From Psychrilyobacter atlanticus DSM 19335 (GTDB lineage: Bacteria; Fusobacteriota; Fusobacteriia; Fusobacteriales; Fusobacteriaceae): a stretch of 64,000 nucleotides of DNA. Positions 1 through 64,000 of this stretch are shown one piece after another; the stretch's first letter is position 1; the number at the start of each line of letters is the position of its first letter. The stretch lies in the NCBI RefSeq assembly GCF_000426625.1, contig NZ_KE384547.1, positions 790,986 through 854,985 on the forward strand, read 5' to 3'. The notes below the pieces were generated by a model. The model was not told the origin of the DNA. It was given only the letters and a program-made list of their open reading frames with translations, and searched no databases. The translations under genes were made by a program, and so were the position numbers.

Positions 1-47
1 CATAGTAAAAGTTATTTCCTTGTCCTCGCAAGAAAAATAAAAACACA

Positions 48-196
48 TTAGGCAGGTCTCCTGACTCAAGTCTTGTCTTACTCCTACTCCTTCCCAGAAA
101 AATCTAGTGGATTGTGTAGTTTCATAACTTTTACAGTGGCGGGACCGTATGGGTATCTAACCCATTTCCCTTTTAATCAAAATGAACCTATAGTGG
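48..196 (-). promoter_or_regulatory. Cobalamin riboswitch (aptamer), reading off the left edge
   Basis: Read on the minus strand this stretch has the ordered conserved blocks of a cobalamin aptamer: AAAAGGGAA, then a GGTTAGATACCC arm, ACGGTCCCGCCACTGT (the most conserved box), GGGAAGGAGTAGGAGTAAG, and the closing AGTCAGGAGACCTGCCT. The controlled gene lies left of position 1 and cannot be seen. An ATG occupies positions 3 to 1 on the minus strand and could be its start, but no ribosome binding site stands at normal distance. The family normally represses B12 uptake or synthesis genes when cobalamin is abundant. Confidence 0.95.
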
Positions 197-411
197 ATAT
201 AATTTCCTATATTTTAACATTTTTTAATGTAAATCACCACCAGAAAATTTTATCAAAAAGTTTATTTTATTTTTAGAAAGTAATGATAAAAAGAGAAAAT
301 AAAACTTAAAAAAACATTAAATTTCCAAAGGTGAAAAAAATAAAGTATAATTAAATTAGTGTATCTTAAAAAATATGGAAAGAAGAAATTTGATTGAATA
401 AGGAGGGTTTT

Positions 412-1224
412 GTGAAATATGAATCTAAAAGTTTATTAAAAATTGTAATATCGTATATGCTCTTTGGATTTTTTTGGATATTTTCATCTGGTAAGATCCT
501 TCACTTAATAACTAGAGATATGTCTACCTATATTATTCTAGAAAGATATAAAAGTTATTTCTATGTTATTTTAACATCGTTTTTATTATTTAAAATGATT
601 AGAAACAGTTATTTTAAGATGGAAGAAACAAATAAAAAATTTCATCAGGATATTGTCCAATCATTCATCACTGCTTTGGAATTTCATGATAAATATACAA
701 AGGGGCATTCTGAAGCTGTGGCTTCCTATAGTGCTGAAATAGGTGAAGCGTTAGGATTAAAGGGTCATGAATTAGACGACCTGTATTGGGCTGCAACAAT
801 GCATGATATTGGAAAAATAATTGTCCCTATTGAAATATTAAATAAGGAAGAAAAACTAAATGATAGAGAATATAAGATTATTAAAGATCATTCTAAGATC
901 GGGTATGAGATAGTTTCCAAAAATGATAGTTTAAAAAAAGTTTCTAAATGTATCCTACACCATCACGAACGTTGGGATGGAATGGGTTATCCAGAGGGGT
1001 TAAAGGGAGATGAAATTCCATTGTTATCTCAGATTATATCTGTAGCTGACTCCTGGCATGCTATGACATCTAAAAGATCCTATAAAAATCAATTGACTTG
1101 TGAGGAAGCCATTGAGGAACTCCTAAAAAATAAGGGAACACAGTTTGCTCCCCAAATCATAAATACATTCATCGACCTTTATAATTCAAAGGAAGGTGCA
1201 TTTATGTTTGAAAAATCGTATTAA
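412..1224 (+). CDS. Membrane-anchored HD-GYP domain protein, putative c-di-GMP phosphodiesterase
   Basis: The first 65 residues hold two hydrophobic segments (about 7-25 and 42-62), which place the protein in the inner membrane. The rest is an HD-GYP domain: the HD pair sits in MHDIGK near residue 131 and the HHERWDGMGYP signature near 184-194. Family members with these residues hydrolyse cyclic di-GMP, or sometimes other cyclic dinucleotides. I chose the GTG at 412 because AGGAGGG ends five bases before it; a TTG at 394 is in frame but lies upstream of that site. A c-di-GMP-binding PelD is encoded further along, so the two may share a signal, but no direct link is visible. Confidence 0.9.
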   Translation: MKYESKSLLKIVISYMLFGFFWIFSSGKILHLITRDMSTYIILERYKSYFYVILTSFLLFKMIRNSYFKMEETNKKFHQDIVQSFITALEFHDKYTKGHSEAVASYSAEIGEALGLKGHELDDLYWAATMHDIGKIIVPIEILNKEEKLNDREYKIIKDHSKIGYEIVSKNDSLKKVSKCILHHHERWDGMGYPEGLKGDEIPLLSQIISVADSWHAMTSKRSYKNQLTCEEAIEELLKNKGTQFAPQIINTFIDLYNSKEGAFMFEKSY

Positions 1225-1303
1225 ATTTTTTTATCCATATAAACCATAAATAGGACAGACCTTCAGCATCTATTAATTGCTTTTACTATTATCTCTATAA
1301 TTA

Positions 1304-1312
1304 TGATATAAT
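1304..1312 (+). promoter_or_regulatory. Extended -10 promoter for the YeiH-like gene
   Basis: TGATATAAT is a perfect extended -10 element (TG, one base, TATAAT) about 35 bases before the start of the downstream gene. No good -35 box is present at 17 bp, which is common for extended -10 promoters. Confidence 0.55.
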
Positions 1313-1346
1313 ACTAGTTGTTAAAAAATAGAATGAGGAGATGATG

Positions 1347-2357
1347 ATGGTAAAAAAGAATGGGCTGGGTCTTGGTTTAACTGCAATTTTACTCGTGGTA
1401 ACCATATGGATATCTAAAAAGTTTGGATGGAATGAGATAAATACGGCATTGATCTTAGGGATAATTGTAGGAAATCTATTCTTAGGGCCAAAAGCATATA
1501 AGTTTTATCCTGGATTTAACTTTGCCAATAAAAAAATATTACCCATAGCGATTACATGTCTAGGTGTAAAAATAAACTATATAATTCTGCTGGATTTAGG
1601 AGTTAAAATTATAGGGTTTGTATTTTTAATGGTCGTGATGTTATTGTTTACTGCCAAATATGTGGCTAAATTCATGGGTGAAAAGGAAGAATTTGGACTG
1701 ACCTTGGGGTCTGGAGGAGTAGCGAGTATAGCCGGATCTTCAGAAGTATTGGGGCAGCCAGAGGAAGAATTTGCTCTTGCTATCATTGCTATGAATATTT
1801 TGGGATTGACGGCTATGGTCATCATGCCTGGTATATCAAGATTCTTAGGGTTTGATCATACCCAATCTGCTCTCTATATAGGAGGGACTCTGAGTTCATT
1901 TATTCATATAATACCTGCTGCTTATAGCATTGGAGCAGATTCTTTGGGATTGGCACTCCTGATAAAAACAGGAAAATTATTATTTTTCCCCTTGGTTTTA
2001 ATCTATATAGCTGAAATAAAAAAGAAAAAAACTATAGGTGATGAGAAAATAGAATCAAAAAAAATAAAACTGCCATTTTTTGTTAAAGGGTTTATGGCTG
2101 TAGGAGCTCTCTTTACCCTCTTAGAATACGGGATAGAAAAAATAGAATTACAATGGTATATAGAGGGAGTTAAGTATTTAAAACTTATATTTAGCTATAC
2201 CTTTAAATATCTGCTGATGTTTGCACTTATTGGGATAGGCGGGAAGATAAATATAAAGACTTTATTGATGAATGGGAAGAGGCTGATCATATATTCATTG
2301 GTACTTATGGTAGTACAGTTGGCTCTAGGGGCAGGGTTAGTAAAGATGTTTTATTAG
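1347..2357 (+). CDS. yeiH: YeiH/UPF0324 family membrane transporter
   Basis: A polytopic membrane protein of about 336 residues with roughly ten hydrophobic segments. It matches the UPF0324 (YeiH, conserved hypothetical 698) family by its early LILGIIVGNLFLG segment, the ITCLGVKINY helix and the glycine-rich LGSGGVASIAGSSEVLG loop. The family is annotated as a putative sulfate or anion exporter; the substrate is not established. Three ATG codons follow one another at 1341, 1344 and 1347. GAGGAG ends at 1340, so the third gives the normal spacing. The gene stands alone between the HD-GYP gene and the pseudouridine synthase gene. Confidence 0.85.
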   Translation: MVKKNGLGLGLTAILLVVTIWISKKFGWNEINTALILGIIVGNLFLGPKAYKFYPGFNFANKKILPIAITCLGVKINYIILLDLGVKIIGFVFLMVVMLLFTAKYVAKFMGEKEEFGLTLGSGGVASIAGSSEVLGQPEEEFALAIIAMNILGLTAMVIMPGISRFLGFDHTQSALYIGGTLSSFIHIIPAAYSIGADSLGLALLIKTGKLLFFPLVLIYIAEIKKKKTIGDEKIESKKIKLPFFVKGFMAVGALFTLLEYGIEKIELQWYIEGVKYLKLIFSYTFKYLLMFALIGIGGKINIKTLLMNGKRLIIYSLVLMVVQLALGAGLVKMFY

Positions 2358-2432
2358 AATTAAGAGAAAAAAATAGATTATATAAAAATTGTAAAAACGA
2401 TGATAAATACAAATAGAAGGAGATATAAAAAT

Positions 2433-3365
2433 ATGAGAGAAATAAAAGAGGTATTAAATTTAAAAGCTGAGATTGAAGATAGAGGTACAAGATTGGATGC
2501 TTTTTTAAGTGAAAAAATAGAGGGGTATACAAAATCTTATACACAAAAACTTATAGAAGATGAATTAGTAGAAATTGTAGGTAAAAAGAAGACTCGTCCT
2601 GGAAATAAATTAAAGGGGAATGAAGAGATAAATGTAACTGTATTAGAAGATGAAATTTTAGATGTTGTTGCTGAAGATATCCCATTAGATATAGTTTATC
2701 AAGATGAGCATATTGTGATAATAAATAAAAAACCAAATATGGTAATCCATCCGGCAGCAGGGCACCATAGCGGAACATTAGTAAATGCTATAATGCATCA
2801 TATAAAGGATCTTTCTACTATAAGTGGAGTAGTTAGACCTGGGATAGTTCATAGATTAGACAAAAATACCAGTGGACTTATCATTGTAGCAAAAACTAAT
2901 GAAGCGCATCTTAAATTAACAGAGATGTTTAAAGATAAAACTATAAAGAAAACATACCTAGCTATATGTAAAGGGAACTTAAAGAACAAAGAAGGTAGGA
3001 TAGAAAACCAAATAGGCAGAGATAGTAAAGATAGAAAGAAGATGACTGTTGTTAGAGATAATGGTAGAACAGCTATAACTAACTATAAAGTAATAAATGA
3101 AGTTGAATATTTCAGTTTAGTAGAAGTAGATTTAGAAACTGGTAGAACTCATCAAATAAGAGTACATATGAAGTATTTAAATCATACAATTTTAGGAGAT
3201 GACGTATACGGAAAGGCTTCTAAAAAAGCAGACAGACAGATGTTACATGCATATAAATTAGAATTTGCTCATCCTATTACAGGAGAGAAGATGGAAATTA
3301 TAGGAGACTTGCCTGAAGACTTTAAAAAGGTAATGAAAAATCTGGGATTAGAATTTAACGGGTAA
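2433..3365 (+). CDS. rluD: RluA/RluD family 23S rRNA pseudouridine synthase
   Basis: A cytoplasmic RNA-modifying enzyme of 310 residues that turns uridines into pseudouridines, probably in 23S rRNA helix 69. An S4-like RNA-binding domain occupies about residues 15-75. The catalytic domain carries HRLDKNTSGLII, where the aspartate (about residue 143) is the nucleophile, and later GRTHQIRVH. The start at 2433 follows AGAAGGAGA with good spacing; the longer open frame from 2400 begins before that site. RluD is the best match among RluA paralogues by length and S4 domain, but the exact target site is inferred. Confidence 0.88.
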   Translation: MREIKEVLNLKAEIEDRGTRLDAFLSEKIEGYTKSYTQKLIEDELVEIVGKKKTRPGNKLKGNEEINVTVLEDEILDVVAEDIPLDIVYQDEHIVIINKKPNMVIHPAAGHHSGTLVNAIMHHIKDLSTISGVVRPGIVHRLDKNTSGLIIVAKTNEAHLKLTEMFKDKTIKKTYLAICKGNLKNKEGRIENQIGRDSKDRKKMTVVRDNGRTAITNYKVINEVEYFSLVEVDLETGRTHQIRVHMKYLNHTILGDDVYGKASKKADRQMLHAYKLEFAHPITGEKMEIIGDLPEDFKKVMKNLGLEFNG

Positions 3366-3383
3366 ACGACTCCTCCTTCTTAT

Positions 3384-3407
3384 GGTTTCTCTTAACCAAG
3401 AGAAACC
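3384..3407. repeat. Perfect 10-bp hairpin after rluD
   Basis: GGTTTCTCTT and AAGAGAAACC pair perfectly around a four-base AACC loop, 18 bases after the rluD stop. No T-run follows, so it is not a standard terminator. A related hairpin (GGTTCATTTCTTGT with ACAAGAAACGAACC, one mismatch) lies at 4737-4770 after rnhB, and both are followed by AAAG. A 25-base stretch overlapping this arm (3399-3423) recurs with three differences at 3595-3619, just before the DUF559 gene. Confidence 0.6.
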
Positions 3408-3466
3408 AAAGCGTGGGATAATAGTTTATTAGTTTAATATAATAATTTGAAGAATAAAAAAACATA

Positions 3467-3504
3467 AAGACAGCTAGGGAGGGATTCTCTAATTGTCTTT
3501 TTTT
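3467..3504 (+). terminator. Terminator-like hairpin upstream of the DUF559 gene
   Basis: AAGACAGCTAGGGA pairs with TCTCTAATTGTCTT (with G-T wobbles and one mismatch), and the second arm runs into seven T. It may end transcripts from rluD, whose stop codon is about 100 bases upstream. Confidence 0.6.
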
Positions 3505-3651
3505 ATTTGGAGGTATTTTAACTCCTTCCTTGTTGGCGTTTTCTCGATTGACGAGTACGAAATTTTCTTATTAGCTATAAAATTACAATGTCAAAGAGAA
3601 AACAAAGCATGGCATAATATGAAAAACAAAAAAATGAAAGGAGGAGTAAAT

Positions 3652-3999
3652 ATGACTGTCTATAACAAAGAATCAACTAAAATTAAAAGGCGAGTTCTTA
3701 AGAAAAATACGACTCCTGAAGAGAAGATGTTATGGAGCGTTATCAAACTAGATGCCTTAGGAGTTAGATTTAGAAGACAATTTGGCATAGGTGAATATAT
3801 TGTTGATTTTTATTGTTCAAAATTAAAATTAGGTATAGAATTAGATGGAAAACAACATGATAGCCAAGACGGATTAGAATATGATAAAATACGGGATGAC
3901 TATATGAGAAATCTAGGTATAGTGACTGTTAGATTTAAGAATAAAGAAATAAGAGACAATTTAGCAGGAGTAATAGAAAAAATAAAAGAATATATTTAA
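3652..3999 (+). CDS. DUF559 (Vsr-like) endonuclease-domain protein
   Basis: A 115-residue protein of the DUF559 family, a compact PD-(D/E)XK-type fold related to very short patch repair nucleases. Visible landmarks are RFRRQFGIGEYIVDFYC, where the aspartate aligns with the family acid, and GIELDGKQHD with the E-x-D-G-x-x-H pattern. The start at 3652 follows AGGAGG with good spacing; the frame upstream to 3493 is noncoding in character. The true substrate is unknown: family members are often isolated genes scattered in genomes. Here it sits alone between rluD and rnhB and is flanked by hairpins and an imperfect 25-base repeat, which could mean it arrived as a small mobile unit (inference). Confidence 0.85.
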   Translation: MTVYNKESTKIKRRVLKKNTTPEEKMLWSVIKLDALGVRFRRQFGIGEYIVDFYCSKLKLGIELDGKQHDSQDGLEYDKIRDDYMRNLGIVTVRFKNKEIRDNLAGVIEKIKEYI

Positions 4000-4082
4000 T
4001 AATGTTAGATTAGAATAGCTTCTTTCCTCTTTTTTAAGAGGAAAAATAGGAATAAAGGAGTTAATCTTGAGGAGGAGTAAGT

Positions 4083-4697
4083 TTGAACAATATGCTGGAG
4101 TTTGATAAGGAATACGGAAATAGTATAATAGGGATAGATGAGGCTGGACGTGGACCTCTTGCAGGGCCTGTAGTGGCATCTGCTGTAAAGATAATAAACT
4201 ATGTAGAAGAGTTTGATATGATAAATGATTCAAAAAAATTGACTGAGAAAAAAAGAGAGTTTTTATTTGATATAATCTTAGCTAATTGTGAAGTAGGTGT
4301 GGGGATAGCTAACGAAAAAGAGATAGATGATATAAATATCTTAAATGCTACATTTCTTGCTATGAGAAGAGCGATAGAAGATCTAGAGGCCGGGGGAACA
4401 GAATTTGATCTTGCTTTAATTGATGGTAACCATAAGATTCGTGAATATGATGAACCTCAGGAATTTGTAATCAAAGGGGATGGAAAGAGTCTGGCCATTG
4501 CAGCTGCAAGTATAATAGCCAAGGTAACCAGGGACAGGATTATGGTTAAATATGATGAACTTTATCCTGAATACGGGTTTGCAAAACATAAGGGGTATGG
4601 GACAAAACAACATCGTGAAGCACTTTTGAGTCACGGGAAAGTAGATTGTCACAGAAATAGTTTTTTGACAAAGATCTTAGCTCCTACACTATTTTAG
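4083..4697 (+). CDS. rnhB: Ribonuclease HII
   Basis: Removes ribonucleotides embedded in DNA and RNA in RNA-DNA hybrids. The 204-residue length is normal. Family motifs are clear: GIDEAGRGPLAGPVV holds the first two catalytic acids (D19, E20), followed by NDSKKLTEKKR, ALIDGNHK with the third acid, and KGDGKSLAIAAASI. GAGGAGGAG stands just ahead of the TTG at 4083, which is therefore preferred over the ATG at 4092. A 400-base gap with repeats and a terminator follows. Confidence 0.96.
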   Translation: MNNMLEFDKEYGNSIIGIDEAGRGPLAGPVVASAVKIINYVEEFDMINDSKKLTEKKREFLFDIILANCEVGVGIANEKEIDDINILNATFLAMRRAIEDLEAGGTEFDLALIDGNHKIREYDEPQEFVIKGDGKSLAIAAASIIAKVTRDRIMVKYDELYPEYGFAKHKGYGTKQHREALLSHGKVDCHRNSFLTKILAPTLF

Positions 4698-4809
4698 ATA
4701 TGAGAAAAAAAGTTCTAAGGGTTCCACCCTTAACTGGGTTCATTTCTTGTCTTAACACAAGAAACGAACCAAAGAAAGTCAAGAAGATTTATAATTGTCT
4801 TAGCTAGTA

Positions 4810-4866
4810 AGTCACGATCGTTGTTGTAGAAACAATACTGCTGAAGCTGGACGACTATAAACTTCA
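4810..4866 (+). repeat. Dispersed structured element, copy A
   Basis: This 57-base stretch matches 36401-36457 at 49 of 57 positions although both lie between genes. Both copies keep an outer AGTC/GACT pairing and a small hairpin with an AGAA loop: GTTGT/ACAAT here, ATTGT/ACAGT in copy B. The stem changes preserve pairing through G-T wobbles. The last part, ACGACTATAAACTTCA, is identical. Confidence 0.7.
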
Positions 4867-4993
4867 CTTTAAAATCGAATATCAAAGTTAGATTTTAGTC
4901 TGAGTCAAAGGTAAAGGCTTCTAATCAAAAAAGGAGTTTTTAATTTGAGGGAATCTGAGACAAAGAAAAAATGATAATTATCTTTTTATAAAG

Positions 4994-5036
4994 ATCCTTA
5001 GAAAGTATTAAAACTTTTTAAGGATTTTTTATTTTT
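4994..5036 (+). terminator. Rho-independent terminator
   Basis: ATCCTTAGAAAGT pairs with ACTTTTTAAGGAT (one mismatch) around a six-base loop and is followed by a T-run. It closes the region after rnhB and any transcript of the 4810-4866 element. Confidence 0.75.
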
Positions 5037-5098
5037 AAAATAAAAAAATATGTAGTAATATTATAATACAAATAATTCTGAGTCGGGGGGCGAGAACT

Positions 5099-5218
5099 AT
5101 GGTGATGATAATCTTACAGAGCATTGCAATAACTGCTTTAATATGTGTAAGTTTTATATGTATGTGTGCATTGAATGAAAAAAAAGCCGAGTTAGAAAGG
5201 GAAGAAAGAGATGGATAA
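5099..5218 (+). CDS. Small single-span membrane protein, 39 residues
   Basis: A short open frame beginning with ATG at 5099 encodes a peptide with one hydrophobic stretch (about residues 3-25, including IAITALICVSFICMCAL) followed by a charged KKAELEREERDG tail, the classic shape of a small membrane protein. Its stop overlaps the yraN start by eight bases, which suggests translational coupling. Upstream, GGGGGGCGAG is a weak ribosome binding site, and TATAAT stands at 5062-5067. I recognise no family; it may be a real small protein or only a leader for yraN. Confidence 0.5.
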   Translation: MVMIILQSIAITALICVSFICMCALNEKKAELEREERDG

Positions 5219-5570
5219 TAGGTCTATTGGTACAAAATATGAGGGGATAGCTATGAATTATCTGGCTGAAAAAGGGTATTTTGAATTGGGGAGAAATTAT
5301 TACTCCAGATATGGGGAATTAGATCTCATATGCAGGGATAGAGAAAAAAATGAGATAGTTTTTGTAGAAGTAAAATATAGAAAAAGTGCAGAATATGGGA
5401 ATGGATTGGAATCTATTACCAGGTCCAAACAGAGAAAATTGGTGAAGACAGCTGCAGTTTATTTGAAGGATAAAAAAATAAAGGATATTCCATATAGATT
5501 CGATATAATATCTATATTAGGGGATGAAATAGAGCATATTGAGAATGCGATTTGGGGTGATTGTTTATGA
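5211..5570 (+). CDS. yraN: YraN family (UPF0102) endonuclease-like protein
   Basis: A 119-residue protein of the YraN family, predicted to have a restriction-endonuclease-like core. The pattern is visible: RYGELDLICRD gives the E-x-D acids, and IVFVEVKYRKS gives the E-V-K motif. Members usually lie near rnhB, as here, and are linked to DNA processing, but the biochemical role is not firmly established. GGGAAG upstream is the ribosome binding site. The zinc-ribbon gene starts inside its stop codon (ATGA overlap), so the two are translated together. Confidence 0.88.
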   Translation: MDNRSIGTKYEGIAMNYLAEKGYFELGRNYYSRYGELDLICRDREKNEIVFVEVKYRKSAEYGNGLESITRSKQRKLVKTAAVYLKDKKIKDIPYRFDIISILGDEIEHIENAIWGDCL

Positions 5571-5758
5571 ATTTTAGATGTTTAAAGTGTGAAGGGGAAG
5601 ATTATGTAGTGAAAACTACATTTATGGCAGAAAAAACACCAGGGTTGAGATTGGAATTAGGGACATATTATCTAAAAATATGCTCAAATTGCGGGTACAC
5701 AGAGATGTATTCCGCTAAGATTTTAGATAAAGATGAAGAGCCTAAACCACAGCATTAG
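5567..5758 (+). CDS. Zinc-ribbon nucleic-acid-binding protein
   Basis: A 63-residue protein with two CxxC knuckles (FRCLKC near residue 4-7 and ICSNCGY near 40), typical of the small zinc-ribbon family sometimes called predicted nucleic-acid-binding protein (DUF2082-like). The start at 5567 overlaps the yraN stop by four bases, and GGGGTGA ends six bases before it. The gene also overlaps comF by 26 bases, so yraN, this gene and comF form one operon. Function beyond zinc and probable nucleic acid binding is unknown. Confidence 0.8.
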   Translation: MNFRCLKCEGEDYVVKTTFMAEKTPGLRLELGTYYLKICSNCGYTEMYSAKILDKDEEPKPQH

Positions 5759-6386
5759 ACAGTTATTTTTTAAAAATAACTGCATTCTTTGTTCTGAAAA
5801 AGCCAATGACAACCTTCATTATATGTGTTATAATTGCCATAAAAGTCTAAGGGATAAAGGGAAGTTAAAGAGATTTAATGACATATATTACCTTTGGAAT
5901 TATGATAAGAAACTAAAGAAAATAATAGAGGAATATAAGTTTAAAAATAAACTTTATATAGGTGAACTGCTCTTTAACTTGATAGGTGAAGAGTTAGATA
6001 AGTTGATGAAAAAGGAAAAAGTAGATGGAATAATTCCGATACCTGTAAGCCATAAAAGACTTATGGAAAGAGGATTTAATCAGGTAGAAGAACTTCTGAA
6101 ATTTGGAAGATATTCCTATATAAAAAGCAGCAGGATCAAAGAAACTAAGCATATGTACGAACTCTTGAATTCAGAGGCTAGGAGAAAGAATATAAAGTCG
6201 GCCTTTAAAATAGAGGGATTAAAAGGGTTAAAAAAAGTTTTAATAATAGATGATATAATAACGACAGGTTCAACCATGAAGGAATTTATAACTGAGATTA
6301 AAAATAATAACGATACTATACAGATAGTGGTATTTACCTTGGCTTTATCTAAAACTGCTAAAAAAATAAATTTAAAAATGAGGTAA
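5733..6386 (+). CDS. comF: ComF family phosphoribosyltransferase-like protein
   Basis: A ComF/GntX-type protein of 217 residues. The N-terminal CILCSEK and MCYNCHKSL pairs form the zinc-binding head. The C-terminal half is a type I phosphoribosyltransferase fold with VLIIDDIITTGSTM as the PRPP-binding loop. ComF is needed for DNA uptake in naturally competent bacteria and appears to act with primosomal functions; in other genomes it is present without known competence. Its start lies inside the zinc-ribbon gene, and the next gene begins six bases after its stop. Confidence 0.88.
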   Translation: MKSLNHSIRQLFFKNNCILCSEKANDNLHYMCYNCHKSLRDKGKLKRFNDIYYLWNYDKKLKKIIEEYKFKNKLYIGELLFNLIGEELDKLMKKEKVDGIIPIPVSHKRLMERGFNQVEELLKFGRYSYIKSSRIKETKHMYELLNSEARRKNIKSAFKIEGLKGLKKVLIIDDIITTGSTMKEFITEIKNNNDTIQIVVFTLALSKTAKKINLKMR

Positions 6387-6391
6387 ATAAG

Positions 6392-7003
6392 ATGAAAATT
6401 ATATTAGATAATAGAGAGCTAACGATGAATGATATAGATGATAAGAGTTTCTCATGGGTATTAGAAGAGGTAACAGATCTTTTAGAGAGAGATGGAAGGA
6501 TGTTATTTGACGTGTATATCGATGGAAAAGGAATGGATTATTACGATCACTTCAATAAGGAACAGATAGGAGTAGTAGAGTTTATCAGTAAATCTCCTAA
6601 GATAATTATATTGGAATCTTTAGGAGGAATGAGTGATTTCATCTCAAAATACTTTGATGCCCTTATGGCGATATCTGCTAGTTTTAACAGTAACAGAATT
6701 ACAGATGCTGTGGAGATCCTCTTAGAGGTAGAAAATGGATTGGAATGGGTATATAATGTTTTGGCTTCTATGAAGGAAAATACAGCGATTGATTTTAGAT
6801 ATCCTGAATTTGATATGATGTTTTTGGAGTACAGAACCACTTTGAAAAAGGTGCAGGAATGCATAGAAAATGGTGATTATATAGGCGGTTTAACTATCTT
6901 AGAGGTAGAGATGAGTGGTGAGCTGATATTTGTTCAGGAAAATTTGGATACCTATATGAAAGATATAGTAGATGAGGAAATAGAGGAATATAAGTATAAT
7001 TAA
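6392..7003 (+). CDS. Hypothetical acidic protein, 203 residues
   Basis: Not recognised. The protein is soluble, strongly acidic and predicted helical, with no signal peptide, membrane span or metal motif. It starts six bases after comF and is probably the last gene of the yraN-comF operon, because a hairpin with a weak T-tail follows directly. The N-terminal third contains an alternating pattern around FDVYIDGKGMDYYD, and the remainder looks like paired amphipathic helices. A role in regulation or assembly is possible, but nothing in the sequence decides it. Confidence 0.75.
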   Translation: MKIILDNRELTMNDIDDKSFSWVLEEVTDLLERDGRMLFDVYIDGKGMDYYDHFNKEQIGVVEFISKSPKIIILESLGGMSDFISKYFDALMAISASFNSNRITDAVEILLEVENGLEWVYNVLASMKENTAIDFRYPEFDMMFLEYRTTLKKVQECIENGDYIGGLTILEVEMSGELIFVQENLDTYMKDIVDEEIEEYKYN

Positions 7004-7028
7004 AAGAGTGGGAAACCACTCTTAATTT
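7004..7028 (+). terminator. Hairpin ending the yraN-comF operon
   Basis: AAGAGTGG pairs perfectly with CCACTCTT around a GAAA loop directly after the stop codon, followed by AATTTAT rather than a full T-run, so it is a weak terminator at best. Confidence 0.55.
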
Positions 7029-7053
7029 ATGTACATAATAAAGGAGTAAAATT

Positions 7054-9336
7054 ATGAAAAAATGGTTGGTTATCATGGGGATGACTCTATTTATGGGGTG
7101 TTCAAACAGCGAGATATTAAAGATAGAGGAGGATACTCCAATTCCTGTAGTTACAAAAAAAGGAGACAGTTATATATTTTTAGATGACCTAGAGCATAGA
7201 TCTACAACTAAATATATGATCTATGATGGGGATAAAAAACAGCTGAAAATATTAATCAGAGTGAGAAAAAATGATATAGAAAAGATAAATTTAGTCTTAG
7301 ATGGGGATAAAAAAGAAATGGAATCCCTGGGATCCCGTGGAGAGTATGAAATTTTTTCAGTAAATATAGAAGAGATAAACAAGAAAAATATAAACTATTA
7401 TTTTGAGGTAATAGATGGCAAATTTAAGTATTTTTATGGAAAAGAATCATCGTATTATCCAGATAATATGACTGCATTTTCATATACTATAGAAGATAAG
7501 CAGAGGGAAATTCCTGCTTGGGCTGAGGGAATGGTCTGGTACTCTATCTATGTGGATAGTTTTCGAGATGGAGATAAAAAAAATAGCCCTATCTATTCAG
7601 AGTTTGGTCCTGGTTATTATTTTAGACCTAGTGGAAGACTCAGTGACGGAACTTTAAGATCAGAATTGATCTCTCCGGAAAAGTGGCAGACAAAGGGAAC
7701 TCTTCAAGGGTTTGAAATAACAGATTGGGGAGATGACTGGAATACTCCTCCATATCCAGAGGTCGAAGCTAAAAACAGATATTTTTCCTATGCAGAAAAA
7801 AATACTAGAAGATATGGGGGAGACCTTCAAGGAATAATGGGAAAATTAGATTATCTTAAAGGACTAGGAGTTGAAGGTATAAAATTATCTCCTGTATATT
7901 ATTCAAATTCAAGTCATAAACTGGATACTATAGATTATGGGCACATCTCTCCAGACTATGGAGTGACAGATAAAAGTTCATACAGAGAATTAGAAAATGG
8001 TTTAGGAAGTGATGTTTGGACTAATTCAGATAAATTATTTCAAAATTTAGTGGATGAGATCCATAAGAAAAATATGAGAGTGGTATTGGATATTAATTTT
8101 TCATATGTATCAGCTGAATTTTTTGCATATAAAGATCTCTTGAAAAATGGGGATAATTCAAAATATAAAAACTGGTTTATCCTAGAGGGAAATCAGTTGT
8201 CGAAAAATACAAAGAATGAAAATAAAAAAATACTTTTAAACCTAGAGGATGAATCACTACAGGATTATTTGATTGCAGCGACAACAAAATGGGTTAAAGG
8301 TTATAAAAATAAGGGAATAGATGGATATTATGTGAAAAATAATCTGAACAATAAAGTGTTTTTAACCAGGTGGAAAAAAGCACTTTTAGAAATAGACAAT
8401 GAATTTATCTTAGTTGGAGAATCTACTGGGGAAAATGAAAATTATTTTGGGAAAAATGGTTTTGATATCATAGGTTCATATGAGTTAGGGGCTTGGATGC
8501 AGGGGTTATTTGGAAATAATAACAGCAGCAGCATCGAGACAGTAAAGGGTGGTATGAAAATTTACAGTATTAAAACTCCCAGGTGGAATTTTATAGAATC
8601 CTATGATACTGATAGATTTTATTCTAGTTTGGTAAATCCAAACAGGGAATTTGACAGGTTAAATAATTATGGCAGAGATGATTATATAAATATCAGACCT
8701 GATTTAGTGGATAAAAACGCTGTGAAAAAATTAAAATTAGCTGCTTTAATTCAGTTAACTATAGATGGAAGCCCAGTGATATACTATGGGAATGAGAAAG
8801 CAATGTGGGGTGCAGATGCTCCTGATAGCAGAAAACCAATGATATGGGATGATATAAAGTTTGAAAATGAAACTGATAGTCTGAAAAAATATAGTAAGAA
8901 TAGAGGAAAGTTAGCTAAGATATTCAAGACCGATCTTATAAAAGACGAGATATCTTATGACGTAGTTACCGATAAAACTTTGGAAGGTTGGTATAAACAA
9001 ATTTCTGAATTCAGAAAATTTGATGAGGAGTTAATGAAAAATGGTAATCTGGAAATACTGGATCTGGACAGAGATAAATATCTGGAAGATGGTAGTCTGG
9101 AAAAAATATCAGAAACGGATGTGCTTTCATATAAGAGGGAGTATAAGGGTAGAAGTGCAATTATAGTAATAAACAGATCTAATCTAAAGAAAACAGTGGA
9201 ACTGCCGGTACAGGGGAAAAAAGGTTATACAGATTATTACTCTGGGAAAAGATATAATATCCTGGGGGATAAAGTCAGGGTAGAATTAGAAGGTTATGGT
9301 TACCTGATTTTATACAGAAGGGTGGATTTTGATTAA
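7054..9336 (+). CDS. Lipoprotein with GH13 alpha-amylase fold, catalytic residues substituted
   Basis: A 760-residue lipoprotein: signal peptide and lipobox LFMGC with the lipidated cysteine at residue 16. After an N-terminal beta domain comes a GH13 barrel. Landmarks include WYSIYVDSFRDGD, the YGGDLQGIMGKLDYLKGLGV loop and GSPVIYYGNEKAMWG. The four catalytic regions are altered. Region I reads LDINFSY (canonical N-H is S350-Y351). Region II reads GIDGYYVKN, with the arginine replaced by Y426 and the nucleophile aspartate by K428. Region IV reads ESYDTDR (histidine to Y517). Only E456 and D518 remain. It is therefore probably a glycan-binding pseudoenzyme at the cell envelope rather than an amylase. 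A C-terminal beta domain is present. It stands alone before tpiA. Confidence 0.85.
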   Translation: MKKWLVIMGMTLFMGCSNSEILKIEEDTPIPVVTKKGDSYIFLDDLEHRSTTKYMIYDGDKKQLKILIRVRKNDIEKINLVLDGDKKEMESLGSRGEYEIFSVNIEEINKKNINYYFEVIDGKFKYFYGKESSYYPDNMTAFSYTIEDKQREIPAWAEGMVWYSIYVDSFRDGDKKNSPIYSEFGPGYYFRPSGRLSDGTLRSELISPEKWQTKGTLQGFEITDWGDDWNTPPYPEVEAKNRYFSYAEKNTRRYGGDLQGIMGKLDYLKGLGVEGIKLSPVYYSNSSHKLDTIDYGHISPDYGVTDKSSYRELENGLGSDVWTNSDKLFQNLVDEIHKKNMRVVLDINFSYVSAEFFAYKDLLKNGDNSKYKNWFILEGNQLSKNTKNENKKILLNLEDESLQDYLIAATTKWVKGYKNKGIDGYYVKNNLNNKVFLTRWKKALLEIDNEFILVGESTGENENYFGKNGFDIIGSYELGAWMQGLFGNNNSSSIETVKGGMKIYSIKTPRWNFIESYDTDRFYSSLVNPNREFDRLNNYGRDDYINIRPDLVDKNAVKKLKLAALIQLTIDGSPVIYYGNEKAMWGADAPDSRKPMIWDDIKFENETDSLKKYSKNRGKLAKIFKTDLIKDEISYDVVTDKTLEGWYKQISEFRKFDEELMKNGNLEILDLDRDKYLEDGSLEKISETDVLSYKREYKGRSAIIVINRSNLKKTVELPVQGKKGYTDYYSGKRYNILGDKVRVELEGYGYLILYRRVDFD

Positions 9337-9377
9337 TAACTTAATCATCTGTGATTAAAATGTGGACTATTTAATGT

Positions 9378-9406
9378 TTGAAATATGGAATTTTATATGC
9401 TAGAAT
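9378..9406 (+). promoter_or_regulatory. Sigma70-type promoter for tpiA
   Basis: TTGAAA, a 17-base spacer and TAGAAT (each box 5 of 6 to consensus) lie about 40 bases before the tpiA start. Confidence 0.75.
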
Positions 9407-9444
9407 TTTAAAAGAAAAGTAAAATAATATTTGGGAGGCACAAA

Positions 9445-10209
9445 ATGAGAAAAACGATAATTGCAGGAAACTGGAAGATGAACAAAACACATAAAGAAGC
9501 AGCTAACACATTGAAGAACTTAGCTGAATTAGTAATAGATAAAGAAAACTTAGGTGGAGTAGAAGTAATCATAGGAGCTCCTTTTACAGCATTAGAATCA
9601 GCAGTAAGAGCTACTGAAAATACACCAATAGCTATCGCAGCAGAAAACATGAATGCAAATGAATCTGGAGCATTTACTGGAGAAATATCTGCAACTATGT
9701 TAAAAGAATTAGGAGTAGAATATGTAATCTTAGGACATTCTGAAAGAAGAGCTATGTATGGTGAAACTGATGCAATTGTAAATGCAAAAGTATTAGCTGC
9801 ATTAAAAGCAGGATTAAAGCCGATCTTATGTATCGGAGAGCAATTAGAAGATAGAGAGTCTGGAAAAACTAACGAAGTTAACGGAACTCAATTAAAAGGT
9901 GGATTAGTTGGAGTAACAGCTGAAGATATGGCTAACGTAATCGTAGCATATGAGCCAGTATGGGCTATCGGAACTGGAGTAACAGCAACTCCTGAGATGG
10001 CAGAAGAAACTCATGCATTCGTAAGAAGTGTATTAGTAGAATTATACGGAAATGACGTAGCTGAAGACGTTACTGTTCAATATGGTGGATCTATGAAACC
10101 AGGAAATGCAAAAGAATTATTAGCACAAAAAAATATAGATGGTGGATTAGTTGGAGGAGCTGCATTAGATGCAGAAGTATTCTACGGTATCATCGCAGCA
10201 GGAAAATAA
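9445..10209 (+). CDS. tpiA: Triosephosphate isomerase
   Basis: Interconverts dihydroxyacetone phosphate and glyceraldehyde 3-phosphate in glycolysis. The 254-residue length is normal. Signature residues are present: GNWKMNKT with the phosphate-binding lysine, GHSERR with the catalytic histidine, AYEPVWAIGTG with the catalytic glutamate, and YGGSMKPGN. Codon use here is more regular than in the neighbours, with few rare codons, as expected for a highly expressed gene. GGGAGG lies just before the start. A terminator separates it from gpmI. Confidence 0.98.
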   Translation: MRKTIIAGNWKMNKTHKEAANTLKNLAELVIDKENLGGVEVIIGAPFTALESAVRATENTPIAIAAENMNANESGAFTGEISATMLKELGVEYVILGHSERRAMYGETDAIVNAKVLAALKAGLKPILCIGEQLEDRESGKTNEVNGTQLKGGLVGVTAEDMANVIVAYEPVWAIGTGVTATPEMAEETHAFVRSVLVELYGNDVAEDVTVQYGGSMKPGNAKELLAQKNIDGGLVGGAALDAEVFYGIIAAGK

Positions 10210-10244
10210 TAAATTAAATTTAAGAAACGTGAAGTTTCATTGAG

Positions 10245-10273
10245 AAAAGGCACGGAGTAATCTGTGCCTTTTA
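10245..10273 (+). terminator. Terminator between tpiA and gpmI
   Basis: AAAAGGCACGGA pairs with TCTGTGCCTTTT (one G-T) around GTAA. The T-run is short, so some readthrough into gpmI is likely. Confidence 0.75.
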
Positions 10274-10296
10274 AAATATAATATGGAGGGAATAAT

Positions 10297-11820
10297 ATGG
10301 CAAAGAAACCAGTTATGCTGATGATATTAGACGGTTGGGGAATAAATGATCACAAGGAACAAAAAAATGCAATCGCAGATGTACATCCAGAAAATATATG
10401 TAAGTTGATAGAAAATTATCCTAATTCTAGGATTAAAGCAGCAGGAGAAGCAGTTGGACTTCCAGATGGTCAAATGGGTAACTCAGAGGTAGGACATCTT
10501 AATCTAGGAGCAGGAAGGGTAATATACCAACCATTAGTTAAAATATCAAAGGATATCAAAGACGGAGAGTTCTTTGAGATAGAAACATTGAAAAAAGCAT
10601 TTAACCATGCTAAGAAAAATAATAGTGCAGTACATTTAGGTGGACTAGTATCTGATGGTGGAGTTCACTCTCATATAAATCACATTTATGGATTATTAGA
10701 GATGGCTAAAAAAGTAGGAGTAGAAAAAGTATATATCCATGCATTCCTTGATGGAAGAGATACACCTCCTCAATCAGCAGATAAATATGTAGCAGAATTA
10801 GAAGCTAAAATGTCTGAGATGGGTGTAGGTCAAATAGCTACTATTACTGGTAGATATTATGCAATGGACAGAGATAATAACTATGATAGAACAAAATTAG
10901 CGTATGATGCTATGGCTAATGGAATTGGAAATACTGCAAAAGATGGTATCACAGCTGTTAAAGATTCATATGCAAATAAAGTAAATGATGAATTTGTAAT
11001 GCCGACAATTATAGAGGGTGTAGACGGACAGTTAAAAGATGGAGATGTATTTATCAACTTTAACTTTAGACCAGATAGAGCCAGACAGATAACAAGAGCT
11101 GTAAATGATAGTGATTTTACAGGTTTTGAAAGAGAATATAAAGAGATAGAAGTACTATGTATGAGACAATATGACTCAACTATAGATGCTGATATAATAT
11201 ATAAAGATGATAAGATAGTAAATACATTGGGAGAGGTATTAGCTAAAAATAACCTAAACCAATTGAGAACAGCAGAAACTGAAAAATATGCCCATGTTAC
11301 TTTCTTCTTTAATGGAGGAGAGGAAGTGGCCTTTGATGGTGAGGATAGAAAATTAGTAGCTTCTCCTAAAGTAGCTACCTATGACCTACAACCTGAAATG
11401 AGTGCATATGAGGTGACAGATGGTGTATTAGAGTCATTAGAAGAGGATAAATATGATGTAATCATACTAAATTTTGCTAACCCTGATATGGTTGGACATA
11501 CTGGAAACTTTGAGGCAGCTAAAAAAGCTGTAGGAGTAGTGGACGAGTGTGTAGCTAAGATCGCAGATAAGATGTTAGAGTTAGATGGAGTACTAATGGT
11601 TACAGCAGATCATGGAAATGTAGATCTGATGGAAGATCCAGAGACTCATGTACCATTTACTGCTCATACAACAAATGATGTACCGTTTGTCTTGGTATCT
11701 AATAGATATAAGGATGCAGAAGTAAAAGACGGAAAATTAGCAGACTTTGCTCCTACAATATTAAGTGTGTTAGGAATAGAAGTACCAAAAGAAATGGGTG
11801 GAGAGATATTAATAAAGTAA
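10297..11820 (+). CDS. gpmI: 2,3-bisphosphoglycerate-independent phosphoglycerate mutase
   Basis: Converts 3-phosphoglycerate to 2-phosphoglycerate in glycolysis using two manganese ions. At 507 residues it has the usual length. The alkaline-phosphatase-like core starts with LMILDGWG. The phosphoserine nucleophile is in MGNSEVGHLNLGAGR, metal ligands are in VTADHGNVD and HTTNDVPF, and the substrate-binding segment FLDGRDTPP is intact. TGGAGGG is the ribosome binding site. Its 3-prime end points into the IS-split terminator, so the transcript may now run antisense into the transposase gene. Confidence 0.98.
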   Translation: MAKKPVMLMILDGWGINDHKEQKNAIADVHPENICKLIENYPNSRIKAAGEAVGLPDGQMGNSEVGHLNLGAGRVIYQPLVKISKDIKDGEFFEIETLKKAFNHAKKNNSAVHLGGLVSDGGVHSHINHIYGLLEMAKKVGVEKVYIHAFLDGRDTPPQSADKYVAELEAKMSEMGVGQIATITGRYYAMDRDNNYDRTKLAYDAMANGIGNTAKDGITAVKDSYANKVNDEFVMPTIIEGVDGQLKDGDVFINFNFRPDRARQITRAVNDSDFTGFEREYKEIEVLCMRQYDSTIDADIIYKDDKIVNTLGEVLAKNNLNQLRTAETEKYAHVTFFFNGGEEVAFDGEDRKLVASPKVATYDLQPEMSAYEVTDGVLESLEEDKYDVIILNFANPDMVGHTGNFEAAKKAVGVVDECVAKIADKMLELDGVLMVTADHGNVDLMEDPETHVPFTAHTTNDVPFVLVSNRYKDAEVKDGKLADFAPTILSVLGIEVPKEMGGEILIK

Positions 11821-11822
11821 GA

Positions 11823-11849
11823 AAGAATTAAGAAAGGAGGTCCGCATAT
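11823..11849. terminator. Left arm of an IS-split bidirectional terminator
   Basis: The arm AAGAATTAAGAAAGGAGG followed by TCCGC is the exact reverse complement of the arm at 13306-13328. Joined without the IS they form a 23-bp perfect stem with an ATAT loop and T-rich flanks on both strands, placed between the convergent genes gpmI and the outer-membrane protein gene. The TAT at 11847-11849 is repeated at 13303-13305. Confidence 0.75.
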
Positions 11850-11892
11850 TAAACTGTACCCTTTGTCAAGGACACTTTAAAAAAAGGTATGG

Positions 11893-12831
11893 TTAAGATA
11901 CTGTTAAAAGATGATTTCTGTATTGCGCAGGAGTCATCTTTTTTAGATTCCATTGATATCTATGGTTATTGTAATAATTCATATATTTAGATAGTTCTTT
12001 CTTTACATCATCTAATGTTTTTAAGGGTTTTAAATTTATTTCATCTTTCATATGTCCAAAAAATGATTCCATGGGAGCATTGTCCCAACAGTTCCCTTTT
12101 CGCGACATTGATTGGAGAATTTTATTTGATTTCACTAACCTTTGGAACTTAGGATTAGTATAGTGGAAACCTTGATCTGAATGAATAATGCACTCTGGGT
12201 GCAGTTTAAACTTTCTTCTAACTAAGCGCTTAACTGTGTCTAAAGCAATATCTAGACTGAGGCTATGTGAAACTTCATGAGCTAGTATTTCATTAGTGCT
12301 GCTATCTTTTATTGTTGAGAGGTAAGCTCTTTTGCCAACCCCATAAGTTAAATAGCTGATATCAGTTAAGAGAATTTTTCTAGGAATTCCTTGTTTAAAT
12401 TCTCTATTCAATATATTTGGGACTGTTGAATGTTCCTTAGTTGCTTTAGCTATGTTTTTATAAGGGTTAGGTTTTCTATGAGGACATATTATTTTGTATT
12501 TTTTCATAACTCTTCTTATTTTTTTCAAATTAAAAATAGTATCAAATTCATTCTCTAAAATCATTCTGATACTTCGGGCGCCCTTCTTAAAACCTCTTCT
12601 ATTAAAAGCTTTTAAAATTAATTTTTTGGATTTTAAATCTTGAGCTTCTTTATTATTTCTATTTTTTTCTGAATTAATATAGTTGTAAAAACCAGACCTA
12701 GAAACCCCTGCTTGAAAGCATAAGAATTTAATTTTTGATTTTAACTTATATTTTTTAACTATTAATTCAATAGCTTCAAAAATCTCAGTTTTATTTAAGC
12801 ATCCCCCCTTTCGATCTCGTCTAACTTTTTT
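11893..12831 (-). CDS. IS3-family transposase OrfB (DDE integrase), made by -1 frameshift
   Basis: Carries the catalytic rve domain of IS3 transposases: LLTDISYLTYG holds the first aspartate, CIIHSDQGFHYT the second, and WDNAPMESFFGHMK the glutamate. An HTH_21 segment precedes it. The first ATG in this frame is at 12564, but the family-like N-terminal helix region (EAIELIVKKYKLKSK) lies upstream without a start codon. The frame is open back past the slippery heptamer A-AAA-AAG at 12825-12831. The protein is therefore best read as the C-terminal part of an OrfAB fusion. No interrupting stop is seen. Confidence 0.88.
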   Translation of the reverse strand, partial: KKVRRDRKGGCLNKTEIFEAIELIVKKYKLKSKIKFLCFQAGVSRSGFYNYINSEKNRNNKEAQDLKSKKLILKAFNRRGFKKGARSIRMILENEFDTIFNLKKIRRVMKKYKIICPHRKPNPYKNIAKATKEHSTVPNILNREFKQGIPRKILLTDISYLTYGVGKRAYLSTIKDSSTNEILAHEVSHSLSLDIALDTVKRLVRRKFKLHPECIIHSDQGFHYTNPKFQRLVKSNKILQSMSRKGNCWDNAPMESFFGHMKDEINLKPLKTLDDVKKELSKYMNYYNNHRYQWNLKKMTPAQYRNHLLTVS

Positions 12832-13205
12832 AAGAATTCATTTTCTATTTTTAAATACTCAATCTGTGCTTCTAAGCGTTTAATTTTTTCTAAATCTGTT
12901 AACTCTCTTTTTAGAGGTCTTCCAGAAGAGGTTTTTCTAGTATCTTTTAAACCCAATTCTCCTTGTTCTTTAAACGCTTTTCTCCAACGGTTACTTGCAG
13001 TTTGGATTCTCTTTTTTCCAAGAATCTCAATATCTAAACCAGCTTCCTCAAAAATTATGCGCGAAAGCTTTCCTTTTTTGTATTCATCAATAAATTTCTT
13101 CTTAAACTCAAAAGTATATGTAATAGCTTTATTTGAAACTTTAGAAATATTTTTATTTTTAGATAATTTAGTAACTTCTATATCTGAAAATACTTTTTTA
13201 GACAT
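12795..13205 (-). CDS. IS3-family transposase OrfA (helix-turn-helix)
   Basis: A 136-residue DNA-binding protein. A helix-turn-helix around TASNRWRKAFKEQGELGL is followed by a leucine-zipper-like coiled coil (KIKRLEAQIEYLKIENEFLKK split over about residues 108-130). It binds the IS ends and multimerises with OrfAB. The frame ends at 12795, overlapping OrfB by the frameshift window. GGAGTG precedes the start at 13205. Confidence 0.88.
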   Translation of the reverse strand: MSKKVFSDIEVTKLSKNKNISKVSNKAITYTFEFKKKFIDEYKKGKLSRIIFEEAGLDIEILGKKRIQTASNRWRKAFKEQGELGLKDTRKTSSGRPLKRELTDLEKIKRLEAQIEYLKIENEFLKKLDEIERGDA

Positions 13206-13302
13206 TTAATTCACTCCTTTAAACTCTTATTAAAAAATTGTATCAAAAAAACCATGAAACTAACACTCTTTTTCAAGTGTCTAGTTTCATGGTTACAGTT
13301 TA

Positions 13303-13328
13303 TATGCGGACCTCCTTTCTTAATTCTT
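13303..13328. terminator. Right arm of the IS-split bidirectional terminator
   Basis: Partner of the arm at 11823-11849. On the plus strand it ends in CCTCCTTTCTTAATTCTT, the T-rich tail expected downstream of a terminator stem. It overlaps the stop codon of the outer-membrane protein gene by two bases. Confidence 0.75.
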
Positions 13329-14319
13329 ACCATCTATAACTAACTCCTGCTACTCCCTTGGCATAGAAACCACTGTCGTCGAAGCCATTGGAATATTTTA
13401 CTATAGATACGGGAGTCACTCCTAATTTAGCAAAAAAACGAAAGGAATCATTTAATTTTTTATTATATCCTATGTGGGGAAAGATATTAAATTCTATCTT
13501 ATTTGGCCTGTCAGTTCCGTTAAAGAAATTTTCACTCTCAAAAAAAACATCGGTAATAAATGCAAAATCATGGGAGAGTTCATATGTCCAAGATGTGACA
13601 GAAGCAAAATTTAGCATATAGGAATCACTATAATTCCCGTAACTTCGCAGCTCATTGGTGAGACTGTTAGCCGTTTGGAACCCATATCCCCAATTTGTAA
13701 AGGTATCTACTATAAAATTTAATCTGTATCCATTATCTTTTACAGAACTTAAGACCCCACCACCATTGGTAGTTAAACTCAGATAACTTCCTCCTAGTCC
13801 AATATTGTCAAAGTTTGTGGATATTCTATACGTAAGAAATATATCGGTAACCTCTTCATCGAACAGATCAAATTCTAAATCTCCTCCATCGGAATAACTG
13901 GTACCAAAGCCCCATGACCTGGACCATCTATGTCCTACCCAATCAAATTTTTCCAAGTGATTTCGGAGTAAAAAATCTAACTCCCATCCATCGTAATCCT
14001 TATCTCCAAGGTCTTTTTCCTGGTAGGTAACGAAGTTTTTTTCGATACTATACTCCAAATCCCAAGTCTGTGAAAGATAGATATATCCCTGCCCTAAGTT
14101 CCAATAAATTTTAGAATAGTCATTATACTGCCTGAGATCAACATAGGTTGAGTAAAGATTTAGTTTATCGGTAGATTTTGAAAAATTTAGAATATTTTCA
14201 TACCGCATAGTTGTTTTGTAAGTAAGATCATCTCTTATGATATTAAAATCATAAAAATCATTTTTTTCAGAAAATGTCAGTTGAGATATTAAGATTGAAA
14301 GAAAAAGTAGTTTTTTCAT
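13327..14319 (-). CDS. Outer-membrane beta-barrel protein, divergent from the Pel operon
   Basis: About 330 residues with a cleavable signal peptide (MKKLLFLSILISQLTFS) and no further hydrophobic helices. The mature part alternates polar and aromatic residues in many short strands, is rich in Tyr, Trp, Gly and Asp, and ends in aromatic tryptophan (VSYRW), the usual C-terminal signature for outer-membrane insertion. The start at 14319 follows TAGGAGG; the frame extends 14 codons upstream without a ribosome binding site. I do not recognise a specific family. It is transcribed away from the pelA-like gene, with about 180 bases between them, so a shared control region and a role in polysaccharide export are possible. 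Confidence 0.75.
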   Translation of the reverse strand: MKKLLFLSILISQLTFSEKNDFYDFNIIRDDLTYKTTMRYENILNFSKSTDKLNLYSTYVDLRQYNDYSKIYWNLGQGYIYLSQTWDLEYSIEKNFVTYQEKDLGDKDYDGWELDFLLRNHLEKFDWVGHRWSRSWGFGTSYSDGGDLEFDLFDEEVTDIFLTYRISTNFDNIGLGGSYLSLTTNGGGVLSSVKDNGYRLNFIVDTFTNWGYGFQTANSLTNELRSYGNYSDSYMLNFASVTSWTYELSHDFAFITDVFFESENFFNGTDRPNKIEFNIFPHIGYNKKLNDSFRFFAKLGVTPVSIVKYSNGFDDSGFYAKGVAGVSYRW

Positions 14320-14445
14320 ATTATATCCTCCTAAAAATAAAACTATATCTATATAATTCAAAAATAAATAAAAAAGTCCTATAAAAAAAATGTAATAAAA
14401 GGAAAAATGATGTTTTTTTTGAAGATATTAATTAATCAAGGAATA

Positions 14446-14471
14446 AAAAAGCAACATGACGTTGCATCCAG
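14446..14471 (-). repeat. CTGG-flanked hairpin repeat, copy 1
   Basis: On the minus strand: CTGGATGCAACGTCATGTTGC then a T-run. GCAACG/TGTTGC pair around TCA with one G-T. It lies 30 bases before the pelA-like start. Related copies stand at 24408, 38482, 52097 and 63622. Confidence 0.7.
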
Positions 14472-14500
14472 AGAGGCATAATCTAAAAAGGTGGTTTATT

Positions 14501-15418
14501 ATGAAAAAAATAATATTATTGATTAGTTTTATAATGATGGGAGTTAATTTACTGGGGATAGATGAAAAAGCAGAGATGAAGAAATTGATATTAAAGATAA
14601 GGGATAGAAGTCCAGAAAACTTTATAATGATCTCACAGAATGGGACGGATATTTTTTTTCAGGAAAAGGATAAGGTAGACAAAGAACTCTTAGGAGCTAT
14701 AGATGGAATAACTCAGGAATCGTTATTTTATGGTTATCCTAAATATGGGAGCAGGACACCCTATGAAGATAAAAGAAGTCTTTTAAAAAAATTAAGGATA
14801 TTGAAAAGCTTAAACAAAGTGGTAATGACTGTAAATTATACAAATAGCAGCTATGGAAGGTGGAGAAGTAGAGGTTTGGCAGAAGATGATGAATTTTTAA
14901 ACTACTGCCCAAATGAAAGAGAAGCAGCAGGAATATTAGAAGATGTCTGTTTTGAAAATAAAAATAATATAATGAGCCTTTCTCAAGCTAAAAACTTCTT
15001 ATACCTATTGAACCCCATGAATTTCAAATATAAGAAAGAGTATATAGACGCACTATCTCAGACAAAATATGATGTGATTATAATAGATATGTATTTTAAC
15101 GATATTAAATTAACTATGAAAGATATAGAAAAATTAAGGGAAAAACCCCAGGGAGGAAAAAGACTGGTTATTGGTTATTTTAGTATTGGAGAAGCAGAAG
15201 ATTATAGAGGTTATTGGAAAGAAGGATGGGATAGAAAACTGCCTAATTGGATCTCCCATGAAAATGAAAATTGGAAAGGTAACTATATCGTTAGATACTG
15301 GTCGAAAGAATGGGGGAAAATAGTGAATGAGATGTTAAGTAAATTTATAGATACAGGTTTTGATGGTGTTTTTTTAGATACAATAGATACCTATGAAAGT
15401 TTTGAGAAGGAGGAGTAA
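14501..15418 (+). CDS. pelA: PelA-like glycoside hydrolase domain protein (GH114/TM1410-like barrel)
   Basis: A secreted or periplasmic TIM-barrel hydrolase of 305 residues with a signal peptide (about residues 1-18). It matches the endo-alpha-1,4-polygalactosaminidase group, which also forms the N-terminal hydrolase domain of PelA. Landmarks are VIIIDMYFND, VIGYFSIGEAEDYRGYW and GFDGVFLDTIDTYE, which carry the conserved acids. In Pseudomonas PelA this domain is fused to a deacetylase; here it stands alone, and the deacetylase-like part is a separate gene two positions downstream. The start at 14501 was chosen for the signal peptide; the frame extends 15 codons upstream. It opens a tight operon through 23481. 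Confidence 0.85.
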   Translation: MKKIILLISFIMMGVNLLGIDEKAEMKKLILKIRDRSPENFIMISQNGTDIFFQEKDKVDKELLGAIDGITQESLFYGYPKYGSRTPYEDKRSLLKKLRILKSLNKVVMTVNYTNSSYGRWRSRGLAEDDEFLNYCPNEREAAGILEDVCFENKNNIMSLSQAKNFLYLLNPMNFKYKKEYIDALSQTKYDVIIIDMYFNDIKLTMKDIEKLREKPQGGKRLVIGYFSIGEAEDYRGYWKEGWDRKLPNWISHENENWKGNYIVRYWSKEWGKIVNEMLSKFIDTGFDGVFLDTIDTYESFEKEE

Positions 15419-15420
15419 TT

Positions 15421-16638
15421 ATGGAAAGAAGAAGAAAAAATACTATATTTTTTTTAGAAAACATTTTTTATTTTACTCTAATAGTTGCTTTATTCAGGAA
15501 TATATTGGGATATCAGGAACAATTTTTAGAGTTAAACATACATCCACTATTAATTTTAACAGGAATAATGGCTTATAGGTATGGTGTACATTTAGGAGTA
15601 TTAAGTGCAACAATGGCAACTATGGTGTATATGTATGTTTACTCAAATTTAGGTCATGACCTTGTAGTGTTTTTTTATGATTTTAAATACTATAAATTCC
15701 TTTTGATGTTCTATATCTTATCTTTTATATTAGGAAGGATAAAGGATAATCAAAATGAAAAAACAAAAGACCTGAATCAGGAAATTTCCCTCATACATAA
15801 AAACTATAAGAGTTTATATGATAACAACACTAAGTTGGTATATTTAAATAATCGTATGAAAGGCCAGATTATAAAATCGGAAGAAAGTATTATAGCCCTC
15901 CACGGGATAGCGAATACCTTGGATATTTTAGATATAGAGGAGGTTCTTACAAATCTAATAGGAGTTTTTAAAACATATATAAATGCAGAAGTTTTATCTC
16001 TTTATGATGTTGATCACTCAAAAAACTATATGAGATTAAAAGTAGCAGTAGGAGAGAATAGAAAATTACCAAGTTCTATAGAAATATCTAAATATCCAAA
16101 TTTTGAAAAGGTAATAAAGGAAAAAAAATATGGGAAAAGAGACGGTGAGGACTTGGACGTTCCTGTATTCTATGCACCTATTTTAAATAATGGGGAGGTG
16201 ATAGGTATATTAAATATTGAAAGGTTATCCTATGAAACCTATACTACCTATACAGAGAAACTTTTTGAAATATTAGTATCTTGGACCAGTAAATCTATCT
16301 CTAACGCCATATCTTATAGTGAAAAAATAAAGGATGAAATATACTATGAAAAAACTTTGATCATGAGAGAAAAATTCTTTAAAAAAAGAGTGGATGAGGA
16401 GGAAAAAAGAGGAGATATGTTTGAATTATCCTATGTACTTATTAAATTTAAAGTATTGGTAGAAGACTTAAAAGAGATAGAATTGAATATAAGGAGTGTA
16501 GATAAGGCAGGTTATTCAGAGGATAAAAAACTCTTATATATCATCTTTCCTGCAACTCAGTTAAAAAATATAGAATTATTAAAATCTAAAATGTTAGAGA
16601 AAAATCTAGGTATTTTGGAGGAGTATCATGAAGATTAA
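15421..16638 (+). CDS. pelD: PelD-like c-di-GMP receptor, membrane protein
   Basis: Inner-membrane protein of 405 residues. Four hydrophobic segments (about 8-110) are followed by a coiled coil, a GAF domain (about 160-290) and a degenerate GGDEF domain. The GGDEF active site is lost (SEDKK in its place), but the inhibitory-site motif R358-S-V-D361 is retained at the expected distance. In Pseudomonas PelD the equivalent RxxD binds c-di-GMP and switches on Pel synthesis. GGAGG precedes the start two bases after pelA. It should form the inner-membrane synthase complex with PelE, PelF and PelG. Confidence 0.88.
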   Translation: MERRRKNTIFFLENIFYFTLIVALFRNILGYQEQFLELNIHPLLILTGIMAYRYGVHLGVLSATMATMVYMYVYSNLGHDLVVFFYDFKYYKFLLMFYILSFILGRIKDNQNEKTKDLNQEISLIHKNYKSLYDNNTKLVYLNNRMKGQIIKSEESIIALHGIANTLDILDIEEVLTNLIGVFKTYINAEVLSLYDVDHSKNYMRLKVAVGENRKLPSSIEISKYPNFEKVIKEKKYGKRDGEDLDVPVFYAPILNNGEVIGILNIERLSYETYTTYTEKLFEILVSWTSKSISNAISYSEKIKDEIYYEKTLIMREKFFKKRVDEEEKRGDMFELSYVLIKFKVLVEDLKEIELNIRSVDKAGYSEDKKLLYIIFPATQLKNIELLKSKMLEKNLGILEEYHED

Positions 16639-18457
16639 ATATTTAGTAGGGCTGATACTTGTTCTGGGGTTGAGTTTACAATTTTTTAGGGTAAATGAAC
16701 TAAATGAGATGGTGGATATAAAACAGGGATATAAATATAAAGAAGTAACATATTCAGATTCAAAAGATATCCCCAATGGAGAATTAAAACATCTGGTCTT
16801 GATATCTCATATAAATTCAGACTCTCAAAGGGAGATGGCTCTCAATATAAAAGAAGTTTTTAAATATGCAAAGGTATCCTATGATCTAAATTATCTGAGT
16901 AAATTAAAAAAAGGAGAGGTCTATAGGTATGAAAGTATAATTATATCTACTGATGACTATAAATATCTAGAAAAAGATATATATGAAGAGATAAAAGATT
17001 ATGTAGCCGATGGAGGAAATTTAATTATTTTAATGAATTCCTATTTTAACCCTTTCAATGATCTTGCAGGGATTGAAAAGTTAAAAGGGTTTACTATTGG
17101 ATCTGGGCTTAAATTTAAAAAAAATATCTTCCCTGGAATATATGAAACAAAAATAATAGGGGAAGAGGCGGAGAGTATAACCAACTCTCTTCTGGATGTC
17201 AGCTTAAATAAAGATGTTGATATAATAGCTGAAACTTTTGAAGGTTACCCAATAATTTTTCAGAGAAAGGTAGGAGAGGGGAAGGTAATTTATTCCAATG
17301 CAACATTTTTTGTAGACAGATCTGTTAATGGGATTTTAATACAGTTGATCTCCTATGGAAATAGTATTTTTTTACAAAATATTGTAAATACCAAGGTGGT
17401 AGATATAGATGATTTCCCAGCTCCATTACCCAGTGGGAAAAATGAATTAATCTATTCCCAGTATAAGATGAATACACGGAATTTTTTCCGGGAAATATGG
17501 TGGCCGGACATGAAGAAACTGGCTATTGATAATAATTTGATATATACAGGCTATATCATTGGAACCTATGAAGATATTAATAAGAAGGAAAAATTTACTC
17601 CATTTAATGAGCTTAATATACAGGATAAGATATATTTTGGGAGGGAATTACTTACCTTGAATGGAGAGGTAGGTATTCATGGATATAACCATCAGCCATT
17701 GGGATTGAGTGAGGAATTAAATCATAATTATAACTATAAAGACTGGGAAACAGAGGAGGATATGGCTGAAAGTATTGTAAGGATAAGGGAAAATTTAAAA
17801 GGAATGTATAGTGGATTAGAAGCCAAAGTATACGTACCGCCGTCAAATATGTTAGGAGTTACAGGGAAGAAAGTGGTGAAAGAAAACCTGCCTTCTCTGG
17901 AAGTACTTTCTGGGATCTATAGTGGGACAGAGGAAAAAGGTGTTTTGATCACTCATATAGGCTGGGATAAAGATCAACCAAGTTTATATAACTTTCCAAG
18001 GTTTAGTTCAGGATTTCTCTATAATGATGTTATGATGCTTAATGTTTATAACGGGATAGCCCTCTATGGAATATTTCACCATTTTATTCATCCAGATGAT
18101 ATCTTAGATGAACAGAGAGGAGAAGGAAAAGACTGGAAAGTTTTAAAAAAAGAGTTGTCTCTATATTTTGAAAATGTCAATGAAAAATTTGGTTTTTTAA
18201 GGGCTCAGACAGCTTATGATGGTTATAGAGAAGTTCTTAAACTGGATGAACTTAAAGTTCATATATTCAAAAAGAAAGGGAGTATAGATGTTTATTTCGA
18301 AAAATTTCCAGGGAAAACATATCACTATTTCAGGTTAAGAGATAATGAGGTAAAAGAAGTATTGGGAGGAGCAGTTCATTTAATCAGTTATGATGAACAT
18401 AGTACTCTTTATTTATTGGAAGCAGATAAAAATAAAATATCTATTATATTAAAGTAG
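16628..18457 (+). CDS. DUF2194 polysaccharide deacetylase-like protein of the Pel locus
   Basis: 609 residues with an N-terminal signal anchor (about 4-22). The N-terminal half resembles a flavodoxin or GATase-like domain (VLISHINSDSQ, YVADGGNLIILMNSY). The C-terminal half is a deacetylase-like barrel: VVDIDDFPAP supplies paired aspartates, GIHGYNHQPL the H-x3-H metal ligands, and a YVPPSNMLG loop and GIFHHFIHPDD complete the pattern. DUF2194 proteins stand in for the PelA deacetylase domain in Gram-positive pel clusters, removing acetyl groups from the N-acetylgalactosamine-rich chain. The start overlaps pelD by 11 bases, with GGAGG ahead. Confidence 0.82.
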   Translation: MKIKYLVGLILVLGLSLQFFRVNELNEMVDIKQGYKYKEVTYSDSKDIPNGELKHLVLISHINSDSQREMALNIKEVFKYAKVSYDLNYLSKLKKGEVYRYESIIISTDDYKYLEKDIYEEIKDYVADGGNLIILMNSYFNPFNDLAGIEKLKGFTIGSGLKFKKNIFPGIYETKIIGEEAESITNSLLDVSLNKDVDIIAETFEGYPIIFQRKVGEGKVIYSNATFFVDRSVNGILIQLISYGNSIFLQNIVNTKVVDIDDFPAPLPSGKNELIYSQYKMNTRNFFREIWWPDMKKLAIDNNLIYTGYIIGTYEDINKKEKFTPFNELNIQDKIYFGRELLTLNGEVGIHGYNHQPLGLSEELNHNYNYKDWETEEDMAESIVRIRENLKGMYSGLEAKVYVPPSNMLGVTGKKVVKENLPSLEVLSGIYSGTEEKGVLITHIGWDKDQPSLYNFPRFSSGFLYNDVMMLNVYNGIALYGIFHHFIHPDDILDEQRGEGKDWKVLKKELSLYFENVNEKFGFLRAQTAYDGYREVLKLDELKVHIFKKKGSIDVYFEKFPGKTYHYFRLRDNEVKEVLGGAVHLISYDEHSTLYLLEADKNKISIILK

Positions 18458-18465
18458 GTGAGAAG

Positions 18466-19419
18466 ATGTATAAATTAATAATATTATTATTGACAGTATT
18501 TGAAGCACAGATAACATATATGACCTTTTACTTAGAAAATTTAAATTTTTTAAACTTTTTAATTCTCCATGGCTTGGTAGCTCTTGTTTTATTTTTTTAT
18601 CATCAATACAATAAAAGGGATGCTTTCATCTATAATAGATTAGCTGTTGCAGTCCCCTTTGCAGGAATATTTCTCTATTTAATAAATTTAATTTTTTCAA
18701 AAGAAAAAGATTTTAATATAGTTGATGAAGTTTTTGATTTTGAAAAATATTTAGATGAGAAAAATTTTTTAAAAGAGGTAGATATTAGTAAGGAATTAAA
18801 ATTAATAAGTGCTGTAGATACTATGGATGTGGAAGGAAGGAAGGAAAAAAAAGATTTTATAATAAAATTTAAACCAGAAGATATAAAGATTCGGGTAAGA
18901 ATGCTAAAGAAGGGATTGGTTGATAAGGATATAGAAGTAGTCCATTATTCAGCAATTGAGTTTAATCAGTTATCGGAAAGATTTGATAAAGAATTGAGGA
19001 AGTGTAAAAAAAGGTATAAAAGGGAAAAAAAAGAAAAAGATTTTGATGATTTGATTGATTTTTATGAAAATTATTTAAAAAGTGAGATATTAGAAGGAGA
19101 TATTTTAAGCCTGCATAGGGATCTATATATAAAAACTTTAGAGGAAAGAGTAAAGGAAGATAAGAGATTAAAAAATTATAAAAAGCTTTTAAATATGTAT
19201 TTAGTTACAGAAAGATATGATCAGGTAGAGAAAGAGTGTAAAAAGCTATCAAAAGAAAAAGAAAATAATTTTGAAATATATATAATTTTGACAAAGTTAT
19301 ACTATGAGAGCAAGAATTTAATGGAATTAAAAGCTATTAAACGCAAGTATGAATCAGAAAAAATTATGATGTCAAAAGAAGTGGAAAATATATTTAAAAT
19401 ATGCGGAATAGAGGGGTAA
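18466..19419 (+). CDS. pelE: PelE-like membrane protein
   Basis: 317 residues: three hydrophobic segments in the first 80 residues, then a soluble, lysine-rich helical region whose C-terminal third (about 215-310) looks like two or three tetratricopeptide-type repeats. The segment VVHYSAIEFNQLSERF resembles the corresponding part of PelE proteins. PelE is thought to scaffold PelD, PelF and PelG at the inner membrane. The call rests on architecture plus position between the deacetylase and pelF, so confidence is moderate. It starts eight bases after the preceding gene. Confidence 0.78.
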   Translation: MYKLIILLLTVFEAQITYMTFYLENLNFLNFLILHGLVALVLFFYHQYNKRDAFIYNRLAVAVPFAGIFLYLINLIFSKEKDFNIVDEVFDFEKYLDEKNFLKEVDISKELKLISAVDTMDVEGRKEKKDFIIKFKPEDIKIRVRMLKKGLVDKDIEVVHYSAIEFNQLSERFDKELRKCKKRYKREKKEKDFDDLIDFYENYLKSEILEGDILSLHRDLYIKTLEERVKEDKRLKNYKKLLNMYLVTERYDQVEKECKKLSKEKENNFEIYIILTKLYYESKNLMELKAIKRKYESEKIMMSKEVENIFKICGIEG

Positions 19420-19423
19420 AAAA

Positions 19424-20839
19424 ATGAAGAGACAGGTGATATGCATAATAGCAGAAGGAAGTTACCCCTATGTAGTTGGAGGGGTGTCTAGTTGGATCCA
19501 GCAATTGATAGATGGGCATCCAGAAAAAGATTTTAAGATATTATCTATTCTACCAAGTGAAAAAGAGGATGCTAAAGTAAGATATGAACTGCCTTTAAAT
19601 TTGTTGGAAGTTAAGACTATATATCTTGCGGATATATATGAACATAGGGTAGATAAAAAAAAGTTTATGAAATATGATGAGAGAGAGGAAGACATAATAT
19701 CTAGGTTTATAAATATGGAATTATCCGATGACACAAAAAAAGCATTGGAACTTATCAGTAGTAAGGAAAAAAGCAGTGTTTTTGATTTCACAACAAGCGA
19801 TTTTTTCTGGAATAAGATCTGTTCTAAGTATAAAAACGAATATACGGAAAAAGAATTTAATAACTTCTACTGGTCCTATAAATCAGTTTTTATGTTTTTA
19901 ATGAATGTTTTGCAGAATGAAATCCCAGAAGCTGATCTATATCATTCAGTTTCAACGGGATATGCAGGAGTATTAGGTGTATTGGCTAAGATTAAATATG
20001 ATAAGCCATATTATTTAACAGAACATGGAATATATGCAAGGGAGAGGGAGGAAGATATAATTAAATCTCATTGGGTAGGAGATGATTTTAAAAAGATATG
20101 GATAGATTATTTTTACTTTTTATCAAAAATTGCATATAAATATTCTGATAAGATCATATCTCTTTTTAAATATAACAGCGATCTGCAAATATTATTTGGA
20201 GCACCCAAAGAGAAAACTTTTGTAATTTCAAACGGAGTAGATGTAGATTATTTTTCTAAGATAGAGAAGGAAGAGACTAAAAAATTTGTTGTAGGTTCGA
20301 TTTTGAGGATTGTTCCTATAAAAGACGTAAAGATGATGATAAAAGCTTTTAAAATTGTTACAAATACTATAAAAAATGCAGAATTATATCTTATAGGTCC
20401 CTATGAAGAAGATCCGGATTACTATGAAGAGTGCAAAGAGCTAATAGATGATTTTAAATTAAATTCTCAGATAATTTTTACAGGGAAAGTAGATGTGACA
20501 GATTATTTAGGAAGGCTAGATATTTTTTTACTTTCATCTATATCAGAGGGACAGCCCTTATCTATGTTAGAAGCTATGTCAGTTAAGATACCTATCATAG
20601 CTACAGATGTAGGAGACTGTCGAGGTGTATTGACTGGTCATAAAGATGTCGGATGTGCAGGGGTGATAGTGCCACCGACATCTTATACAGCAATGGCAGC
20701 AGAGATTACGGCTCTCTATAGAAATGAATCTAGATTAAAATTATTGGGAGAGAGAGGCTGTGAAATAGTAAATAAATATTACAGGGCAGATCAATTTTTA
20801 AATAAATATACTAAACTATATGAAGAAGGGTGGGGTTAA
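19424..20839 (+). CDS. pelF: PelF glycosyltransferase (GT4 family)
   Basis: Cytoplasmic polymerase of 471 residues that builds the Pel chain from UDP-activated N-acetylhexosamine. The N-terminal Rossmann lobe opens with the PelF signature EGSYPYVVGGVSSWIQQLI. The C-terminal lobe has the retaining-transferase pattern SSISEGQPLSMLEAM (E-x7-E) and a nucleotide-binding KDVKMMIKAF region. The length is normal for PelF, which is shorter than many GT4 enzymes. It starts five bases after pelE and ends two bases before the pelG start. Confidence 0.93.
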   Translation: MKRQVICIIAEGSYPYVVGGVSSWIQQLIDGHPEKDFKILSILPSEKEDAKVRYELPLNLLEVKTIYLADIYEHRVDKKKFMKYDEREEDIISRFINMELSDDTKKALELISSKEKSSVFDFTTSDFFWNKICSKYKNEYTEKEFNNFYWSYKSVFMFLMNVLQNEIPEADLYHSVSTGYAGVLGVLAKIKYDKPYYLTEHGIYAREREEDIIKSHWVGDDFKKIWIDYFYFLSKIAYKYSDKIISLFKYNSDLQILFGAPKEKTFVISNGVDVDYFSKIEKEETKKFVVGSILRIVPIKDVKMMIKAFKIVTNTIKNAELYLIGPYEEDPDYYEECKELIDDFKLNSQIIFTGKVDVTDYLGRLDIFLLSSISEGQPLSMLEAMSVKIPIIATDVGDCRGVLTGHKDVGCAGVIVPPTSYTAMAAEITALYRNESRLKLLGERGCEIVNKYYRADQFLNKYTKLYEEGWG

Positions 20840-20840
20840 T

Positions 20841-22382
20841 ATGGCTGGAATAGGTTTTGAGTTAAGGAAATTATTTTATGATGATGATTCTTTTTCAGGG
20901 TATATAAAAGCACTAACATTTTCTACTTTTATATCGGTAGGGCCATTTATAGCAATGGTATTATCTATAAATATCTTGATTTTAGTATCAAATTTAATTT
21001 TTAATAATTCTTCGGAACAGTTATTATTTATAACAACGTTGGTATATATATTTATTTTTTCCCAGTTAATAAGTTTTCCATTTCAATTTTTTGTAACGAG
21101 GTATATATCTGATAGATTTTATGAAAAAGAATATAAGAAAGTGAGACCATCATTTATAGGGATCAGTAAAATAATAATAATATTGTCGCTGGTTTTAGGA
21201 GTGATATTTTTCGGGATGAAAGAGCTACCGTTATATTATAAATACCTGTCAATAGGGATACTAATAACTTTATCACTATTGTGGACCATTACAACTTATA
21301 TAAGTATATTAAAAGATTATGTATATATATCAAAAATATATTTTTATTCAACCATTTTATCTGTGTTGGTATTCTTCATCACTACTAAATATCCAATTAT
21401 GTTTTCTGAACATAGATTAGCGGGAAATATGCTGACTTCATTTTTTATAGGGGTCTTATTTTCACTACATATGTTGACAAACTATTTTTTCAGTATATTC
21501 AAAGAAGGAGAGGGAGGAGAGTACGAATTCTTAGGATATTTAAAAAACTATTCGAGTTTATTATTTACAGGTTTATTTTATATTTTAGGTACTTGGTCTC
21601 ATATAATTATAAATTGGTTTTCACCGTGGGCTGTTAATATAGGGTATGGATTCAGAATAACTTTACACTATGAAAATGCTATATTTTATTCATTCTTACT
21701 GACAATCCCCAGTATTGTATTTTTCGTAGTATTTATAGAGACAAGGTTTTTTGATATATATCAAAAATATTATGCACTTACTTTAAAAAATGGAACTTTA
21801 GATGACATAGAAAAAGAGAGAAAAAAAATGCGTAGAAAGTTGTATAAAGAGGTATTTTATGCTCTACAAATACAAATTTTTATTACAATAACAGCACTTT
21901 TATTTTCTAGATATTTTATTATTTATTATGGAGTACCTGCAGAGTTGGTAGAGATATTTAAAATAGTTTCTTTAGGTGCAATAGCTAATATATATATAAT
22001 AATATTAATTTCTATTTTCTTTTACTTCAATGCTTTAAAAAGTGCACTAAAAGTCACAGGTTTATTTTGTTTTTTAAATACATCTTTCACTCTAATTTTT
22101 ATAAATTTTGGAGAGAAATATATAGGGTTTGGTTTTTTCTTGGGGTCTGTAATATCAGTATTATATGCTCTACAGCTTTTTGATAAAATTATAGATGGGT
22201 TGAATTATACAACTTTTTATTCTCAAAATTTTGCATTAAAACATAGAGGCCGATCACTATCAAAAATAATTGGTAAAATGAATCATGGAGTTAGTTTAAG
22301 ATGGAAAGAAAGATACCTTAAAATAGGTTTATCAGTGTCGTTTTTTTTATTGATAATCTTTAGTTATCAGATTTTAAAATAA
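20841..22382 (+). CDS. pelG: PelG inner-membrane transporter (PST/flippase-like)
   Basis: About 513 residues with about twelve hydrophobic segments. It opens with the strongly conserved PelG sequence MAGIGFELRKLF. Family members belong to the MOP flippase superfamily and carry the Pel chain across the inner membrane together with PelD and PelE. I chose the ATG at 20841, directly after the pelF stop and after AAGGGTGGGG, because the family begins there; the frame runs 7 codons upstream inside pelF. Confidence 0.93.
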   Translation: MAGIGFELRKLFYDDDSFSGYIKALTFSTFISVGPFIAMVLSINILILVSNLIFNNSSEQLLFITTLVYIFIFSQLISFPFQFFVTRYISDRFYEKEYKKVRPSFIGISKIIIILSLVLGVIFFGMKELPLYYKYLSIGILITLSLLWTITTYISILKDYVYISKIYFYSTILSVLVFFITTKYPIMFSEHRLAGNMLTSFFIGVLFSLHMLTNYFFSIFKEGEGGEYEFLGYLKNYSSLLFTGLFYILGTWSHIIINWFSPWAVNIGYGFRITLHYENAIFYSFLLTIPSIVFFVVFIETRFFDIYQKYYALTLKNGTLDDIEKERKKMRRKLYKEVFYALQIQIFITITALLFSRYFIIYYGVPAELVEIFKIVSLGAIANIYIIILISIFFYFNALKSALKVTGLFCFLNTSFTLIFINFGEKYIGFGFFLGSVISVLYALQLFDKIIDGLNYTTFYSQNFALKHRGRSLSKIIGKMNHGVSLRWKERYLKIGLSVSFFLLIIFSYQILK

Positions 22383-22401
22383 ATTTTGGAAGTGAGACCT
22401 T

Positions 22402-23481
22402 ATGAAATATAAAATAGCGATAGTTATAAGTGGAATAATATTTATGGCAGGTTGTAGTAGTTATGACAAGACAGGATTTAATGGGAATACTAAACGAAAT
22501 TGGCATTCTATGGGATATATAGATAAGGAAGGCTATAATATAAGCGGATACAGTGATGAAGGATATGACCGGGAAGGATATGACAAGTACGGTTATGACG
22601 TAGAAAGTTATGATAAGGAAGGGTATAATAAAGGGAGATATAATCGAGAAGGATATGATAAAAGTGGGTATAGACAAGATGGATGGAATGATGAAGGATG
22701 GAGTGGAAAAGGGGTAAATAAAGAGACTGGAACTAAATATGATAAATACGGTTGGTCTAGGGAATATGAAAATAAAAAGACAAAAACACTGTATGATGAA
22801 TATGGGTGGTCATATTTTGGAGTAAACAAAAAAACAAAGACAGAATATGATGAAAAAGGATATACGATAGATGGAATAAATAGAGAAACAGGGACAAAAT
22901 ATAATAAAAAAGGATGGTCTAGAGAAGAATTAAATAAAGTGACTAAAACGGCCTACGATGCAGATGGTTACAGTATTTATGGGTACACAGAAGCTGGATA
23001 TAATAAAGCTGGATATAGTAAAGAAGGTTATGACAAAATAGGATATGATAAGTACGGTTATGACAAAGAAGGTTATGATCGGGAAGGATATAACAAGTAT
23101 GGTTATGACCAAGGTGGCTCTAATAGAAAAGGTTATAATAGAAAAGGATATGATAAAAATGGTTATGACAGGAATCATTACGATAAATATGGATGGAATG
23201 ATGAAAAAAACAACAGGTATACGAAAGGCTTATATGATAAAAAAGGCAGAACTTTTGATGAATTTTACAGTAAAATAAAGAGACCGGTGGTTTTTATTCC
23301 TAGTCCTGATATATATGTAGGAGGATATGATGAAAACGGCTATGATAGTAAGGGGTATGATCGACAAGGCTACAACAACCTTGGGTATAATCGTCGTGGA
23401 TATGATAAATATGGATACAATGAAGAAGGATTAGACAAAGAAGGTTTTAATAGAAAGAAAGTATATATAGGTGAAAAATAA
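22402..23481 (+). CDS. Tyr/Gly/Asp-rich repeat lipoprotein ending the Pel operon
   Basis: A lipoprotein (lipobox FMAGC, Cys18) whose mature part is almost entirely repeats. Two blocks of five-residue units of the type GYDKE carry about thirty Gly-Tyr pairs. Between them are about five units of roughly 18 residues of the type NKKTKTLYDEYGWS. No catalytic motif is seen. GGAAG precedes the start 19 bases after pelG, and a strong terminator follows, so it belongs to the Pel operon. It may serve as a surface or outer-membrane partner in place of PelC/PelB, or bind the polymer through its aromatic residues; both ideas are inference. The DNA is also repetitive, so copy number may vary between strains. 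Confidence 0.85.
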   Translation: MKYKIAIVISGIIFMAGCSSYDKTGFNGNTKRNWHSMGYIDKEGYNISGYSDEGYDREGYDKYGYDVESYDKEGYNKGRYNREGYDKSGYRQDGWNDEGWSGKGVNKETGTKYDKYGWSREYENKKTKTLYDEYGWSYFGVNKKTKTEYDEKGYTIDGINRETGTKYNKKGWSREELNKVTKTAYDADGYSIYGYTEAGYNKAGYSKEGYDKIGYDKYGYDKEGYDREGYNKYGYDQGGSNRKGYNRKGYDKNGYDRNHYDKYGWNDEKNNRYTKGLYDKKGRTFDEFYSKIKRPVVFIPSPDIYVGGYDENGYDSKGYDRQGYNNLGYNRRGYDKYGYNEEGLDKEGFNRKKVYIGEK

Positions 23482-23495
23482 AATTATTGGATAGA

Positions 23496-23527
23496 TAAAA
23501 AGGGTTGTGAATTCACAACCCTTTTTT
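23496..23527. terminator. Bidirectional terminator after the Pel operon
   Basis: AAAAAGGGTTGTGAA and TTCACAACCCTTTTT form a perfect stem between the convergent lipoprotein and ABC ATPase genes, with A-rich and T-rich flanks. Confidence 0.92.
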
Positions 23528-23570
23528 AGTTTAGGAAATTATACCTGCAAAAGACAAGGTAACACTTTTT

Positions 23571-24350
23571 CTATTTAGCAGAAAAACATTTTGGGATATA
23601 ATTAATAGAGAGTTTATCTGTGTATGGATTAGTAGACAGATAGACTTCTACACCGAAGACTTCTTTAAAGTTTTCTTTGGACAAAACTTCAGTAGGAGTG
23701 CCAATATCTGCAATATTTCCTTCCTTCAAAAGGATGAGTTTGTCACAATATGTAGCTGCAATATTCATATCATGGATTGCAGAAAACATAGTTATATCCA
23801 AAGATTTCATAATATCCATTATCTCTAATTGATATTTTATATCTAAGTGATTGGTAGGTTCATCCAGGATAAAGAAATCATTGTCCCCTGCAATGGCTCT
23901 GGCAATCATAACCCTCTGCTGTTCTCCTCCAGAAAGGCTGAGAAAACTTCTGTTTTCAAAGTGAGATAACCCGACTTTATCCAAAGCTTCTTTGGCTATC
24001 TTTAGATCTGTTTTGGATGTAGAGGAAAACATGGAAGAGTGGGCATATCTCCCCATGAGAACAATATCGATGATGGAAAAATCAAAGTCTCCTCCAGAAT
24101 GTTGTGTAAGGGTAGATATTTTCTTAGCTAATTCCTTGGAAGAAAAATTATCTATAGGTGTGTTATCGATGAATATACTACCGCTAGTAGGAGTGAGTAT
24201 ATTATATATATTTTTTAATAGGGTAGATTTACCACATCCGTTGGGCCCTATAACCCCGACAAATTCTCCTTTTTTAATATTAAAATTTATATCATTTAAA
24301 ATTTTTGCGCTATCTATCTCAAAACTTAAATTTTCAATTTTTAATTTCAA
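23571..24350 (-). CDS. ABC transporter ATP-binding protein (BtuD/FecE type)
   Basis: ATPase of a vitamin B12 or iron-siderophore importer. Walker A GPNGCGKST, signature LSGGEQQR and Walker B FFILDEPTNHLD are intact, and the H-loop AIHDMN is present. I chose the TTG at 24350 because AAAGGAGG stands directly ahead; the frame runs 10 codons upstream to a GTG without a ribosome binding site. The partner permease is just upstream. The periplasmic binding protein is not in the window. The nearby B12-riboswitch-controlled receptor makes cobalamin the likely cargo, though iron complexes remain possible. Confidence 0.88.
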   Translation of the reverse strand: MKLKIENLSFEIDSAKILNDINFNIKKGEFVGVIGPNGCGKSTLLKNIYNILTPTSGSIFIDNTPIDNFSSKELAKKISTLTQHSGGDFDFSIIDIVLMGRYAHSSMFSSTSKTDLKIAKEALDKVGLSHFENRSFLSLSGGEQQRVMIARAIAGDNDFFILDEPTNHLDIKYQLEIMDIMKSLDITMFSAIHDMNIAATYCDKLILLKEGNIADIGTPTEVLSKENFKEVFGVEVYLSTNPYTDKLSINYIPKCFSAK

Positions 24351-24407
24351 TCTATCCTCCTTTTTTAATTTTTTTGTCACGAATTATACAAATTTTGGAT
24401 TTTTTAT

Positions 24408-24432
24408 CTGGATGCAACGTCACGTTGCTTAT
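24408..24432 (+). repeat. CTGG-flanked hairpin repeat, copy 2
   Basis: CTGGATGCAACGTCACGTTGC: GCAACG/CGTTGC pair perfectly around TCA. It lies between the permease stop and the ATPase start, inside what should be one minus-strand transcript. Confidence 0.75.
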
Positions 24433-25448
24433 TTATTAAAATTATAGATACTTTTTTTCATGATCCATAGAAAGAATGGTGCTCCTAAAAACGATGTGAC
24501 AATCCCTACTGGAAGTTCATTGGGAGCCATTACTACCCTGGAAAAGGTGTCGGCCAGAGTGAGAAAAAATCCACCTAGAAATATAGATACTGGTATAAGA
24601 ACTCTATGTTTAGAACTTGTTAATTTTCTTGAAATATGAGGAATAATAAGACCGATAAATCCTATTACACCACTTATGGAAACTAAGATTCCTGTCAACA
24701 GAGTAGATGTAAGTATAATTATAATTCTTATCTTATTGGTATTGACACCTAAAATCTTAGAACTTTCCTCTCCTAAAAGTAAGATATCCAATTCACGATT
24801 AAAAAACATAGTTATTCCAAAGACAATCACGAGTAAAGTGGTCAAAAGATAGATAGACGACCATTTGGCTCCACTTAAACTACCAACAATCCAAAATAAC
24901 GCTGTATACAGATCTCCATTTTGGGCAGAGAAAGTTATAAAAGTAGTGATAGATGAAAACATGGAGGAGATAGCAATTCCTGTAAGAACCAGTTTGGTAG
25001 AACTATAATTTCCGCCTATATTAGCGATTCTGAAAACCAAGACAGCAGCTGTAACAGCTCCTAAAAATGCCATAAATGGAGTACCTAAACCACCGATGTT
25101 AAAACCTATGATAAGGGATAAAACTGCACCTGTTGAAGCCCCACTGGAAACTCCTAAGATATATGGGTCAGCAAGGGAATTTTTGGTAAGGGCCTGCATG
25201 AGAACACCGACCAAGGATAACCCTCCGCCTACTAAGAATGCTAAAAATATACGAGGTAACCGCAGTTTTAATAAGATTGTTTCTAAATTTGGATTCCAAG
25301 TTGCATCAAACACGTTGTGGTTTGTAATGGAATTAGTGAGAATTTTTAGTGTAATCAAGGGGTTTATCTTTATTACTCCGCTGGATAAAGCGAAAATTAT
25401 AGTTAAAATTCCTAAAGATAGAAAGATAAGAAAAGTTTTTAATTTCAT
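24429..25448 (-). CDS. FecCD/BtuC family ABC permease
   Basis: Inner-membrane permease of 339 residues with about ten hydrophobic segments. Family landmarks are RLPRIFLAFLVGGGLSLVG, QALTKNSLADPYILGVSSGA (the early FecCD box) and GFIGLIIPHISRK near the C-terminus, which contacts the ATPase. It forms the channel for a B12 or iron-chelate importer with the ATPase downstream. AAGGAG precedes the ATG. About 410 bases with divergent control sequences separate it from the riboswitch-controlled receptor. Confidence 0.92.
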   Translation of the reverse strand: MKLKTFLIFLSLGILTIIFALSSGVIKINPLITLKILTNSITNHNVFDATWNPNLETILLKLRLPRIFLAFLVGGGLSLVGVLMQALTKNSLADPYILGVSSGASTGAVLSLIIGFNIGGLGTPFMAFLGAVTAAVLVFRIANIGGNYSSTKLVLTGIAISSMFSSITTFITFSAQNGDLYTALFWIVGSLSGAKWSSIYLLTTLLVIVFGITMFFNRELDILLLGEESSKILGVNTNKIRIIIILTSTLLTGILVSISGVIGFIGLIIPHISRKLTSSKHRVLIPVSIFLGGFFLTLADTFSRVVMAPNELPVGIVTSFLGAPFFLWIMKKSIYNFNK

Positions 25449-25665
25449 GGGAGGGACTCCTTTTTTAATTTATAATATTACATTAATACTAAGATAGATT
25501 CATAAAAATGTCTAGAAATTCTTTTTAATAATCTCTTATTCCTAACTCTTCACCTTCTTTTAGTGAATTTTAACTACAATTTAACCAGTAATTAACAAAT
25601 AGTACGGAATGTGTGGAAAATACTAGAAAACTATAATTAATTTTTTTTAATAAAGTTGTAATATC

Positions 25666-25694
25666 TTGACATTTTTTTTTATAATTTGTAAACT
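25666..25694 (+). promoter_or_regulatory. Promoter for the BtuB-like receptor
   Basis: TTGACA, 17 bases, then TAAACT, directly upstream of the cobalamin aptamer. A TATAAT at 25680 is only 8 bases from the -35 and was not used. Confidence 0.6.
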
Positions 25695-25711
25695 AAGGAC
25701 GAAGAGAATTA

Positions 25712-25838
25712 AAATAGGGAAACTAGTGCGAATCTAGTACAGCCTTCACTACTGTAGAAGTGGACGAAACCATCATAACCACTGGGTATGATTACCTGGG
25801 AAGGGATGGGAGTAGGAGGAAACTAAGTCAGGATACCT
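25712..25838 (+). promoter_or_regulatory. Cobalamin riboswitch controlling the BtuB-like receptor
   Basis: Conserved aptamer blocks in order: ATAGGGAA, GTGCGAATC, TACAGCC with CACTACTGT, a CCACTGGG arm, GGGAAGGGATGGGAGTAGGA and AAGTCAGGATACC. The aptamer ends about ten bases before the AAAGGGGAG ribosome binding site of the receptor, which points to control of translation. The CCCGC of the core box is diverged here (GCCTTCAC), more than in the copy at 48-196. Confidence 0.92.
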
Positions 25839-25861
25839 AATCTGGAAAAGGGGAGAAAGAG

Positions 25862-27835
25862 ATGATAAAAAGAGCAGGGGTTTTAGCCCTAATTTTGGCG
25901 TGTACAGTTTATGCCGAGGATTTAAATGAGGAGCAGTTTTTTGAGGATAGTGGAGTAATAAGATTAGAGGAAACAACGATATCCGGAGACGGGTTTGAGA
26001 ATACGATAAGAGATACACCTAAAAATATCACCATAGTTACTGCACAGGATATTAAAGAAAGCGGAGCTAAAAATGTAGTAGAAGCTGTAAAATCAGTTCC
26101 CGGAGTAAAAGTAAGTGAGGGGACGGGGAAAACAGGAGTAATAGATATCAGAGGGCAGGGAGCCAACACTCAAATGAATACAGCTATTATTGTAGATGGG
26201 GTAAAGATGAATCCTATCGATATGTCGAGTTTTAACCTATACAGCATCCCTATTGAGACAGTAGAAAAGATAGAGATAATCCCAAGTGGAGCATCTGTAG
26301 TCTATGGAGATAATACTGTAGGAGGAGCTATAAATATCATCACTAAAAATGGTAAAGGAAAAGACAGCTTGACCCTTCAAGTAGAAGGTGGATCATATGA
26401 GAATTATAATGGTAATCTTGGATTTAATACCACAGTGGATAAATTTAAAATTTTTGGAAATGTTACAGGAAAAACGACAGATGGGTATAGGGAAAATGGA
26501 TATTTAAGATCACAAGATGTCATGGTAGGAACAAAATATCAGATAAACGATGCCAATGCTTTAACTTTAAAATATGACTATCATAAGGATCATATGGGAT
26601 TTCCTGGATCGTTATCAAAAGATCAAACAGATGATGACAGGACACAAGCTAGTTCACCAGATGATTGGGGGAAAAATGAATCTCATAGATTTAACCTGGG
26701 GTATAATTATAAGAAGGACAATTTAGAGATAATAAATAATACAACTTATTATACTAAAAATTACAATTCTTATATGACTTATGGTTCTACATCAACATAT
26801 AGTAATAGTGATGCTAAAACAGAAAATATTTCAAATGATTTCAAGGTAAAATATAACACAGACAGAAATAAATTTATTGCTGGGTTTGATTTATTAAATG
26901 GTGATTTAGATAATAAAAGCAATGGGTTGGAGAGTGATTATTCAAATTGGCCAACTATTACAACAAAACCTTTTTCTAGAGAAGGAAAAGTCAAAAAAGA
27001 AAGTATAGGTGGATTTATATCAGATACTTACAGTCTTACAGATGACCTTGATTTTACAGGGGGAATCAGACAGCAGTATACAAAGTTTGATTATTCAAAT
27101 TACGAAGATAAAAAATATAACACAACTGTATATGATCTAGCATTAAACTATAAATATTCAGAAACAGGTTCGACTTTTATCAGTTATGGAACTGATTTTA
27201 GAACCCCTACAACAGATGAGCTTGTGACATATGGGGTTTATAACCCAGATTTAAAACCTCAGACTGGAGAAAATTTTGAGATCGGAGTAAAGGATTATAT
27301 TGCCGAGACCTTTGTAAGTGCATCTGTATTCCATAAGATAATAAAAGATGAGATATATTACAATTCTAGTAAAAAGATTAATAGTAACTATGATGAAGAC
27401 AATAAAAAGATAGGGTTTGAGTTGTTAGCAGAAAGGAAATTCATGAAAAACTTAACTTTAACTACATCTTATTCATACTTACAGTCAGAGATTGATGGTG
27501 GAGAAAATAAGGGAAATAAAACTCCAGGAGTACCAGAAAATAAATTTTCTATAGGGGCTAAATATGATTTTACAGAAAAGTTAAAATCTAACCTATTGTT
27601 AAATTACGTAGGTAGTTCATATAGTTTTTATGATGAAAAAAATGAAAAAGATAAAGTAGAGGCATACACTACTTTAGATTTCAACCTATCATATAAGATA
27701 AATGATTCATTTGATATCTATGGGGGAATCAAAAACTTAACTGATGAAGAATACAATGAATATGTGGATTCATATGGTTATTACTATCCAGCACCGGAAA
27801 GACAATACTATGTAGGATTCAGATATACTATGTAA
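25862..27835 (+). CDS. btuB: TonB-dependent receptor, BtuB-like
   Basis: Outer-membrane gated channel of 657 residues. A signal peptide (about 1-18) is followed by a TonB-box-like VIRLEETTIS segment, a plug domain (about 45-160) with ITIVTAQDIKESGAKNVVEA and IRGQGANTQMNTAIIVDG, then a 22-strand barrel ending in YYVGFRYTM. The shape and size match BtuB or siderophore receptors. The cobalamin riboswitch directly upstream is the main reason to call it a B12 receptor. A terminator follows, and then a short PduO-like gene. Confidence 0.92.
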   Translation: MIKRAGVLALILACTVYAEDLNEEQFFEDSGVIRLEETTISGDGFENTIRDTPKNITIVTAQDIKESGAKNVVEAVKSVPGVKVSEGTGKTGVIDIRGQGANTQMNTAIIVDGVKMNPIDMSSFNLYSIPIETVEKIEIIPSGASVVYGDNTVGGAINIITKNGKGKDSLTLQVEGGSYENYNGNLGFNTTVDKFKIFGNVTGKTTDGYRENGYLRSQDVMVGTKYQINDANALTLKYDYHKDHMGFPGSLSKDQTDDDRTQASSPDDWGKNESHRFNLGYNYKKDNLEIINNTTYYTKNYNSYMTYGSTSTYSNSDAKTENISNDFKVKYNTDRNKFIAGFDLLNGDLDNKSNGLESDYSNWPTITTKPFSREGKVKKESIGGFISDTYSLTDDLDFTGGIRQQYTKFDYSNYEDKKYNTTVYDLALNYKYSETGSTFISYGTDFRTPTTDELVTYGVYNPDLKPQTGENFEIGVKDYIAETFVSASVFHKIIKDEIYYNSSKKINSNYDEDNKKIGFELLAERKFMKNLTLTTSYSYLQSEIDGGENKGNKTPGVPENKFSIGAKYDFTEKLKSNLLLNYVGSSYSFYDEKNEKDKVEAYTTLDFNLSYKINDSFDIYGGIKNLTDEEYNEYVDSYGYYYPAPERQYYVGFRYTM

Positions 27836-27838
27836 GAA

Positions 27839-27871
27839 AAAAAACCTCAGAAATTTATTTTCTGAGGTTTT
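27839..27871 (+). terminator. Terminator after the BtuB-like gene
   Basis: AAAACCTCAGAAA pairs perfectly with TTTCTGAGGTTTT around a five-base loop. Confidence 0.85.
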
Positions 27872-27889
27872 ATCTGTTGGAGGGAGAAA

Positions 27890-28360
27890 ATGTTAAAAAT
27901 AAATTATGTAATAGAAGCCAAGGGCGTTATAGATGAATTAAATTGCCATCTGGGAAAAGCAGCAGCTATAGCTAAAATCGATCTGCCAGAAGTAGTGGAA
28001 GAGATAATTGAAATTCAAAGAAATAATTTTATGGTGAGTTATTCTCTAAACAATGAAACTAAAATAAAAAGGGAAAAGGTTGATTTTTTAGAAACAAAAG
28101 AAGAGGAATATAGAAAAATAGTAGGAGGATTCACCGGATTTATCCTTCAGGGAGGAAGTCTGTTAGGAGCGGAAATTCATATTGCCAGAGCAGTAAACAG
28201 GAGATTATTTAGACAAGTGACTTATTGCAGTGCTACAGGAATAGATATAGATAGTGTGATTTTTGATTATTTAAATAAATTATCGAGTTATCTATTTACC
28301 CTTTCAAAATATATAAATCATAGATTAGGTGTAGAAGAGATAAAAGTTTATGAGGATTAA
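27890..28360 (+). CDS. Short PduO-like cobalamin adenosyltransferase homologue
   Basis: 156 residues that align with the helical bundle of PduO-type ATP:cob(I)alamin adenosyltransferases: GVIDELNCHLGKA, FILQGGSLLGAEIHIARAV and FDYLNKLSSYLFTLSKY. Two functional parts are missing. The N-terminal ATP-binding loop (usually Y-T-R-x-G-D-x-G) is absent, and the usual R-R-A-E-R helix reads RRLFR. No frame upstream encodes the lost part, as a terminator is there. It may be an adenosyltransferase-derived B12 binder or chaperone rather than an enzyme (inference). TTGGAGGGAG is the ribosome binding site; it follows the B12 receptor. Confidence 0.75.
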   Translation: MLKINYVIEAKGVIDELNCHLGKAAAIAKIDLPEVVEEIIEIQRNNFMVSYSLNNETKIKREKVDFLETKEEEYRKIVGGFTGFILQGGSLLGAEIHIARAVNRRLFRQVTYCSATGIDIDSVIFDYLNKLSSYLFTLSKYINHRLGVEEIKVYED

Positions 28361-28372
28361 AAATAAAAAAGT

Positions 28373-28401
28373 TTGACAAAATAAAAATAAAATTATATAG
28401 T
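28373..28401 (+). promoter_or_regulatory. Promoter of the trp operon
   Basis: TTGACA, a 17-base spacer and TATAGT, about 30 bases before the leader peptide start. Confidence 0.85.
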
Positions 28402-28432
28402 GATTGTAATAAAATTTAAAGAGGAGATAGAG

Positions 28433-28528
28433 ATGATTAGATTTACTTGGTGGTGGAAAAGTGATAATTCAACAAATAAAATAGCTTTGACACGTGGACC
28501 AGGTTTAGGTAATAAATCGATCTATTAA
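28433..28528 (+). CDS. trpL: trp operon leader peptide (WWW)
   Basis: A 31-codon frame with GAGGAG ahead of the ATG encodes MIRFTWWWKSDNSTNKIAL and a short tail. Three consecutive tryptophan codons at positions 6-8 are the hallmark of a leader that senses charged tRNA-Trp by ribosome stalling. It lies between a strong promoter and a mutually exclusive hairpin set before trpE. The peptide itself probably has no other job. Confidence 0.93.
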   Translation: MIRFTWWWKSDNSTNKIALTRGPGLGNKSIY

Positions 28529-28591
28529 TTTTTATATATAAAATTTAATTTTTTAAAATTAACGGCCTGTTCACTATGAGCAGGTTTTTTT
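28446..28591 (+). promoter_or_regulatory. trp attenuator with alternative pairings
   Basis: Segment 1, CTTGGT (28446-28451, over the Trp codons), can pair with segment 2, ACCAGG (28498-28503). Segment 2, CAGGTT (28500-28505), can instead pair with segment 3, GGCCTG (28564-28569). Segment 3, CCTGTTC, pairs with GAGCAGG (28578-28584) to form a terminator. A ribosome stalled at the Trp codons would free segment 2 and block the terminator. Confidence 0.85.
28566..28591 (+). terminator. First trp attenuator terminator
   Basis: CCTGTTC/GAGCAGG stem (one G-T), five-base loop, then seven T. Confidence 0.88.
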
Positions 28592-28610
28592 GTTATATTT
28601 TTCTAAGGGA

Positions 28611-28642
28611 AAGCCTATTCATAATGAGTGGGCTTTTTTTTT
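28611..28642 (+). terminator. Second, tandem trp leader terminator
   Basis: AAGCCTATTC pairs with GAGTGGGCTT (two G-T) around a five-base loop and runs into eight or more T. It lies only 20 bases after the first terminator and gives a second stop before trpE. Confidence 0.85.
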
Positions 28643-28689
28643 ATAAATTTATAGATGAATTAGATGAAAAGTAAAAAAGGAGGGGTAAG

Positions 28690-30087
28690 GTGGAGAAGAA
28701 AAAGCAGATGAAAGTTTATACAAAAATAATAGCGGGAGACACAGAAACACCGGTGACTATTTTTAAAAAGTACGTAGGAGACAGGGTGGGGTTGCTCCTA
28801 GAAAGCAGGGACAATGAAAAAGGTAGATATTCATTTATAGCTAAAAATCCATTTAGAAGATTGAAAAGTTTTGGGGATGAATATGAGTTAGATGGTGAAA
28901 AGATAAAAAAAGATGGAAAAAAGTTTATGGAAATTGTAGAGGGACATATAAAAGAATATTCCTTAGAGGATGATGAAAGTGTGTATATCGGAGGAGCCTA
29001 TGGAACTATAGGATATGATACAGTCAGGGAATATGAAGAATTATTGGATGAAAACCTGGATAATATTGGGACTCCAGATTCAGATTTGATGTTTTTCAAA
29101 GAAGGGATTGTATTTGATCATTTTCATCAAAATCTTATATTCACGGTGATAGAGACACCGGATAGAGAGGGAGGATTAAGAACAGACATTAAATTTCTGG
29201 AGATAGAAAAAATATTAGAAAATAACCTAGATATGAAATTAGAATCTAAAAAAAAGATGGAAGCTGAAGGAGAGTTAAAAGGAAATACCACAAAGGAAGA
29301 GTTTATGGAAAATGTAGAAAAAGCACAAAAATATATCTATGAAGGGGATATATTTCAGGTGGTTTTGTCACAGAGGTGGGAGATGGAGACAAAGGAAAAA
29401 CCATTTGATCTATATAGAAAATTGAGGATTACAAACCCATCGCCATATTTATTTTATATAAATTTTGGTGATTATCAGATAGCCGGGAGTTCCCCTGAGA
29501 TGTTAGTAGAAGTGAAAGAAAATAAAATATATACCTGTCCCATAGCAGGAACAAGGAGAAGAGGAGAAAATTTAGAAGAGGATAGAATTTTGGCGACCGA
29601 TCTAATAAATGATGAAAAAGAGGTGGCAGAACATGTAATGTTGGTGGATCTAGCTCGAAATGATGTGGGAAAAGTTTCTAAGATAGACAGTGTAGAAGTA
29701 ACTCAATTTATGAAGGTGCAAAATTATTCCCATGTGATGCATCTGGTTTCATTAGTTGAAGGGAAGAAAAAAGAAGAAGAAACAAACTTTTCTGTACTAT
29801 CCTCCATCCTGCCGGCGGGAACATTATCAGGAGCTCCAAAGGTAAGAGCTATGGAAATAATAGAGGAATTAGAAAAAAGTAGAAGGGGAATATATGGAGG
29901 AGCAGTGGGATATTTTTCCTATGGGGGAAATATGGATACCTGTATAGCTATTAGGACTATGGTTATAAAAGATGAAAAGATATATTTACAGGCAGGAGCA
30001 GGTATTACAGGAGACTCTGTTCCAGAAAATGAATATGAGGAATGTAAGAACAAAATAAGAGCTTTGGTAACGGCAATTAATCGATAA
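28690..30087 (+). CDS. trpE: Anthranilate synthase component I
   Basis: Turns chorismate into anthranilate with ammonia from TrpG, the first step of tryptophan synthesis. At 465 residues it is normal. LLESRDNEKGRYSF is the tryptophan feedback site. The chorismate-binding domain carries GDIFQVVLSQR, AGSSPEML, CPIAGTRRRG, HVMLVDLARND and PAGTLSGAPKVRAM. Start is GTG at 28690 after AGGAGGGG. It heads trpEGDCFBA, with 12 bases to trpG. Confidence 0.97.
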   Translation: MEKKKQMKVYTKIIAGDTETPVTIFKKYVGDRVGLLLESRDNEKGRYSFIAKNPFRRLKSFGDEYELDGEKIKKDGKKFMEIVEGHIKEYSLEDDESVYIGGAYGTIGYDTVREYEELLDENLDNIGTPDSDLMFFKEGIVFDHFHQNLIFTVIETPDREGGLRTDIKFLEIEKILENNLDMKLESKKKMEAEGELKGNTTKEEFMENVEKAQKYIYEGDIFQVVLSQRWEMETKEKPFDLYRKLRITNPSPYLFYINFGDYQIAGSSPEMLVEVKENKIYTCPIAGTRRRGENLEEDRILATDLINDEKEVAEHVMLVDLARNDVGKVSKIDSVEVTQFMKVQNYSHVMHLVSLVEGKKKEEETNFSVLSSILPAGTLSGAPKVRAMEIIEELEKSRRGIYGGAVGYFSYGGNMDTCIAIRTMVIKDEKIYLQAGAGITGDSVPENEYEECKNKIRALVTAINR

Positions 30088-30099
30088 TAGGAGGAATTA

Positions 30100-30672
30100 A
30101 TGATAATTTTAATAGATAATTACGATTCATTTACATATAATCTATATCAGTATTTAGGAAGGTTTGAAAAAGATATAAGAGTTTTCAGAAATAATGAGAT
30201 AAGTGTAAAGGAGATAGAGAAGCTCAATCCAGATAAGATAGTTATATCTCCAGGACCTAAAACTCCTAAGGAAGCAGGAATATGTATAGAACTTATAAAA
30301 AAGTTGTATAAAAAATACCCTATCATGGGCATATGTTTAGGGCATCAAGCTATAGGAGAGGCATTTGGTGGAACAGTATCTTATGCCAAGGAGATATTTC
30401 ATGGGAAATCATCTAAAATAGTTCATTCAGAAGATGGGATATTCAACGAAATAACCCAAAACACACAGGTAGCAAGGTATCACTCATTGGCTATTCTAGA
30501 AGAAACATTAAATGAAGAGCTGAAGATAATAGCGAGAACTAATGACGGTGAGATAATGGCTGTGAGACATAAAAAATATGAAGTTATAGGATTACAATTT
30601 CATCCTGAATCTATCTATACACCTGAAGGAATGAAAATGATTGAAAATTTTGTTGTAGGAGGACATATATGA
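30100..30672 (+). CDS. trpG: Anthranilate synthase component II (glutamine amidotransferase)
   Basis: Class I glutamine amidotransferase of 190 residues that supplies ammonia to TrpE. The catalytic triad is visible: cysteine in MGICLGHQAIGEAFGG, then histidine and glutamate in GLQFHPESIYTPEG. IVISPGPKTPKEAG forms the oxyanion region. It is a stand-alone TrpG, not fused to TrpD. The stop overlaps the trpD start by four bases. The same subunit could also serve folate synthesis in genomes with one copy. Confidence 0.96.
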   Translation: MIILIDNYDSFTYNLYQYLGRFEKDIRVFRNNEISVKEIEKLNPDKIVISPGPKTPKEAGICIELIKKLYKKYPIMGICLGHQAIGEAFGGTVSYAKEIFHGKSSKIVHSEDGIFNEITQNTQVARYHSLAILEETLNEELKIIARTNDGEIMAVRHKKYEVIGLQFHPESIYTPEGMKMIENFVVGGHI

Positions 30673-31679
30673 TTAAGATTATGGAAAAATTAATCAGAGG
30701 TGAAAATCTTACAGAATCCCAGATGAACTATGCAATGACAGAAATAATGGAAGGGAGAGTAAGTGAAATTCATATAACCAGCTTTTTAACGGCTCTGAGG
30801 GTAAAGGGGGAAACTTCGGAGGAGATAAGTGGTGGAGCTAAGGTTATGAGGGAAAAAGCGGTACCGATAGATTTTGGAGATCGATATACTGTGGATACCT
30901 GTGGAACAGGAGGAGATGGTGTAAATACATATAATATTTCTACAGCATCAGCTTTTGTATTAGCTGCTGGAGGAGTGTCAGTGGTAAAACATGGTAACAG
31001 ATCGGTATCCAGCCAATGTGGAAGTGCAGATGTACTGGAAACTTTGGGAATAAATATAGATATAAGTTCAAAAAAGGTAAAAGAGTGTGTAGAAAAGATA
31101 GATATTGGATTTTTATATGCTCCTGTCTTTCATAGCTCTATGAAATATGCAGGTTCAGTCAGAAAAGAGCTGGGATTTAGAACCATATTCAATATGCTGG
31201 GACCCCTTACAAATCCTGCTAGAGCCAATGGGCAGGTATTGGGAGTATTCCATGAAAATTTGACCGAACTTATGGCAGAAGCTATGAAAAAAATAGGAAC
31301 TGAACATGTATTGGTTGTTCATGGGGTGGATGGAATGGACGAAATAACAGTAACCGATAAAACTAAAGTAAGTGAATTAAAAGATGGAAAAATCAACACC
31401 TATTATATAAAACCAGAGGATTTTGAAATAAAAAGAAGATCTAAAGAAGAATTAAAAGGGGGAACTCCGAAAGAGAATGGAGAGATAATAAGGGGAATAT
31501 TTAAGGGCAGTATTACAGGAGCAAAAAAAGATATATTGATCCTAAACAGTGGAGCAGCTCTCTATGTCGGAAAAAAAGTATCTTCTATTAAAGAGGGAGT
31601 ACAGATGGCCAGGGAGATAATTGAAAGCGGGAAAGCCCTTAGTAAATTAGATGAATTGATAGAAGTGACTAATAAATAA
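30669..31679 (+). CDS. trpD: Anthranilate phosphoribosyltransferase
   Basis: Joins anthranilate with PRPP. The 336-residue length fits. Motifs: VDTCGTGGDGVNTYNIST (PRPP and metal), VVKHGNRSVSSQCGSAD, and FRTIFNMLGPLTNPA. ATG at 30669 overlaps the trpG stop. Gene order trpE-G-D-C-F-B-A is the complete pathway from chorismate to tryptophan. Confidence 0.97.
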   Translation: MIKIMEKLIRGENLTESQMNYAMTEIMEGRVSEIHITSFLTALRVKGETSEEISGGAKVMREKAVPIDFGDRYTVDTCGTGGDGVNTYNISTASAFVLAAGGVSVVKHGNRSVSSQCGSADVLETLGINIDISSKKVKECVEKIDIGFLYAPVFHSSMKYAGSVRKELGFRTIFNMLGPLTNPARANGQVLGVFHENLTELMAEAMKKIGTEHVLVVHGVDGMDEITVTDKTKVSELKDGKINTYYIKPEDFEIKRRSKEELKGGTPKENGEIIRGIFKGSITGAKKDILILNSGAALYVGKKVSSIKEGVQMAREIIESGKALSKLDELIEVTNK

Positions 31680-31693
31680 AAAGAAGGTGAGAT

Positions 31694-32473
31694 ATGATCT
31701 TAGACAACATAGTAGAAAAAAAGAAGATGAGGTTGAAAGAATTAAATTTGGATATAAAGTTATTGAAAGAAAAGGCTGAAAACACAAGATCCAGATCTAG
31801 TTTTATAAATGCACTAAAAAAAGAAGGGTTATCTATAATTGGGGAAGTAAAAAGAGCATCTCCATCTAAGGGTCTGATAAAAGAAAATTTTGACCCGCTG
31901 GAATTAGCTGTAGAATATGAAGAATGTGTAGATGCAGTATCTGTACTGACAGAGGAAAGTTTCTTCCTGGGAAGTCCAGAATATTTAAAAAAAATAACAT
32001 TAGAAGTAGAAATACCTGCTCTGAGGAAAGATTTTATAGTAGACGAGGTTCAAATATATGAAGCGAAAATATTAGGAGCTTCAGCAATACTTTTAATAAC
32101 AGTGATTTTAGATGAAAAGATATTGAAAAAATTTATAAAAACAGCTGAAAGTTTGGGGATGGATGCTCTGGTAGAGGTACATACAAAGGAGGAAGTTGAG
32201 ACAGCCTTGAGGGCAGGTGCTGAGATAATAGGGATAAATAATAGGAATTTAAAAACATTTGAAGTGGACCTAAATACAACGATAGAGTTAGCAAAATTAA
32301 TTCCAAAAGATAGGGTTATAGTGTCTGAGAGCGGGATAAAAGATGAGTTGGATATAAAAAGATTAATTGCAGCCGAGATAGACGGAGTGTTGATTGGAGA
32401 AGTCTTTATGAGGTGTGATGATATAGGCGGATTAGTAGGAAAATTTAAGGATACAGCAAGGGGAAAAATATGA
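31694..32473 (+). CDS. trpC: Indole-3-glycerol phosphate synthase
   Basis: TIM-barrel enzyme of 259 residues that closes the indole ring. Catalytic residues sit in IGEVKRASPSKGLI (lysine), LRKDFIVDEVQIYEA (second lysine and glutamate), and GINNRNLKTFEVDL. The phosphate site is VSESGIK. It is separate from trpF, unlike the enterobacterial fusion, and its stop overlaps trpF by four bases. Confidence 0.97.
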   Translation: MILDNIVEKKKMRLKELNLDIKLLKEKAENTRSRSSFINALKKEGLSIIGEVKRASPSKGLIKENFDPLELAVEYEECVDAVSVLTEESFFLGSPEYLKKITLEVEIPALRKDFIVDEVQIYEAKILGASAILLITVILDEKILKKFIKTAESLGMDALVEVHTKEEVETALRAGAEIIGINNRNLKTFEVDLNTTIELAKLIPKDRVIVSESGIKDELDIKRLIAAEIDGVLIGEVFMRCDDIGGLVGKFKDTARGKI

Positions 32474-33099
32474 CAAAAATAAAAATATGTGGATTACAAA
32501 GAGTGGAAGATATAGAGATGGTGAATAAAAATTTACCTGATTATGTAGGGTTTGTTTTTGCTAATAGTAAGAGAAAAGTTACTAAAGAGAAGGTTAAAGA
32601 ATTAATAGATAGACTGGATAGAAGGATAAAAACTGTAGGAGTATTTGTAGATGAAAAAAGTGAAGATGTAGAAAAGGTGGCAAAATATTGTGGCTTGGAT
32701 ATACTTCAATTTCACGGAGAGGAAACAACAGAATATTGTGATTGTTTTAGAGATCGATATGAGATCTGGAAAGCATTTTCAGTAAGGGATAGAGGTATAG
32801 AAAAAAGACTTATAGAATACAAAAAATATACAGATATTTGTCTTTTAGATGCCTATAATAAAAATGTTAGAGGTGGAAGTGGGAAGGTTTTTAATTGGGA
32901 TTTGATTGAAGGAGTCAGTAAAAAATACAAGATAGCTCTGGCTGGTGGGATAACTCCTAAAAATATATTAGAAGCTGTAGAAAAGGTAGAGCCTTATATT
33001 ATAGATTTGAGTTCAGGTGTAGAAATAGATGGATTTAAAGATGAAGGGAAAATAAAAGAAATTATAAAAAAAATAAGAAGGGGTGGAGAAGATGGATAG
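32470..33099 (+). CDS. trpF: Phosphoribosylanthranilate isomerase
   Basis: A 209-residue TIM barrel that performs the Amadori rearrangement before Trp[13 protein letters not shown] holds the catalytic cysteine, and [19 protein letters not shown] the catalytic aspartate. [12 protein letters not shown] and [13 protein letters not shown] form the phosphate end. It overlaps both neighbours (four bases with trpC, eight with trpB). Confidence 0.96.
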
Positions 33100-34261
33100 A
33101 AAGTTTGGGGAATTTGGAGGTCAGTATGTAGCTGAAACACTGATGAATCCATTGAAAAATTTAGAGATAGCCTATAAAGAGGCAAAAAATGACCCGGAAT
33201 TTATGAAAGAATACAGATATTATCTAAAGGAATATGTAGGGCGTGAAACACCATTATTTTATGCTGAAAAGATGAGTGAAAAACTAGGCGGGGCAAAAAT
33301 ATATTTAAAAAGAGAAGATTTGAACCACACTGGGGCTCATAAGATAAACAATGTATTGGGGCAGATCTTGCTGGCAAAAAGGATGGGGAAAAAGAAAGTT
33401 ATCGCTGAAACGGGAGCAGGGCAGCATGGGGTAGCAACAGCTACAGGAGCAGCACTGTTTGGGATGGAATGTGAAGTTTTCATGGGTGTAGAAGATATGG
33501 AAAGACAGAAGATAAATGTTTTTAAGATGGAATTATTGGGAGCTAAGGTGACAGGTGTATCATCTGGAACAGGAACCTTGAAAGATGCAACCAATGAAGC
33601 TATAAGAAAATGGGTTCAGAGGGTAGAGGATACATTTTATGTGATTGGATCGGTAGTCGGACCTCATCCATATCCAACTATGGTAAGAGATTTTCAAAAG
33701 GTAATAGGAGAGGAAACCAAATCACAGATAATAAAAGCTGAAGGTAGGTTACCAGATGCAATAATTGCCTGTGTAGGTGGTGGGTCCAATGCCATGGGTA
33801 TGTTTTACGATTTTATAAAAGATGAAAAGGTAGCACTCTATGGGGTGGAAGCAGCCGGGTATGGGATAGGAACAGGGCAGCATGCAGCAGCATTTTGCGG
33901 GAGCGTAGGAGTGATACATGGGATGAAAACTTATATGCTATGTGATGAGGATGGAAATATAACACCAGCACACTCTATATCAGCTGGATTGGACTATCCA
34001 GGAGTAGGGCCGGAACATGCCCATCTACACGATATAAAAAGGGTGAAATATGAATCGGTGACAGATGATGAAGCACTGGAAGGCTTTAAACTGCTAACCA
34101 GGCAGGAGGGAATAATGCCGGCTCTTGAAAGCTCCCATGCCATAGCTTATGCAGCGAAATTAGCTCCTAAGATGGAAAAAGACCAGATATTAGTAATAAA
34201 TATATCGGGACGTGGGGATAAAGACATCCATACAGTAGCTGAATATTTAGGAGGGGAATAA
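33092..34261 (+). CDS. trpB: Tryptophan synthase beta chain
   Basis: PLP enzyme that condenses indole and serine. The 389-residue protein begins [18 protein letters not shown], typical of the family. The PLP lysine is in [13 protein letters not shown], the phosphate loop in [10 protein letters not shown], and [12 protein letters not shown] binds the substrate carboxylate. I chose ATG 33092 over the in-frame GTG at 33083 because GGTGGAG sits between them. It forms an alpha2-beta2 complex with TrpA. Confidence 0.97.
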
Positions 34262-34265
34262 AACT

Positions 34266-35057
34266 ATGAACAGGATAGAGAAAAAGTTTAAAGAGTTAGG
34301 AGGAAATAAAGCATTGATTACATATATAACAGCTGGAGATCCCGGCTTAGATCAGACAGAAGAGCTTATCTATGCTATGGAAAGGGGAGGAGCTGACATA
34401 GTAGAACTTGGAATACCATATTCGGATCCTATAGCTGATGGGCCTGTTATCCAGGCAGCCGGGAAAAGAGCTCTAGAGAATGGAACCAGGTTATTCAAAG
34501 TACTTGAAGTTGTTAAAAATGTCAGGGAAAAAACAGAGATTCCCTTGGTATTTTTAATCTATTTCAATACTATCTTGAGCCACGGTATAGAAAACTTTAT
34601 AAAAAAATGCCAGGAAGCTGGGGTAGATGGGCTTATAATACCTGACCTTCCCTTGGAGGAAAGGGGCGAAATTAGAGAACTAATAGAAGGGAGCGGGGTA
34701 GATTTAATACCATTAGTTGCTCCTAATTCCAAGGAGAGATTGGGAGAAATAATTAATCAGGGAGGGGGTGGATTTGTCTACTGTATATCATCTTTTGGTG
34801 TAACTGGAGTCAGGGAGAGTTTTGATGTAGATTTAAAAAGTTTCCTGGAAGAAGTGAGGATAGAGACAGATTTACCTTTAGCAGTTGGTTTTGGCATATC
34901 TAGTAGGGAACATGTAGAAAAGATACATAGGATAGCAGATGGAGCTATAGTCGGATCAGCTATTGTGAAATTAGCTCATGAAACTAATGGTGATTCAAAA
35001 GTAATAGAGGGAAAAGTCAGGGAATTAAAAGGCGCTAGAAATGACAGAAGGGTATAG
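34266..35057 (+). CDS. trpA: Tryptophan synthase alpha chain
   Basis: Splits indole-3-glycerol phosphate and passes indole to TrpB. At 263 residues it is typical. VELGIPYSDPIADGPVIQ includes the catalytic glutamate, and DGLIIPDLPLEE the catalytic aspartate. GFGISSREHVEKI binds phosphate. Last gene of the trp operon; no strong terminator follows before the aroF promoter at 35092, so some readthrough into the aro leader is possible. Confidence 0.97.
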   Translation: MNRIEKKFKELGGNKALITYITAGDPGLDQTEELIYAMERGGADIVELGIPYSDPIADGPVIQAAGKRALENGTRLFKVLEVVKNVREKTEIPLVFLIYFNTILSHGIENFIKKCQEAGVDGLIIPDLPLEERGEIRELIEGSGVDLIPLVAPNSKERLGEIINQGGGGFVYCISSFGVTGVRESFDVDLKSFLEEVRIETDLPLAVGFGISSREHVEKIHRIADGAIVGSAIVKLAHETNGDSKVIEGKVRELKGARNDRRV

Positions 35058-35091
35058 ATCTAGATTTATAATAAAAATAAATAAAAAATGT

Positions 35092-35120
35092 TTGACAAAG
35101 AGATGCAATAGGAGTACTAT
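35092..35120 (+). promoter_or_regulatory. Promoter of the aroF operon
   Basis: TTGACA, 17 bases, TACTAT. The surrounding TTTGACAAA matches the trp promoter exactly. Confidence 0.75.
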
Positions 35121-35152
35121 TATATCAAATAAATTTTAGGGAGGTAAATCAG

Positions 35153-35209
35153 ATGGTAATGAAAGGCTTTAGATATTGGTATGAATTGAAAAGCAATCAA
35201 ATTTCATAA
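35153..35209 (+). CDS. Aromatic leader peptide (F-R-Y-W-Y) upstream of aroF
   Basis: An 18-codon frame after AGGGAGG encodes MVMKGFRYWYELKSNQIS. One Phe, two Tyr and one Trp codon lie within five positions (6-10), so stalling could report shortage of any of the three aromatic amino acids. It stands between a promoter and alternative hairpins before DAHP synthase, the entry enzyme of the pathway. A start at the second ATG (35159) is also possible. Confidence 0.85.
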   Translation: MVMKGFRYWYELKSNQIS

Positions 35210-35335
35210 CCAACAGGTTTATTAAACTTAAGACAATTTGTCAAAATAAATTTTTTAATTGTAGACCTATATTTTAAATATAGGTCTTTTTATTAGAAAA
35301 ATTGTGAACCTGTTCTATTTGGAACAGGTTTTTTT
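35176..35335 (+). promoter_or_regulatory. aroF attenuator with alternative pairings
   Basis: TTGGT (35176-35180), inside the Tyr-Trp-Tyr codons, can pair with ACCAA (35209-35213). The next bases AACAGGTT (35212-35219) can instead pair perfectly with AACCTGTT (35307-35314), which is the first arm of the terminator at 35307-35335. The layout repeats that of the trp leader. Confidence 0.8.
35263..35292 (+). terminator. First aro leader terminator
   Basis: AGACCTATATTT and AAATATAGGTCT form a perfect 12-bp stem followed by TTTTATT. Confidence 0.8.
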
Positions 35336-35337
35336 AT
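35307..35337 (+). terminator. Second aro leader terminator (attenuator)
   Basis: AACCTGTTC and GAACAGGTT pair perfectly around a six-base loop and run into seven T. Confidence 0.9.
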
Positions 35338-35381
35338 TTTATAAGATAATCTAAAAATCTAGATACATTAGGAGGAAAATG

Positions 35382-36395
35382 ATGATAATTAAACTAAAAA
35401 AAGGTGCCACAGATGATCAAGTGAACCACATTGTAGAAGTATTTGAAAACCTTGGGATGGAGATAAAGGGTATATCAGGAAAGGAATATGGGATTCTAGG
35501 GATAATAGGGGATACATCAAAATTAAGTATAAGAGATATGGAAGCATTAGAAGGAGTAGAAAAGGTGACGAGAATACAAGAACCGTTTAAGAAAGCTAAT
35601 AGAAAGATGCAAGAGGAATGTACAATAATCGATGTAAATGGAATAAAAATTGGTAGAGGGAATTTCACAATTATGTCTGGACCTTGTTCAGTAGAGTCAA
35701 GGGATCAAATTTTAGAAGTAGCAAGGTCAGTAAAGAAATCAGGAGCTCAAATTTTACGTGGTGGAGCATACAAGCCAAGAACTTCTCCATATGCTTTCCA
35801 AGGAATGGAATTAGAGGGATTAGAATTATTAAAGGAAGCGAGAAAAGAAACTGGAATGCCAATAGTAACTGAAATTATGTCGGTAGATCTAGTGGAAAAA
35901 TTTGCTGAAGAGGTAGATATAATCCAAGTAGGAGCTAGAAATATGCAAAACTTTGACCTGTTAAAAGCACTTGGAAAGATAGATAAACCTATTTTATTAA
36001 AAAGAGGGTTATCAGCTACCATCGAAGAATGGTTGATGTCTGCTGAATATATAATGGCAGGAGGAAATGAAAAAGTAATCCTATGTGAAAGAGGAATTAG
36101 AACATATGAAAAATACACAAGAAATACATTGGATCTAAGTGCAGTATTAGCAGTAAAAAAATTAAGTCACCTGCCAGTAATTGTAGATCCAAGTCATGCT
36201 ACAGGGAAAAGATGGATGGTAAAAAAGTTGGCTATGGCAGCAGCAGCAGTAGGAGCAGACGGACTGATGATAGAGGTACACAATGATCCTGAAAATGCAC
36301 TATGTGATGGGGCACAATCACTTAGACCAGAGCAATTTGAAGATTTAGTAAGAGATGTAAGTAAGATATTAGAGGTAGTTGGGAAAAAGATGTAA
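35382..36395 (+). CDS. aroF: DAHP synthase (3-deoxy-7-phosphoheptulonate synthase), AroA-beta type
   Basis: Condenses phosphoenolpyruvate and erythrose 4-phosphate, the first step toward chorismate. 337 residues: an N-terminal ferredoxin-like regulatory domain (about 1-70) precedes a TIM barrel with GPCSVES, RGGAYKPRTSPYAFQG, the KPILLKRG substrate lysine, and VDPSHATGKR. This is the Thermotoga-like short type with feedback control through the N-terminal domain. GGAGG favours the second ATG (35382) over 35379. The leader peptide upstream links expression to aromatic amino acid supply. Confidence 0.96.
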   Translation: MIIKLKKGATDDQVNHIVEVFENLGMEIKGISGKEYGILGIIGDTSKLSIRDMEALEGVEKVTRIQEPFKKANRKMQEECTIIDVNGIKIGRGNFTIMSGPCSVESRDQILEVARSVKKSGAQILRGGAYKPRTSPYAFQGMELEGLELLKEARKETGMPIVTEIMSVDLVEKFAEEVDIIQVGARNMQNFDLLKALGKIDKPILLKRGLSATIEEWLMSAEYIMAGGNEKVILCERGIRTYEKYTRNTLDLSAVLAVKKLSHLPVIVDPSHATGKRWMVKKLAMAAAAVGADGLMIEVHNDPENALCDGAQSLRPEQFEDLVRDVSKILEVVGKKM

Positions 36396-36400
36396 AACTT

Positions 36401-36457
36401 AGTCACAATCGTCATTGTAGAAACAGTACCGCTGGAGCTCAACGACTATAAACTTCA
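36401..36457 (+). repeat. Dispersed structured element, copy B
   Basis: Matches 4810-4866 at 49 of 57 bases. It lies six bases after the aroF stop, inside the aroF-tyrA gap. AGTC/GACT outer pairing and an ATTGT-AGAA-ACAGT hairpin are retained. Confidence 0.7.
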
Positions 36458-36535
36458 ATTAAAACCAAGAAAAAATTCTATCCCTAGACGAGTGGGAGAA
36501 AGCAATAGGTAAGAGAGAATAAAAGGGAGAAAAAT

Positions 36536-37381
36536 ATGAAACAAAAAAAAACATTAAGTATAGTAGGATTAGGGCTTATAGGTGGGTGTTATGCTAAGAC
36601 CTTGAGAGATGAATTTGACACCATTTATGGGATAGATCTAGATGAAAAAGCTCTCTCCTATGCAGAATCTGAAGGGATAATAGATAGGGGATTTATGGAA
36701 TCTAAAAACCCTCTATCTGAAAGTGATTTAGTAGTAATTTGTCTCTATCCCAACTTAGTAGAAGAATTTATAGAAAGAAATATTGATAACTTTAAACCTA
36801 ATGCAGTTATTACAGATGCAGTAGGAGTGAAGGGTGATATGATAGATAGAATAATAGGAAATCTTCCATCAGGTATAGATTTTGTAGGAGCTCATCCTAT
36901 GGCAGGAAGGGAAGTAAAAGGGGTATGGAACTCTAGTGAAGAGATATTTAATGGAGCCAACTTTATAATAACCCCTCATCCCTTGAATAATAATAATAAT
37001 TTAGACCTTATAGAAAAATTGGCATATGAGATGGGATTTAAGAGGGTTTCTCGGATAACTCCTAGAAAACATGATGAAATAATATCTTTTACCAGTCAAT
37101 TAACTCATGCAATAGCAGTCGCTTTAGTTAATTCAGACGAAAAAAACTTTGATACTAATGTATTTATAGGAGATTCATATCGTGACCTTACTCGTATAGC
37201 CATGATAAATGAAGAACTATGGGATAAGTTGTTCATGGGAAACAAGGATAACCTCATAAAAAAAATAGAAAGATTTGAGGAAAGTTTAGATATAATAAAA
37301 AATTCTTTAAAAGAAGGAGATAGTGAATCCCTCAAAGAAGAGTTCAGGAAATCTACCGTAAGGAGAAAGGAGATATCTTAA
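36536..37381 (+). CDS. tyrA: Prephenate dehydrogenase
   Basis: Makes 4-hydroxyphenylpyruvate from prephenate for tyrosine. 281 residues: an N-terminal NAD(P)-binding domain begins IVGLGLIGGCYAKTL, with GIDLDEKA as the acidic turn. The catalytic region is VGAHPMAGREVKGVWNSS with the conserved histidine, and TSQLTHAIAVAL follows. There is no fused chorismate mutase or ACT domain, so feedback by tyrosine must come from elsewhere. aroB starts at the next base after its stop codon. Confidence 0.93.
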   Translation: MKQKKTLSIVGLGLIGGCYAKTLRDEFDTIYGIDLDEKALSYAESEGIIDRGFMESKNPLSESDLVVICLYPNLVEEFIERNIDNFKPNAVITDAVGVKGDMIDRIIGNLPSGIDFVGAHPMAGREVKGVWNSSEEIFNGANFIITPHPLNNNNNLDLIEKLAYEMGFKRVSRITPRKHDEIISFTSQLTHAIAVALVNSDEKNFDTNVFIGDSYRDLTRIAMINEELWDKLFMGNKDNLIKKIERFEESLDIIKNSLKEGDSESLKEEFRKSTVRRKEIS

Positions 37382-38446
37382 ATGGAAAAATTACACATAA
37401 ATTTAGATGAGAAATCCTATGATATTTTTATAGAAAGGGGAATATTTGAAGAGGTAGGAAAATATATATCAAAATTCTATAAAAAGAAAAAAATAGTTGT
37501 AGTGACCGATACAAATGTAGACAGCCTCTACGGAGATATGTTATTAAAAAACTTAGAAAACTCAGGTTATGTACCATCCAAGGTAGTCTTTGATGCAGGG
37601 GAAGAAAATAAAAACTTCGATACCCTAACAAAGGTATATGAAAAAATAATCGATTCAGGAATAAAAAGAGGAGATCTGCTGATAGCTTTTGGTGGTGGAG
37701 TTGTAGGAGATTTAGCAGGGTTTGCAGCATCTACAATATACAGGGGTATGGATTTTATCCAGATACCAACAACACTGTTAGCTCAGGTAGATAGCAGTGT
37801 AGGAGGAAAAGTTGCTGTGGATACGACTAGAGGTAAAAACTTAGTCGGAAGTTTTTACCAGCCTAAGATGGTAATTATCGATCCAGAACTCCTAAAAACC
37901 CTGGATGAAAGGGAAGTAAGGAGTGGAATGGCTGAGGTAATAAAATATGGTGCCATCTATGACAATGAATTTTTTAACTATCTGTTGGAGAAGGAAGATT
38001 TAAAGAGTTCTATGGAAGATATAGAAAAGATTATCAAAAGGTGTTGTGAAATAAAGGCAAAAATAGTAGAGGTAGATGAACTGGATCTTGGGCTACGTAT
38101 GATATTAAACTTTGGTCATACTCTGGGTCATGCTATTGAAAAATATTATGATTATACAAAATACACCCACGGAGAGGCAATTTCTATAGGAATGTATGAG
38201 ATAACCATATTAGGAGAAAAATTAGGAATAACAAAAACAGGTGAATCGAAAAAAATAAAGGAAATTTTAAAAAAATATGAACTTCCTATAGAGGATAAAG
38301 TTAATTTAGGAGATCTCATAGAAATCATGAAAAGCGATAAGAAAAATATATCGGGGATATTAAATTTTATATTCTTATCTGAAATAGGTAAGGTAGAGGT
38401 AAAGAAGGTAGCAGAGGAAGAGATCGGCAATAAATTGCTTAAATAA
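37382..38446 (+). CDS. aroB: 3-dehydroquinate synthase
   Basis: Second shikimate-pathway enzyme, NAD- and zinc-dependent, 354 residues. Typical segments are VFDAGEENKNFDT, AFGGGVVGDLAGFAAS, IPTTLLAQVDSSVGGKV, and the metal ligands in GMAEVIKYG, NFGHTLGHAIE and YTHGEAISIGM. It starts directly after tyrA and is followed by about 95 bases containing a CTGG hairpin copy before aroA. Confidence 0.97.
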   Translation: MEKLHINLDEKSYDIFIERGIFEEVGKYISKFYKKKKIVVVTDTNVDSLYGDMLLKNLENSGYVPSKVVFDAGEENKNFDTLTKVYEKIIDSGIKRGDLLIAFGGGVVGDLAGFAASTIYRGMDFIQIPTTLLAQVDSSVGGKVAVDTTRGKNLVGSFYQPKMVIIDPELLKTLDEREVRSGMAEVIKYGAIYDNEFFNYLLEKEDLKSSMEDIEKIIKRCCEIKAKIVEVDELDLGLRMILNFGHTLGHAIEKYYDYTKYTHGEAISIGMYEITILGEKLGITKTGESKKIKEILKKYELPIEDKVNLGDLIEIMKSDKKNISGILNFIFLSEIGKVEVKKVAEEEIGNKLLK

Positions 38447-38481
38447 AAAATAAAGTTTATAAAAACTTGGGTTATAACTAA

Positions 38482-38506
38482 TTGGATGCAACGTCATGTT
38501 GCTTTT
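38482..38506 (+). repeat. CTGG-type hairpin repeat, copy 3
   Basis: TTGGATGCAACGTCATGTTGC then TTTTAT. GCAACG/TGTTGC pair around TCA. Between aroB and aroA, same strand as both. Confidence 0.72.
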
Positions 38507-38540
38507 ATAAACAGTAATTTTGCAGGGTAGGAGGGTAGAA

Positions 38541-39815
38541 ATGAAGGTTAGAATAATTCCAAATGAATTAAAAGGAGATGTGGTGATACCACCATCTAAA
38601 AGTCTAGCACATCGAGCTATAATTGCAGGTTCATTAGCAGAGGGAAAAAGTGTGATAACGAATCTTAATTTTTCAAACGATATAACGGTAACAACTCAGG
38701 CTATGAAAGATTTAGGTGTAGATATAGAAGTGTTTGAAGATTATGAAGTTATTACAGGATCTAAAAATCTAAAGAGGGTAAATAGTACTATAAATTGCGG
38801 GGAATCAGGATCTACAATCAGGTTTATGATACCTATATCTCTGTTAGCAGATGGGGAAGTAACATTTGTAGGAGAGGGAAGATTAACTACCAGACCACTT
38901 AATGTATTCCATGAGATTTTTGATAAACAGGGAATAGAATATAGTCGAGGTGTAGAAGAACTTCCATTAACTATTGATGGGAAACTAAAACCAGGAAAAT
39001 TTGAGGTAAGGGGAGATATAAGCTCACAATTTATAACCGGACTCCTCTATACATTACCAAAATTAGATGGTGATTCTGAAATAATTATAACTACTAATTT
39101 AGAATCTAAAGGATATATAGACCTAACTTTAGATATTTTAGACAGGTTCGGCGTTAAAATAATCAATGAAAATTATGAAAGATTTGTTGTTCCTGGAAAC
39201 CAAGGTTATAAAGCACATGATTATAGGGTCGAGGGAGATTTTTCCCAGGTAGCTTTTTGGCTGGTAGCTGGATTTTTAAATGATGGTATCAATTGTCTTG
39301 GAATGAATCCTGATTCATTGCAAGGGGATAGAGAAATAATAAAAATATTGAAAGATATGGGTGGCGACCTAAGAATAGATAAAGATATAATAAGTATAGC
39401 AGGGAAACAATCGATAGGTTCTACAATTGACTTGAGTCAATGTCCGGATTTAGGGCCTATAGTAACAGTCTTAGCCAGCTTAAGTGAGGGAACGACTAGG
39501 ATAATTAATGCTGGAAGGTTGAGGATAAAAGAATCTGATAGGATAACTTCTATGACAACAGAACTTAATAAATTAGGAGCTAATATAGCAGAAACTGAAA
39601 ATGGAATGATCATAGAAGGGGTGAAAAATCTAAAAGGTGGAGTAGAAGTAGATGCCTGGAACGATCACAGGGTTGCCATGGCACTGGCAGTAGCCAGCAG
39701 CAGATGTGATGAACCTATTATCCTTACAGGAGCAAATTCAGTAAAGAAATCATATCCAAATTTTTGGAAAGATTTTGAAAAATTAAGTGGGAAGATACAA
39801 ATAATAGAGGAATAA
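38541..39815 (+). CDS. aroA: EPSP synthase (3-phosphoshikimate 1-carboxyvinyltransferase)
   Basis: Transfers enolpyruvate to shikimate 3-phosphate. 424 residues, normal. PPSKSLAHRAIIAGSLAEG opens the family signature. GESGSTIRFMIPISLL and RLTTRPLN lie where the PEP and shikimate sites are, and RIKESDRITSM and DAWNDHRVAMALAVA complete the pattern. ATG 38541 was chosen because TAGGAGGG precedes it; a TTG at 38520 is in frame but upstream of that site. Confidence 0.96.
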   Translation: MKVRIIPNELKGDVVIPPSKSLAHRAIIAGSLAEGKSVITNLNFSNDITVTTQAMKDLGVDIEVFEDYEVITGSKNLKRVNSTINCGESGSTIRFMIPISLLADGEVTFVGEGRLTTRPLNVFHEIFDKQGIEYSRGVEELPLTIDGKLKPGKFEVRGDISSQFITGLLYTLPKLDGDSEIIITTNLESKGYIDLTLDILDRFGVKIINENYERFVVPGNQGYKAHDYRVEGDFSQVAFWLVAGFLNDGINCLGMNPDSLQGDREIIKILKDMGGDLRIDKDIISIAGKQSIGSTIDLSQCPDLGPIVTVLASLSEGTTRIINAGRLRIKESDRITSMTTELNKLGANIAETENGMIIEGVKNLKGGVEVDAWNDHRVAMALAVASSRCDEPIILTGANSVKKSYPNFWKDFEKLSGKIQIIEE

Positions 39816-39908
39816 AAATAAAAAACTCTAATATAGATTAAAGAGATTAATTGGATTTCTTTATCTATAGAATAGGGATAAAAAAAGATTTTAACTGAAT
39901 AAATAGAA

Positions 39909-39936
39909 GAAAGGTTGCTTTAGCAATCTTTTTTCT
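39909..39936 (+). terminator. Terminator between aroA and aroC
   Basis: AAAGGTTGC pairs with GCAATCTTT (one G-T) around TTTA and runs into T. It may lower expression of aroC-pheA-aroE relative to the upstream genes. Confidence 0.75.
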
Positions 39937-39979
39937 AATCTTAAATGTGAGAAAACCATAAAAGGAAAGGTGAGATAAA

Positions 39980-41059
39980 ATGGGTTCAACTTGGGGAAAA
40001 AATATAAAATTATCGTTGTTTGGGGAATCTCACGGTGTAGGAATAGGAATTACTATTGATGGGTTACCAGCAGGGGTGGAGTTAGATCTAGATGCAATAA
40101 AGTTAGAGATGCAAAGACGTGCCACAGGTAAGAATGAACTTACAACTGCCAGGAAAGAAGCGGATACTTTTGAAATTTTAAGTGGATACTTTAATGGATA
40201 TACTACAGGAGCACCTCTTAGTATACTGATTAGAAATAGGGACCAGCAATCAAGGGATTACAGTAAGATAAAGGATATAGCCAGACCAGCACATGCTGAC
40301 TATACTGGATACAAAAGGTATGATGGGTATAATGATTACCGTGGAGGAGGCCATTTTTCAGGGAGATTAACGGCTCCAATTGTATTTGCAGGTGCAGTAG
40401 CAAAGCAAATATTGATGGATAAAGGAATTTATATAGGAACCCATATAAAGAGTATAAAAAATCTCCAAGACAGGGATTTTTCTGAAAGTGATCTAAATAT
40501 AGAAGTTTTTAAAAAATTAGCTGAGAAGCAACTTCCATTTTTAGATGAAAATTTAGAAAAACTAAGTCGTGAAAAGATCCTTCGTGCAAAGAGTGAATGT
40601 GATTCTCTAGGAGGGGTAATAGAGTGCTCTATTATAGGTATGGAACCTGGAGTAGGGAACCCATTTTTTAATTCAATTGAAAGTCAGTTGGCCGGGTTGA
40701 TGTATTCTATCCCCGCTGTAAAAGGTGTAGAATTTGGAGCGGGATTTGGAATAACTGATCTATTTGGAAGTGAAGCTAATGATGATATCTATATAGACGG
40801 TGATAGGGTAAAAACTAAAACTAATAATAATGGAGGAGTTTTAGGTGGGATTACCAATGGAATGCCTATAAACTTTAAAGTGGCTATAAAACCAACTCCT
40901 TCTATATCAAAGGCTCAAGAAACTATAAATATGAAAACTAATGAGGAAACAGAATTTAAGATTGTAGGAAGACACGATCCATGTATAGTTCCTAGAGCTT
41001 TAGTGGTAGTAGAAGCAATGGCAGCCATAGGAATCTTGGATTTTTGGGTGGTATCTTAG
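39980..41059 (+). CDS. aroC: Chorismate synthase
   Basis: Last step to chorismate, flavin-dependent, 359 residues. Signatures: LFGESHGVGIGITIDGLPAG with the catalytic histidine, RRATGKNELTTAR, DYRGGGHFSGRLTAPIV, and SIPAVKGVEFGAGF. The C-terminal RHDPCIVPRALVVVEAM segment is complete. AAGGTGAG precedes the start. pheA begins just after its stop. Confidence 0.97.
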   Translation: MGSTWGKNIKLSLFGESHGVGIGITIDGLPAGVELDLDAIKLEMQRRATGKNELTTARKEADTFEILSGYFNGYTTGAPLSILIRNRDQQSRDYSKIKDIARPAHADYTGYKRYDGYNDYRGGGHFSGRLTAPIVFAGAVAKQILMDKGIYIGTHIKSIKNLQDRDFSESDLNIEVFKKLAEKQLPFLDENLEKLSREKILRAKSECDSLGGVIECSIIGMEPGVGNPFFNSIESQLAGLMYSIPAVKGVEFGAGFGITDLFGSEANDDIYIDGDRVKTKTNNNGGVLGGITNGMPINFKVAIKPTPSISKAQETINMKTNEETEFKIVGRHDPCIVPRALVVVEAMAAIGILDFWVVS

Positions 41060-41069
41060 GATGGTGAAA

Positions 41070-42140
41070 ATGAAAAAATTAGATCAATTGAGGATTGAGA
41101 TAGATAAAATAGACCAAGAGATGGCAGAATTATTTGTAAAAAGAATGAAAGTAGTAGAAGGAATTGCAAAATATAAGCAGAGCACGGGGACGGAAGTATT
41201 AGATAGAGATAGAGAAAAAGTAGTGATTAAGGAAAATTCCGAGAGGGTTACAGATGAAAAATTAAAAAAATATTATGTTGAATTTTTAGAAAGTAATATG
41301 AAGATATCCAGAAGTTTTCAAAAATCTATCTTAGGGTTAGATAAGGTGGTAGGATACCAGGGGATACCAGGATCATTTAGTTATTTGGCATTAAAAACTA
41401 AATATAAAGACGAAGTTTTAAACTCCTATCAAAATTTTGAAGATGTATTTACAGCATTAAAAAATAAGGAGATAGAGGTAGGAGTACTCCCTATTGAGAA
41501 CTCATATACAGGGGATATCACCGATAACTTTGATCTTATAAAAAAATATAATGCCTACATAATAGATATTATAGAGTTAAAAATAGATCATAATTTATTG
41601 GGAATAAAGGGGTCAAAATTAAGCAATATAAAGGAGATATATTCCCATATTCAAGGATTTAAGCAATCCCAGACTTTTTTAAAGGGAAGAGGTTATAAGG
41701 AAATACCATATTACAATACAGCTATAAGTGCAAAATATGTGAGTGAAATGGAAGATATAACTAAAGGTGCTATAGGAAGTGCTGAAACGGCTAAGATCTA
41801 TAATTTGGATATATTGGCAAAGAACATCAATACCCATGAAGATAATACAACTAAATTTATGGTTATTGGAAATCAATTGATTGTAAATAAAGATCATAAC
41901 AGGATCATGGCAGCATTTTCTACATATAATAAATCAGGGGATCTATCTGACGTTTTAGGAAAATTCAGCAAATATGGTATCAATATGTTAAGTATAAAAT
42001 CAAGACCTCTTAAAGATTCTCCCTGGGAATATATCTTTTTTGTGGAATTAGAAGGGAACTATGAGACTTTGAAACCTGCTATAGAAAAGATTGAGAAAAA
42101 AAGTAAATATTTTGAGGTGATTGGCAGTTATGAAAAATAA
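41070..42140 (+). CDS. pheA: Bifunctional chorismate mutase / prephenate dehydratase (P-protein)
   Basis: Makes phenylpyruvate from chorismate. The N-terminal AroQ mutase (about residues 1-85) has LDQLRIEIDKIDQEMAELF and the arginine in VLDRDREK. The prephenate dehydratase domain starts GYQGIPGSFSYLA and contains GVLPIENSYTGDI and HEDNTTKFMVIG. A C-terminal ACT domain (YNKSGDLSDVLGKFSKYGIN, then SIKSRPLKDSPWEYIFFVEL) is the phenylalanine feedback site. Starts at 41061 (ATG) and 41064 (GTG) are also in frame. aroE overlaps its end by 11 bases. Confidence 0.96.
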   Translation: MKKLDQLRIEIDKIDQEMAELFVKRMKVVEGIAKYKQSTGTEVLDRDREKVVIKENSERVTDEKLKKYYVEFLESNMKISRSFQKSILGLDKVVGYQGIPGSFSYLALKTKYKDEVLNSYQNFEDVFTALKNKEIEVGVLPIENSYTGDITDNFDLIKKYNAYIIDIIELKIDHNLLGIKGSKLSNIKEIYSHIQGFKQSQTFLKGRGYKEIPYYNTAISAKYVSEMEDITKGAIGSAETAKIYNLDILAKNINTHEDNTTKFMVIGNQLIVNKDHNRIMAAFSTYNKSGDLSDVLGKFSKYGINMLSIKSRPLKDSPWEYIFFVELEGNYETLKPAIEKIEKKSKYFEVIGSYEK

Positions 42141-42945
42141 ATATGCTTTAATAGGAAAGAAATTAGGACATAGTTACTCACCTATAATTCATAATATGAT
42201 CTTTGAAAGATTTCAGATAGCTGGAGAATATTCATTGATAGAGGTGCCACGAAATAATATCTTAGAAGTAGTGAAAAAATTAAAATCTGAGGAACTATCT
42301 GGTATAAATATAACTATCCCCTATAAAACAGATATTATAAAATATTTAGATGAAGTATCTGAAGAAGCTGAACAAATAGGAGCAGTTAATACTGTCATTT
42401 CTAAGGGCGGTAAGTTAATCGGGTACAATACAGATTACTATGGATTCAAGATGATAATAACTAAGTTAAAATTAGAAATAAAAAATAAAAAAAACTTTAT
42501 CTGTGGCGCTGGAGGTTCAGCCAGAGCTGTTATTAAATGTTTAGAAGATCTAGGTGGAGAAAATTATTTGGTTACCAGAGATACAGAAAAAGCCAGGATA
42601 AATTTTAAAAGTTTTCAAAATTTAAATATTATTTCTTACAATGAACTACAGTCTATATCTGACAAGAATTTAATAGTTAATTGCACCCCCTGTGGAATGT
42701 ATCCCAATATAGAATGCAGTATATTGGATGAAGAGGAAAAAAAAGAATACCAGGCAGGGATAGACCTTATCTATAACCCTCAGAAAACTAAGTTCTTAGA
42801 GGGATTTAAAATAGATGAAAACGGTCTACTGATGCTGGTAGGACAGGCTGTAAAAGCAGAGGAAATCTGGCAGGAAAGAGATATGTCGGAAGACGACATA
42901 CAAGAAATCTATGAAAAAATAAAGGAATTAATCTATAAGAAATAA
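42130..42945 (+). CDS. aroE: Shikimate dehydrogenase
   Basis: NADP-dependent reduction of dehydroshikimate, 271 residues. The substrate domain holds GHSYSPIIHNMIF and the catalytic lysine in NITIPYKTDI; the nucleotide domain holds CGAGGSARAVIKCLEDLG and VNCTPCGMYP. ATG 42130 is chosen since GAGGTGA lies nine bases ahead, whereas the TTG at 42121 touches that site. It lies out of pathway order, after pheA. Confidence 0.95.
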   Translation: MKNKYALIGKKLGHSYSPIIHNMIFERFQIAGEYSLIEVPRNNILEVVKKLKSEELSGINITIPYKTDIIKYLDEVSEEAEQIGAVNTVISKGGKLIGYNTDYYGFKMIITKLKLEIKNKKNFICGAGGSARAVIKCLEDLGGENYLVTRDTEKARINFKSFQNLNIISYNELQSISDKNLIVNCTPCGMYPNIECSILDEEEKKEYQAGIDLIYNPQKTKFLEGFKIDENGLLMLVGQAVKAEEIWQERDMSEDDIQEIYEKIKELIYKK

Positions 42946-42959
42946 AAAAGGGGGAGAAA

Positions 42960-44195
42960 ATGGGAATATTAGCCAAAAGGTCGAAAGATAAAAATATTAT
43001 AGATACGGTATTTACAATGGTAAAAAAAGCCAGTGATGCTAAAGTTAAGTATGGAGAAGATAATGTAATAGATGTAACAATAGGAGCTCTTTGTGATGAA
43101 AATGGTAAATTTACCATTTTTGATTCTGTAAGTGAAGTATATAAAAATTTGGATAAGATGGACATAGCGCCCTATGCAGAATCATTTATTGGAAACAATG
43201 ACTATCTGAGAGAAATAAAGTCGTGGGTATTAGGGAAACATGAAGAGAAATTCAGTGTAGGAGCTATAGCTACACCTGGGGGATCTGGATCTGTGAGTTC
43301 TACCCTAAAAAATATATTGGACCCGGAAGAAACGCTGCTTATTCCAAATATCGGTTGGGGACCCTATAAGATAATGGCAAAGGAACATGATTTAAAAATA
43401 GAAACCTATGAATTATTCAATGAAAAAGATGAGTTTAATATTGAGAGTTTTAGAAAAAAATCATCTGAGATAATGAAATCTCAGGGGAAAGTGTTGGCTA
43501 TAATAAATGATCCATGTCATAATCCTACAGGTTATTCTATGAGTGGATCTGAATGGGAGAGTATTGTAGAAGTTATGAATGATCTATCTGAAGATGGAAA
43601 CTATATCCTTTTAAACGATATTGCTTATATAGACTATGCTGTAAAAGGATATGAGGAAAGCCGTAAATATATGGAGCGTTTTACAGATCTATCTCCTAAA
43701 AATTTGGTTGTATTCTCATTTAGCTGCTCTAAAACACTTACTAAATATGGACTTCGTGTAGGGGGAAGTGTATTTATCTCAAATGAAGAGAAAAATGTAG
43801 ATGAGTATATGAGAGCTAATGAGTTTACATGTCGTGGGATATGGTCAAATGTTCCCAAGGGTGGAATGAAATTATTTTCAACTATTCAAAGTGACGAAAT
43901 CTTAAGAGATAAATTAACAAAGGAAAGAGATAGTTATGTAAAACTATTGGAGAAAAGATCTAAGATATTTTTAGAGGAAGCTTATGAAGCTGGTTTAGAA
44001 GTTTATCCATATAAAGAAGGGTTTTTCATTACGTTAAAGATTGAGGATAAAAAAATTAGTGAAAGTTTGGAAAAACTGAACCGGGAAAATATATATCCAA
44101 TTCAGGTAGCTCATGGGATAAGGATTGCAATATGCGGAAGTCCCAGTAAAAAATTAGAAGGATTGGCTAAAAAAATTAAAAAAATTATAGGTTAA
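42960..44195 (+). CDS. Class I/II PLP aminotransferase, probable aromatic aminotransferase
   Basis: 411 residues with the fold-type I pattern: INDPCHNPTGYSMS (PLP-contacting asparagine), LLNDIAYIDYAV (aspartate to the pyridine nitrogen), SFSCSKTLTKYGLRVGG (Schiff-base lysine) and GIRIAICG near the end (substrate carboxylate arginine). Its place after pheA, tyrA and aroE makes the last transamination to phenylalanine and tyrosine the natural job. Aspartate-like specificity cannot be excluded from sequence. It ends at a perfect shared terminator. Confidence 0.88.
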   Translation: MGILAKRSKDKNIIDTVFTMVKKASDAKVKYGEDNVIDVTIGALCDENGKFTIFDSVSEVYKNLDKMDIAPYAESFIGNNDYLREIKSWVLGKHEEKFSVGAIATPGGSGSVSSTLKNILDPEETLLIPNIGWGPYKIMAKEHDLKIETYELFNEKDEFNIESFRKKSSEIMKSQGKVLAIINDPCHNPTGYSMSGSEWESIVEVMNDLSEDGNYILLNDIAYIDYAVKGYEESRKYMERFTDLSPKNLVVFSFSCSKTLTKYGLRVGGSVFISNEEKNVDEYMRANEFTCRGIWSNVPKGGMKLFSTIQSDEILRDKLTKERDSYVKLLEKRSKIFLEEAYEAGLEVYPYKEGFFITLKIEDKKISESLEKLNRENIYPIQVAHGIRIAICGSPSKKLEGLAKKIKKIIG

Positions 44196-44201
44196 AAAAA
44201 G

Positions 44202-44238
44202 AAGTTCTCAGTACTGACACCAGTACTGAGAACTTTAT
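44202..44238. terminator. Bidirectional terminator between the aminotransferase gene and xpt
   Basis: AAGTTCTCAGTACTG and CAGTACTGAGAACTT form a perfect 15-bp stem with an ACAC loop and A/T-rich flanks on both sides, serving the convergent genes. Confidence 0.95.
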
Positions 44239-44813
44239 TATTTAATTTCGTTTAATGTAATCTTACCTTTTTCCATTTTTTCAACTATAGCTAGTGATTC
44301 TAGATGAAATCCTTCTTTTAGAAGATTTTTTCTTCCCTCTTTAAATCCTTTTTCAATAACAATCCCTACTCCTACAACAGTTGCTCCACCTTGGTTTACA
44401 ATATCTCTAAGACCTAGGATAGCATTTCCAGCTGATAAAAAATCGTCAATTAGGAGGATATTTTCTCCTTCCTTTATAAATTCTTTAGAAACAGTTAAAT
44501 TGTAATTAGTTTCCTTTGTAAAAGAATATACAGTGGTAGAGTAAAATTTGTCCATAGTAATGGGTTTGTGTTTTTTAGCAAATACCATAGGAACATCTAG
44601 CTCTAAAGCCGTTATCATAGCAGGAGCTATTCCAGAAGCTTCGATAGTTAAAACCTTATCTATCTTTTTACCTTCAAATCTTTTAACAAATTCTTTCCCG
44701 ACTTGATTCATAAGTTTAGGATCTATTTGATGATTAACAAATGAATCAACCTTTAAGATTGAGTCTGATAATGCTAATCCATCTTTTAATATAGTATCGT
44801 GTAATATTTTCAT
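44238..44813 (-). CDS. xpt: Xanthine phosphoribosyltransferase
   Basis: Purine salvage enzyme of 191 residues converting xanthine to XMP. The PRPP loop is ILLIDDFLSAGNAILGL, the N-terminal substrate region VDSFVNHQIDP, and IEASGIAPAM follows the first strand. GGAGG lies ahead of the ATG. A purine riboswitch occupies the leader, the arrangement known for xpt genes. Confidence 0.95.
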   Translation of the reverse strand: MKILHDTILKDGLALSDSILKVDSFVNHQIDPKLMNQVGKEFVKRFEGKKIDKVLTIEASGIAPAMITALELDVPMVFAKKHKPITMDKFYSTTVYSFTKETNYNLTVSKEFIKEGENILLIDDFLSAGNAILGLRDIVNQGGATVVGVGIVIEKGFKEGRKNLLKEGFHLESLAIVEKMEKGKITLNEIK

Positions 44814-44889
44814 AATTAAACCTCCAAAAATGTTTTAAACACCTCATATCGAGTGAAATTATTAAGAAAATATTGATCTTAAAATTACA

Positions 44890-44952
44890 CTCATAGTTAG
44901 CTATTTACGGCAGCTAGTAGAAACTTTCTTCCTTATTAAGAAAATATATGAG
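44890..44952 (-). promoter_or_regulatory. Purine (guanine-type) riboswitch upstream of xpt
   Basis: On the minus strand the three-way-junction pattern is complete: P1 arms CTCATA and TATGAG, the J1/2 TATATT, GTTTCTAC after P2, the CTAGC-TGCCGTAAAT-AGCTA arm and the closing AACTATGAG. The discriminating base before TATG is C, which selects guanine or hypoxanthine over adenine. No simple terminator is obvious between the aptamer and the xpt start about 75 bases on, so the expression platform is unresolved. Confidence 0.93.
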
Positions 44953-45059
44953 AATTGATTTTATCTATATTACCACAAGATTCTCAAAAAAACAAGGATT
45001 TGGAAAATAAAGGATAAAAAAATTAGCTGACCTAGGTCAGCTAATAATAAGAATTCTAA

Positions 45060-46313
45060 TTAATAGATCTCTTTGATATTTTTTGTAGGATGGTTTTCAT
45101 ACTTGATTACTTTACCTTCCCAAGTTCTGATCATAACATAATCAGTTCCACGAGATAACATATATTGAGGCATTAAAGGTGTTTTACCTTGTCCTTTTGG
45201 TGCGTTAACAATATAAGTTGGAATAGCCATTCCAGAAGTGAATCCTCTTAGGTATTCCATGATTTCTAATCCATCGTCGATAGATGTATTGAAGTGTTCA
45301 GTTCCTTGAACATGTTTTGCATGGAAGATATAATAAGGTCTACATCTGATCTTTAATAACTCTTGATTCATAAGTCTCATTACAAATTTATTATTATTTA
45401 TACCATTTAATAGAACAGCCTGGTTTCCTAAAGGAACTCCATTGTTCGCTAATTTCTCACATGCAGCTTTAGCTTCAGGAGTAATCTCCTTTGGATGGTT
45501 GAAATGTGTGTTTAAATAGATAGGGTGATATTTGCTTATCATATTAACTAGCTCATCTGTGATTCTTTGTGGCATAGTAACAGGTGTTCTACTACCTAAT
45601 CTGATAATTTCTACATGGGGAATAGTTCTAAGTTCAGCTAAGATCCACTCTAATCTAGAATCAGATAGTGCTAAAACATCTCCTCCAGTAAGTAAAACAT
45701 CTCTAACCTCAGGGTTATTTCTGATGTATTCAATTGATTCTAAAAGATCTTTATCGTGGGTAGCATTGTCACTCTCACCGATATTTCTTCTTCTTTGACA
45801 ATGTCTACAATACATTGCACATTCATTAGTTGTATTTATGATAAGTCTGTCTGGATATCTTCTAGTAATACTTCCAGCAGGGTTAGTATGTTCCTCTCCC
45901 ATGGGATCAGCATCTCCAGAATTATTATCTAATTCAATAGATGCAGGAATACTAAGTAATCTAATAGGATCATATTTATCCTTTGGATCTAATAGACAAG
46001 CATAGTATGGTGAAATTGCCCATCTATATTTATCTCCTACACTTTGAATTTCTTTTTTTTCTTCTTCAGTCAAATCTAAGATAAGACTTAAAGTTTTAAC
46101 GTCAGTAATTCTATTTGAAAGTTGCCATTTAAAATCATTCCATTCCTTTTCAGTAGCACCAAAATGCTTTAAAAGGATCGCTTTTGAAACTTCAAATTGT
46201 TTCCTTACGCCTTTAGTCATACCAGTTGGTATATCCTCTCTTGCTATTAAATAATCGTTTATAGTACCTTTAAGTTCTTTAGCCCTATCTAGGGAAATTT
46301 CTCTACCAGTCAA
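45060..46313 (-). CDS. eam: Glutamate 2,3-aminomutase (KamA paralogue)
   Basis: Radical SAM and PLP enzyme of 417 residues. The cluster cysteines are C165-x3-C169-x2-C172 (CAMYCRHC). The rest matches lysine 2,3-aminomutase closely, but the two aspartates that hold the lysine side-chain amine there are replaced: FHAKHVQG has lysine (K333) and IVNAPKGQGK has asparagine (N370). This Lys/Asn pair is the signature reported for clostridial glutamate 2,3-aminomutase, which makes beta-glutamate, an osmolyte. TTG start after TAGGAGG. It is monocistronic, with its own consensus promoter and lying apart from the lysine cluster. Confidence 0.87.
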   Translation of the reverse strand: MTGREISLDRAKELKGTINDYLIAREDIPTGMTKGVRKQFEVSKAILLKHFGATEKEWNDFKWQLSNRITDVKTLSLILDLTEEEKKEIQSVGDKYRWAISPYYACLLDPKDKYDPIRLLSIPASIELDNNSGDADPMGEEHTNPAGSITRRYPDRLIINTTNECAMYCRHCQRRRNIGESDNATHDKDLLESIEYIRNNPEVRDVLLTGGDVLALSDSRLEWILAELRTIPHVEIIRLGSRTPVTMPQRITDELVNMISKYHPIYLNTHFNHPKEITPEAKAACEKLANNGVPLGNQAVLLNGINNNKFVMRLMNQELLKIRCRPYYIFHAKHVQGTEHFNTSIDDGLEIMEYLRGFTSGMAIPTYIVNAPKGQGKTPLMPQYMLSRGTDYVMIRTWEGKVIKYENHPTKNIKEIY

Positions 46314-46351
46314 AATATCAGCCTCCTAAAATTTTATATTATGTACATTAC

Positions 46352-46380
46352 ATTATACGCATATAGTTATAGTGTGTCAA
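46352..46380 (-). promoter_or_regulatory. Perfect consensus sigma70 promoter for the aminomutase gene
   Basis: TTGACA, exactly 17 bases, TATAAT on the minus strand, about 40 bases before the start codon. It is the only full-consensus promoter I found in the window. Confidence 0.9.
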
Positions 46381-46545
46381 ATTTTAATAAATGAAATAAA
46401 TGGTAGATATATTTATTTATTGATATTTTATATATTTTTATTGATAAAACTAATAGTATAAAAGATTAAAAAGGAAAAATTCGAAAAAAGAAGAAAATTA
46501 ATATAAGTGATTTTGATTTATAGCAATTAATGGGAGGAATTATAG

Positions 46546-47199
46546 ATGAATACTGAATATTTAATGGAGATAAGGGAAGTGTATAAAAGAATAAAACCTT
46601 TAATTGAAGCTAGGATAGACGGATATAAGTCAATCTGGTTTAATGGAAATAATGAAGATGTACATGTGGAGCTTGCTTTCTGTATTTTAACACCCCAGTC
46701 TAAGGCTAGAGGAGCGGAAAAAGCAATAGATGGGATGCGGAATGCTGGTGTTTTTTGGACTGGGATAGAGGATGATTTGATACCGTATCTAAATGTAGTA
46801 AGATTTAAAAATACCAAAGCAAAAAACCTGGTTATCCTTCGTGAATTTATGAAAGATGAAGAGGGAAGAATAATCACTAAAACGTTGGTCGATAAGATGG
46901 GAGATGTATTTGAAAAAAGAATTTGGCTGGTAAAAAATATTAAGGGAATAGGATATAAAGAAGCCAGTCATTTCCTGAGAAACATAGGATTTGGGGATGA
47001 AATAGCGATCTTAGACAGGCATATATTGAAAAATATAATGAGGTTAGAAGTGATAGATGAAATTCCTAAAACTATAACTCCTAAAAAGTATTTAGAGATA
47101 GAGAAAAAAATTGAAAAATACTGCCGGGAGATAGAGATTCCTATGGATCATTTTGATCTATTGCTGTGGTATTTAGAAGCTGGAGAAGTATTTAAATGA
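46546..47199 (+). CDS. ogg: N-glycosylase/DNA lyase, Ogg2 type
   Basis: Base-excision repair enzyme of 217 residues that removes 8-oxoguanine and nicks the strand. HhH-GPD features are visible: FCILTPQSKARGAEKAI, the hairpin NIKGIGYKEASHFLRNIG with the catalytic lysine, and AILDRHILKNIM with the catalytic aspartate. The Ogg2 class is mainly archaeal and also occurs in some anaerobic bacteria such as Fusobacteria and Thermotogae. It diverges from the aminomutase gene with 230 bases between them. Confidence 0.9.
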   Translation: MNTEYLMEIREVYKRIKPLIEARIDGYKSIWFNGNNEDVHVELAFCILTPQSKARGAEKAIDGMRNAGVFWTGIEDDLIPYLNVVRFKNTKAKNLVILREFMKDEEGRIITKTLVDKMGDVFEKRIWLVKNIKGIGYKEASHFLRNIGFGDEIAILDRHILKNIMRLEVIDEIPKTITPKKYLEIEKKIEKYCREIEIPMDHFDLLLWYLEAGEVFK

Positions 47200-47232
47200 T
47201 GAAAAAAAATTAATTTAAAAGCTTCTGTATAA

Positions 47233-47261
47233 TTGAGTAAAGTAAAGTATTGTGATACAAT
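47233..47261 (+). promoter_or_regulatory. Promoter for miaB
   Basis: TTGAGT, 17 bases, TACAAT with an extended TGA just ahead of the -10. Confidence 0.75.
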
Positions 47262-47309
47262 ATTAAGTGCTTAAATTGTATGTAAGAAACGCTAGATGGA
47301 GGAAGATAA

Positions 47310-48638
47310 ATGACAAAGAAAAAAGCTACAATTATAACATATGGTTGTCAAATGAATGTTAATGAGACAGCTAAGATGAAAAAGTTATTAGAGGGAAATG
47401 GATATGAAATGACTGATGACATTCACAATACAGATGCTGTATTTTTAAATACATGTACTGTAAGAGGTGGAGCAGCAGGTAGAATAGAGGGAAAACTAGG
47501 GAATTTAAAAACTATAAAAAATGCTAGAAAGACTAAGATGATAATAGGAGTAACAGGTTGTGTAGCTCAAGAAGAAAAGGAACACATACTAGAAAGAGCA
47601 CCCCATGTGGATATAGTTATTGGTAATCAAAACATAGCAAAATTACCAGAAATCATGGAAAAAATACTAAAGGGAGAGGTAGTGCATGCAGTATTAACTG
47701 ATAAAGAAGATGAGTTACCTCCTAGGATAGATGCTAACTTTGGAGATGGAATTTCAGCTTCTGTAGCTATAAACTATGGTTGTAATAATTTTTGTACATA
47801 TTGTATAGTTCCGTATGTAAGAGGTCGTGAAAGATCGGTTCCTATGGAAGATATAGTAAATGATGTTAGAAAATATGTGGAAAAAGGGTATAAGGATATC
47901 TTGTTATTAGGACAAAATGTAAATTCTTATGGAAAAGATTTTGAGAACAACCATGAAATTAATTTTGCTAAATTATTAGACGAAATTTGTAAAATAGAGG
48001 GAGAATACTGGATTAGATATGTATCACCTCATCCAAAGGACCTAACTTTAGATGTTTTAGAAGTAGCTGCTAAAAATCCAGAAAAAATAGCTAGAAATAT
48101 GCATCTGCCAGTTCAATCAGGATCGACTAAGATGTTGAAAGCCATGAATAGAAAGTATAGCAAGGAAGATTATTTGAACTTAGTAGACAGGATAAAGACC
48201 GCATTACCAGATATCTCACTTACTACAGACATCATAGTAGGGTTTCCTGGAGAGACAGAGGAAGATTTTTTAGATACTATGGATTTAATTAAACAGGTTA
48301 AGTATGAAAATGCCTATATGTTTATGTATTCCATAAGAGAGGGGACTCCAGCAGCAACTATGGAAGGGCAGATTTCAGAGGAAATAAAAAAATCAAGATT
48401 ACAAAGACTGATGGATGTTCAAAATGAGAATGCAAAGGAATGTAGTTTGAGTTATATAGGTAAAACTGTAAAAGTTTTAGTAGAAGGTACCAGTCATAGA
48501 AACGAGAAAAAGATGACAGGAAGGATAAGTGCAAATAAAGTAGTTATCTTTGAAGGTGATAGTTCTTTAAAGGGAACCTTTGTAGATGTTAAAATTGTAA
48601 CAGCAAAAACATGGACTTTGTACGGAGAGTTAGCATAA
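47310..48638 (+). CDS. miaB: tRNA-2-methylthio-N6-dimethylallyladenosine synthase
   Basis: Adds the methylthio group to i6A37 of tRNAs reading U-starting codons. 442 residues in the order expected: UPF0004 domain with YGCQMNVNE, LNTCTVR and VTGCVAQEE (second cluster), radical SAM domain with CNNFCTYC, and a C-terminal TRAM domain (IGKTVKVLVEG). GGAGG precedes the start. It is followed within 16 bases by the exchanger and rho genes, so these are one transcript. Confidence 0.96.
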   Translation: MTKKKATIITYGCQMNVNETAKMKKLLEGNGYEMTDDIHNTDAVFLNTCTVRGGAAGRIEGKLGNLKTIKNARKTKMIIGVTGCVAQEEKEHILERAPHVDIVIGNQNIAKLPEIMEKILKGEVVHAVLTDKEDELPPRIDANFGDGISASVAINYGCNNFCTYCIVPYVRGRERSVPMEDIVNDVRKYVEKGYKDILLLGQNVNSYGKDFENNHEINFAKLLDEICKIEGEYWIRYVSPHPKDLTLDVLEVAAKNPEKIARNMHLPVQSGSTKMLKAMNRKYSKEDYLNLVDRIKTALPDISLTTDIIVGFPGETEEDFLDTMDLIKQVKYENAYMFMYSIREGTPAATMEGQISEEIKKSRLQRLMDVQNENAKECSLSYIGKTVKVLVEGTSHRNEKKMTGRISANKVVIFEGDSSLKGTFVDVKIVTAKTWTLYGELA

Positions 48639-48653
48639 AATAGAGGTGATAAG

Positions 48654-49664
48654 ATGTTGTACATATTAATCTTTGCAGTATTAGCAGGATTTATAATAGT
48701 AGTTGGAAAAAAATTAAGTTTATATGGGGATACCATAGGAGACTTGATGGGGATAGAGAAATCCTGGATAGGAATAGTTATGTTAGCGGCAGTAACTTCC
48801 CTGCCAGAGATGGTTACAAGTATTAGTGCTACTCTCATGGGAAATCCTCAAATGGCAATATCAAATATATTTGGAAGTAATCTGTTTAATATATTTGTAG
48901 TATTTATAGTTGATATATTTGTCTTAAGGTCTACTTCTTTTTCATCTAAGGTAAGCAGTAAAAACTTTATGGCTGGGTTTTGGGCTATAATTTTAACATT
49001 GATATTTTTACTGGGATTTTTATTCCCAACAGAAGGAATAATGAATATCAGTTTATTTTCATTGATGATCTTAGGAGTTTATTTTATAGCTATGAAATCT
49101 ATCTATATCTATGAACATCAGCAAAATGATGAATTTAGTGAAAAATTAGAGGAAGAGGTAAAGGAGTTTCATGAGATAGAAGAGGGTGGAATTACACTTC
49201 CCCAGGCAAAAAAAGGATTTATGATAAATGCATTTTTTGTAGTTGTTTTAGGAACAGGCCTCAGTTTTGTAGGAGATAAAATTGCCAGTACACCATTCTT
49301 TGGAATTGAACTGGGAGAATCTTTTGTAGGGCTTATATTAATAGCTCTTGCAACATCTTTACCGGAATTAACCGTAAGTATTGAAGCGATTAAATTAAAG
49401 TCATATGATATGGCTGCTGGAAATTTATTGGGAAGTAATATATTTAATATAATGATTATATTTATTACAGACCTATTTCTAAGAGATAACAATATATATC
49501 AATCATTGGGTGGATTTCACAAGATGACGGCTATATTTTCTATGTTGATACTTTTAGTATTTATGATGGGTGTTATGTTTGAAAAGAAAAAAAGAAGATA
49601 TGATACATATATTATTGGATTGGTTTATTTTGTAGCGATGTATATACTATATATAAAAAGGTGA
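48654..49664 (+). CDS. CaCA family sodium/calcium exchanger
   Basis: Inner-membrane antiporter of 336 residues with ten hydrophobic segments in two inverted halves. Each half carries an alpha repeat: AAVTSLPEMVTSISA with SNIFGSNLFNIF, and ALATSLPELTVSIEA with GNLLGSNIFNIM, where the glutamates bind the cation. Substrate could be calcium, or potassium as in related YrbG proteins. It overlaps the rho start region. Confidence 0.92.
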   Translation: MLYILIFAVLAGFIIVVGKKLSLYGDTIGDLMGIEKSWIGIVMLAAVTSLPEMVTSISATLMGNPQMAISNIFGSNLFNIFVVFIVDIFVLRSTSFSSKVSSKNFMAGFWAIILTLIFLLGFLFPTEGIMNISLFSLMILGVYFIAMKSIYIYEHQQNDEFSEKLEEEVKEFHEIEEGGITLPQAKKGFMINAFFVVVLGTGLSFVGDKIASTPFFGIELGESFVGLILIALATSLPELTVSIEAIKLKSYDMAAGNLLGSNIFNIMIIFITDLFLRDNNIYQSLGGFHKMTAIFSMLILLVFMMGVMFEKKKRRYDTYIIGLVYFVAMYILYIKR

Positions 49665-49666
49665 TG

Positions 49667-50914
49667 ATGAATTTGGTAGATTTAAGCGGGTTACTCCTTT
49701 CGGAATTAAGGGAGATAGCTAAAAAATTAAATATAGATAAATCTTATGATTATAAAAAATTGGAATTGATTGAAAAGATAGGTGAATATGTAAGATCAAG
49801 TGAAGGACATACTATAGCTTGGGGTAAGATTGAAGTATTTGCTGATGGATATGGTTTTCTACGTGAAACCAATGTGCAAAAAGATGTATATATATCTTCT
49901 ACACAGATAAGAAAATTTAAAGTTAGAAATGGTGATATAGTTTTAGGCGAAGCCAGAGTACCGGTAGGAACAGAAAAAAACTATGCCATGAGAAAGATAC
50001 TTTTAATAAATGGAGATAACTTAGAAAAAGCAGAAAATCGTGTACCTTTTGATGAGTTGACACCTGCATATCCAGATGAAAAGATCGTTTTAGGTGGACA
50101 GGGAGATGTATCAGGAAGGATTATTGATCTGATTGCACCACTTGGAAAAGGACAGAGAGGTCTTATTGTAGCACCTCCTAAAGCCGGTAAAACAATGTTA
50201 ATAAGTAATATAGCTAACAGTATAATAAAGAATAACAAAGGTTTAGAAGTATGGATATTACTCATAGATGAAAGACCTGAAGAAGTAACAGATATAAAGG
50301 AAACAGTTTGTGGTGCTAAAGTCTTTTCATCTACCTTTGATGAAGATCCTAAAAACCATATTAAAGTAACCGAGATGGTTTTAGATAAAGCCAAAAGAAT
50401 ATTAGAGGATGGGAAGGATATTGTAATATTGATGGATTCAATAACAAGACTTGCAAGAGCCTATAATATTGTGATACCATCTAGTGGTAAACTTATATCT
50501 GGTGGAATAGATCCAACAGCTCTATATTACCCAAAGAAATTTTTTGGATCAGCAAGAAACATTCGTGGTGGTGGAAGTTTGACCATTTTAGCTACAGCTT
50601 TGGTAGATACTGGAAGCCGGATGGATGATGTTATTTTTGAGGAATTTAAAGGTACTGGAAATATGGATATCCATCTAGACAGAACTTTAGCTGAATTAAG
50701 AATATATCCAGCGATAGATATAAAAAGGTCAGGAACAAGAAAAGAGGAGTTATTGATTGAAGATGATAAACTCTCAACAATTTGGAAAATTCGTAGATAT
50801 CTCAGTAAACTCAGTTCAGCTGAGGGTTCTAAACAACTAATAGATACTATAAGAAAAACAAAAACTAACGAAGATTTATTAAACTATTATTCGAAAGGAG
50901 AAGCGAAAAATTGA
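49667..50914 (+). CDS. rho: Transcription termination factor Rho
   Basis: Hexameric RNA helicase that ends untranslated transcripts. 415 residues: an N-terminal helical domain (LSELREIAKKLNI), a cold-shock RNA-binding domain (KIEVFADGYGFLRE), and a RecA-like ATPase with Walker A GLIVAPPKAGKTML, Walker B VILMDSITRLARAYN and the Q-loop and R-loop segments. It lacks the long N-terminal insertion seen in some phyla. Two further starts (49661 GTG, 49664 ATG) are in frame; AAAGGTG supports this region. Its stop overlaps the next gene. Confidence 0.96.
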   Translation: MNLVDLSGLLLSELREIAKKLNIDKSYDYKKLELIEKIGEYVRSSEGHTIAWGKIEVFADGYGFLRETNVQKDVYISSTQIRKFKVRNGDIVLGEARVPVGTEKNYAMRKILLINGDNLEKAENRVPFDELTPAYPDEKIVLGGQGDVSGRIIDLIAPLGKGQRGLIVAPPKAGKTMLISNIANSIIKNNKGLEVWILLIDERPEEVTDIKETVCGAKVFSSTFDEDPKNHIKVTEMVLDKAKRILEDGKDIVILMDSITRLARAYNIVIPSSGKLISGGIDPTALYYPKKFFGSARNIRGGGSLTILATALVDTGSRMDDVIFEEFKGTGNMDIHLDRTLAELRIYPAIDIKRSGTRKEELLIEDDKLSTIWKIRRYLSKLSSAEGSKQLIDTIRKTKTNEDLLNYYSKGEAKN

Positions 50915-51867
50915 ATAAAAAAATGAAAAAGCTTCTCATAATTTTATTGGTATTTAATATGTTTTTAGCATATAATACTATCAAAAAATTAGAAAAAGAA
51001 GTTGTTAATTTAAGTGATTTTACAGATTATTACACTGAATCAGAAGCAGATAACGGTGGTTATCAGCTACTTAGTTCGGACTTTAAAGTATATGAAAAAC
51101 AATATACTATTGTAAGTGAAGAAACACAAAAAGAATCAAAAAAGAGAGCAGAAATAACATATTATAAAGTACAATCTGGAGATACACTAGGTGGAATTGC
51201 CAATAAATTTGGGCAGTCACAGACTGTCTTAAAATACAACAATCCTAATATGGGAAAGTATTTAAAAATTGGAGAGAAACTTAAAATCACTAGAGGGAAT
51301 TCCATAACTTACAAGGTAGCTAAGGGAGATTCACTCTCGAAAATAGCTTCAAAGTTTGGAAAAACTGTAAGTGAATTAAAAACTACCAATAATTTAACGT
51401 CGAGTACAGTTCGTTTGAATCAAATGTTAATAATAAATAACCCAAAAGTAGATCTAGCTAGAATTACAAGAACCAAGAAAGGTTTCGATGTATATTGGCC
51501 AGTAGCATGGAAAGGTGTGACAAGTCCCTATGGTAGAAGATTCCATCCTGTATTAAAAAGATGGATAGGTCATATGGGAGTAGATTTAAGAGCTCATTAT
51601 GTAGATGTAAAAGCTTCGGAAAACGGAACTGTTACGTATGCAGGGTGGATGAGTGGATATGGTAAGATAGTTATTGTTAAGCACTCTAAAGGCTATGAAA
51701 CTAGATACGCGCATCTAAATAAGATAAAAGTAAAAAAAGGTCAGAGGGTAAATAGAGGTCAGCTTATTGCAGAAAGTGGGAAAACAGGACGGGTAACAGG
51801 TCCACATCTTCACTATGAGATAAGAAAATACGGGACTCCTGTAAATCCAATGAAATATTTTAAATAA
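50911..51867 (+). CDS. LysM and M23 peptidase domain cell-wall hydrolase
   Basis: 318 residues. An N-terminal signal anchor (about 5-22) puts the protein in the periplasm. Two LysM domains follow (YKVQSGDTLGGIANKFGQ near 88 and YKVAKGDSLSKIASKFGK near 131), then an M23 lysostaphin-like domain with HPVLKRWIGHMGVDLRA and HLHYEIRKYG supplying the zinc ligands. It should cut peptidoglycan cross-links or activate amidases, as NlpD/MepM types do. TTG start overlapping the rho stop, with AAAGGAG ten bases ahead. Confidence 0.92.
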   Translation: MNKKMKKLLIILLVFNMFLAYNTIKKLEKEVVNLSDFTDYYTESEADNGGYQLLSSDFKVYEKQYTIVSEETQKESKKRAEITYYKVQSGDTLGGIANKFGQSQTVLKYNNPNMGKYLKIGEKLKITRGNSITYKVAKGDSLSKIASKFGKTVSELKTTNNLTSSTVRLNQMLIINNPKVDLARITRTKKGFDVYWPVAWKGVTSPYGRRFHPVLKRWIGHMGVDLRAHYVDVKASENGTVTYAGWMSGYGKIVIVKHSKGYETRYAHLNKIKVKKGQRVNRGQLIAESGKTGRVTGPHLHYEIRKYGTPVNPMKYFK

Positions 51868-51890
51868 TCGCTGCCTAATGGTAGCATTTT

Positions 51891-51966
51891 GCCGCCTTAG
51901 CTCACTAGGTAGAGCAGTACCATGGTAAGGTAGAGGTAGCCGGTTCGACTCCGGCAGGTGGCACCA
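51891..51966 (+). tRNA. tRNA-Thr (anticodon GGT)
   Basis: A full cloverleaf: acceptor GCCGCCT pairs with AGGTGGC (one G-T), D arm GCTC/GAGC, anticodon loop ATGGTAA with GGT at 34-36, T arm GCCGG/CCGGC around TTCGACT, and an encoded CCA end. The anticodon stem GTACC/GGTAG has a G-G mismatch at its outer pair (27-43), which is unusual. It starts 24 bases after the M23 gene and ends in front of a terminator. Confidence 0.92.
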
Positions 51967-51979
51967 ATAAATAAATTTC

Positions 51980-52008
51980 AGAGCAGAACTCGCGTTCTGC
52001 TCTTTTTG
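51980..52008 (+). terminator. Terminator after tRNA-Thr
   Basis: AGAGCAGAAC pairs perfectly with GTTCTGCTCT around a four-base loop, then T5. Confidence 0.92.
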
Positions 52009-52023
52009 TTTTGCTAACAAAAT

Positions 52024-52056
52024 AAAAAAATCGAGGGAATTAACCCTCGATTTTTA
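52024..52056. terminator. Bidirectional terminator at the end of the lysine/ato region
   Basis: AAAAATCGAGGG and CCCTCGATTTTT form a perfect stem around AATTAA. It serves the minus-strand hydratase gene and also backs up the tRNA terminator. Confidence 0.88.
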
Positions 52057-52096
52057 ATAGTATAGAAAATTACACCAGTAAACATAATTATGCTTG

Positions 52097-52122
52097 TCTG
52101 GATGTAATGGTCACGTTGCTTT
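52097..52122 (+). repeat. CTGG-flanked hairpin repeat, copy 4 (diverged)
   Basis: CTGGATGTAATGGTCACGTTGC: same CTGG flank and TCA loop, but the first arm is changed and lengthened by one base. It touches the stop codon of the minus-strand hydratase gene. Confidence 0.6.
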
Positions 52123-52532
52123 TACGCCTTTGGAAGCATTACACTGGCCTCTCCATCGATTACCATCTTACCCTCTTGGTTTGTGCAGGTAGTTCTTAGG
52201 GTAGCTCTGTCGTTTCGTCCCTCTTTAAGGTCAACGATTTCAGCTTTAACTTCTAAAGTATCTCCTAAATAAACAGGAGCTAAAAATTTAACAGTCTGTC
52301 CTAAATATATAGTTCCTTCACCGGGAAATTTTGTTCCTAAAATAGATGAAATATAAGATACCCCTAACATTCCATGGGCTATTCTTTTTTTAAACATAGT
52401 AGTTTTAGCATACTCCTCATCTAAATGAACCGGGTTATGGTCTGTACTTACCTCTGCAAATTTTTCTACATCTATAGCTTCTACTATCTTATTAAAACTA
52501 TAAGAATCTCCGATTTTTAATGATTTTATCAT
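52122..52532 (-). CDS. MaoC-like hydratase (R-specific enoyl-CoA hydratase type)
   Basis: 136-residue hot-dog protein. The hydratase-2 motif is present in STDHNPVHLDEEYAKTTMFKKR and AHGMLGVSYIS, with the catalytic Asp and His in the DHNPVH segment. By family it would hydrate crotonyl-CoA to (R)-3-hydroxybutyryl-CoA or the reverse. It is the last gene of the ato group, with GGAGG before its ATG. It is not Kal, which is another hot-dog protein at 63643. Its role beside lysine fermentation is inferred. Confidence 0.85.
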   Translation of the reverse strand: MIKSLKIGDSYSFNKIVEAIDVEKFAEVSTDHNPVHLDEEYAKTTMFKKRIAHGMLGVSYISSILGTKFPGEGTIYLGQTVKFLAPVYLGDTLEVKAEIVDLKEGRNDRATLRTTCTNQEGKMVIDGEASVMLPKA

Positions 52533-52589
52533 ATTTAAACCTCCTATTAAAAGCCGCTTTCTCTCCTATAGAAAGAAAGCATGATATAT

Positions 52590-53249
52590 TTATAATTCCA
52601 TTACTTTTATATTATCTGCTAAGATCAGTTTTGCAGGTGTATTAGCTATTACATCTTCTACAGTATTATGTGGTCCGATCTCTTTTAGTAGTAAGCCATT
52701 AGAAGTTACCTCGATAACTGCCATCTCTGTGATAATCAAGTTAACCTGATTAGCAGCAGTTAGGGGCAATGTGCATAGAGGGAAGATTTTTGGTTTACCC
52801 TTTGCAGTATGTTCCATAGAAACTATTACTTTTTTAGCTCCTACAACAAGGTCCATAGCTCCTCCCATTCCAGGAACCATCTTTCCAGGAATTATCCAGT
52901 TAGCAAGGTTACCTTTTTCATCTACCTGCAATGCTCCTAGTACAGTCATGTCCACATGTCCCCCACGGATTACAGAAAAAGACATAGCAGAGTCAAAGAA
53001 TACTGCTCCATCTAAGGTAGTGATAGGCATTCCACCTGCATTAACTAGATCTTTAATCTCTTCTCCCTCTTTCGGAGCAGGACCTACTCCTAAGAGACCA
53101 TTTTCTGATTGAAATATAACATCCATATTCTCTGGAACATAGTTAGCAACTGCAGTAGGAAGACCTATACCAAGGTTAACTACATCTCCATCGTTCAATT
53201 CTTGTGCAACTCTCTTAGCAATAATTTCTCTAATTAATTTTTTATCCAT
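52590..53249 (-). CDS. atoA: Acetoacetate CoA-transferase subunit beta
   Basis: Catalytic subunit of the heterotetramer that moves CoA between butyryl-CoA (or acetyl-CoA) and acetoacetate. 219 residues. The active-site glutamate is in [12 protein letters not shown], preceded by [31 protein letters not shown] and [10 protein letters not shown] match the family. I chose ATG 53249 after AGGAAGTG; an in-frame GTG is at 53258. It overlaps the atoD end by eight bases. Confidence 0.94.
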
Positions 53250-53904
53250 TATAATCACTTCCTACGATATGATCTACAAAAATTCTAGGCGTAACAACCT
53301 CGTTTGGATTGATAGTACCCACTTCTACTATATTTTCAGCTTCTACTATAACTGTATCAGCAGCTGTAGCCATGAGAGGGTTAAAATTTCTAGCAGTATT
53401 TGCATAGATAATATTTCCTTTGGTATCTACAGTGTGTCCTAAAAGGATAGCAATATCCGCTCTAAGAGGTTTTTCTAAAAGAAATTGTTTCCCATCGACT
53501 TCTATTATTTCTTTTCCATCTGCAACTATAGTACCAAGACCAGTAGGAGTAAGAACTCCTCCTAAACCAGCACCTCCAGACCTTATTCTCTCAGCTAAAG
53601 TTCCTTGAGGAACTAACTCGACCTCGATCTCTTTTTCATTCATTTGTCTACCAGTTTCTGGATTTGTACCAATGTGTGATGTAATTACTTTTTTAACCAT
53701 ATTGTTATAGATAAATCTTCCAACACCACTATCTTTTATTCCTGTATCGTTAGATATGATAGTCAGATTTTTTACACCTTTTTTTATAATAGCATCTACG
53801 ATAGTATGAGGCGTTCCAGTACCTAAAAAACCTCCTACCATGATGGTCATTCCATCTTCTATTTTAGATACTGCATCTGCAACATCAATTATTTTCTTAG
53901 ACAT
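53242..53904 (-). CDS. atoD: Acetoacetate CoA-transferase subunit alpha
   Basis: Partner of AtoA, 220 residues. The CoA-binding loop [17 protein letters not shown] and [14 protein letters not shown] are in family position. In lysine fermentation this enzyme loads acetoacetate released by Kce with CoA from butyryl-CoA, freeing butyrate. The gene lies between atoE and atoA. Confidence 0.94.
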
Positions 53905-53942
53905 AAACTTGTTTCCCCCTTTTTTATTTTAAGATATTAAAT

Positions 53943-55334
53943 TTATAGAAACATTAAAACCAGTGAAATTATAGCACCGGAATAAATAAGTACTACCAAA
54001 CAATAACCCATTATATCTTTAGCACCTAAGCCTGCAATACCAAGAGCAGGAAGAGCCCAAAATGGTTGTATCATGTTTGTCCATGCATCTCCCCAGGCTA
54101 TTGCCATGGCAGTTTTTGCTGCTGGAATACCAAGAGCAGCACCGGCAGGCATCATTATCGGAGCCTGAACTGCCCATTGACCTCCACCAGATGGGACAAA
54201 GAAATTAACAATCCCAGCACTTAAAAAAGTAAAGAAAGGGAAAGTTGTTTCAGTGGAAATATTAACAAACATGTTTGACATAGCTCCTGCCAGAGAAATT
54301 CCTTCAGGTCCTTTTCCAACCATAATACCCATTATTCCAGCGTAAAAAGGAAATTGAAGTATTATTCCTGCGGCACCCTTGGAAGCTTCTTTGATTGCAT
54401 TTAAAAATCTATGAGGTGTACCGTGTAAAAGAATTGCTGTAAATAAGAACACAAAATTAACTATGTTTAAGTTTAATGCAAACCCATTTTTCATAAAGTA
54501 CGAAACAATATAAGTATAGCCCATTATTCCCAAAAGTAAGGAAACAGTTTTACTGTTTTCTATTTTTTCTGCTGGAGTCATATCAGCGAAATTTAGTTTT
54601 TCTTCTGGAACCTCTATAAGCAGATCGTTATCTATCGTTATGACATCATCTTTTTTAGGATGCATAGCCCTATTAACAAAGGGTAAAGTGATAAAAAGTA
54701 CGACTAATATAATCAGGTTAGTGGTTGAAAAAATAGTCATAGATGTAGGGATTGCTTCTGTAATAGCTCCTGCTGTTGCACCTTTTAAATCTCCGCCAGA
54801 CGCAAGTTTTAGAGGTATTGAAGCAGATAATCCTCCATGCCAAACTAAAAATCCAGTATATGCAGAAGCAATTAATAACCTGTAGTCTACACCTTTGACT
54901 TTTTTAGCAATTTCTTTAGCAAATATAGCCCCAATTACAAGACCAAATCCCCAATTTATAAAAGAGGCTAAGACAGAAACTACAGTAACTCCTATTATAG
55001 CTTGAGATGGATTTTTTAATTTACTGGCCATAAACGATAAGGTTCTTTTAAAGAATGGAGAACTAGCCATAGTATGTCCTGTAACTAACACTAGTGCCAT
55101 CTGCATAGCAAAAGATAATAGACTCCAAAATCCATTGGTCCAGTTATTGATAATAGACATAGGAGATTGTTTAGTAATAGGGATTGCAATTAAAAAAACT
55201 ATAAATGTTAAGATGGCACAAAATATAAATGGATCAGGCAGATATTTTTGTATTAATATTACACATAAATTTGTAAATTTTTCAAAGATATTTTTTTGTC
55301 TAATAGTTGTTTCTTTAGCTGCGGTTTTATTCAT
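53943..55334 (-). CDS. atoE: Short-chain fatty acid transporter, AtoE family
   Basis: Inner-membrane protein of 463 residues with about twelve hydrophobic segments. The AtoE family pattern is visible in GFWSLLSFAMQMALVLVTGH, WGFGLVIGAIFAKEIAKK and FFVPSGGGQWAVQAP. It probably carries butyrate, acetoacetate or related acids out or in. AAAGGAG precedes its start; it opens the ato group about 200 bases after kamE, behind a terminator. Confidence 0.92.
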   Translation of the reverse strand: MNKTAAKETTIRQKNIFEKFTNLCVILIQKYLPDPFIFCAILTFIVFLIAIPITKQSPMSIINNWTNGFWSLLSFAMQMALVLVTGHTMASSPFFKRTLSFMASKLKNPSQAIIGVTVVSVLASFINWGFGLVIGAIFAKEIAKKVKGVDYRLLIASAYTGFLVWHGGLSASIPLKLASGGDLKGATAGAITEAIPTSMTIFSTTNLIILVVLFITLPFVNRAMHPKKDDVITIDNDLLIEVPEEKLNFADMTPAEKIENSKTVSLLLGIMGYTYIVSYFMKNGFALNLNIVNFVFLFTAILLHGTPHRFLNAIKEASKGAAGIILQFPFYAGIMGIMVGKGPEGISLAGAMSNMFVNISTETTFPFFTFLSAGIVNFFVPSGGGQWAVQAPIMMPAGAALGIPAAKTAMAIAWGDAWTNMIQPFWALPALGIAGLGAKDIMGYCLVVLIYSGAIISLVLMFL

Positions 55335-55429
55335 AGAATCTACTCCTTTTAAATTAAAAAATTAATAAAAGATTTCAAATTTCTACGAAAAACTCTAAGT
55401 TTTATGAAAAAAGATAGGAAGAACTTACC

Positions 55430-55463
55430 GGAAAAAAGTAACAAGAAAAAATTCTTGTTACTT
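55430..55463 (-). terminator. Terminator after kamE
   Basis: AAGTAACAAGAA and TTCTTGTTACTT pair perfectly. On the minus strand the stem runs into TTTTTCC, so it ends the kam transcript and separates it from atoE. Confidence 0.85.
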
Positions 55464-55539
55464 AATCTTTATATTTTTTTATTTTTTAAAAAAGTTCTGG
55501 CTAAATTTATTAGCGTAATTCGTAGTTAAACGTTTTTAA

Positions 55540-56328
55540 TTACACCATCTCTCTTTTGACCATCTCTTCTACAACAAAGGTTGCTACATCATCTGCATAT
55601 TTTCCAGGACCAAAACCAGCATCATAACCTAATTCTTTGGCTAGTTCATGGGAGATTCTAGGACCACCAGCAATAAGGATAACCTTATCTCTGATTCCCT
55701 CAGCTTCCATCAATTCCACTAGGTGAGTCAAATTTTGAATATGGATATTTTTTTGAGTAACTGTTTGAGAAACTAATAGTGCATCAGCTTTTAATTCAAT
55801 TGCTTTTTTGATAAATTCCTCATTTTCTACTTGAGAACCTAAATTATAAGCTTCTATCCCTTTATATCTTTCCAGACCATAGTGACCAGCATATCCCTTC
55901 ATATTCATAACAGCATCTATTCCTACTGTATGAGCGTCAGTTCCTGTACTAGCTCCTACGATAACTACATCTCTTTTGATATTTTCACTAATAAAGTTTT
56001 GTACTCCATACATATCCATAGTTTCTATGTCTACTGTTTCTACATGGATCTCGTCATAATCTACAGTGTGATTCAATGATCCGTATACTACATAGAATGA
56101 GAAGTGAGTGTCTAATGCCCCATAATGAGAAACCGCTGGTTCAGATATTCCCATTTTTTTGGCTAACTCTTTAGCTGCTTCAGCACCTTTTTCATCGGCA
56201 GGAACTGGTAGAGTCAAACTAATCTGTACCTTTCCATCATTCATGGTATCCCCATAAGGTTTTAATTTTTTTAAGTCTAACGTAGTATCAAAACTTTTAT
56301 CTTCAGTTGAATATAATCCTCCACTCAT
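55540..56328 (-). CDS. kamE: Beta-lysine 5,6-aminomutase beta subunit
   Basis: B12- and PLP-binding subunit, 262 residues. The D-x-H-x2-G motif (DAHTVG) gives the cobalt-ligand histidine H133, and K144 (NMKGYAGHYGLERY) is the PLP lysine; both numbers match the characterised enzymes exactly. The C-terminal Rossmann part holds LLVSQTVTQKN and ILIAGGPRIS. With KamD it moves the terminal amine of beta-lysine to give 3,5-diaminohexanoate. Its start overlaps the kamD stop by one base. Confidence 0.97.
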   Translation of the reverse strand: MSGGLYSTEDKSFDTTLDLKKLKPYGDTMNDGKVQISLTLPVPADEKGAEAAKELAKKMGISEPAVSHYGALDTHFSFYVVYGSLNHTVDYDEIHVETVDIETMDMYGVQNFISENIKRDVVIVGASTGTDAHTVGIDAVMNMKGYAGHYGLERYKGIEAYNLGSQVENEEFIKKAIELKADALLVSQTVTQKNIHIQNLTHLVELMEAEGIRDKVILIAGGPRISHELAKELGYDAGFGPGKYADDVATFVVEEMVKREMV

Positions 56329-57887
56329 TACTTGTCACCTCCAACCATCAATTCTATAAATGGATTAAAATATGTAGTATCCTTTACAAATACGCCGTTT
56401 AATCCTTTTCCACCATCAATAGGTCTCTTTATACCTGCAAATTTACCTTTTTGAAGAGTATCAAACATTCCAGTTGTTTCAATCTCTTTGATTAAATCTC
56501 TACCTTTTTCAAGAACTTCCTTAGCACGATTTACAATCATTCCATCTTTTTTAAATGTTATTTCAGAACCAAAATCTTTCATATTTTTAAAGATATATTG
56601 AGCGTTATCGATTGCTAGAGCCCTGTCAGACATAAATGGAGTATGGATAGCCTCAGTCATCATTCCCATAAGGTGAAGTCTTTGTCCGGTCATAATAGTT
56701 ACCATATTAAATAGAGCATCCTGTACATGGCCTTTGAAGATATCTCCAGTCATAAATTTTGTAGGAGGCATATATTTTAATGGTGCCTTTGGAAATATTT
56801 CTCTAGCCATTTGAGCTTGAGATAGTTCGAGTAAGAATCCATTTTCTGTATCTGGGTGGATCTCAAATGCATGTCCTAATCCTTGTTGTTCTTCAGGCAA
56901 ATTAGCAAGAAGTGCAAATTGTTCATTTATAAATTGAGAAGCGAGGACAGTATGAGCTTCCTCTATTGCATCTGCTGTAGTAAGGTAGTTATCTTCTCCA
57001 GTATTAATGATTACTCCTGCAAATCCATTTATTATTCTAGAGAAATATTGGTCTACAAATGTTCTCTTCATATTGATATCTCTAAATAAAATTCCATAAA
57101 GTGCATCGTTTAACATTACATCAAGTCTTTCAAAGGCTCCCATAGCAGCTATCTCAGGCATACATAGACCAGAGCAATAGTTACAGAGTCTGATATATCT
57201 TCCTAATTCCTCTCCTACTTCATCCAGTGCTTTTCTCATTATTCTAAAGTTTTCCTGAGTAGCTAATGTTCCACCAAAGCCCTCTGTGCTGGCTCCAAAA
57301 GGTACATAGTCCAGTAAACTCTGACCTGTACTTCTGATAACGGCAATAATATCTGCCCCTTGCTTGGCAGCTGCTACAGCTTGAGTTACATCTTCATATA
57401 TATTTCCAGTAGCCACAATAAGGTATAAAAGCGGCCCTGTTTTATCTCCAAATCTTTCTAAATAAGATTCTCTATCCTTTCTGTTGTTTGCAATTTTATC
57501 TGTATTTTCACGAGCAATTTTATCTATAGCTAATTTTATTTCAAAAGCATCATGGGTAGATATCTTTCCTAGATTTAAATCACCGTTAGACACCTTTTCA
57601 GCAATCTCTTGAGGAGAAAGGCCTGTTTCTACCATGGCATTTCCGATATAGTGGGAAACTCCTAAAGTAAGGTTTCCTTCTTTTTCAATATGTTCTACCA
57701 CTATGTTTGGCAGTGGTACTTCAAATTTGTCGATCCCGTCGATCCCAAGTAAACGACAGATTGTTCTCTCTACCGATACTGTAGAGTGGTCATCTATATA
57801 AGTTTGTACGTCTATGGCGATATTTCTAGCTGATTTTCTAGCATCTGCCACTACATCCCAATCTAAGTGTAATTTTGAATCCTGCAT
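56328..57887 (-). CDS. kamD: Beta-lysine 5,6-aminomutase alpha subunit
   Basis: Large subunit, 519 residues, a TIM barrel that houses adenosylcobalamin and substrate. Typical segments include DWDVVADARKSARNIA, LRLCNYCSGLCMPEIA-like region (RLCNYCSGLCMPE) and PPTKFMTGDIFKGHVQDA. GGAGG stands before its ATG. It lies between kamE and kamC. The enzyme needs B12, which ties in with the cobalamin uptake genes in this window. Confidence 0.96.
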   Translation of the reverse strand: MQDSKLHLDWDVVADARKSARNIAIDVQTYIDDHSTVSVERTICRLLGIDGIDKFEVPLPNIVVEHIEKEGNLTLGVSHYIGNAMVETGLSPQEIAEKVSNGDLNLGKISTHDAFEIKLAIDKIARENTDKIANNRKDRESYLERFGDKTGPLLYLIVATGNIYEDVTQAVAAAKQGADIIAVIRSTGQSLLDYVPFGASTEGFGGTLATQENFRIMRKALDEVGEELGRYIRLCNYCSGLCMPEIAAMGAFERLDVMLNDALYGILFRDINMKRTFVDQYFSRIINGFAGVIINTGEDNYLTTADAIEEAHTVLASQFINEQFALLANLPEEQQGLGHAFEIHPDTENGFLLELSQAQMAREIFPKAPLKYMPPTKFMTGDIFKGHVQDALFNMVTIMTGQRLHLMGMMTEAIHTPFMSDRALAIDNAQYIFKNMKDFGSEITFKKDGMIVNRAKEVLEKGRDLIKEIETTGMFDTLQKGKFAGIKRPIDGGKGLNGVFVKDTTYFNPFIELMVGGDK

Positions 57888-57950
57888 ATCTTTACCTCCA
57901 AAGCTACCCTTTCCCCCTTGAGATACTCTCTCCTTTAGAAGGATGAGGGA

Positions 57951-59393
57951 TTAGTATAAATTTTTTATTATGTCTTTTAAATTCTCATCGATTCCAATTA
58001 GTGCTGCTACATTGAGTGCATCTTTTGGAACTTCAAAGTTAGAATGAATCTTTTCTATGGAATAATCCATATGTTTTTGGATCAGAGAGATTGAATTCTG
58101 ATTATTCAGATCAATCTTTCTTTTTAAACTGTCAAAATCTATATTCTTTAATCCGACAACCTGATAGTGAGGAGTCGAATCGTCCACTACACCATCATAG
58201 TGAGTTGCCATGATTGAAAAACTATCAAAGTTTTTCATATAGTTGGATAATCCCTTTACAAATTTTTTACCTTCACTTGGGTTGGTACCCCGAGCAAATT
58301 CATCCAGTGCAATAAATCCCTTGTCATAAGTTGTAAGACATCCTGTAATCTCCCTGAGTTTCATTATTTCAGCTCCAAAACTACTGAGTCCTTTGGAAAC
58401 GTCTTGAATATCGTCGGATAAAAACTGTATAAACTTTAAGATAGGTATAGTTGCATGATCTGAAAAAACATAAAATCCCATTTGGGCCAGGATCAGATTA
58501 AGGGTAAGGGTTTTTAAAATAACACTTTTCCCTCCCATATTAGCTCCTGTTAAGATAGTATTACCATTTTTTAATAGGATATCTAATTTTTGAAATTCTT
58601 GGTTTTTAACCTTTAAAGTTTCTAAAATTTCTGGATTAAACATCCCGATAAATTCGATGTGTTCACCTATTTTAGGCCTGTTAGCTCCATATTTTATAGC
58701 AAGTTTTGCTTTAGCCAAGGTAAAGTCAATATCTTTAATTTTATCGATATCGATAAGGATATCGGAAGTATAAGAGACTAATTGTTTGCTTATATCTATT
58801 TTGACTTCAGATTCTTCACAATTTTCTAGAACAACAATCTCTCTTCTTTCTTCCTTTAGTCTTATCTGTAATTCGTTATCTGTAGTTGAAAAGATTAGTT
58901 TTTCAATCTCTGATTTTTTATCTCTGATAGTTTTTAATTTTTCTGAATATTCGTTATAGATATGGAAGGTAGGGATTTTTTTTGATCCCGGGTCTAAAAT
59001 ATCTACAATGGGACTTAGATCAACAAGGTGAAAATCTTTTAAAAATATATCGTTTGAGATACTTTTAATCTCCATAAAGATCATAGTATTTATCTTTAAT
59101 TCGAATAACTCAACCTCATCTAAAATTTTTCCTTTTTGAAGATTAAAAACTATATTGGATATATTTTTTAATTTCATAAGGAGAAGCTCTATCTTCTGGA
59201 TCTCTCTTTTATTCTGCTGACACCTGTCTATAAAAAATTCCAAATGATTGAAAATTTCTTCTAAAATCTCAGCTTCCTCTATGGGAACAATATCTCTTTT
59301 CTTTTGGTTACCATATGGAGATATTGTAGTCAGATTATTTGTGAGATATTCCAACCCAATTTTTTCTCTGTTTTTAAGATCAAGGTATCTCAT
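57951..59393 (-). CDS. kamC: KamC, MutS-like ATPase (aminomutase reactivase component)
   Basis: 480 residues with a MutS-type ATPase domain in the C-terminal half: Walker A LTGANMGGKSVILK, and ALDEFARGTNPSEGKKF with MATHYDG as Walker B and switch. The N-terminal half is helical and lacks the mismatch-binding domain of MutS. Proteins of this kind occur only beside kamDE (or ornithine aminomutase) and are annotated as part of a reactivase that exchanges damaged cobalamin. It overlaps kamB by four bases, with GGAGGAG ahead. Confidence 0.9.
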   Translation of the reverse strand: MRYLDLKNREKIGLEYLTNNLTTISPYGNQKKRDIVPIEEAEILEEIFNHLEFFIDRCQQNKREIQKIELLLMKLKNISNIVFNLQKGKILDEVELFELKINTMIFMEIKSISNDIFLKDFHLVDLSPIVDILDPGSKKIPTFHIYNEYSEKLKTIRDKKSEIEKLIFSTTDNELQIRLKEERREIVVLENCEESEVKIDISKQLVSYTSDILIDIDKIKDIDFTLAKAKLAIKYGANRPKIGEHIEFIGMFNPEILETLKVKNQEFQKLDILLKNGNTILTGANMGGKSVILKTLTLNLILAQMGFYVFSDHATIPILKFIQFLSDDIQDVSKGLSSFGAEIMKLREITGCLTTYDKGFIALDEFARGTNPSEGKKFVKGLSNYMKNFDSFSIMATHYDGVVDDSTPHYQVVGLKNIDFDSLKRKIDLNNQNSISLIQKHMDYSIEKIHSNFEVPKDALNVAALIGIDENLKDIIKNLY

Positions 59394-60421
59394 AGTTCTC
59401 CTCCTACAACATCTACAACATCTATATCTATAGATGTTTTTAATAGTTCACAAAATTTTTCACTCTCAAATGAATATCCATAAGGGGATGTGGGATTACA
59501 GGTCAAATACAGGAGATTAATACTGTCTAGGACCTCTAATTTGACTGGTATCATAGATAATTTATGATACATATTAGAATCTATAAAAATTTTTGTTCCA
59601 TCTTCTATAACGATCGTAAAACTTTTAAACAACTCTCTATTTTGTATGATAGATTCTATCAATCCCTTGGATACAGCACCTCCTAAAACTAAATATTTGT
59701 GATTAGGTTTGACTGCATCGACTATCTCCCTATGAGAATTAAGGGAAGTAGGGAGGTCTAAGACCTCTATATTTGATTGGGTATCTACAAATCCAATCTT
59801 CCCTGTTTTTAATATCTCTCTGGTTAAATCTGCTATGTTATCAGAACATTTTGGTAACTGTAACATTTTTACATTATGACTGCTTTCTTCCACTACCTTT
59901 GTAAGATCAGGGGAAAAACTAGCTCCAGTAGCCAATATAGAGGCCTCTGAAACTAAATTTCCTGCACTGCCTTTTCGACTCAGTGCACCATCAATGAGGA
60001 CTAAGTCACACCCAAAATCTAACATAAGATCTCTTACTTTTATGAGAGCGGAATTGTAGGAGGGACCAGCCACATCTACAAATCCATTGCTTAAAGCTCT
60101 CATAATTATTATTTCACCCATAGGGGTAGAGATACCTGTGGCAGCTAAAATTTCCTTTGTTATATCACATTTACAAAGTAAATTTTTAGCTGTAGCAACT
60201 ATACTGCCCTTTTCCACATAGATTTTAGGTTTATGTGTATTAGTCACTCTGTCACAGTCTTCACCATCACGTCCAATAGAAGTGAGGCCGATAACTTTAG
60301 TTCCCTTTAAATTTTTTAATATATAATTTAAAGTGGTAGTTTTCCCTGAGTTTTTTTCCATCCCTATAATAGATATACTATTATAGGGGAGTAGGGAAGT
60401 AATCATTTTCTTAGTGTTCAT
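59390..60421 (-). CDS. kamB: KamB, P-loop protein (aminomutase reactivase component)
   Basis: 343 residues with an N-terminal P-loop ISIIGMEKNSGKTTTLNYI and a GPSYNSAL/LVLIDGALSRKGSAG region. It lies between kamA and kamC, as in other lysine-fermenting genomes, and is regarded as the partner of KamC in keeping B12-dependent KamDE active. The start is uncertain: the ATG at 60421 and a TTG at 60439 both lie within the kamA end. The mechanism is not demonstrated by the sequence. Confidence 0.87.
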   Translation of the reverse strand: MNTKKMITSLLPYNSISIIGMEKNSGKTTTLNYILKNLKGTKVIGLTSIGRDGEDCDRVTNTHKPKIYVEKGSIVATAKNLLCKCDITKEILAATGISTPMGEIIIMRALSNGFVDVAGPSYNSALIKVRDLMLDFGCDLVLIDGALSRKGSAGNLVSEASILATGASFSPDLTKVVEESSHNVKMLQLPKCSDNIADLTREILKTGKIGFVDTQSNIEVLDLPTSLNSHREIVDAVKPNHKYLVLGGAVSKGLIESIIQNRELFKSFTIVIEDGTKIFIDSNMYHKLSMIPVKLEVLDSINLLYLTCNPTSPYGYSFESEKFCELLKTSIDIDVVDVVGGEL

Positions 60422-61667
60422 TTCTGATATGTCTGTCAAGTACCTTAGGCTCGATAGCTAGTTGTTTACCATCTAATAGTTTAGCTATTCCAAGGTGTTG
60501 TCTCTCTTCTTGACAGTGTTTGCAGTCACATTTATCTTCATATGGTTTTGGCTCTGTATATGTTGTGATAACTCCTTCAAAGTTTCTAAGAACAACTCTT
60601 TTTGGACTTTGAGAGATAATATATTGCGGCATAACAGGAGTCTTACCTCCACCACCAGGAGCGTCTACAACAAATGTTGGAATAGCGTATCCAGACGTAT
60701 GTCCACGAAGACCTTCAATGATCTCAATTCCTTTAGATACAGGAGTTCTGAAGTGTTCTAACCCTACTGAAAGGTCACATTGATAGATATAGTAAGGTCT
60801 TACTCTTATAGCTACTAGGTCTTGAACTAACTCTTTCATGATATGAGTACAGTCATTTATTCCTCTAAGTAAAACAGATTGATTTCCTAATGGGATTCCT
60901 CCATCAGCCATCAATTCACATGCAGCTTTAGAAGCAGATGTGATCTCATCTGAATGATTGAAGTGAGTATTTAACCAAACTGGATGGTATTTTTTCATCA
61001 TATTTACTAGTTCAGGAGTAATTCTTTGAGGTAATACAACTGGAGTTCTAGACCCGATTCTTACTATTTGAACATGTGGAATAGCTCTTAATCTTTTGAA
61101 GATATACTCTAATTTTTCATCTGAAATAAGTAGAGCGTCTCCTCCAGAAAGTAATACATCTCTGATTACAGGAGTTTTAGCGATGTAATCGATAGCTGTA
61201 TCTATTTTTTCCATTCCTAAAGCAGCGTCTGTTTGACCTGCAAATCTTCTTCTAGTGCAATGTCTGCAATACATAGAACACATATCTGTAACTAATAATA
61301 ATACTCTATCTGGGTATCTATGAGTAAGTCCTGGAACCGGTGAATCCTCATCTTCATGTAGAGGGTCATCTAGGTCAGCATCTGCCTTATGTACCTCAGC
61401 AGCTGTAGGTATTGCCTGTTGTCTTACAGGACATTTTGGATTTGTTGGATCGATCAATGTTAAATAATATGGAGTGATTCCCATTCTAAGGATAGAGTTA
61501 GCTGTTTTTACTCCCTCTTCCTCTTCTGGTGATAGGTCAAAATATTTTTTTAAATCTTCTAAAGTTTCAATTCTATTTCTTACTTGCCATTGCCAGTCAT
61601 TCCATTGTTCATCACTTACATTTGGAAATAATTCTTTTCTTCTGCTTTCGTAGTTTAAATTCATCAT
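60411..61667 (-). CDS. kamA: Lysine 2,3-aminomutase
   Basis: First enzyme of lysine fermentation, radical SAM and PLP, 418 residues. Cluster motif C130-x3-C134-x2-C137 (CSMYCRHC). The lysine side-chain amine is held by D298 (YQCDLSVG) and D335 (VDAPGGGGK), both present, unlike in the paralogue at 45060. A cysteine-rich C-terminal tail (CDCKHC) is as in clostridial enzymes. GGGGGG lies about ten bases before the start. It is the fourth gene of kal-kce-kdd-kamA. Confidence 0.97.
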   Translation of the reverse strand: MMNLNYESRRKELFPNVSDEQWNDWQWQVRNRIETLEDLKKYFDLSPEEEEGVKTANSILRMGITPYYLTLIDPTNPKCPVRQQAIPTAAEVHKADADLDDPLHEDEDSPVPGLTHRYPDRVLLLVTDMCSMYCRHCTRRRFAGQTDAALGMEKIDTAIDYIAKTPVIRDVLLSGGDALLISDEKLEYIFKRLRAIPHVQIVRIGSRTPVVLPQRITPELVNMMKKYHPVWLNTHFNHSDEITSASKAACELMADGGIPLGNQSVLLRGINDCTHIMKELVQDLVAIRVRPYYIYQCDLSVGLEHFRTPVSKGIEIIEGLRGHTSGYAIPTFVVDAPGGGGKTPVMPQYIISQSPKRVVLRNFEGVITTYTEPKPYEDKCDCKHCQEERQHLGIAKLLDGKQLAIEPKVLDRHIRNEH

Positions 61668-61694
61668 AATTTTGTTGCCCCCCCTTTTTATTTT

Positions 61695-62729
61695 TTATAC
61701 ATATAATTTTTCAAATAAGTTTCTGATAGTTTTAGATTCACGTATGATACCTAATGTAAGGTCAGCATGCCCCTTAGCGTATCCATTTCCTACGATCATT
61801 TGTACGTCTTTTCCTACACCTTCAGCTCCTAAAGCTGCTTTTGTAAATGATGTTGCCATAGAGAAGAAATAAACTACCCCATCGTCCTTTGTAATAAGGA
61901 TAGATGACATCTCTGTGTTAGCTACATTTACATTATTAATAACTACGTCACATACGTCGTCCCCTGTAATCTCCTTTACTTTTTCATAAACTTCAACAGG
62001 TTTAGTAGCGTCTGCGATAATTACATGGTGAGCTAGTTTCATATCTAATATTCTCTTTGCATTTTCTTCACTGTATTCAATTACGATAACTTTACCAGAA
62101 TCTCCAGCATTTACCATGGCTTGATAAGCACATAAAACACCAGATTTTCCACCTCCGCCGATGATACAAACTGTGTCACCTTCTTTAACTAATCTTTCTA
62201 CTTGAGCAGGAGCACCAGCTACATCCAGTGCAGCTAAAGCTAATTTTTCAGGGATATCTGTAGGTAAAACAGAGTAGATACCGGTTTCAAATAAAATAGC
62301 TTGTCCATCTATATCAACTTGGTCGTTAGATACATTTACATTGTTAATCTTATCAATCTTTAATGGTGTAAGGGATAATGAAACTAAGGTAGCTAATTTA
62401 TCTCCTACTTTTAAAGTTTTATCAGGAAAATCAGAACCGATCTCTTTAACAACACCGATCAACATTCCCCCAGATCCAGTTACTGGGTTTTGCATCTTTC
62501 CTCTCTCTCCTACAATCTCATTGATCATAGTAGTCATCTTATCTATATCTTTATTGCACGCATCTTTTATTTGTGTGAATGACGCTGAATCAATATTTAA
62601 TGTCATTACATCAAGTAATAACTCGTTATTTTTAATCTTCATTGTGTTATCAATTTTTACTGCAGCCTGTGGCATAGTTCCCATAGGTTCTATTACTCTG
62701 TGTGTTCCAAATGGACATCCTTTTATCAT
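61695..62729 (-). CDS. kdd: L-erythro-3,5-diaminohexanoate dehydrogenase
   Basis: Oxidatively deaminates 3,5-diaminohexanoate to 3-keto-5-aminohexanoate with NAD. 344 residues. It opens with GCPFGTHRVIEPMGTMPQAA, typical of Kdd, and the dinucleotide loop is IIGGGGKSGVLCAYQA. GGGGG precedes the ATG. It is placed between kce and kamA. Confidence 0.95.
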   Translation of the reverse strand: MIKGCPFGTHRVIEPMGTMPQAAVKIDNTMKIKNNELLLDVMTLNIDSASFTQIKDACNKDIDKMTTMINEIVGERGKMQNPVTGSGGMLIGVVKEIGSDFPDKTLKVGDKLATLVSLSLTPLKIDKINNVNVSNDQVDIDGQAILFETGIYSVLPTDIPEKLALAALDVAGAPAQVERLVKEGDTVCIIGGGGKSGVLCAYQAMVNAGDSGKVIVIEYSEENAKRILDMKLAHHVIIADATKPVEVYEKVKEITGDDVCDVVINNVNVANTEMSSILITKDDGVVYFFSMATSFTKAALGAEGVGKDVQMIVGNGYAKGHADLTLGIIRESKTIRNLFEKLYV

Positions 62730-62740
62730 TTTGCTCCCCC

Positions 62741-63556
62741 TTATAATCCTAATATAACTCTTGCTTCTGCTGGTGTTGCAATTTGTCTTCCGAGCTCCTT
62801 GGCAATCCTTACTACTTTGGCTACTAAGACACCATTAGATTCAGCCAAGACACCTTTTTCTAAATAGATGTTATCCTCAAAACCAACTCTTACATGACCG
62901 CCACTTATGATAGCTGCTGTAGCCAATGAAAATTCAAATCGTCCAAGACCGGCAACTGAATAAGTAGATCCGCAAGGTAAGCTGTCTCTTAAGAATAAGA
63001 AGTCTCTTAACTCTCCTCCGATTCCTCCATTAACTCCCATTACAAAACTAAAGTGCATAGGAGACTTGATGAATCCTTTTTTATTTAATCTAACAGCCAT
63101 TTCAATCATAGATTTGTCAAAACATTCCAATTCAGGTTTGACATTTCTTTCTATCATCTTTTCACCAAATTCTTTGATGGTATTTTCTGTATTAGTAAAA
63201 ACTTCGTCTCCGCCAAAATTTAAAGTCCCACAGTCTAATGTTGCCATCTCAGGGTGTAATTCTGTAGGCTGTAATCTTTCTTCATTGGTCATCCCCACAG
63301 CTCCACCGGTAGATGGTTGGACAATAACGTCTGGACATTTTTCCTTGATAGCGTCTATACATAGTTTAAATCTTTCTTTTGACTGGGTAGGAGTACCGTC
63401 ATCTTCTCTCACATGAAGATGTATGATACTGGCTCCCTCTATATATGCCCCGTATGCTTGCTCTACAATCTCTTCTACAGTATAAGGAACGTTAGGGTTG
63501 TGTTCCTTAGTAACTTCAGCACCACATATGGCAGCTGTTATGATTAACTTTTCCAT
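62741..63556 (-). CDS. kce: 3-keto-5-aminohexanoate cleavage enzyme
   Basis: Zinc enzyme of the BKACE (DUF849) family, 271 residues. It reacts 3-keto-5-aminohexanoate with acetyl-CoA to give acetoacetate and 3-aminobutyryl-CoA. The metal histidines are in IIHLHVREDDGTPTQ, and the C-terminal GGHVRVGFEDNIYLEKG carries the conserved glutamate. GGGAGG favours the second ATG (63556) over the first (63559). Confidence 0.95.
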   Translation of the reverse strand: MEKLIITAAICGAEVTKEHNPNVPYTVEEIVEQAYGAYIEGASIIHLHVREDDGTPTQSKERFKLCIDAIKEKCPDVIVQPSTGGAVGMTNEERLQPTELHPEMATLDCGTLNFGGDEVFTNTENTIKEFGEKMIERNVKPELECFDKSMIEMAVRLNKKGFIKSPMHFSFVMGVNGGIGGELRDFLFLRDSLPCGSTYSVAGLGRFEFSLATAAIISGGHVRVGFEDNIYLEKGVLAESNGVLVAKVVRIAKELGRQIATPAEARVILGL

Positions 63557-63621
63557 CATTGCCTCCCTTTTTTATTCTCTAAGAAAGCATAAATTAACTT
63601 TAAAAATTTAAATTACGCTTA

Positions 63622-63646
63622 TCTGGGTAAAGCGTCACGCTTTTAA
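63622..63646 (+). repeat. CTGG-flanked hairpin repeat, copy 5 with compensatory changes
   Basis: CTGGGTAAAGCGTCACGCTTT: the arms are AAAGCG/CGCTTT instead of GCAACG/CGTTGC, so both arms changed together and pairing is preserved around the same TCA loop. It directly follows the kal stop codon on the minus strand. Confidence 0.7.
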
Positions 63647-64000
63647 TTTCTTTGTTTATCTTTAGGTGTTACACAAGTTCCAGTGGCTCTGCAAACAACA
63701 ATTGGTTCTTCTAAGACTTCACAAGCAGAATCACTGATGTCAACTCTAGGAATGATAACCTTTCTAGCTTCAAAAACCATCCTTCTAGATGTGTTCCCGA
63801 CTTTTTCTATATAACCGACAGCCTCGATAAAATCTCCTGCATATACTGGAGCCATAAACTCAACGTTGTCATAGGCTTTAAATAATCCCTCGTCTCCATC
63901 TTGTCTGATGAGGAGCTCGGTAGCTACATCTCCAAATAAACCTAGCATTCTGGCACCATCTACTAAGTTACCCCCATAATGAGCATCGTGGGTACTCATC
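63643..64000 (-). CDS. kal: 3-aminobutyryl-CoA ammonia-lyase (5-prime end cut by the window)
   Basis: Hot-dog enzyme that removes ammonia from 3-aminobutyryl-CoA to give crotonyl-CoA. The visible 118 residues hold [36 protein letters not shown] and [16 protein letters not shown], all typical of Kal. An ATG lies at 63999, but the family usually has several residues before this point, so the real start is probably beyond position 64000. It leads the kam operon as far as can be seen. Confidence 0.93.

Follow-up and report, generated by a model that had tools for sequence, protein, structure and literature searches.

The window analysed here, a 64,000-nt stretch of Psychrilyobacter atlanticus DNA, contains a short intergenic region between trpA (ending at 35057) and a DAHP synthase gene (35379–36395), which raises the question of whether one small leader can report all three aromatic amino acids to the pathway that makes them. 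Feedback control at the entry to aromatic biosynthesis is usually split among isozymes, repressors or leaders that respond to a single amino acid, and amino acid control in Clostridia and Fusobacteriaceae is usually credited to T-boxes. Based on its sequence and predicted folding, we infer that this region serves in vivo as a ribosome-mediated transcription attenuator of the aro operon (the aro leader), with a probability of roughly 0.85. All features are on the forward strand (+) unless stated otherwise.

The gene behind the leader is a DAHP synthase, as the original prediction held, and belongs to type I beta, with a ferredoxin-like regulatory domain. That prediction had overlooked the whole of a near-complete aro operon headed by this gene: tyrA (prephenate dehydrogenase, 36536–37381), aroB (37382–38446), aroA (38538–39815), aroC (39980–41059), pheA (chorismate mutase/prephenate dehydratase, 41061–42140), aroE (42130–42945) and an aminotransferase that is probably aromatic (42960–44195; best match PRK09257, below the cut-off). 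The tyrA and pheA assignments are below equivalog cut-offs and consistent with their families. The enzyme is the sole DAHP synthase found in the genome, with no match there to the type II or AroFGH-type enzymes; the only other sequence match (32% identical) is probably the related KDO8P synthase, a family that the window enzyme also matches weakly.

A sigma-70-like promoter (TTGACA-17-TACTAT, 35092–35120), of which the -35 element is conserved in the genus, probably drives the operon. It precedes a Shine-Dalgarno site (AGGGAGGT, 35138–35145) and an 18-codon open reading frame (MVMKGFRYWYELKSNQIS, 35153–35209) that begins with ATG at 35153 and ends with TAA at 35207–35209. The Phe, Tyr, Trp and Tyr codons proposed to lie within five positions are read directly from the sequence as F6, Y8, W9 and Y10 (control codons F6-R7-Y8-W9-Y10, 35168–35182). 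Aromatic density alone is insufficient evidence for a leader, because 16 of 400 Shine-Dalgarno-preceded short open reading frames in the 64-kb window also have four F/Y/W in five codons; position, structure and conservation carry the case.

Conservation in relatives, named at the outset as a check, holds for the genus. Seven further genomes were compared, six with readable upstream DNA (in the seventh, the contig starts inside the gene), and all six retain the frame, the FxYWY pattern, the Shine-Dalgarno site and both of the terminators described below. Five of them encode the same 18 residues, with synonymous changes at V2, K4, S14 and N15. The most divergent relative (G001, locus L130) encodes the peptide MGMNSFYYWYELKSNQIS, with control codons FYYWY. 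Between this genome and P. atlanticus, 15/27 four-fold sites of the DAHP synthase gene are identical, compared with 24/25 positions of the first terminator, 8/8 of its U-tract, 15/16 of the stop codon plus the adjoining antiterminator strand, and 23/24 of codons 11–18. Fusobacteriaceae bacterium UBA2433 has the same leader ahead of an enzyme 93% identical to the window DAHP synthase.

The RNA can be divided into six strands. Codons 8–18 (strand 1, UUGGUAUGAAUUG) pair with the stop-codon region (strand 2) in a 14-bp hairpin (35176–35213; −8.5 kcal/mol, z −2.55), and strand 2 (ACCAACAGGUUUAU, 35209–35222), directly after the stop codon of the leader, is the antiterminator strand. Two hairpins follow: T1 (strands 3:4, 35263–35287; −11.9 kcal/mol, z −4.96), with a U-tract from 35288, and T2 (strands 5:6, 35306–35331; −14.2 kcal/mol, z −5.02). 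Three terminator-like sites were found on both strands, against 0.1 expected. Strand 2 can pair with the 5′ side of either terminator: with that of T1 (GUAGACCU, 35261–35268) over 8 bp (−8.4 kcal/mol) and with that of T2 (GUGAACCUGUU, 35304–35314) over 11 bp (−13.4 kcal/mol). Against dinucleotide shuffles the T2 pairing stands out (p 0.004–0.006); the T1 pairing is only suggestive (p 0.03–0.07) and is shorter (6 bp) in L130.

These structures retain much of the anatomy first proposed. The pairing of AACAGGTT (35212–35219) with AACCTGTT (35307–35314) is present and forms the core of the 11-bp duplex that exceeds the shuffles; that of TTGGT (35176–35180) with ACCAA (35209–35213) is also present, as part of the 14-bp hairpin, but by itself does not exceed them (p 0.16). 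The single terminator then recognized is T2, which is real, whereas T1 and the dual use of strand 2 were missed. For the aro leader, a 4:5 cascade, with T2 taken by the 3′ arm released from T1, was also considered and set aside as weak (−6.1 kcal/mol).

For the predicted switch, the RNA was folded with everything masked up to the leading edge of the ribosome (assumed to be 13 nt beyond the first base of the A-site codon) and with only the 5′ arm of a given terminator emerged. With the ribosome at F6, Y8, W9 or Y10, strand 2 pairs with the T1 arm with a probability of 0.96 and with the T2 arm with a probability of 0.97; with the ribosome at the stop codon, both values are 0. At equilibrium with T2 complete, the terminators win for every ribosome position, and the switch must therefore be kinetic; a kinetic decision is also supposed for classical attenuators. 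In the absence of a ribosome, hairpin 1:2 does not clearly hold strand 2.

In the mechanism that we propose, transcription would start just past 35120 and a ribosome would translate the 18-codon leader. When charged Phe, Tyr or Trp tRNA is scarce, the ribosome would stall at codons 6–10 and cover strand 1 (UUGGU), leaving strand 2 free to pair in turn with the two 5′ arms as the RNA emerges: that of T1 first (8 bp), and that of T2 (11 bp) after polymerase has moved beyond T1; neither terminator would fire and the operon would be transcribed. When all three amino acids are plentiful, the ribosome would reach the stop codon and cover strand 2, allowing T1 and T2 to form. The region has the parts that such an attenuator needs: a Shine-Dalgarno-preceded frame with control codons, conserved as a frame; two intrinsic terminators between the leader and the first gene; an antiterminator exclusive with the terminator; a strand 1 that overlaps the control codons; and a strand 2 that a ribosome standing at the stop codon would cover. 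The attenuation originally placed ahead of DAHP synthase is thus well supported in its ribosome-mediated form by the conserved frame, the above-chance antiterminator and the predicted switching at aromatic codons, both in this leader and across its wider family.

T1 is probably a working terminator. A competing reading, which we regard as a serious contender although the less probable one, is that T1, instead of terminating transcription, compacts the RNA as a hairpin and places strand 2 near T2, leaving T2 alone under control. This would fit the build of T1 (a stem with three GC pairs, and a U-tract that is short and interrupted by an A) and its position within the strand 2:T2 loop, where it can coexist with that pairing. 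However, conservation is highest in T1 and its U-tract (24/25 and 8/8 in L130, as above), and the neighboring trp leader likewise has two successive terminators.

The next question is which amino acids the aro leader senses. Codons for several end products (F6, Y8, W9, Y10) lie in the stall region, and sensing of all three of Phe, Tyr and Trp is plausible because all four codons lie where a stall would free strand 2 and because there is a single DAHP synthase; judging from the sequence, we consider it rather probable that all three are sensed. Signals from all three end products would then converge on a single gene copy through one 18-codon leader. These codons supply only one or two per aromatic amino acid, and the response to each is proposed on their placement.

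Alternatively, the attenuator may sense mainly Tyr and Phe, the Trp codon having been kept since UGG gives strand 1 its GG; we find this unlikely, though not negligibly so, and the Trp codon may be partly structural. The UUGGU:ACCAA pairing does require UGG, and in the densest segment of most related leaders, F and Y are present but W is absent (34/52, with all three of F/Y/W in 14/52). Moreover, there are genomes with no trpB match above the cut-off whose leaders contain W codons, and genomes with trpB whose leaders lack them; overall, no link was detected among relatives between a Trp codon in the leader and Trp biosynthesis as judged by a trpB match. In Clostridium the W codon lies inside a DNA-conserved block (TTCTGGGGC). 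Against this, W9 does not vary within the genus, Trp codons turn up again in two other genera whose leader RNAs are unrelated in sequence, and, whatever the reason for its preservation, a UGG at this position is expected to delay the ribosome when Trp is short.

Related loci were surveyed for a Shine-Dalgarno-preceded frame in which five or more of ten codons are F/Y/W. Such leaders precede 50 of 99 non-redundant DAHP synthase loci (Fusobacteriaceae, Clostridia and others) and occur in 10 of 549 background regions, taken from upstream of other genes of these loci (Fisher p 9e-37, optimistic like the other survey p-values, as the loci are mutually related and not phylogenetically independent). 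With four F/Y/W, the window leader is below this count and is therefore supported by conservation and not by number. For the 43 leaders with a terminator, sequestration of the terminator 5′ arm with the ribosome at the aromatic codons, minus that at the stop codon, was 0.33 compared with 0.11 for shuffles (Wilcoxon p 8e-7); individually, 13/43 were below 0.05, and the window leader gave 0.024. A generic test of whether any strand pairs with the terminator arm was weak across the family (10/43 at p < 0.05) because architectures differ, which makes the ribosome-position test the more telling one. Two other Fusobacteriaceae genera have leaders FWYFYYF and WYFYYYF with a different RNA sequence and architecture, namely a five-strand switch comprising a stop-codon strand, its partner and a third strand able to take the terminator arm; on folding, these flip where the aromatic codon run ends. 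Among further Fusobacteriaceae, some have F/Y leaders, and others, as well as family f4, have none. No Rfam family was found at the leader positions in the loci scanned.

Clostridium loci including L034, L037, L041, L050 and L052 share a block conserved at the DNA level (TTC TGG GGC TTT ... AGC GCT GGC) inside the aromatic run, which suggests a possible RNA element on top of the codons. Two genomes (G020 and G031) each encode two DAHP synthases that are about equally similar to that of the window; one has the WYFYYYF leader, and the other (L111, L112) lacks such a leader or an Rfam element, providing a natural control pair.

Other modes of action for the aro leader fare poorly. Arrest of the ribosome by the nascent peptide upon sensing a free aromatic amino acid, in the manner of TnaC with Trp, would account for the strong conservation of the peptide in the genus, but what is conserved outside the aromatic codons falls where the RNA pairs (hairpin 1:2), and the peptides differ wholly between genera while the aromatic codons persist; we consider this very improbable. 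Least probable of all is a riboswitch, T-box or protein-binding leader with an incidental reading frame: T-boxes do control such genes in many Firmicutes, but aromatic codons persist in relatives and Rfam models (Trp_leader, Phe_leader, T-box) gave no score above the gathering threshold at the leader and nothing at relaxed thresholds, other weak matches being at chance level only.

The trp operon of the same window has its own leader (MIRFTWWWKSDNSTNKIALTRGPGLGNKSIY, 28433–28635), with two consecutive terminators. Pairing between the 3′ arm of the upstream terminator and the 5′ arm of the downstream one is possible (4:5, −11 kcal/mol), so both could be disarmed in a cascade of 2:3 and 4:5 pairing; the tandem terminators are retained in G001, where the leader is MIRLTWWRSNKI. 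Two cobalamin riboswitches and one purine riboswitch also lie in the window (34–206, minus strand; 25665–25858, plus strand; 44874–44971, minus strand), and a T-box-like element is located elsewhere in the genome (G000:C3:1020955–1021128, locus L164; 73 bits, against a gathering threshold of 93).

Taken as a whole, the proposal is that one leader reports Phe, Tyr and Trp through one strand that disarms two terminators in turn, and also that it belongs to a large undescribed set of aromatic-codon attenuators that, in Fusobacteriaceae, Clostridia and Negativicutes, precede genes for type I beta DAHP synthases; for both parts to hold together is a possibility that we put a little short of even. 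From the survey, it appears that DAHP synthase is commonly under leader-peptide attenuation in Clostridia and Fusobacteriaceae, and a ready list of candidate leaders for testing is now available. In the literature found, there were no F-Y-W leaders, no tandem terminators disarmed by one strand and no such family in Clostridia or Fusobacteriaceae; a 2010 survey (Lopatovskaya, Seliverstov, and Lyubetsky), which may mention some of these leaders, is outside this comparison. A three-amino-acid leader with two stacked terminators and relatives in Clostridia therefore appears to be undescribed.

Leader-peptide attenuation itself is a textbook principle, and the ilvGMEDA leader is multivalent. The enterobacterial trpL and pheL leaders (Rfam Trp_leader and Phe_leader) resemble the aro leader in having a short peptide with control codons, an antiterminator opposed to a terminator, strand 1 in the codons and strand 2 at the stop codon; unlike the aro leader, which has no Rfam match, each responds to one amino acid and has one terminator. 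The trp attenuator of the same window shares a leader peptide (WWW), two successive terminators and a similar strand 2 (CCAGGUUUA), but there the most favorable partner for disarming T2 is the 3′ arm released from T1, not strand 2. Branched-chain leaders such as those of ilvB and Corynebacterium ilvBNC (PMC10272879), and the ilvGMEDA leader (named in PMC1183508), combine codons for several end products of one shared pathway in a single peptide, as the aro leader does, although for branched-chain and not aromatic amino acids. For aroF of E. coli and Shewanella, attenuation answering Tyr-tRNA has been proposed (Camakaris, 1980, as cited in PMC8632094 and PMC2659441); as cited there, it likewise concerns a DAHP synthase gene, but of a Tyr-sensitive isozyme and with a single amino acid. 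The closest prior description found, compared by description, is the uORFC-13-1 motif upstream of aroF in Acholeplasma, in which an upstream reading frame with one or more Phe codons precedes a terminator ahead of DAHP synthase, as in the aro leader (PMC8632094); the Acholeplasma laidlawii locus in our survey had no Rfam match. As described, that motif comprises 24 representatives from Acholeplasma and environmental sequences only and concerns Phe, without Tyr or Trp sensing or tandem terminators, which sets it apart from the aro leader.
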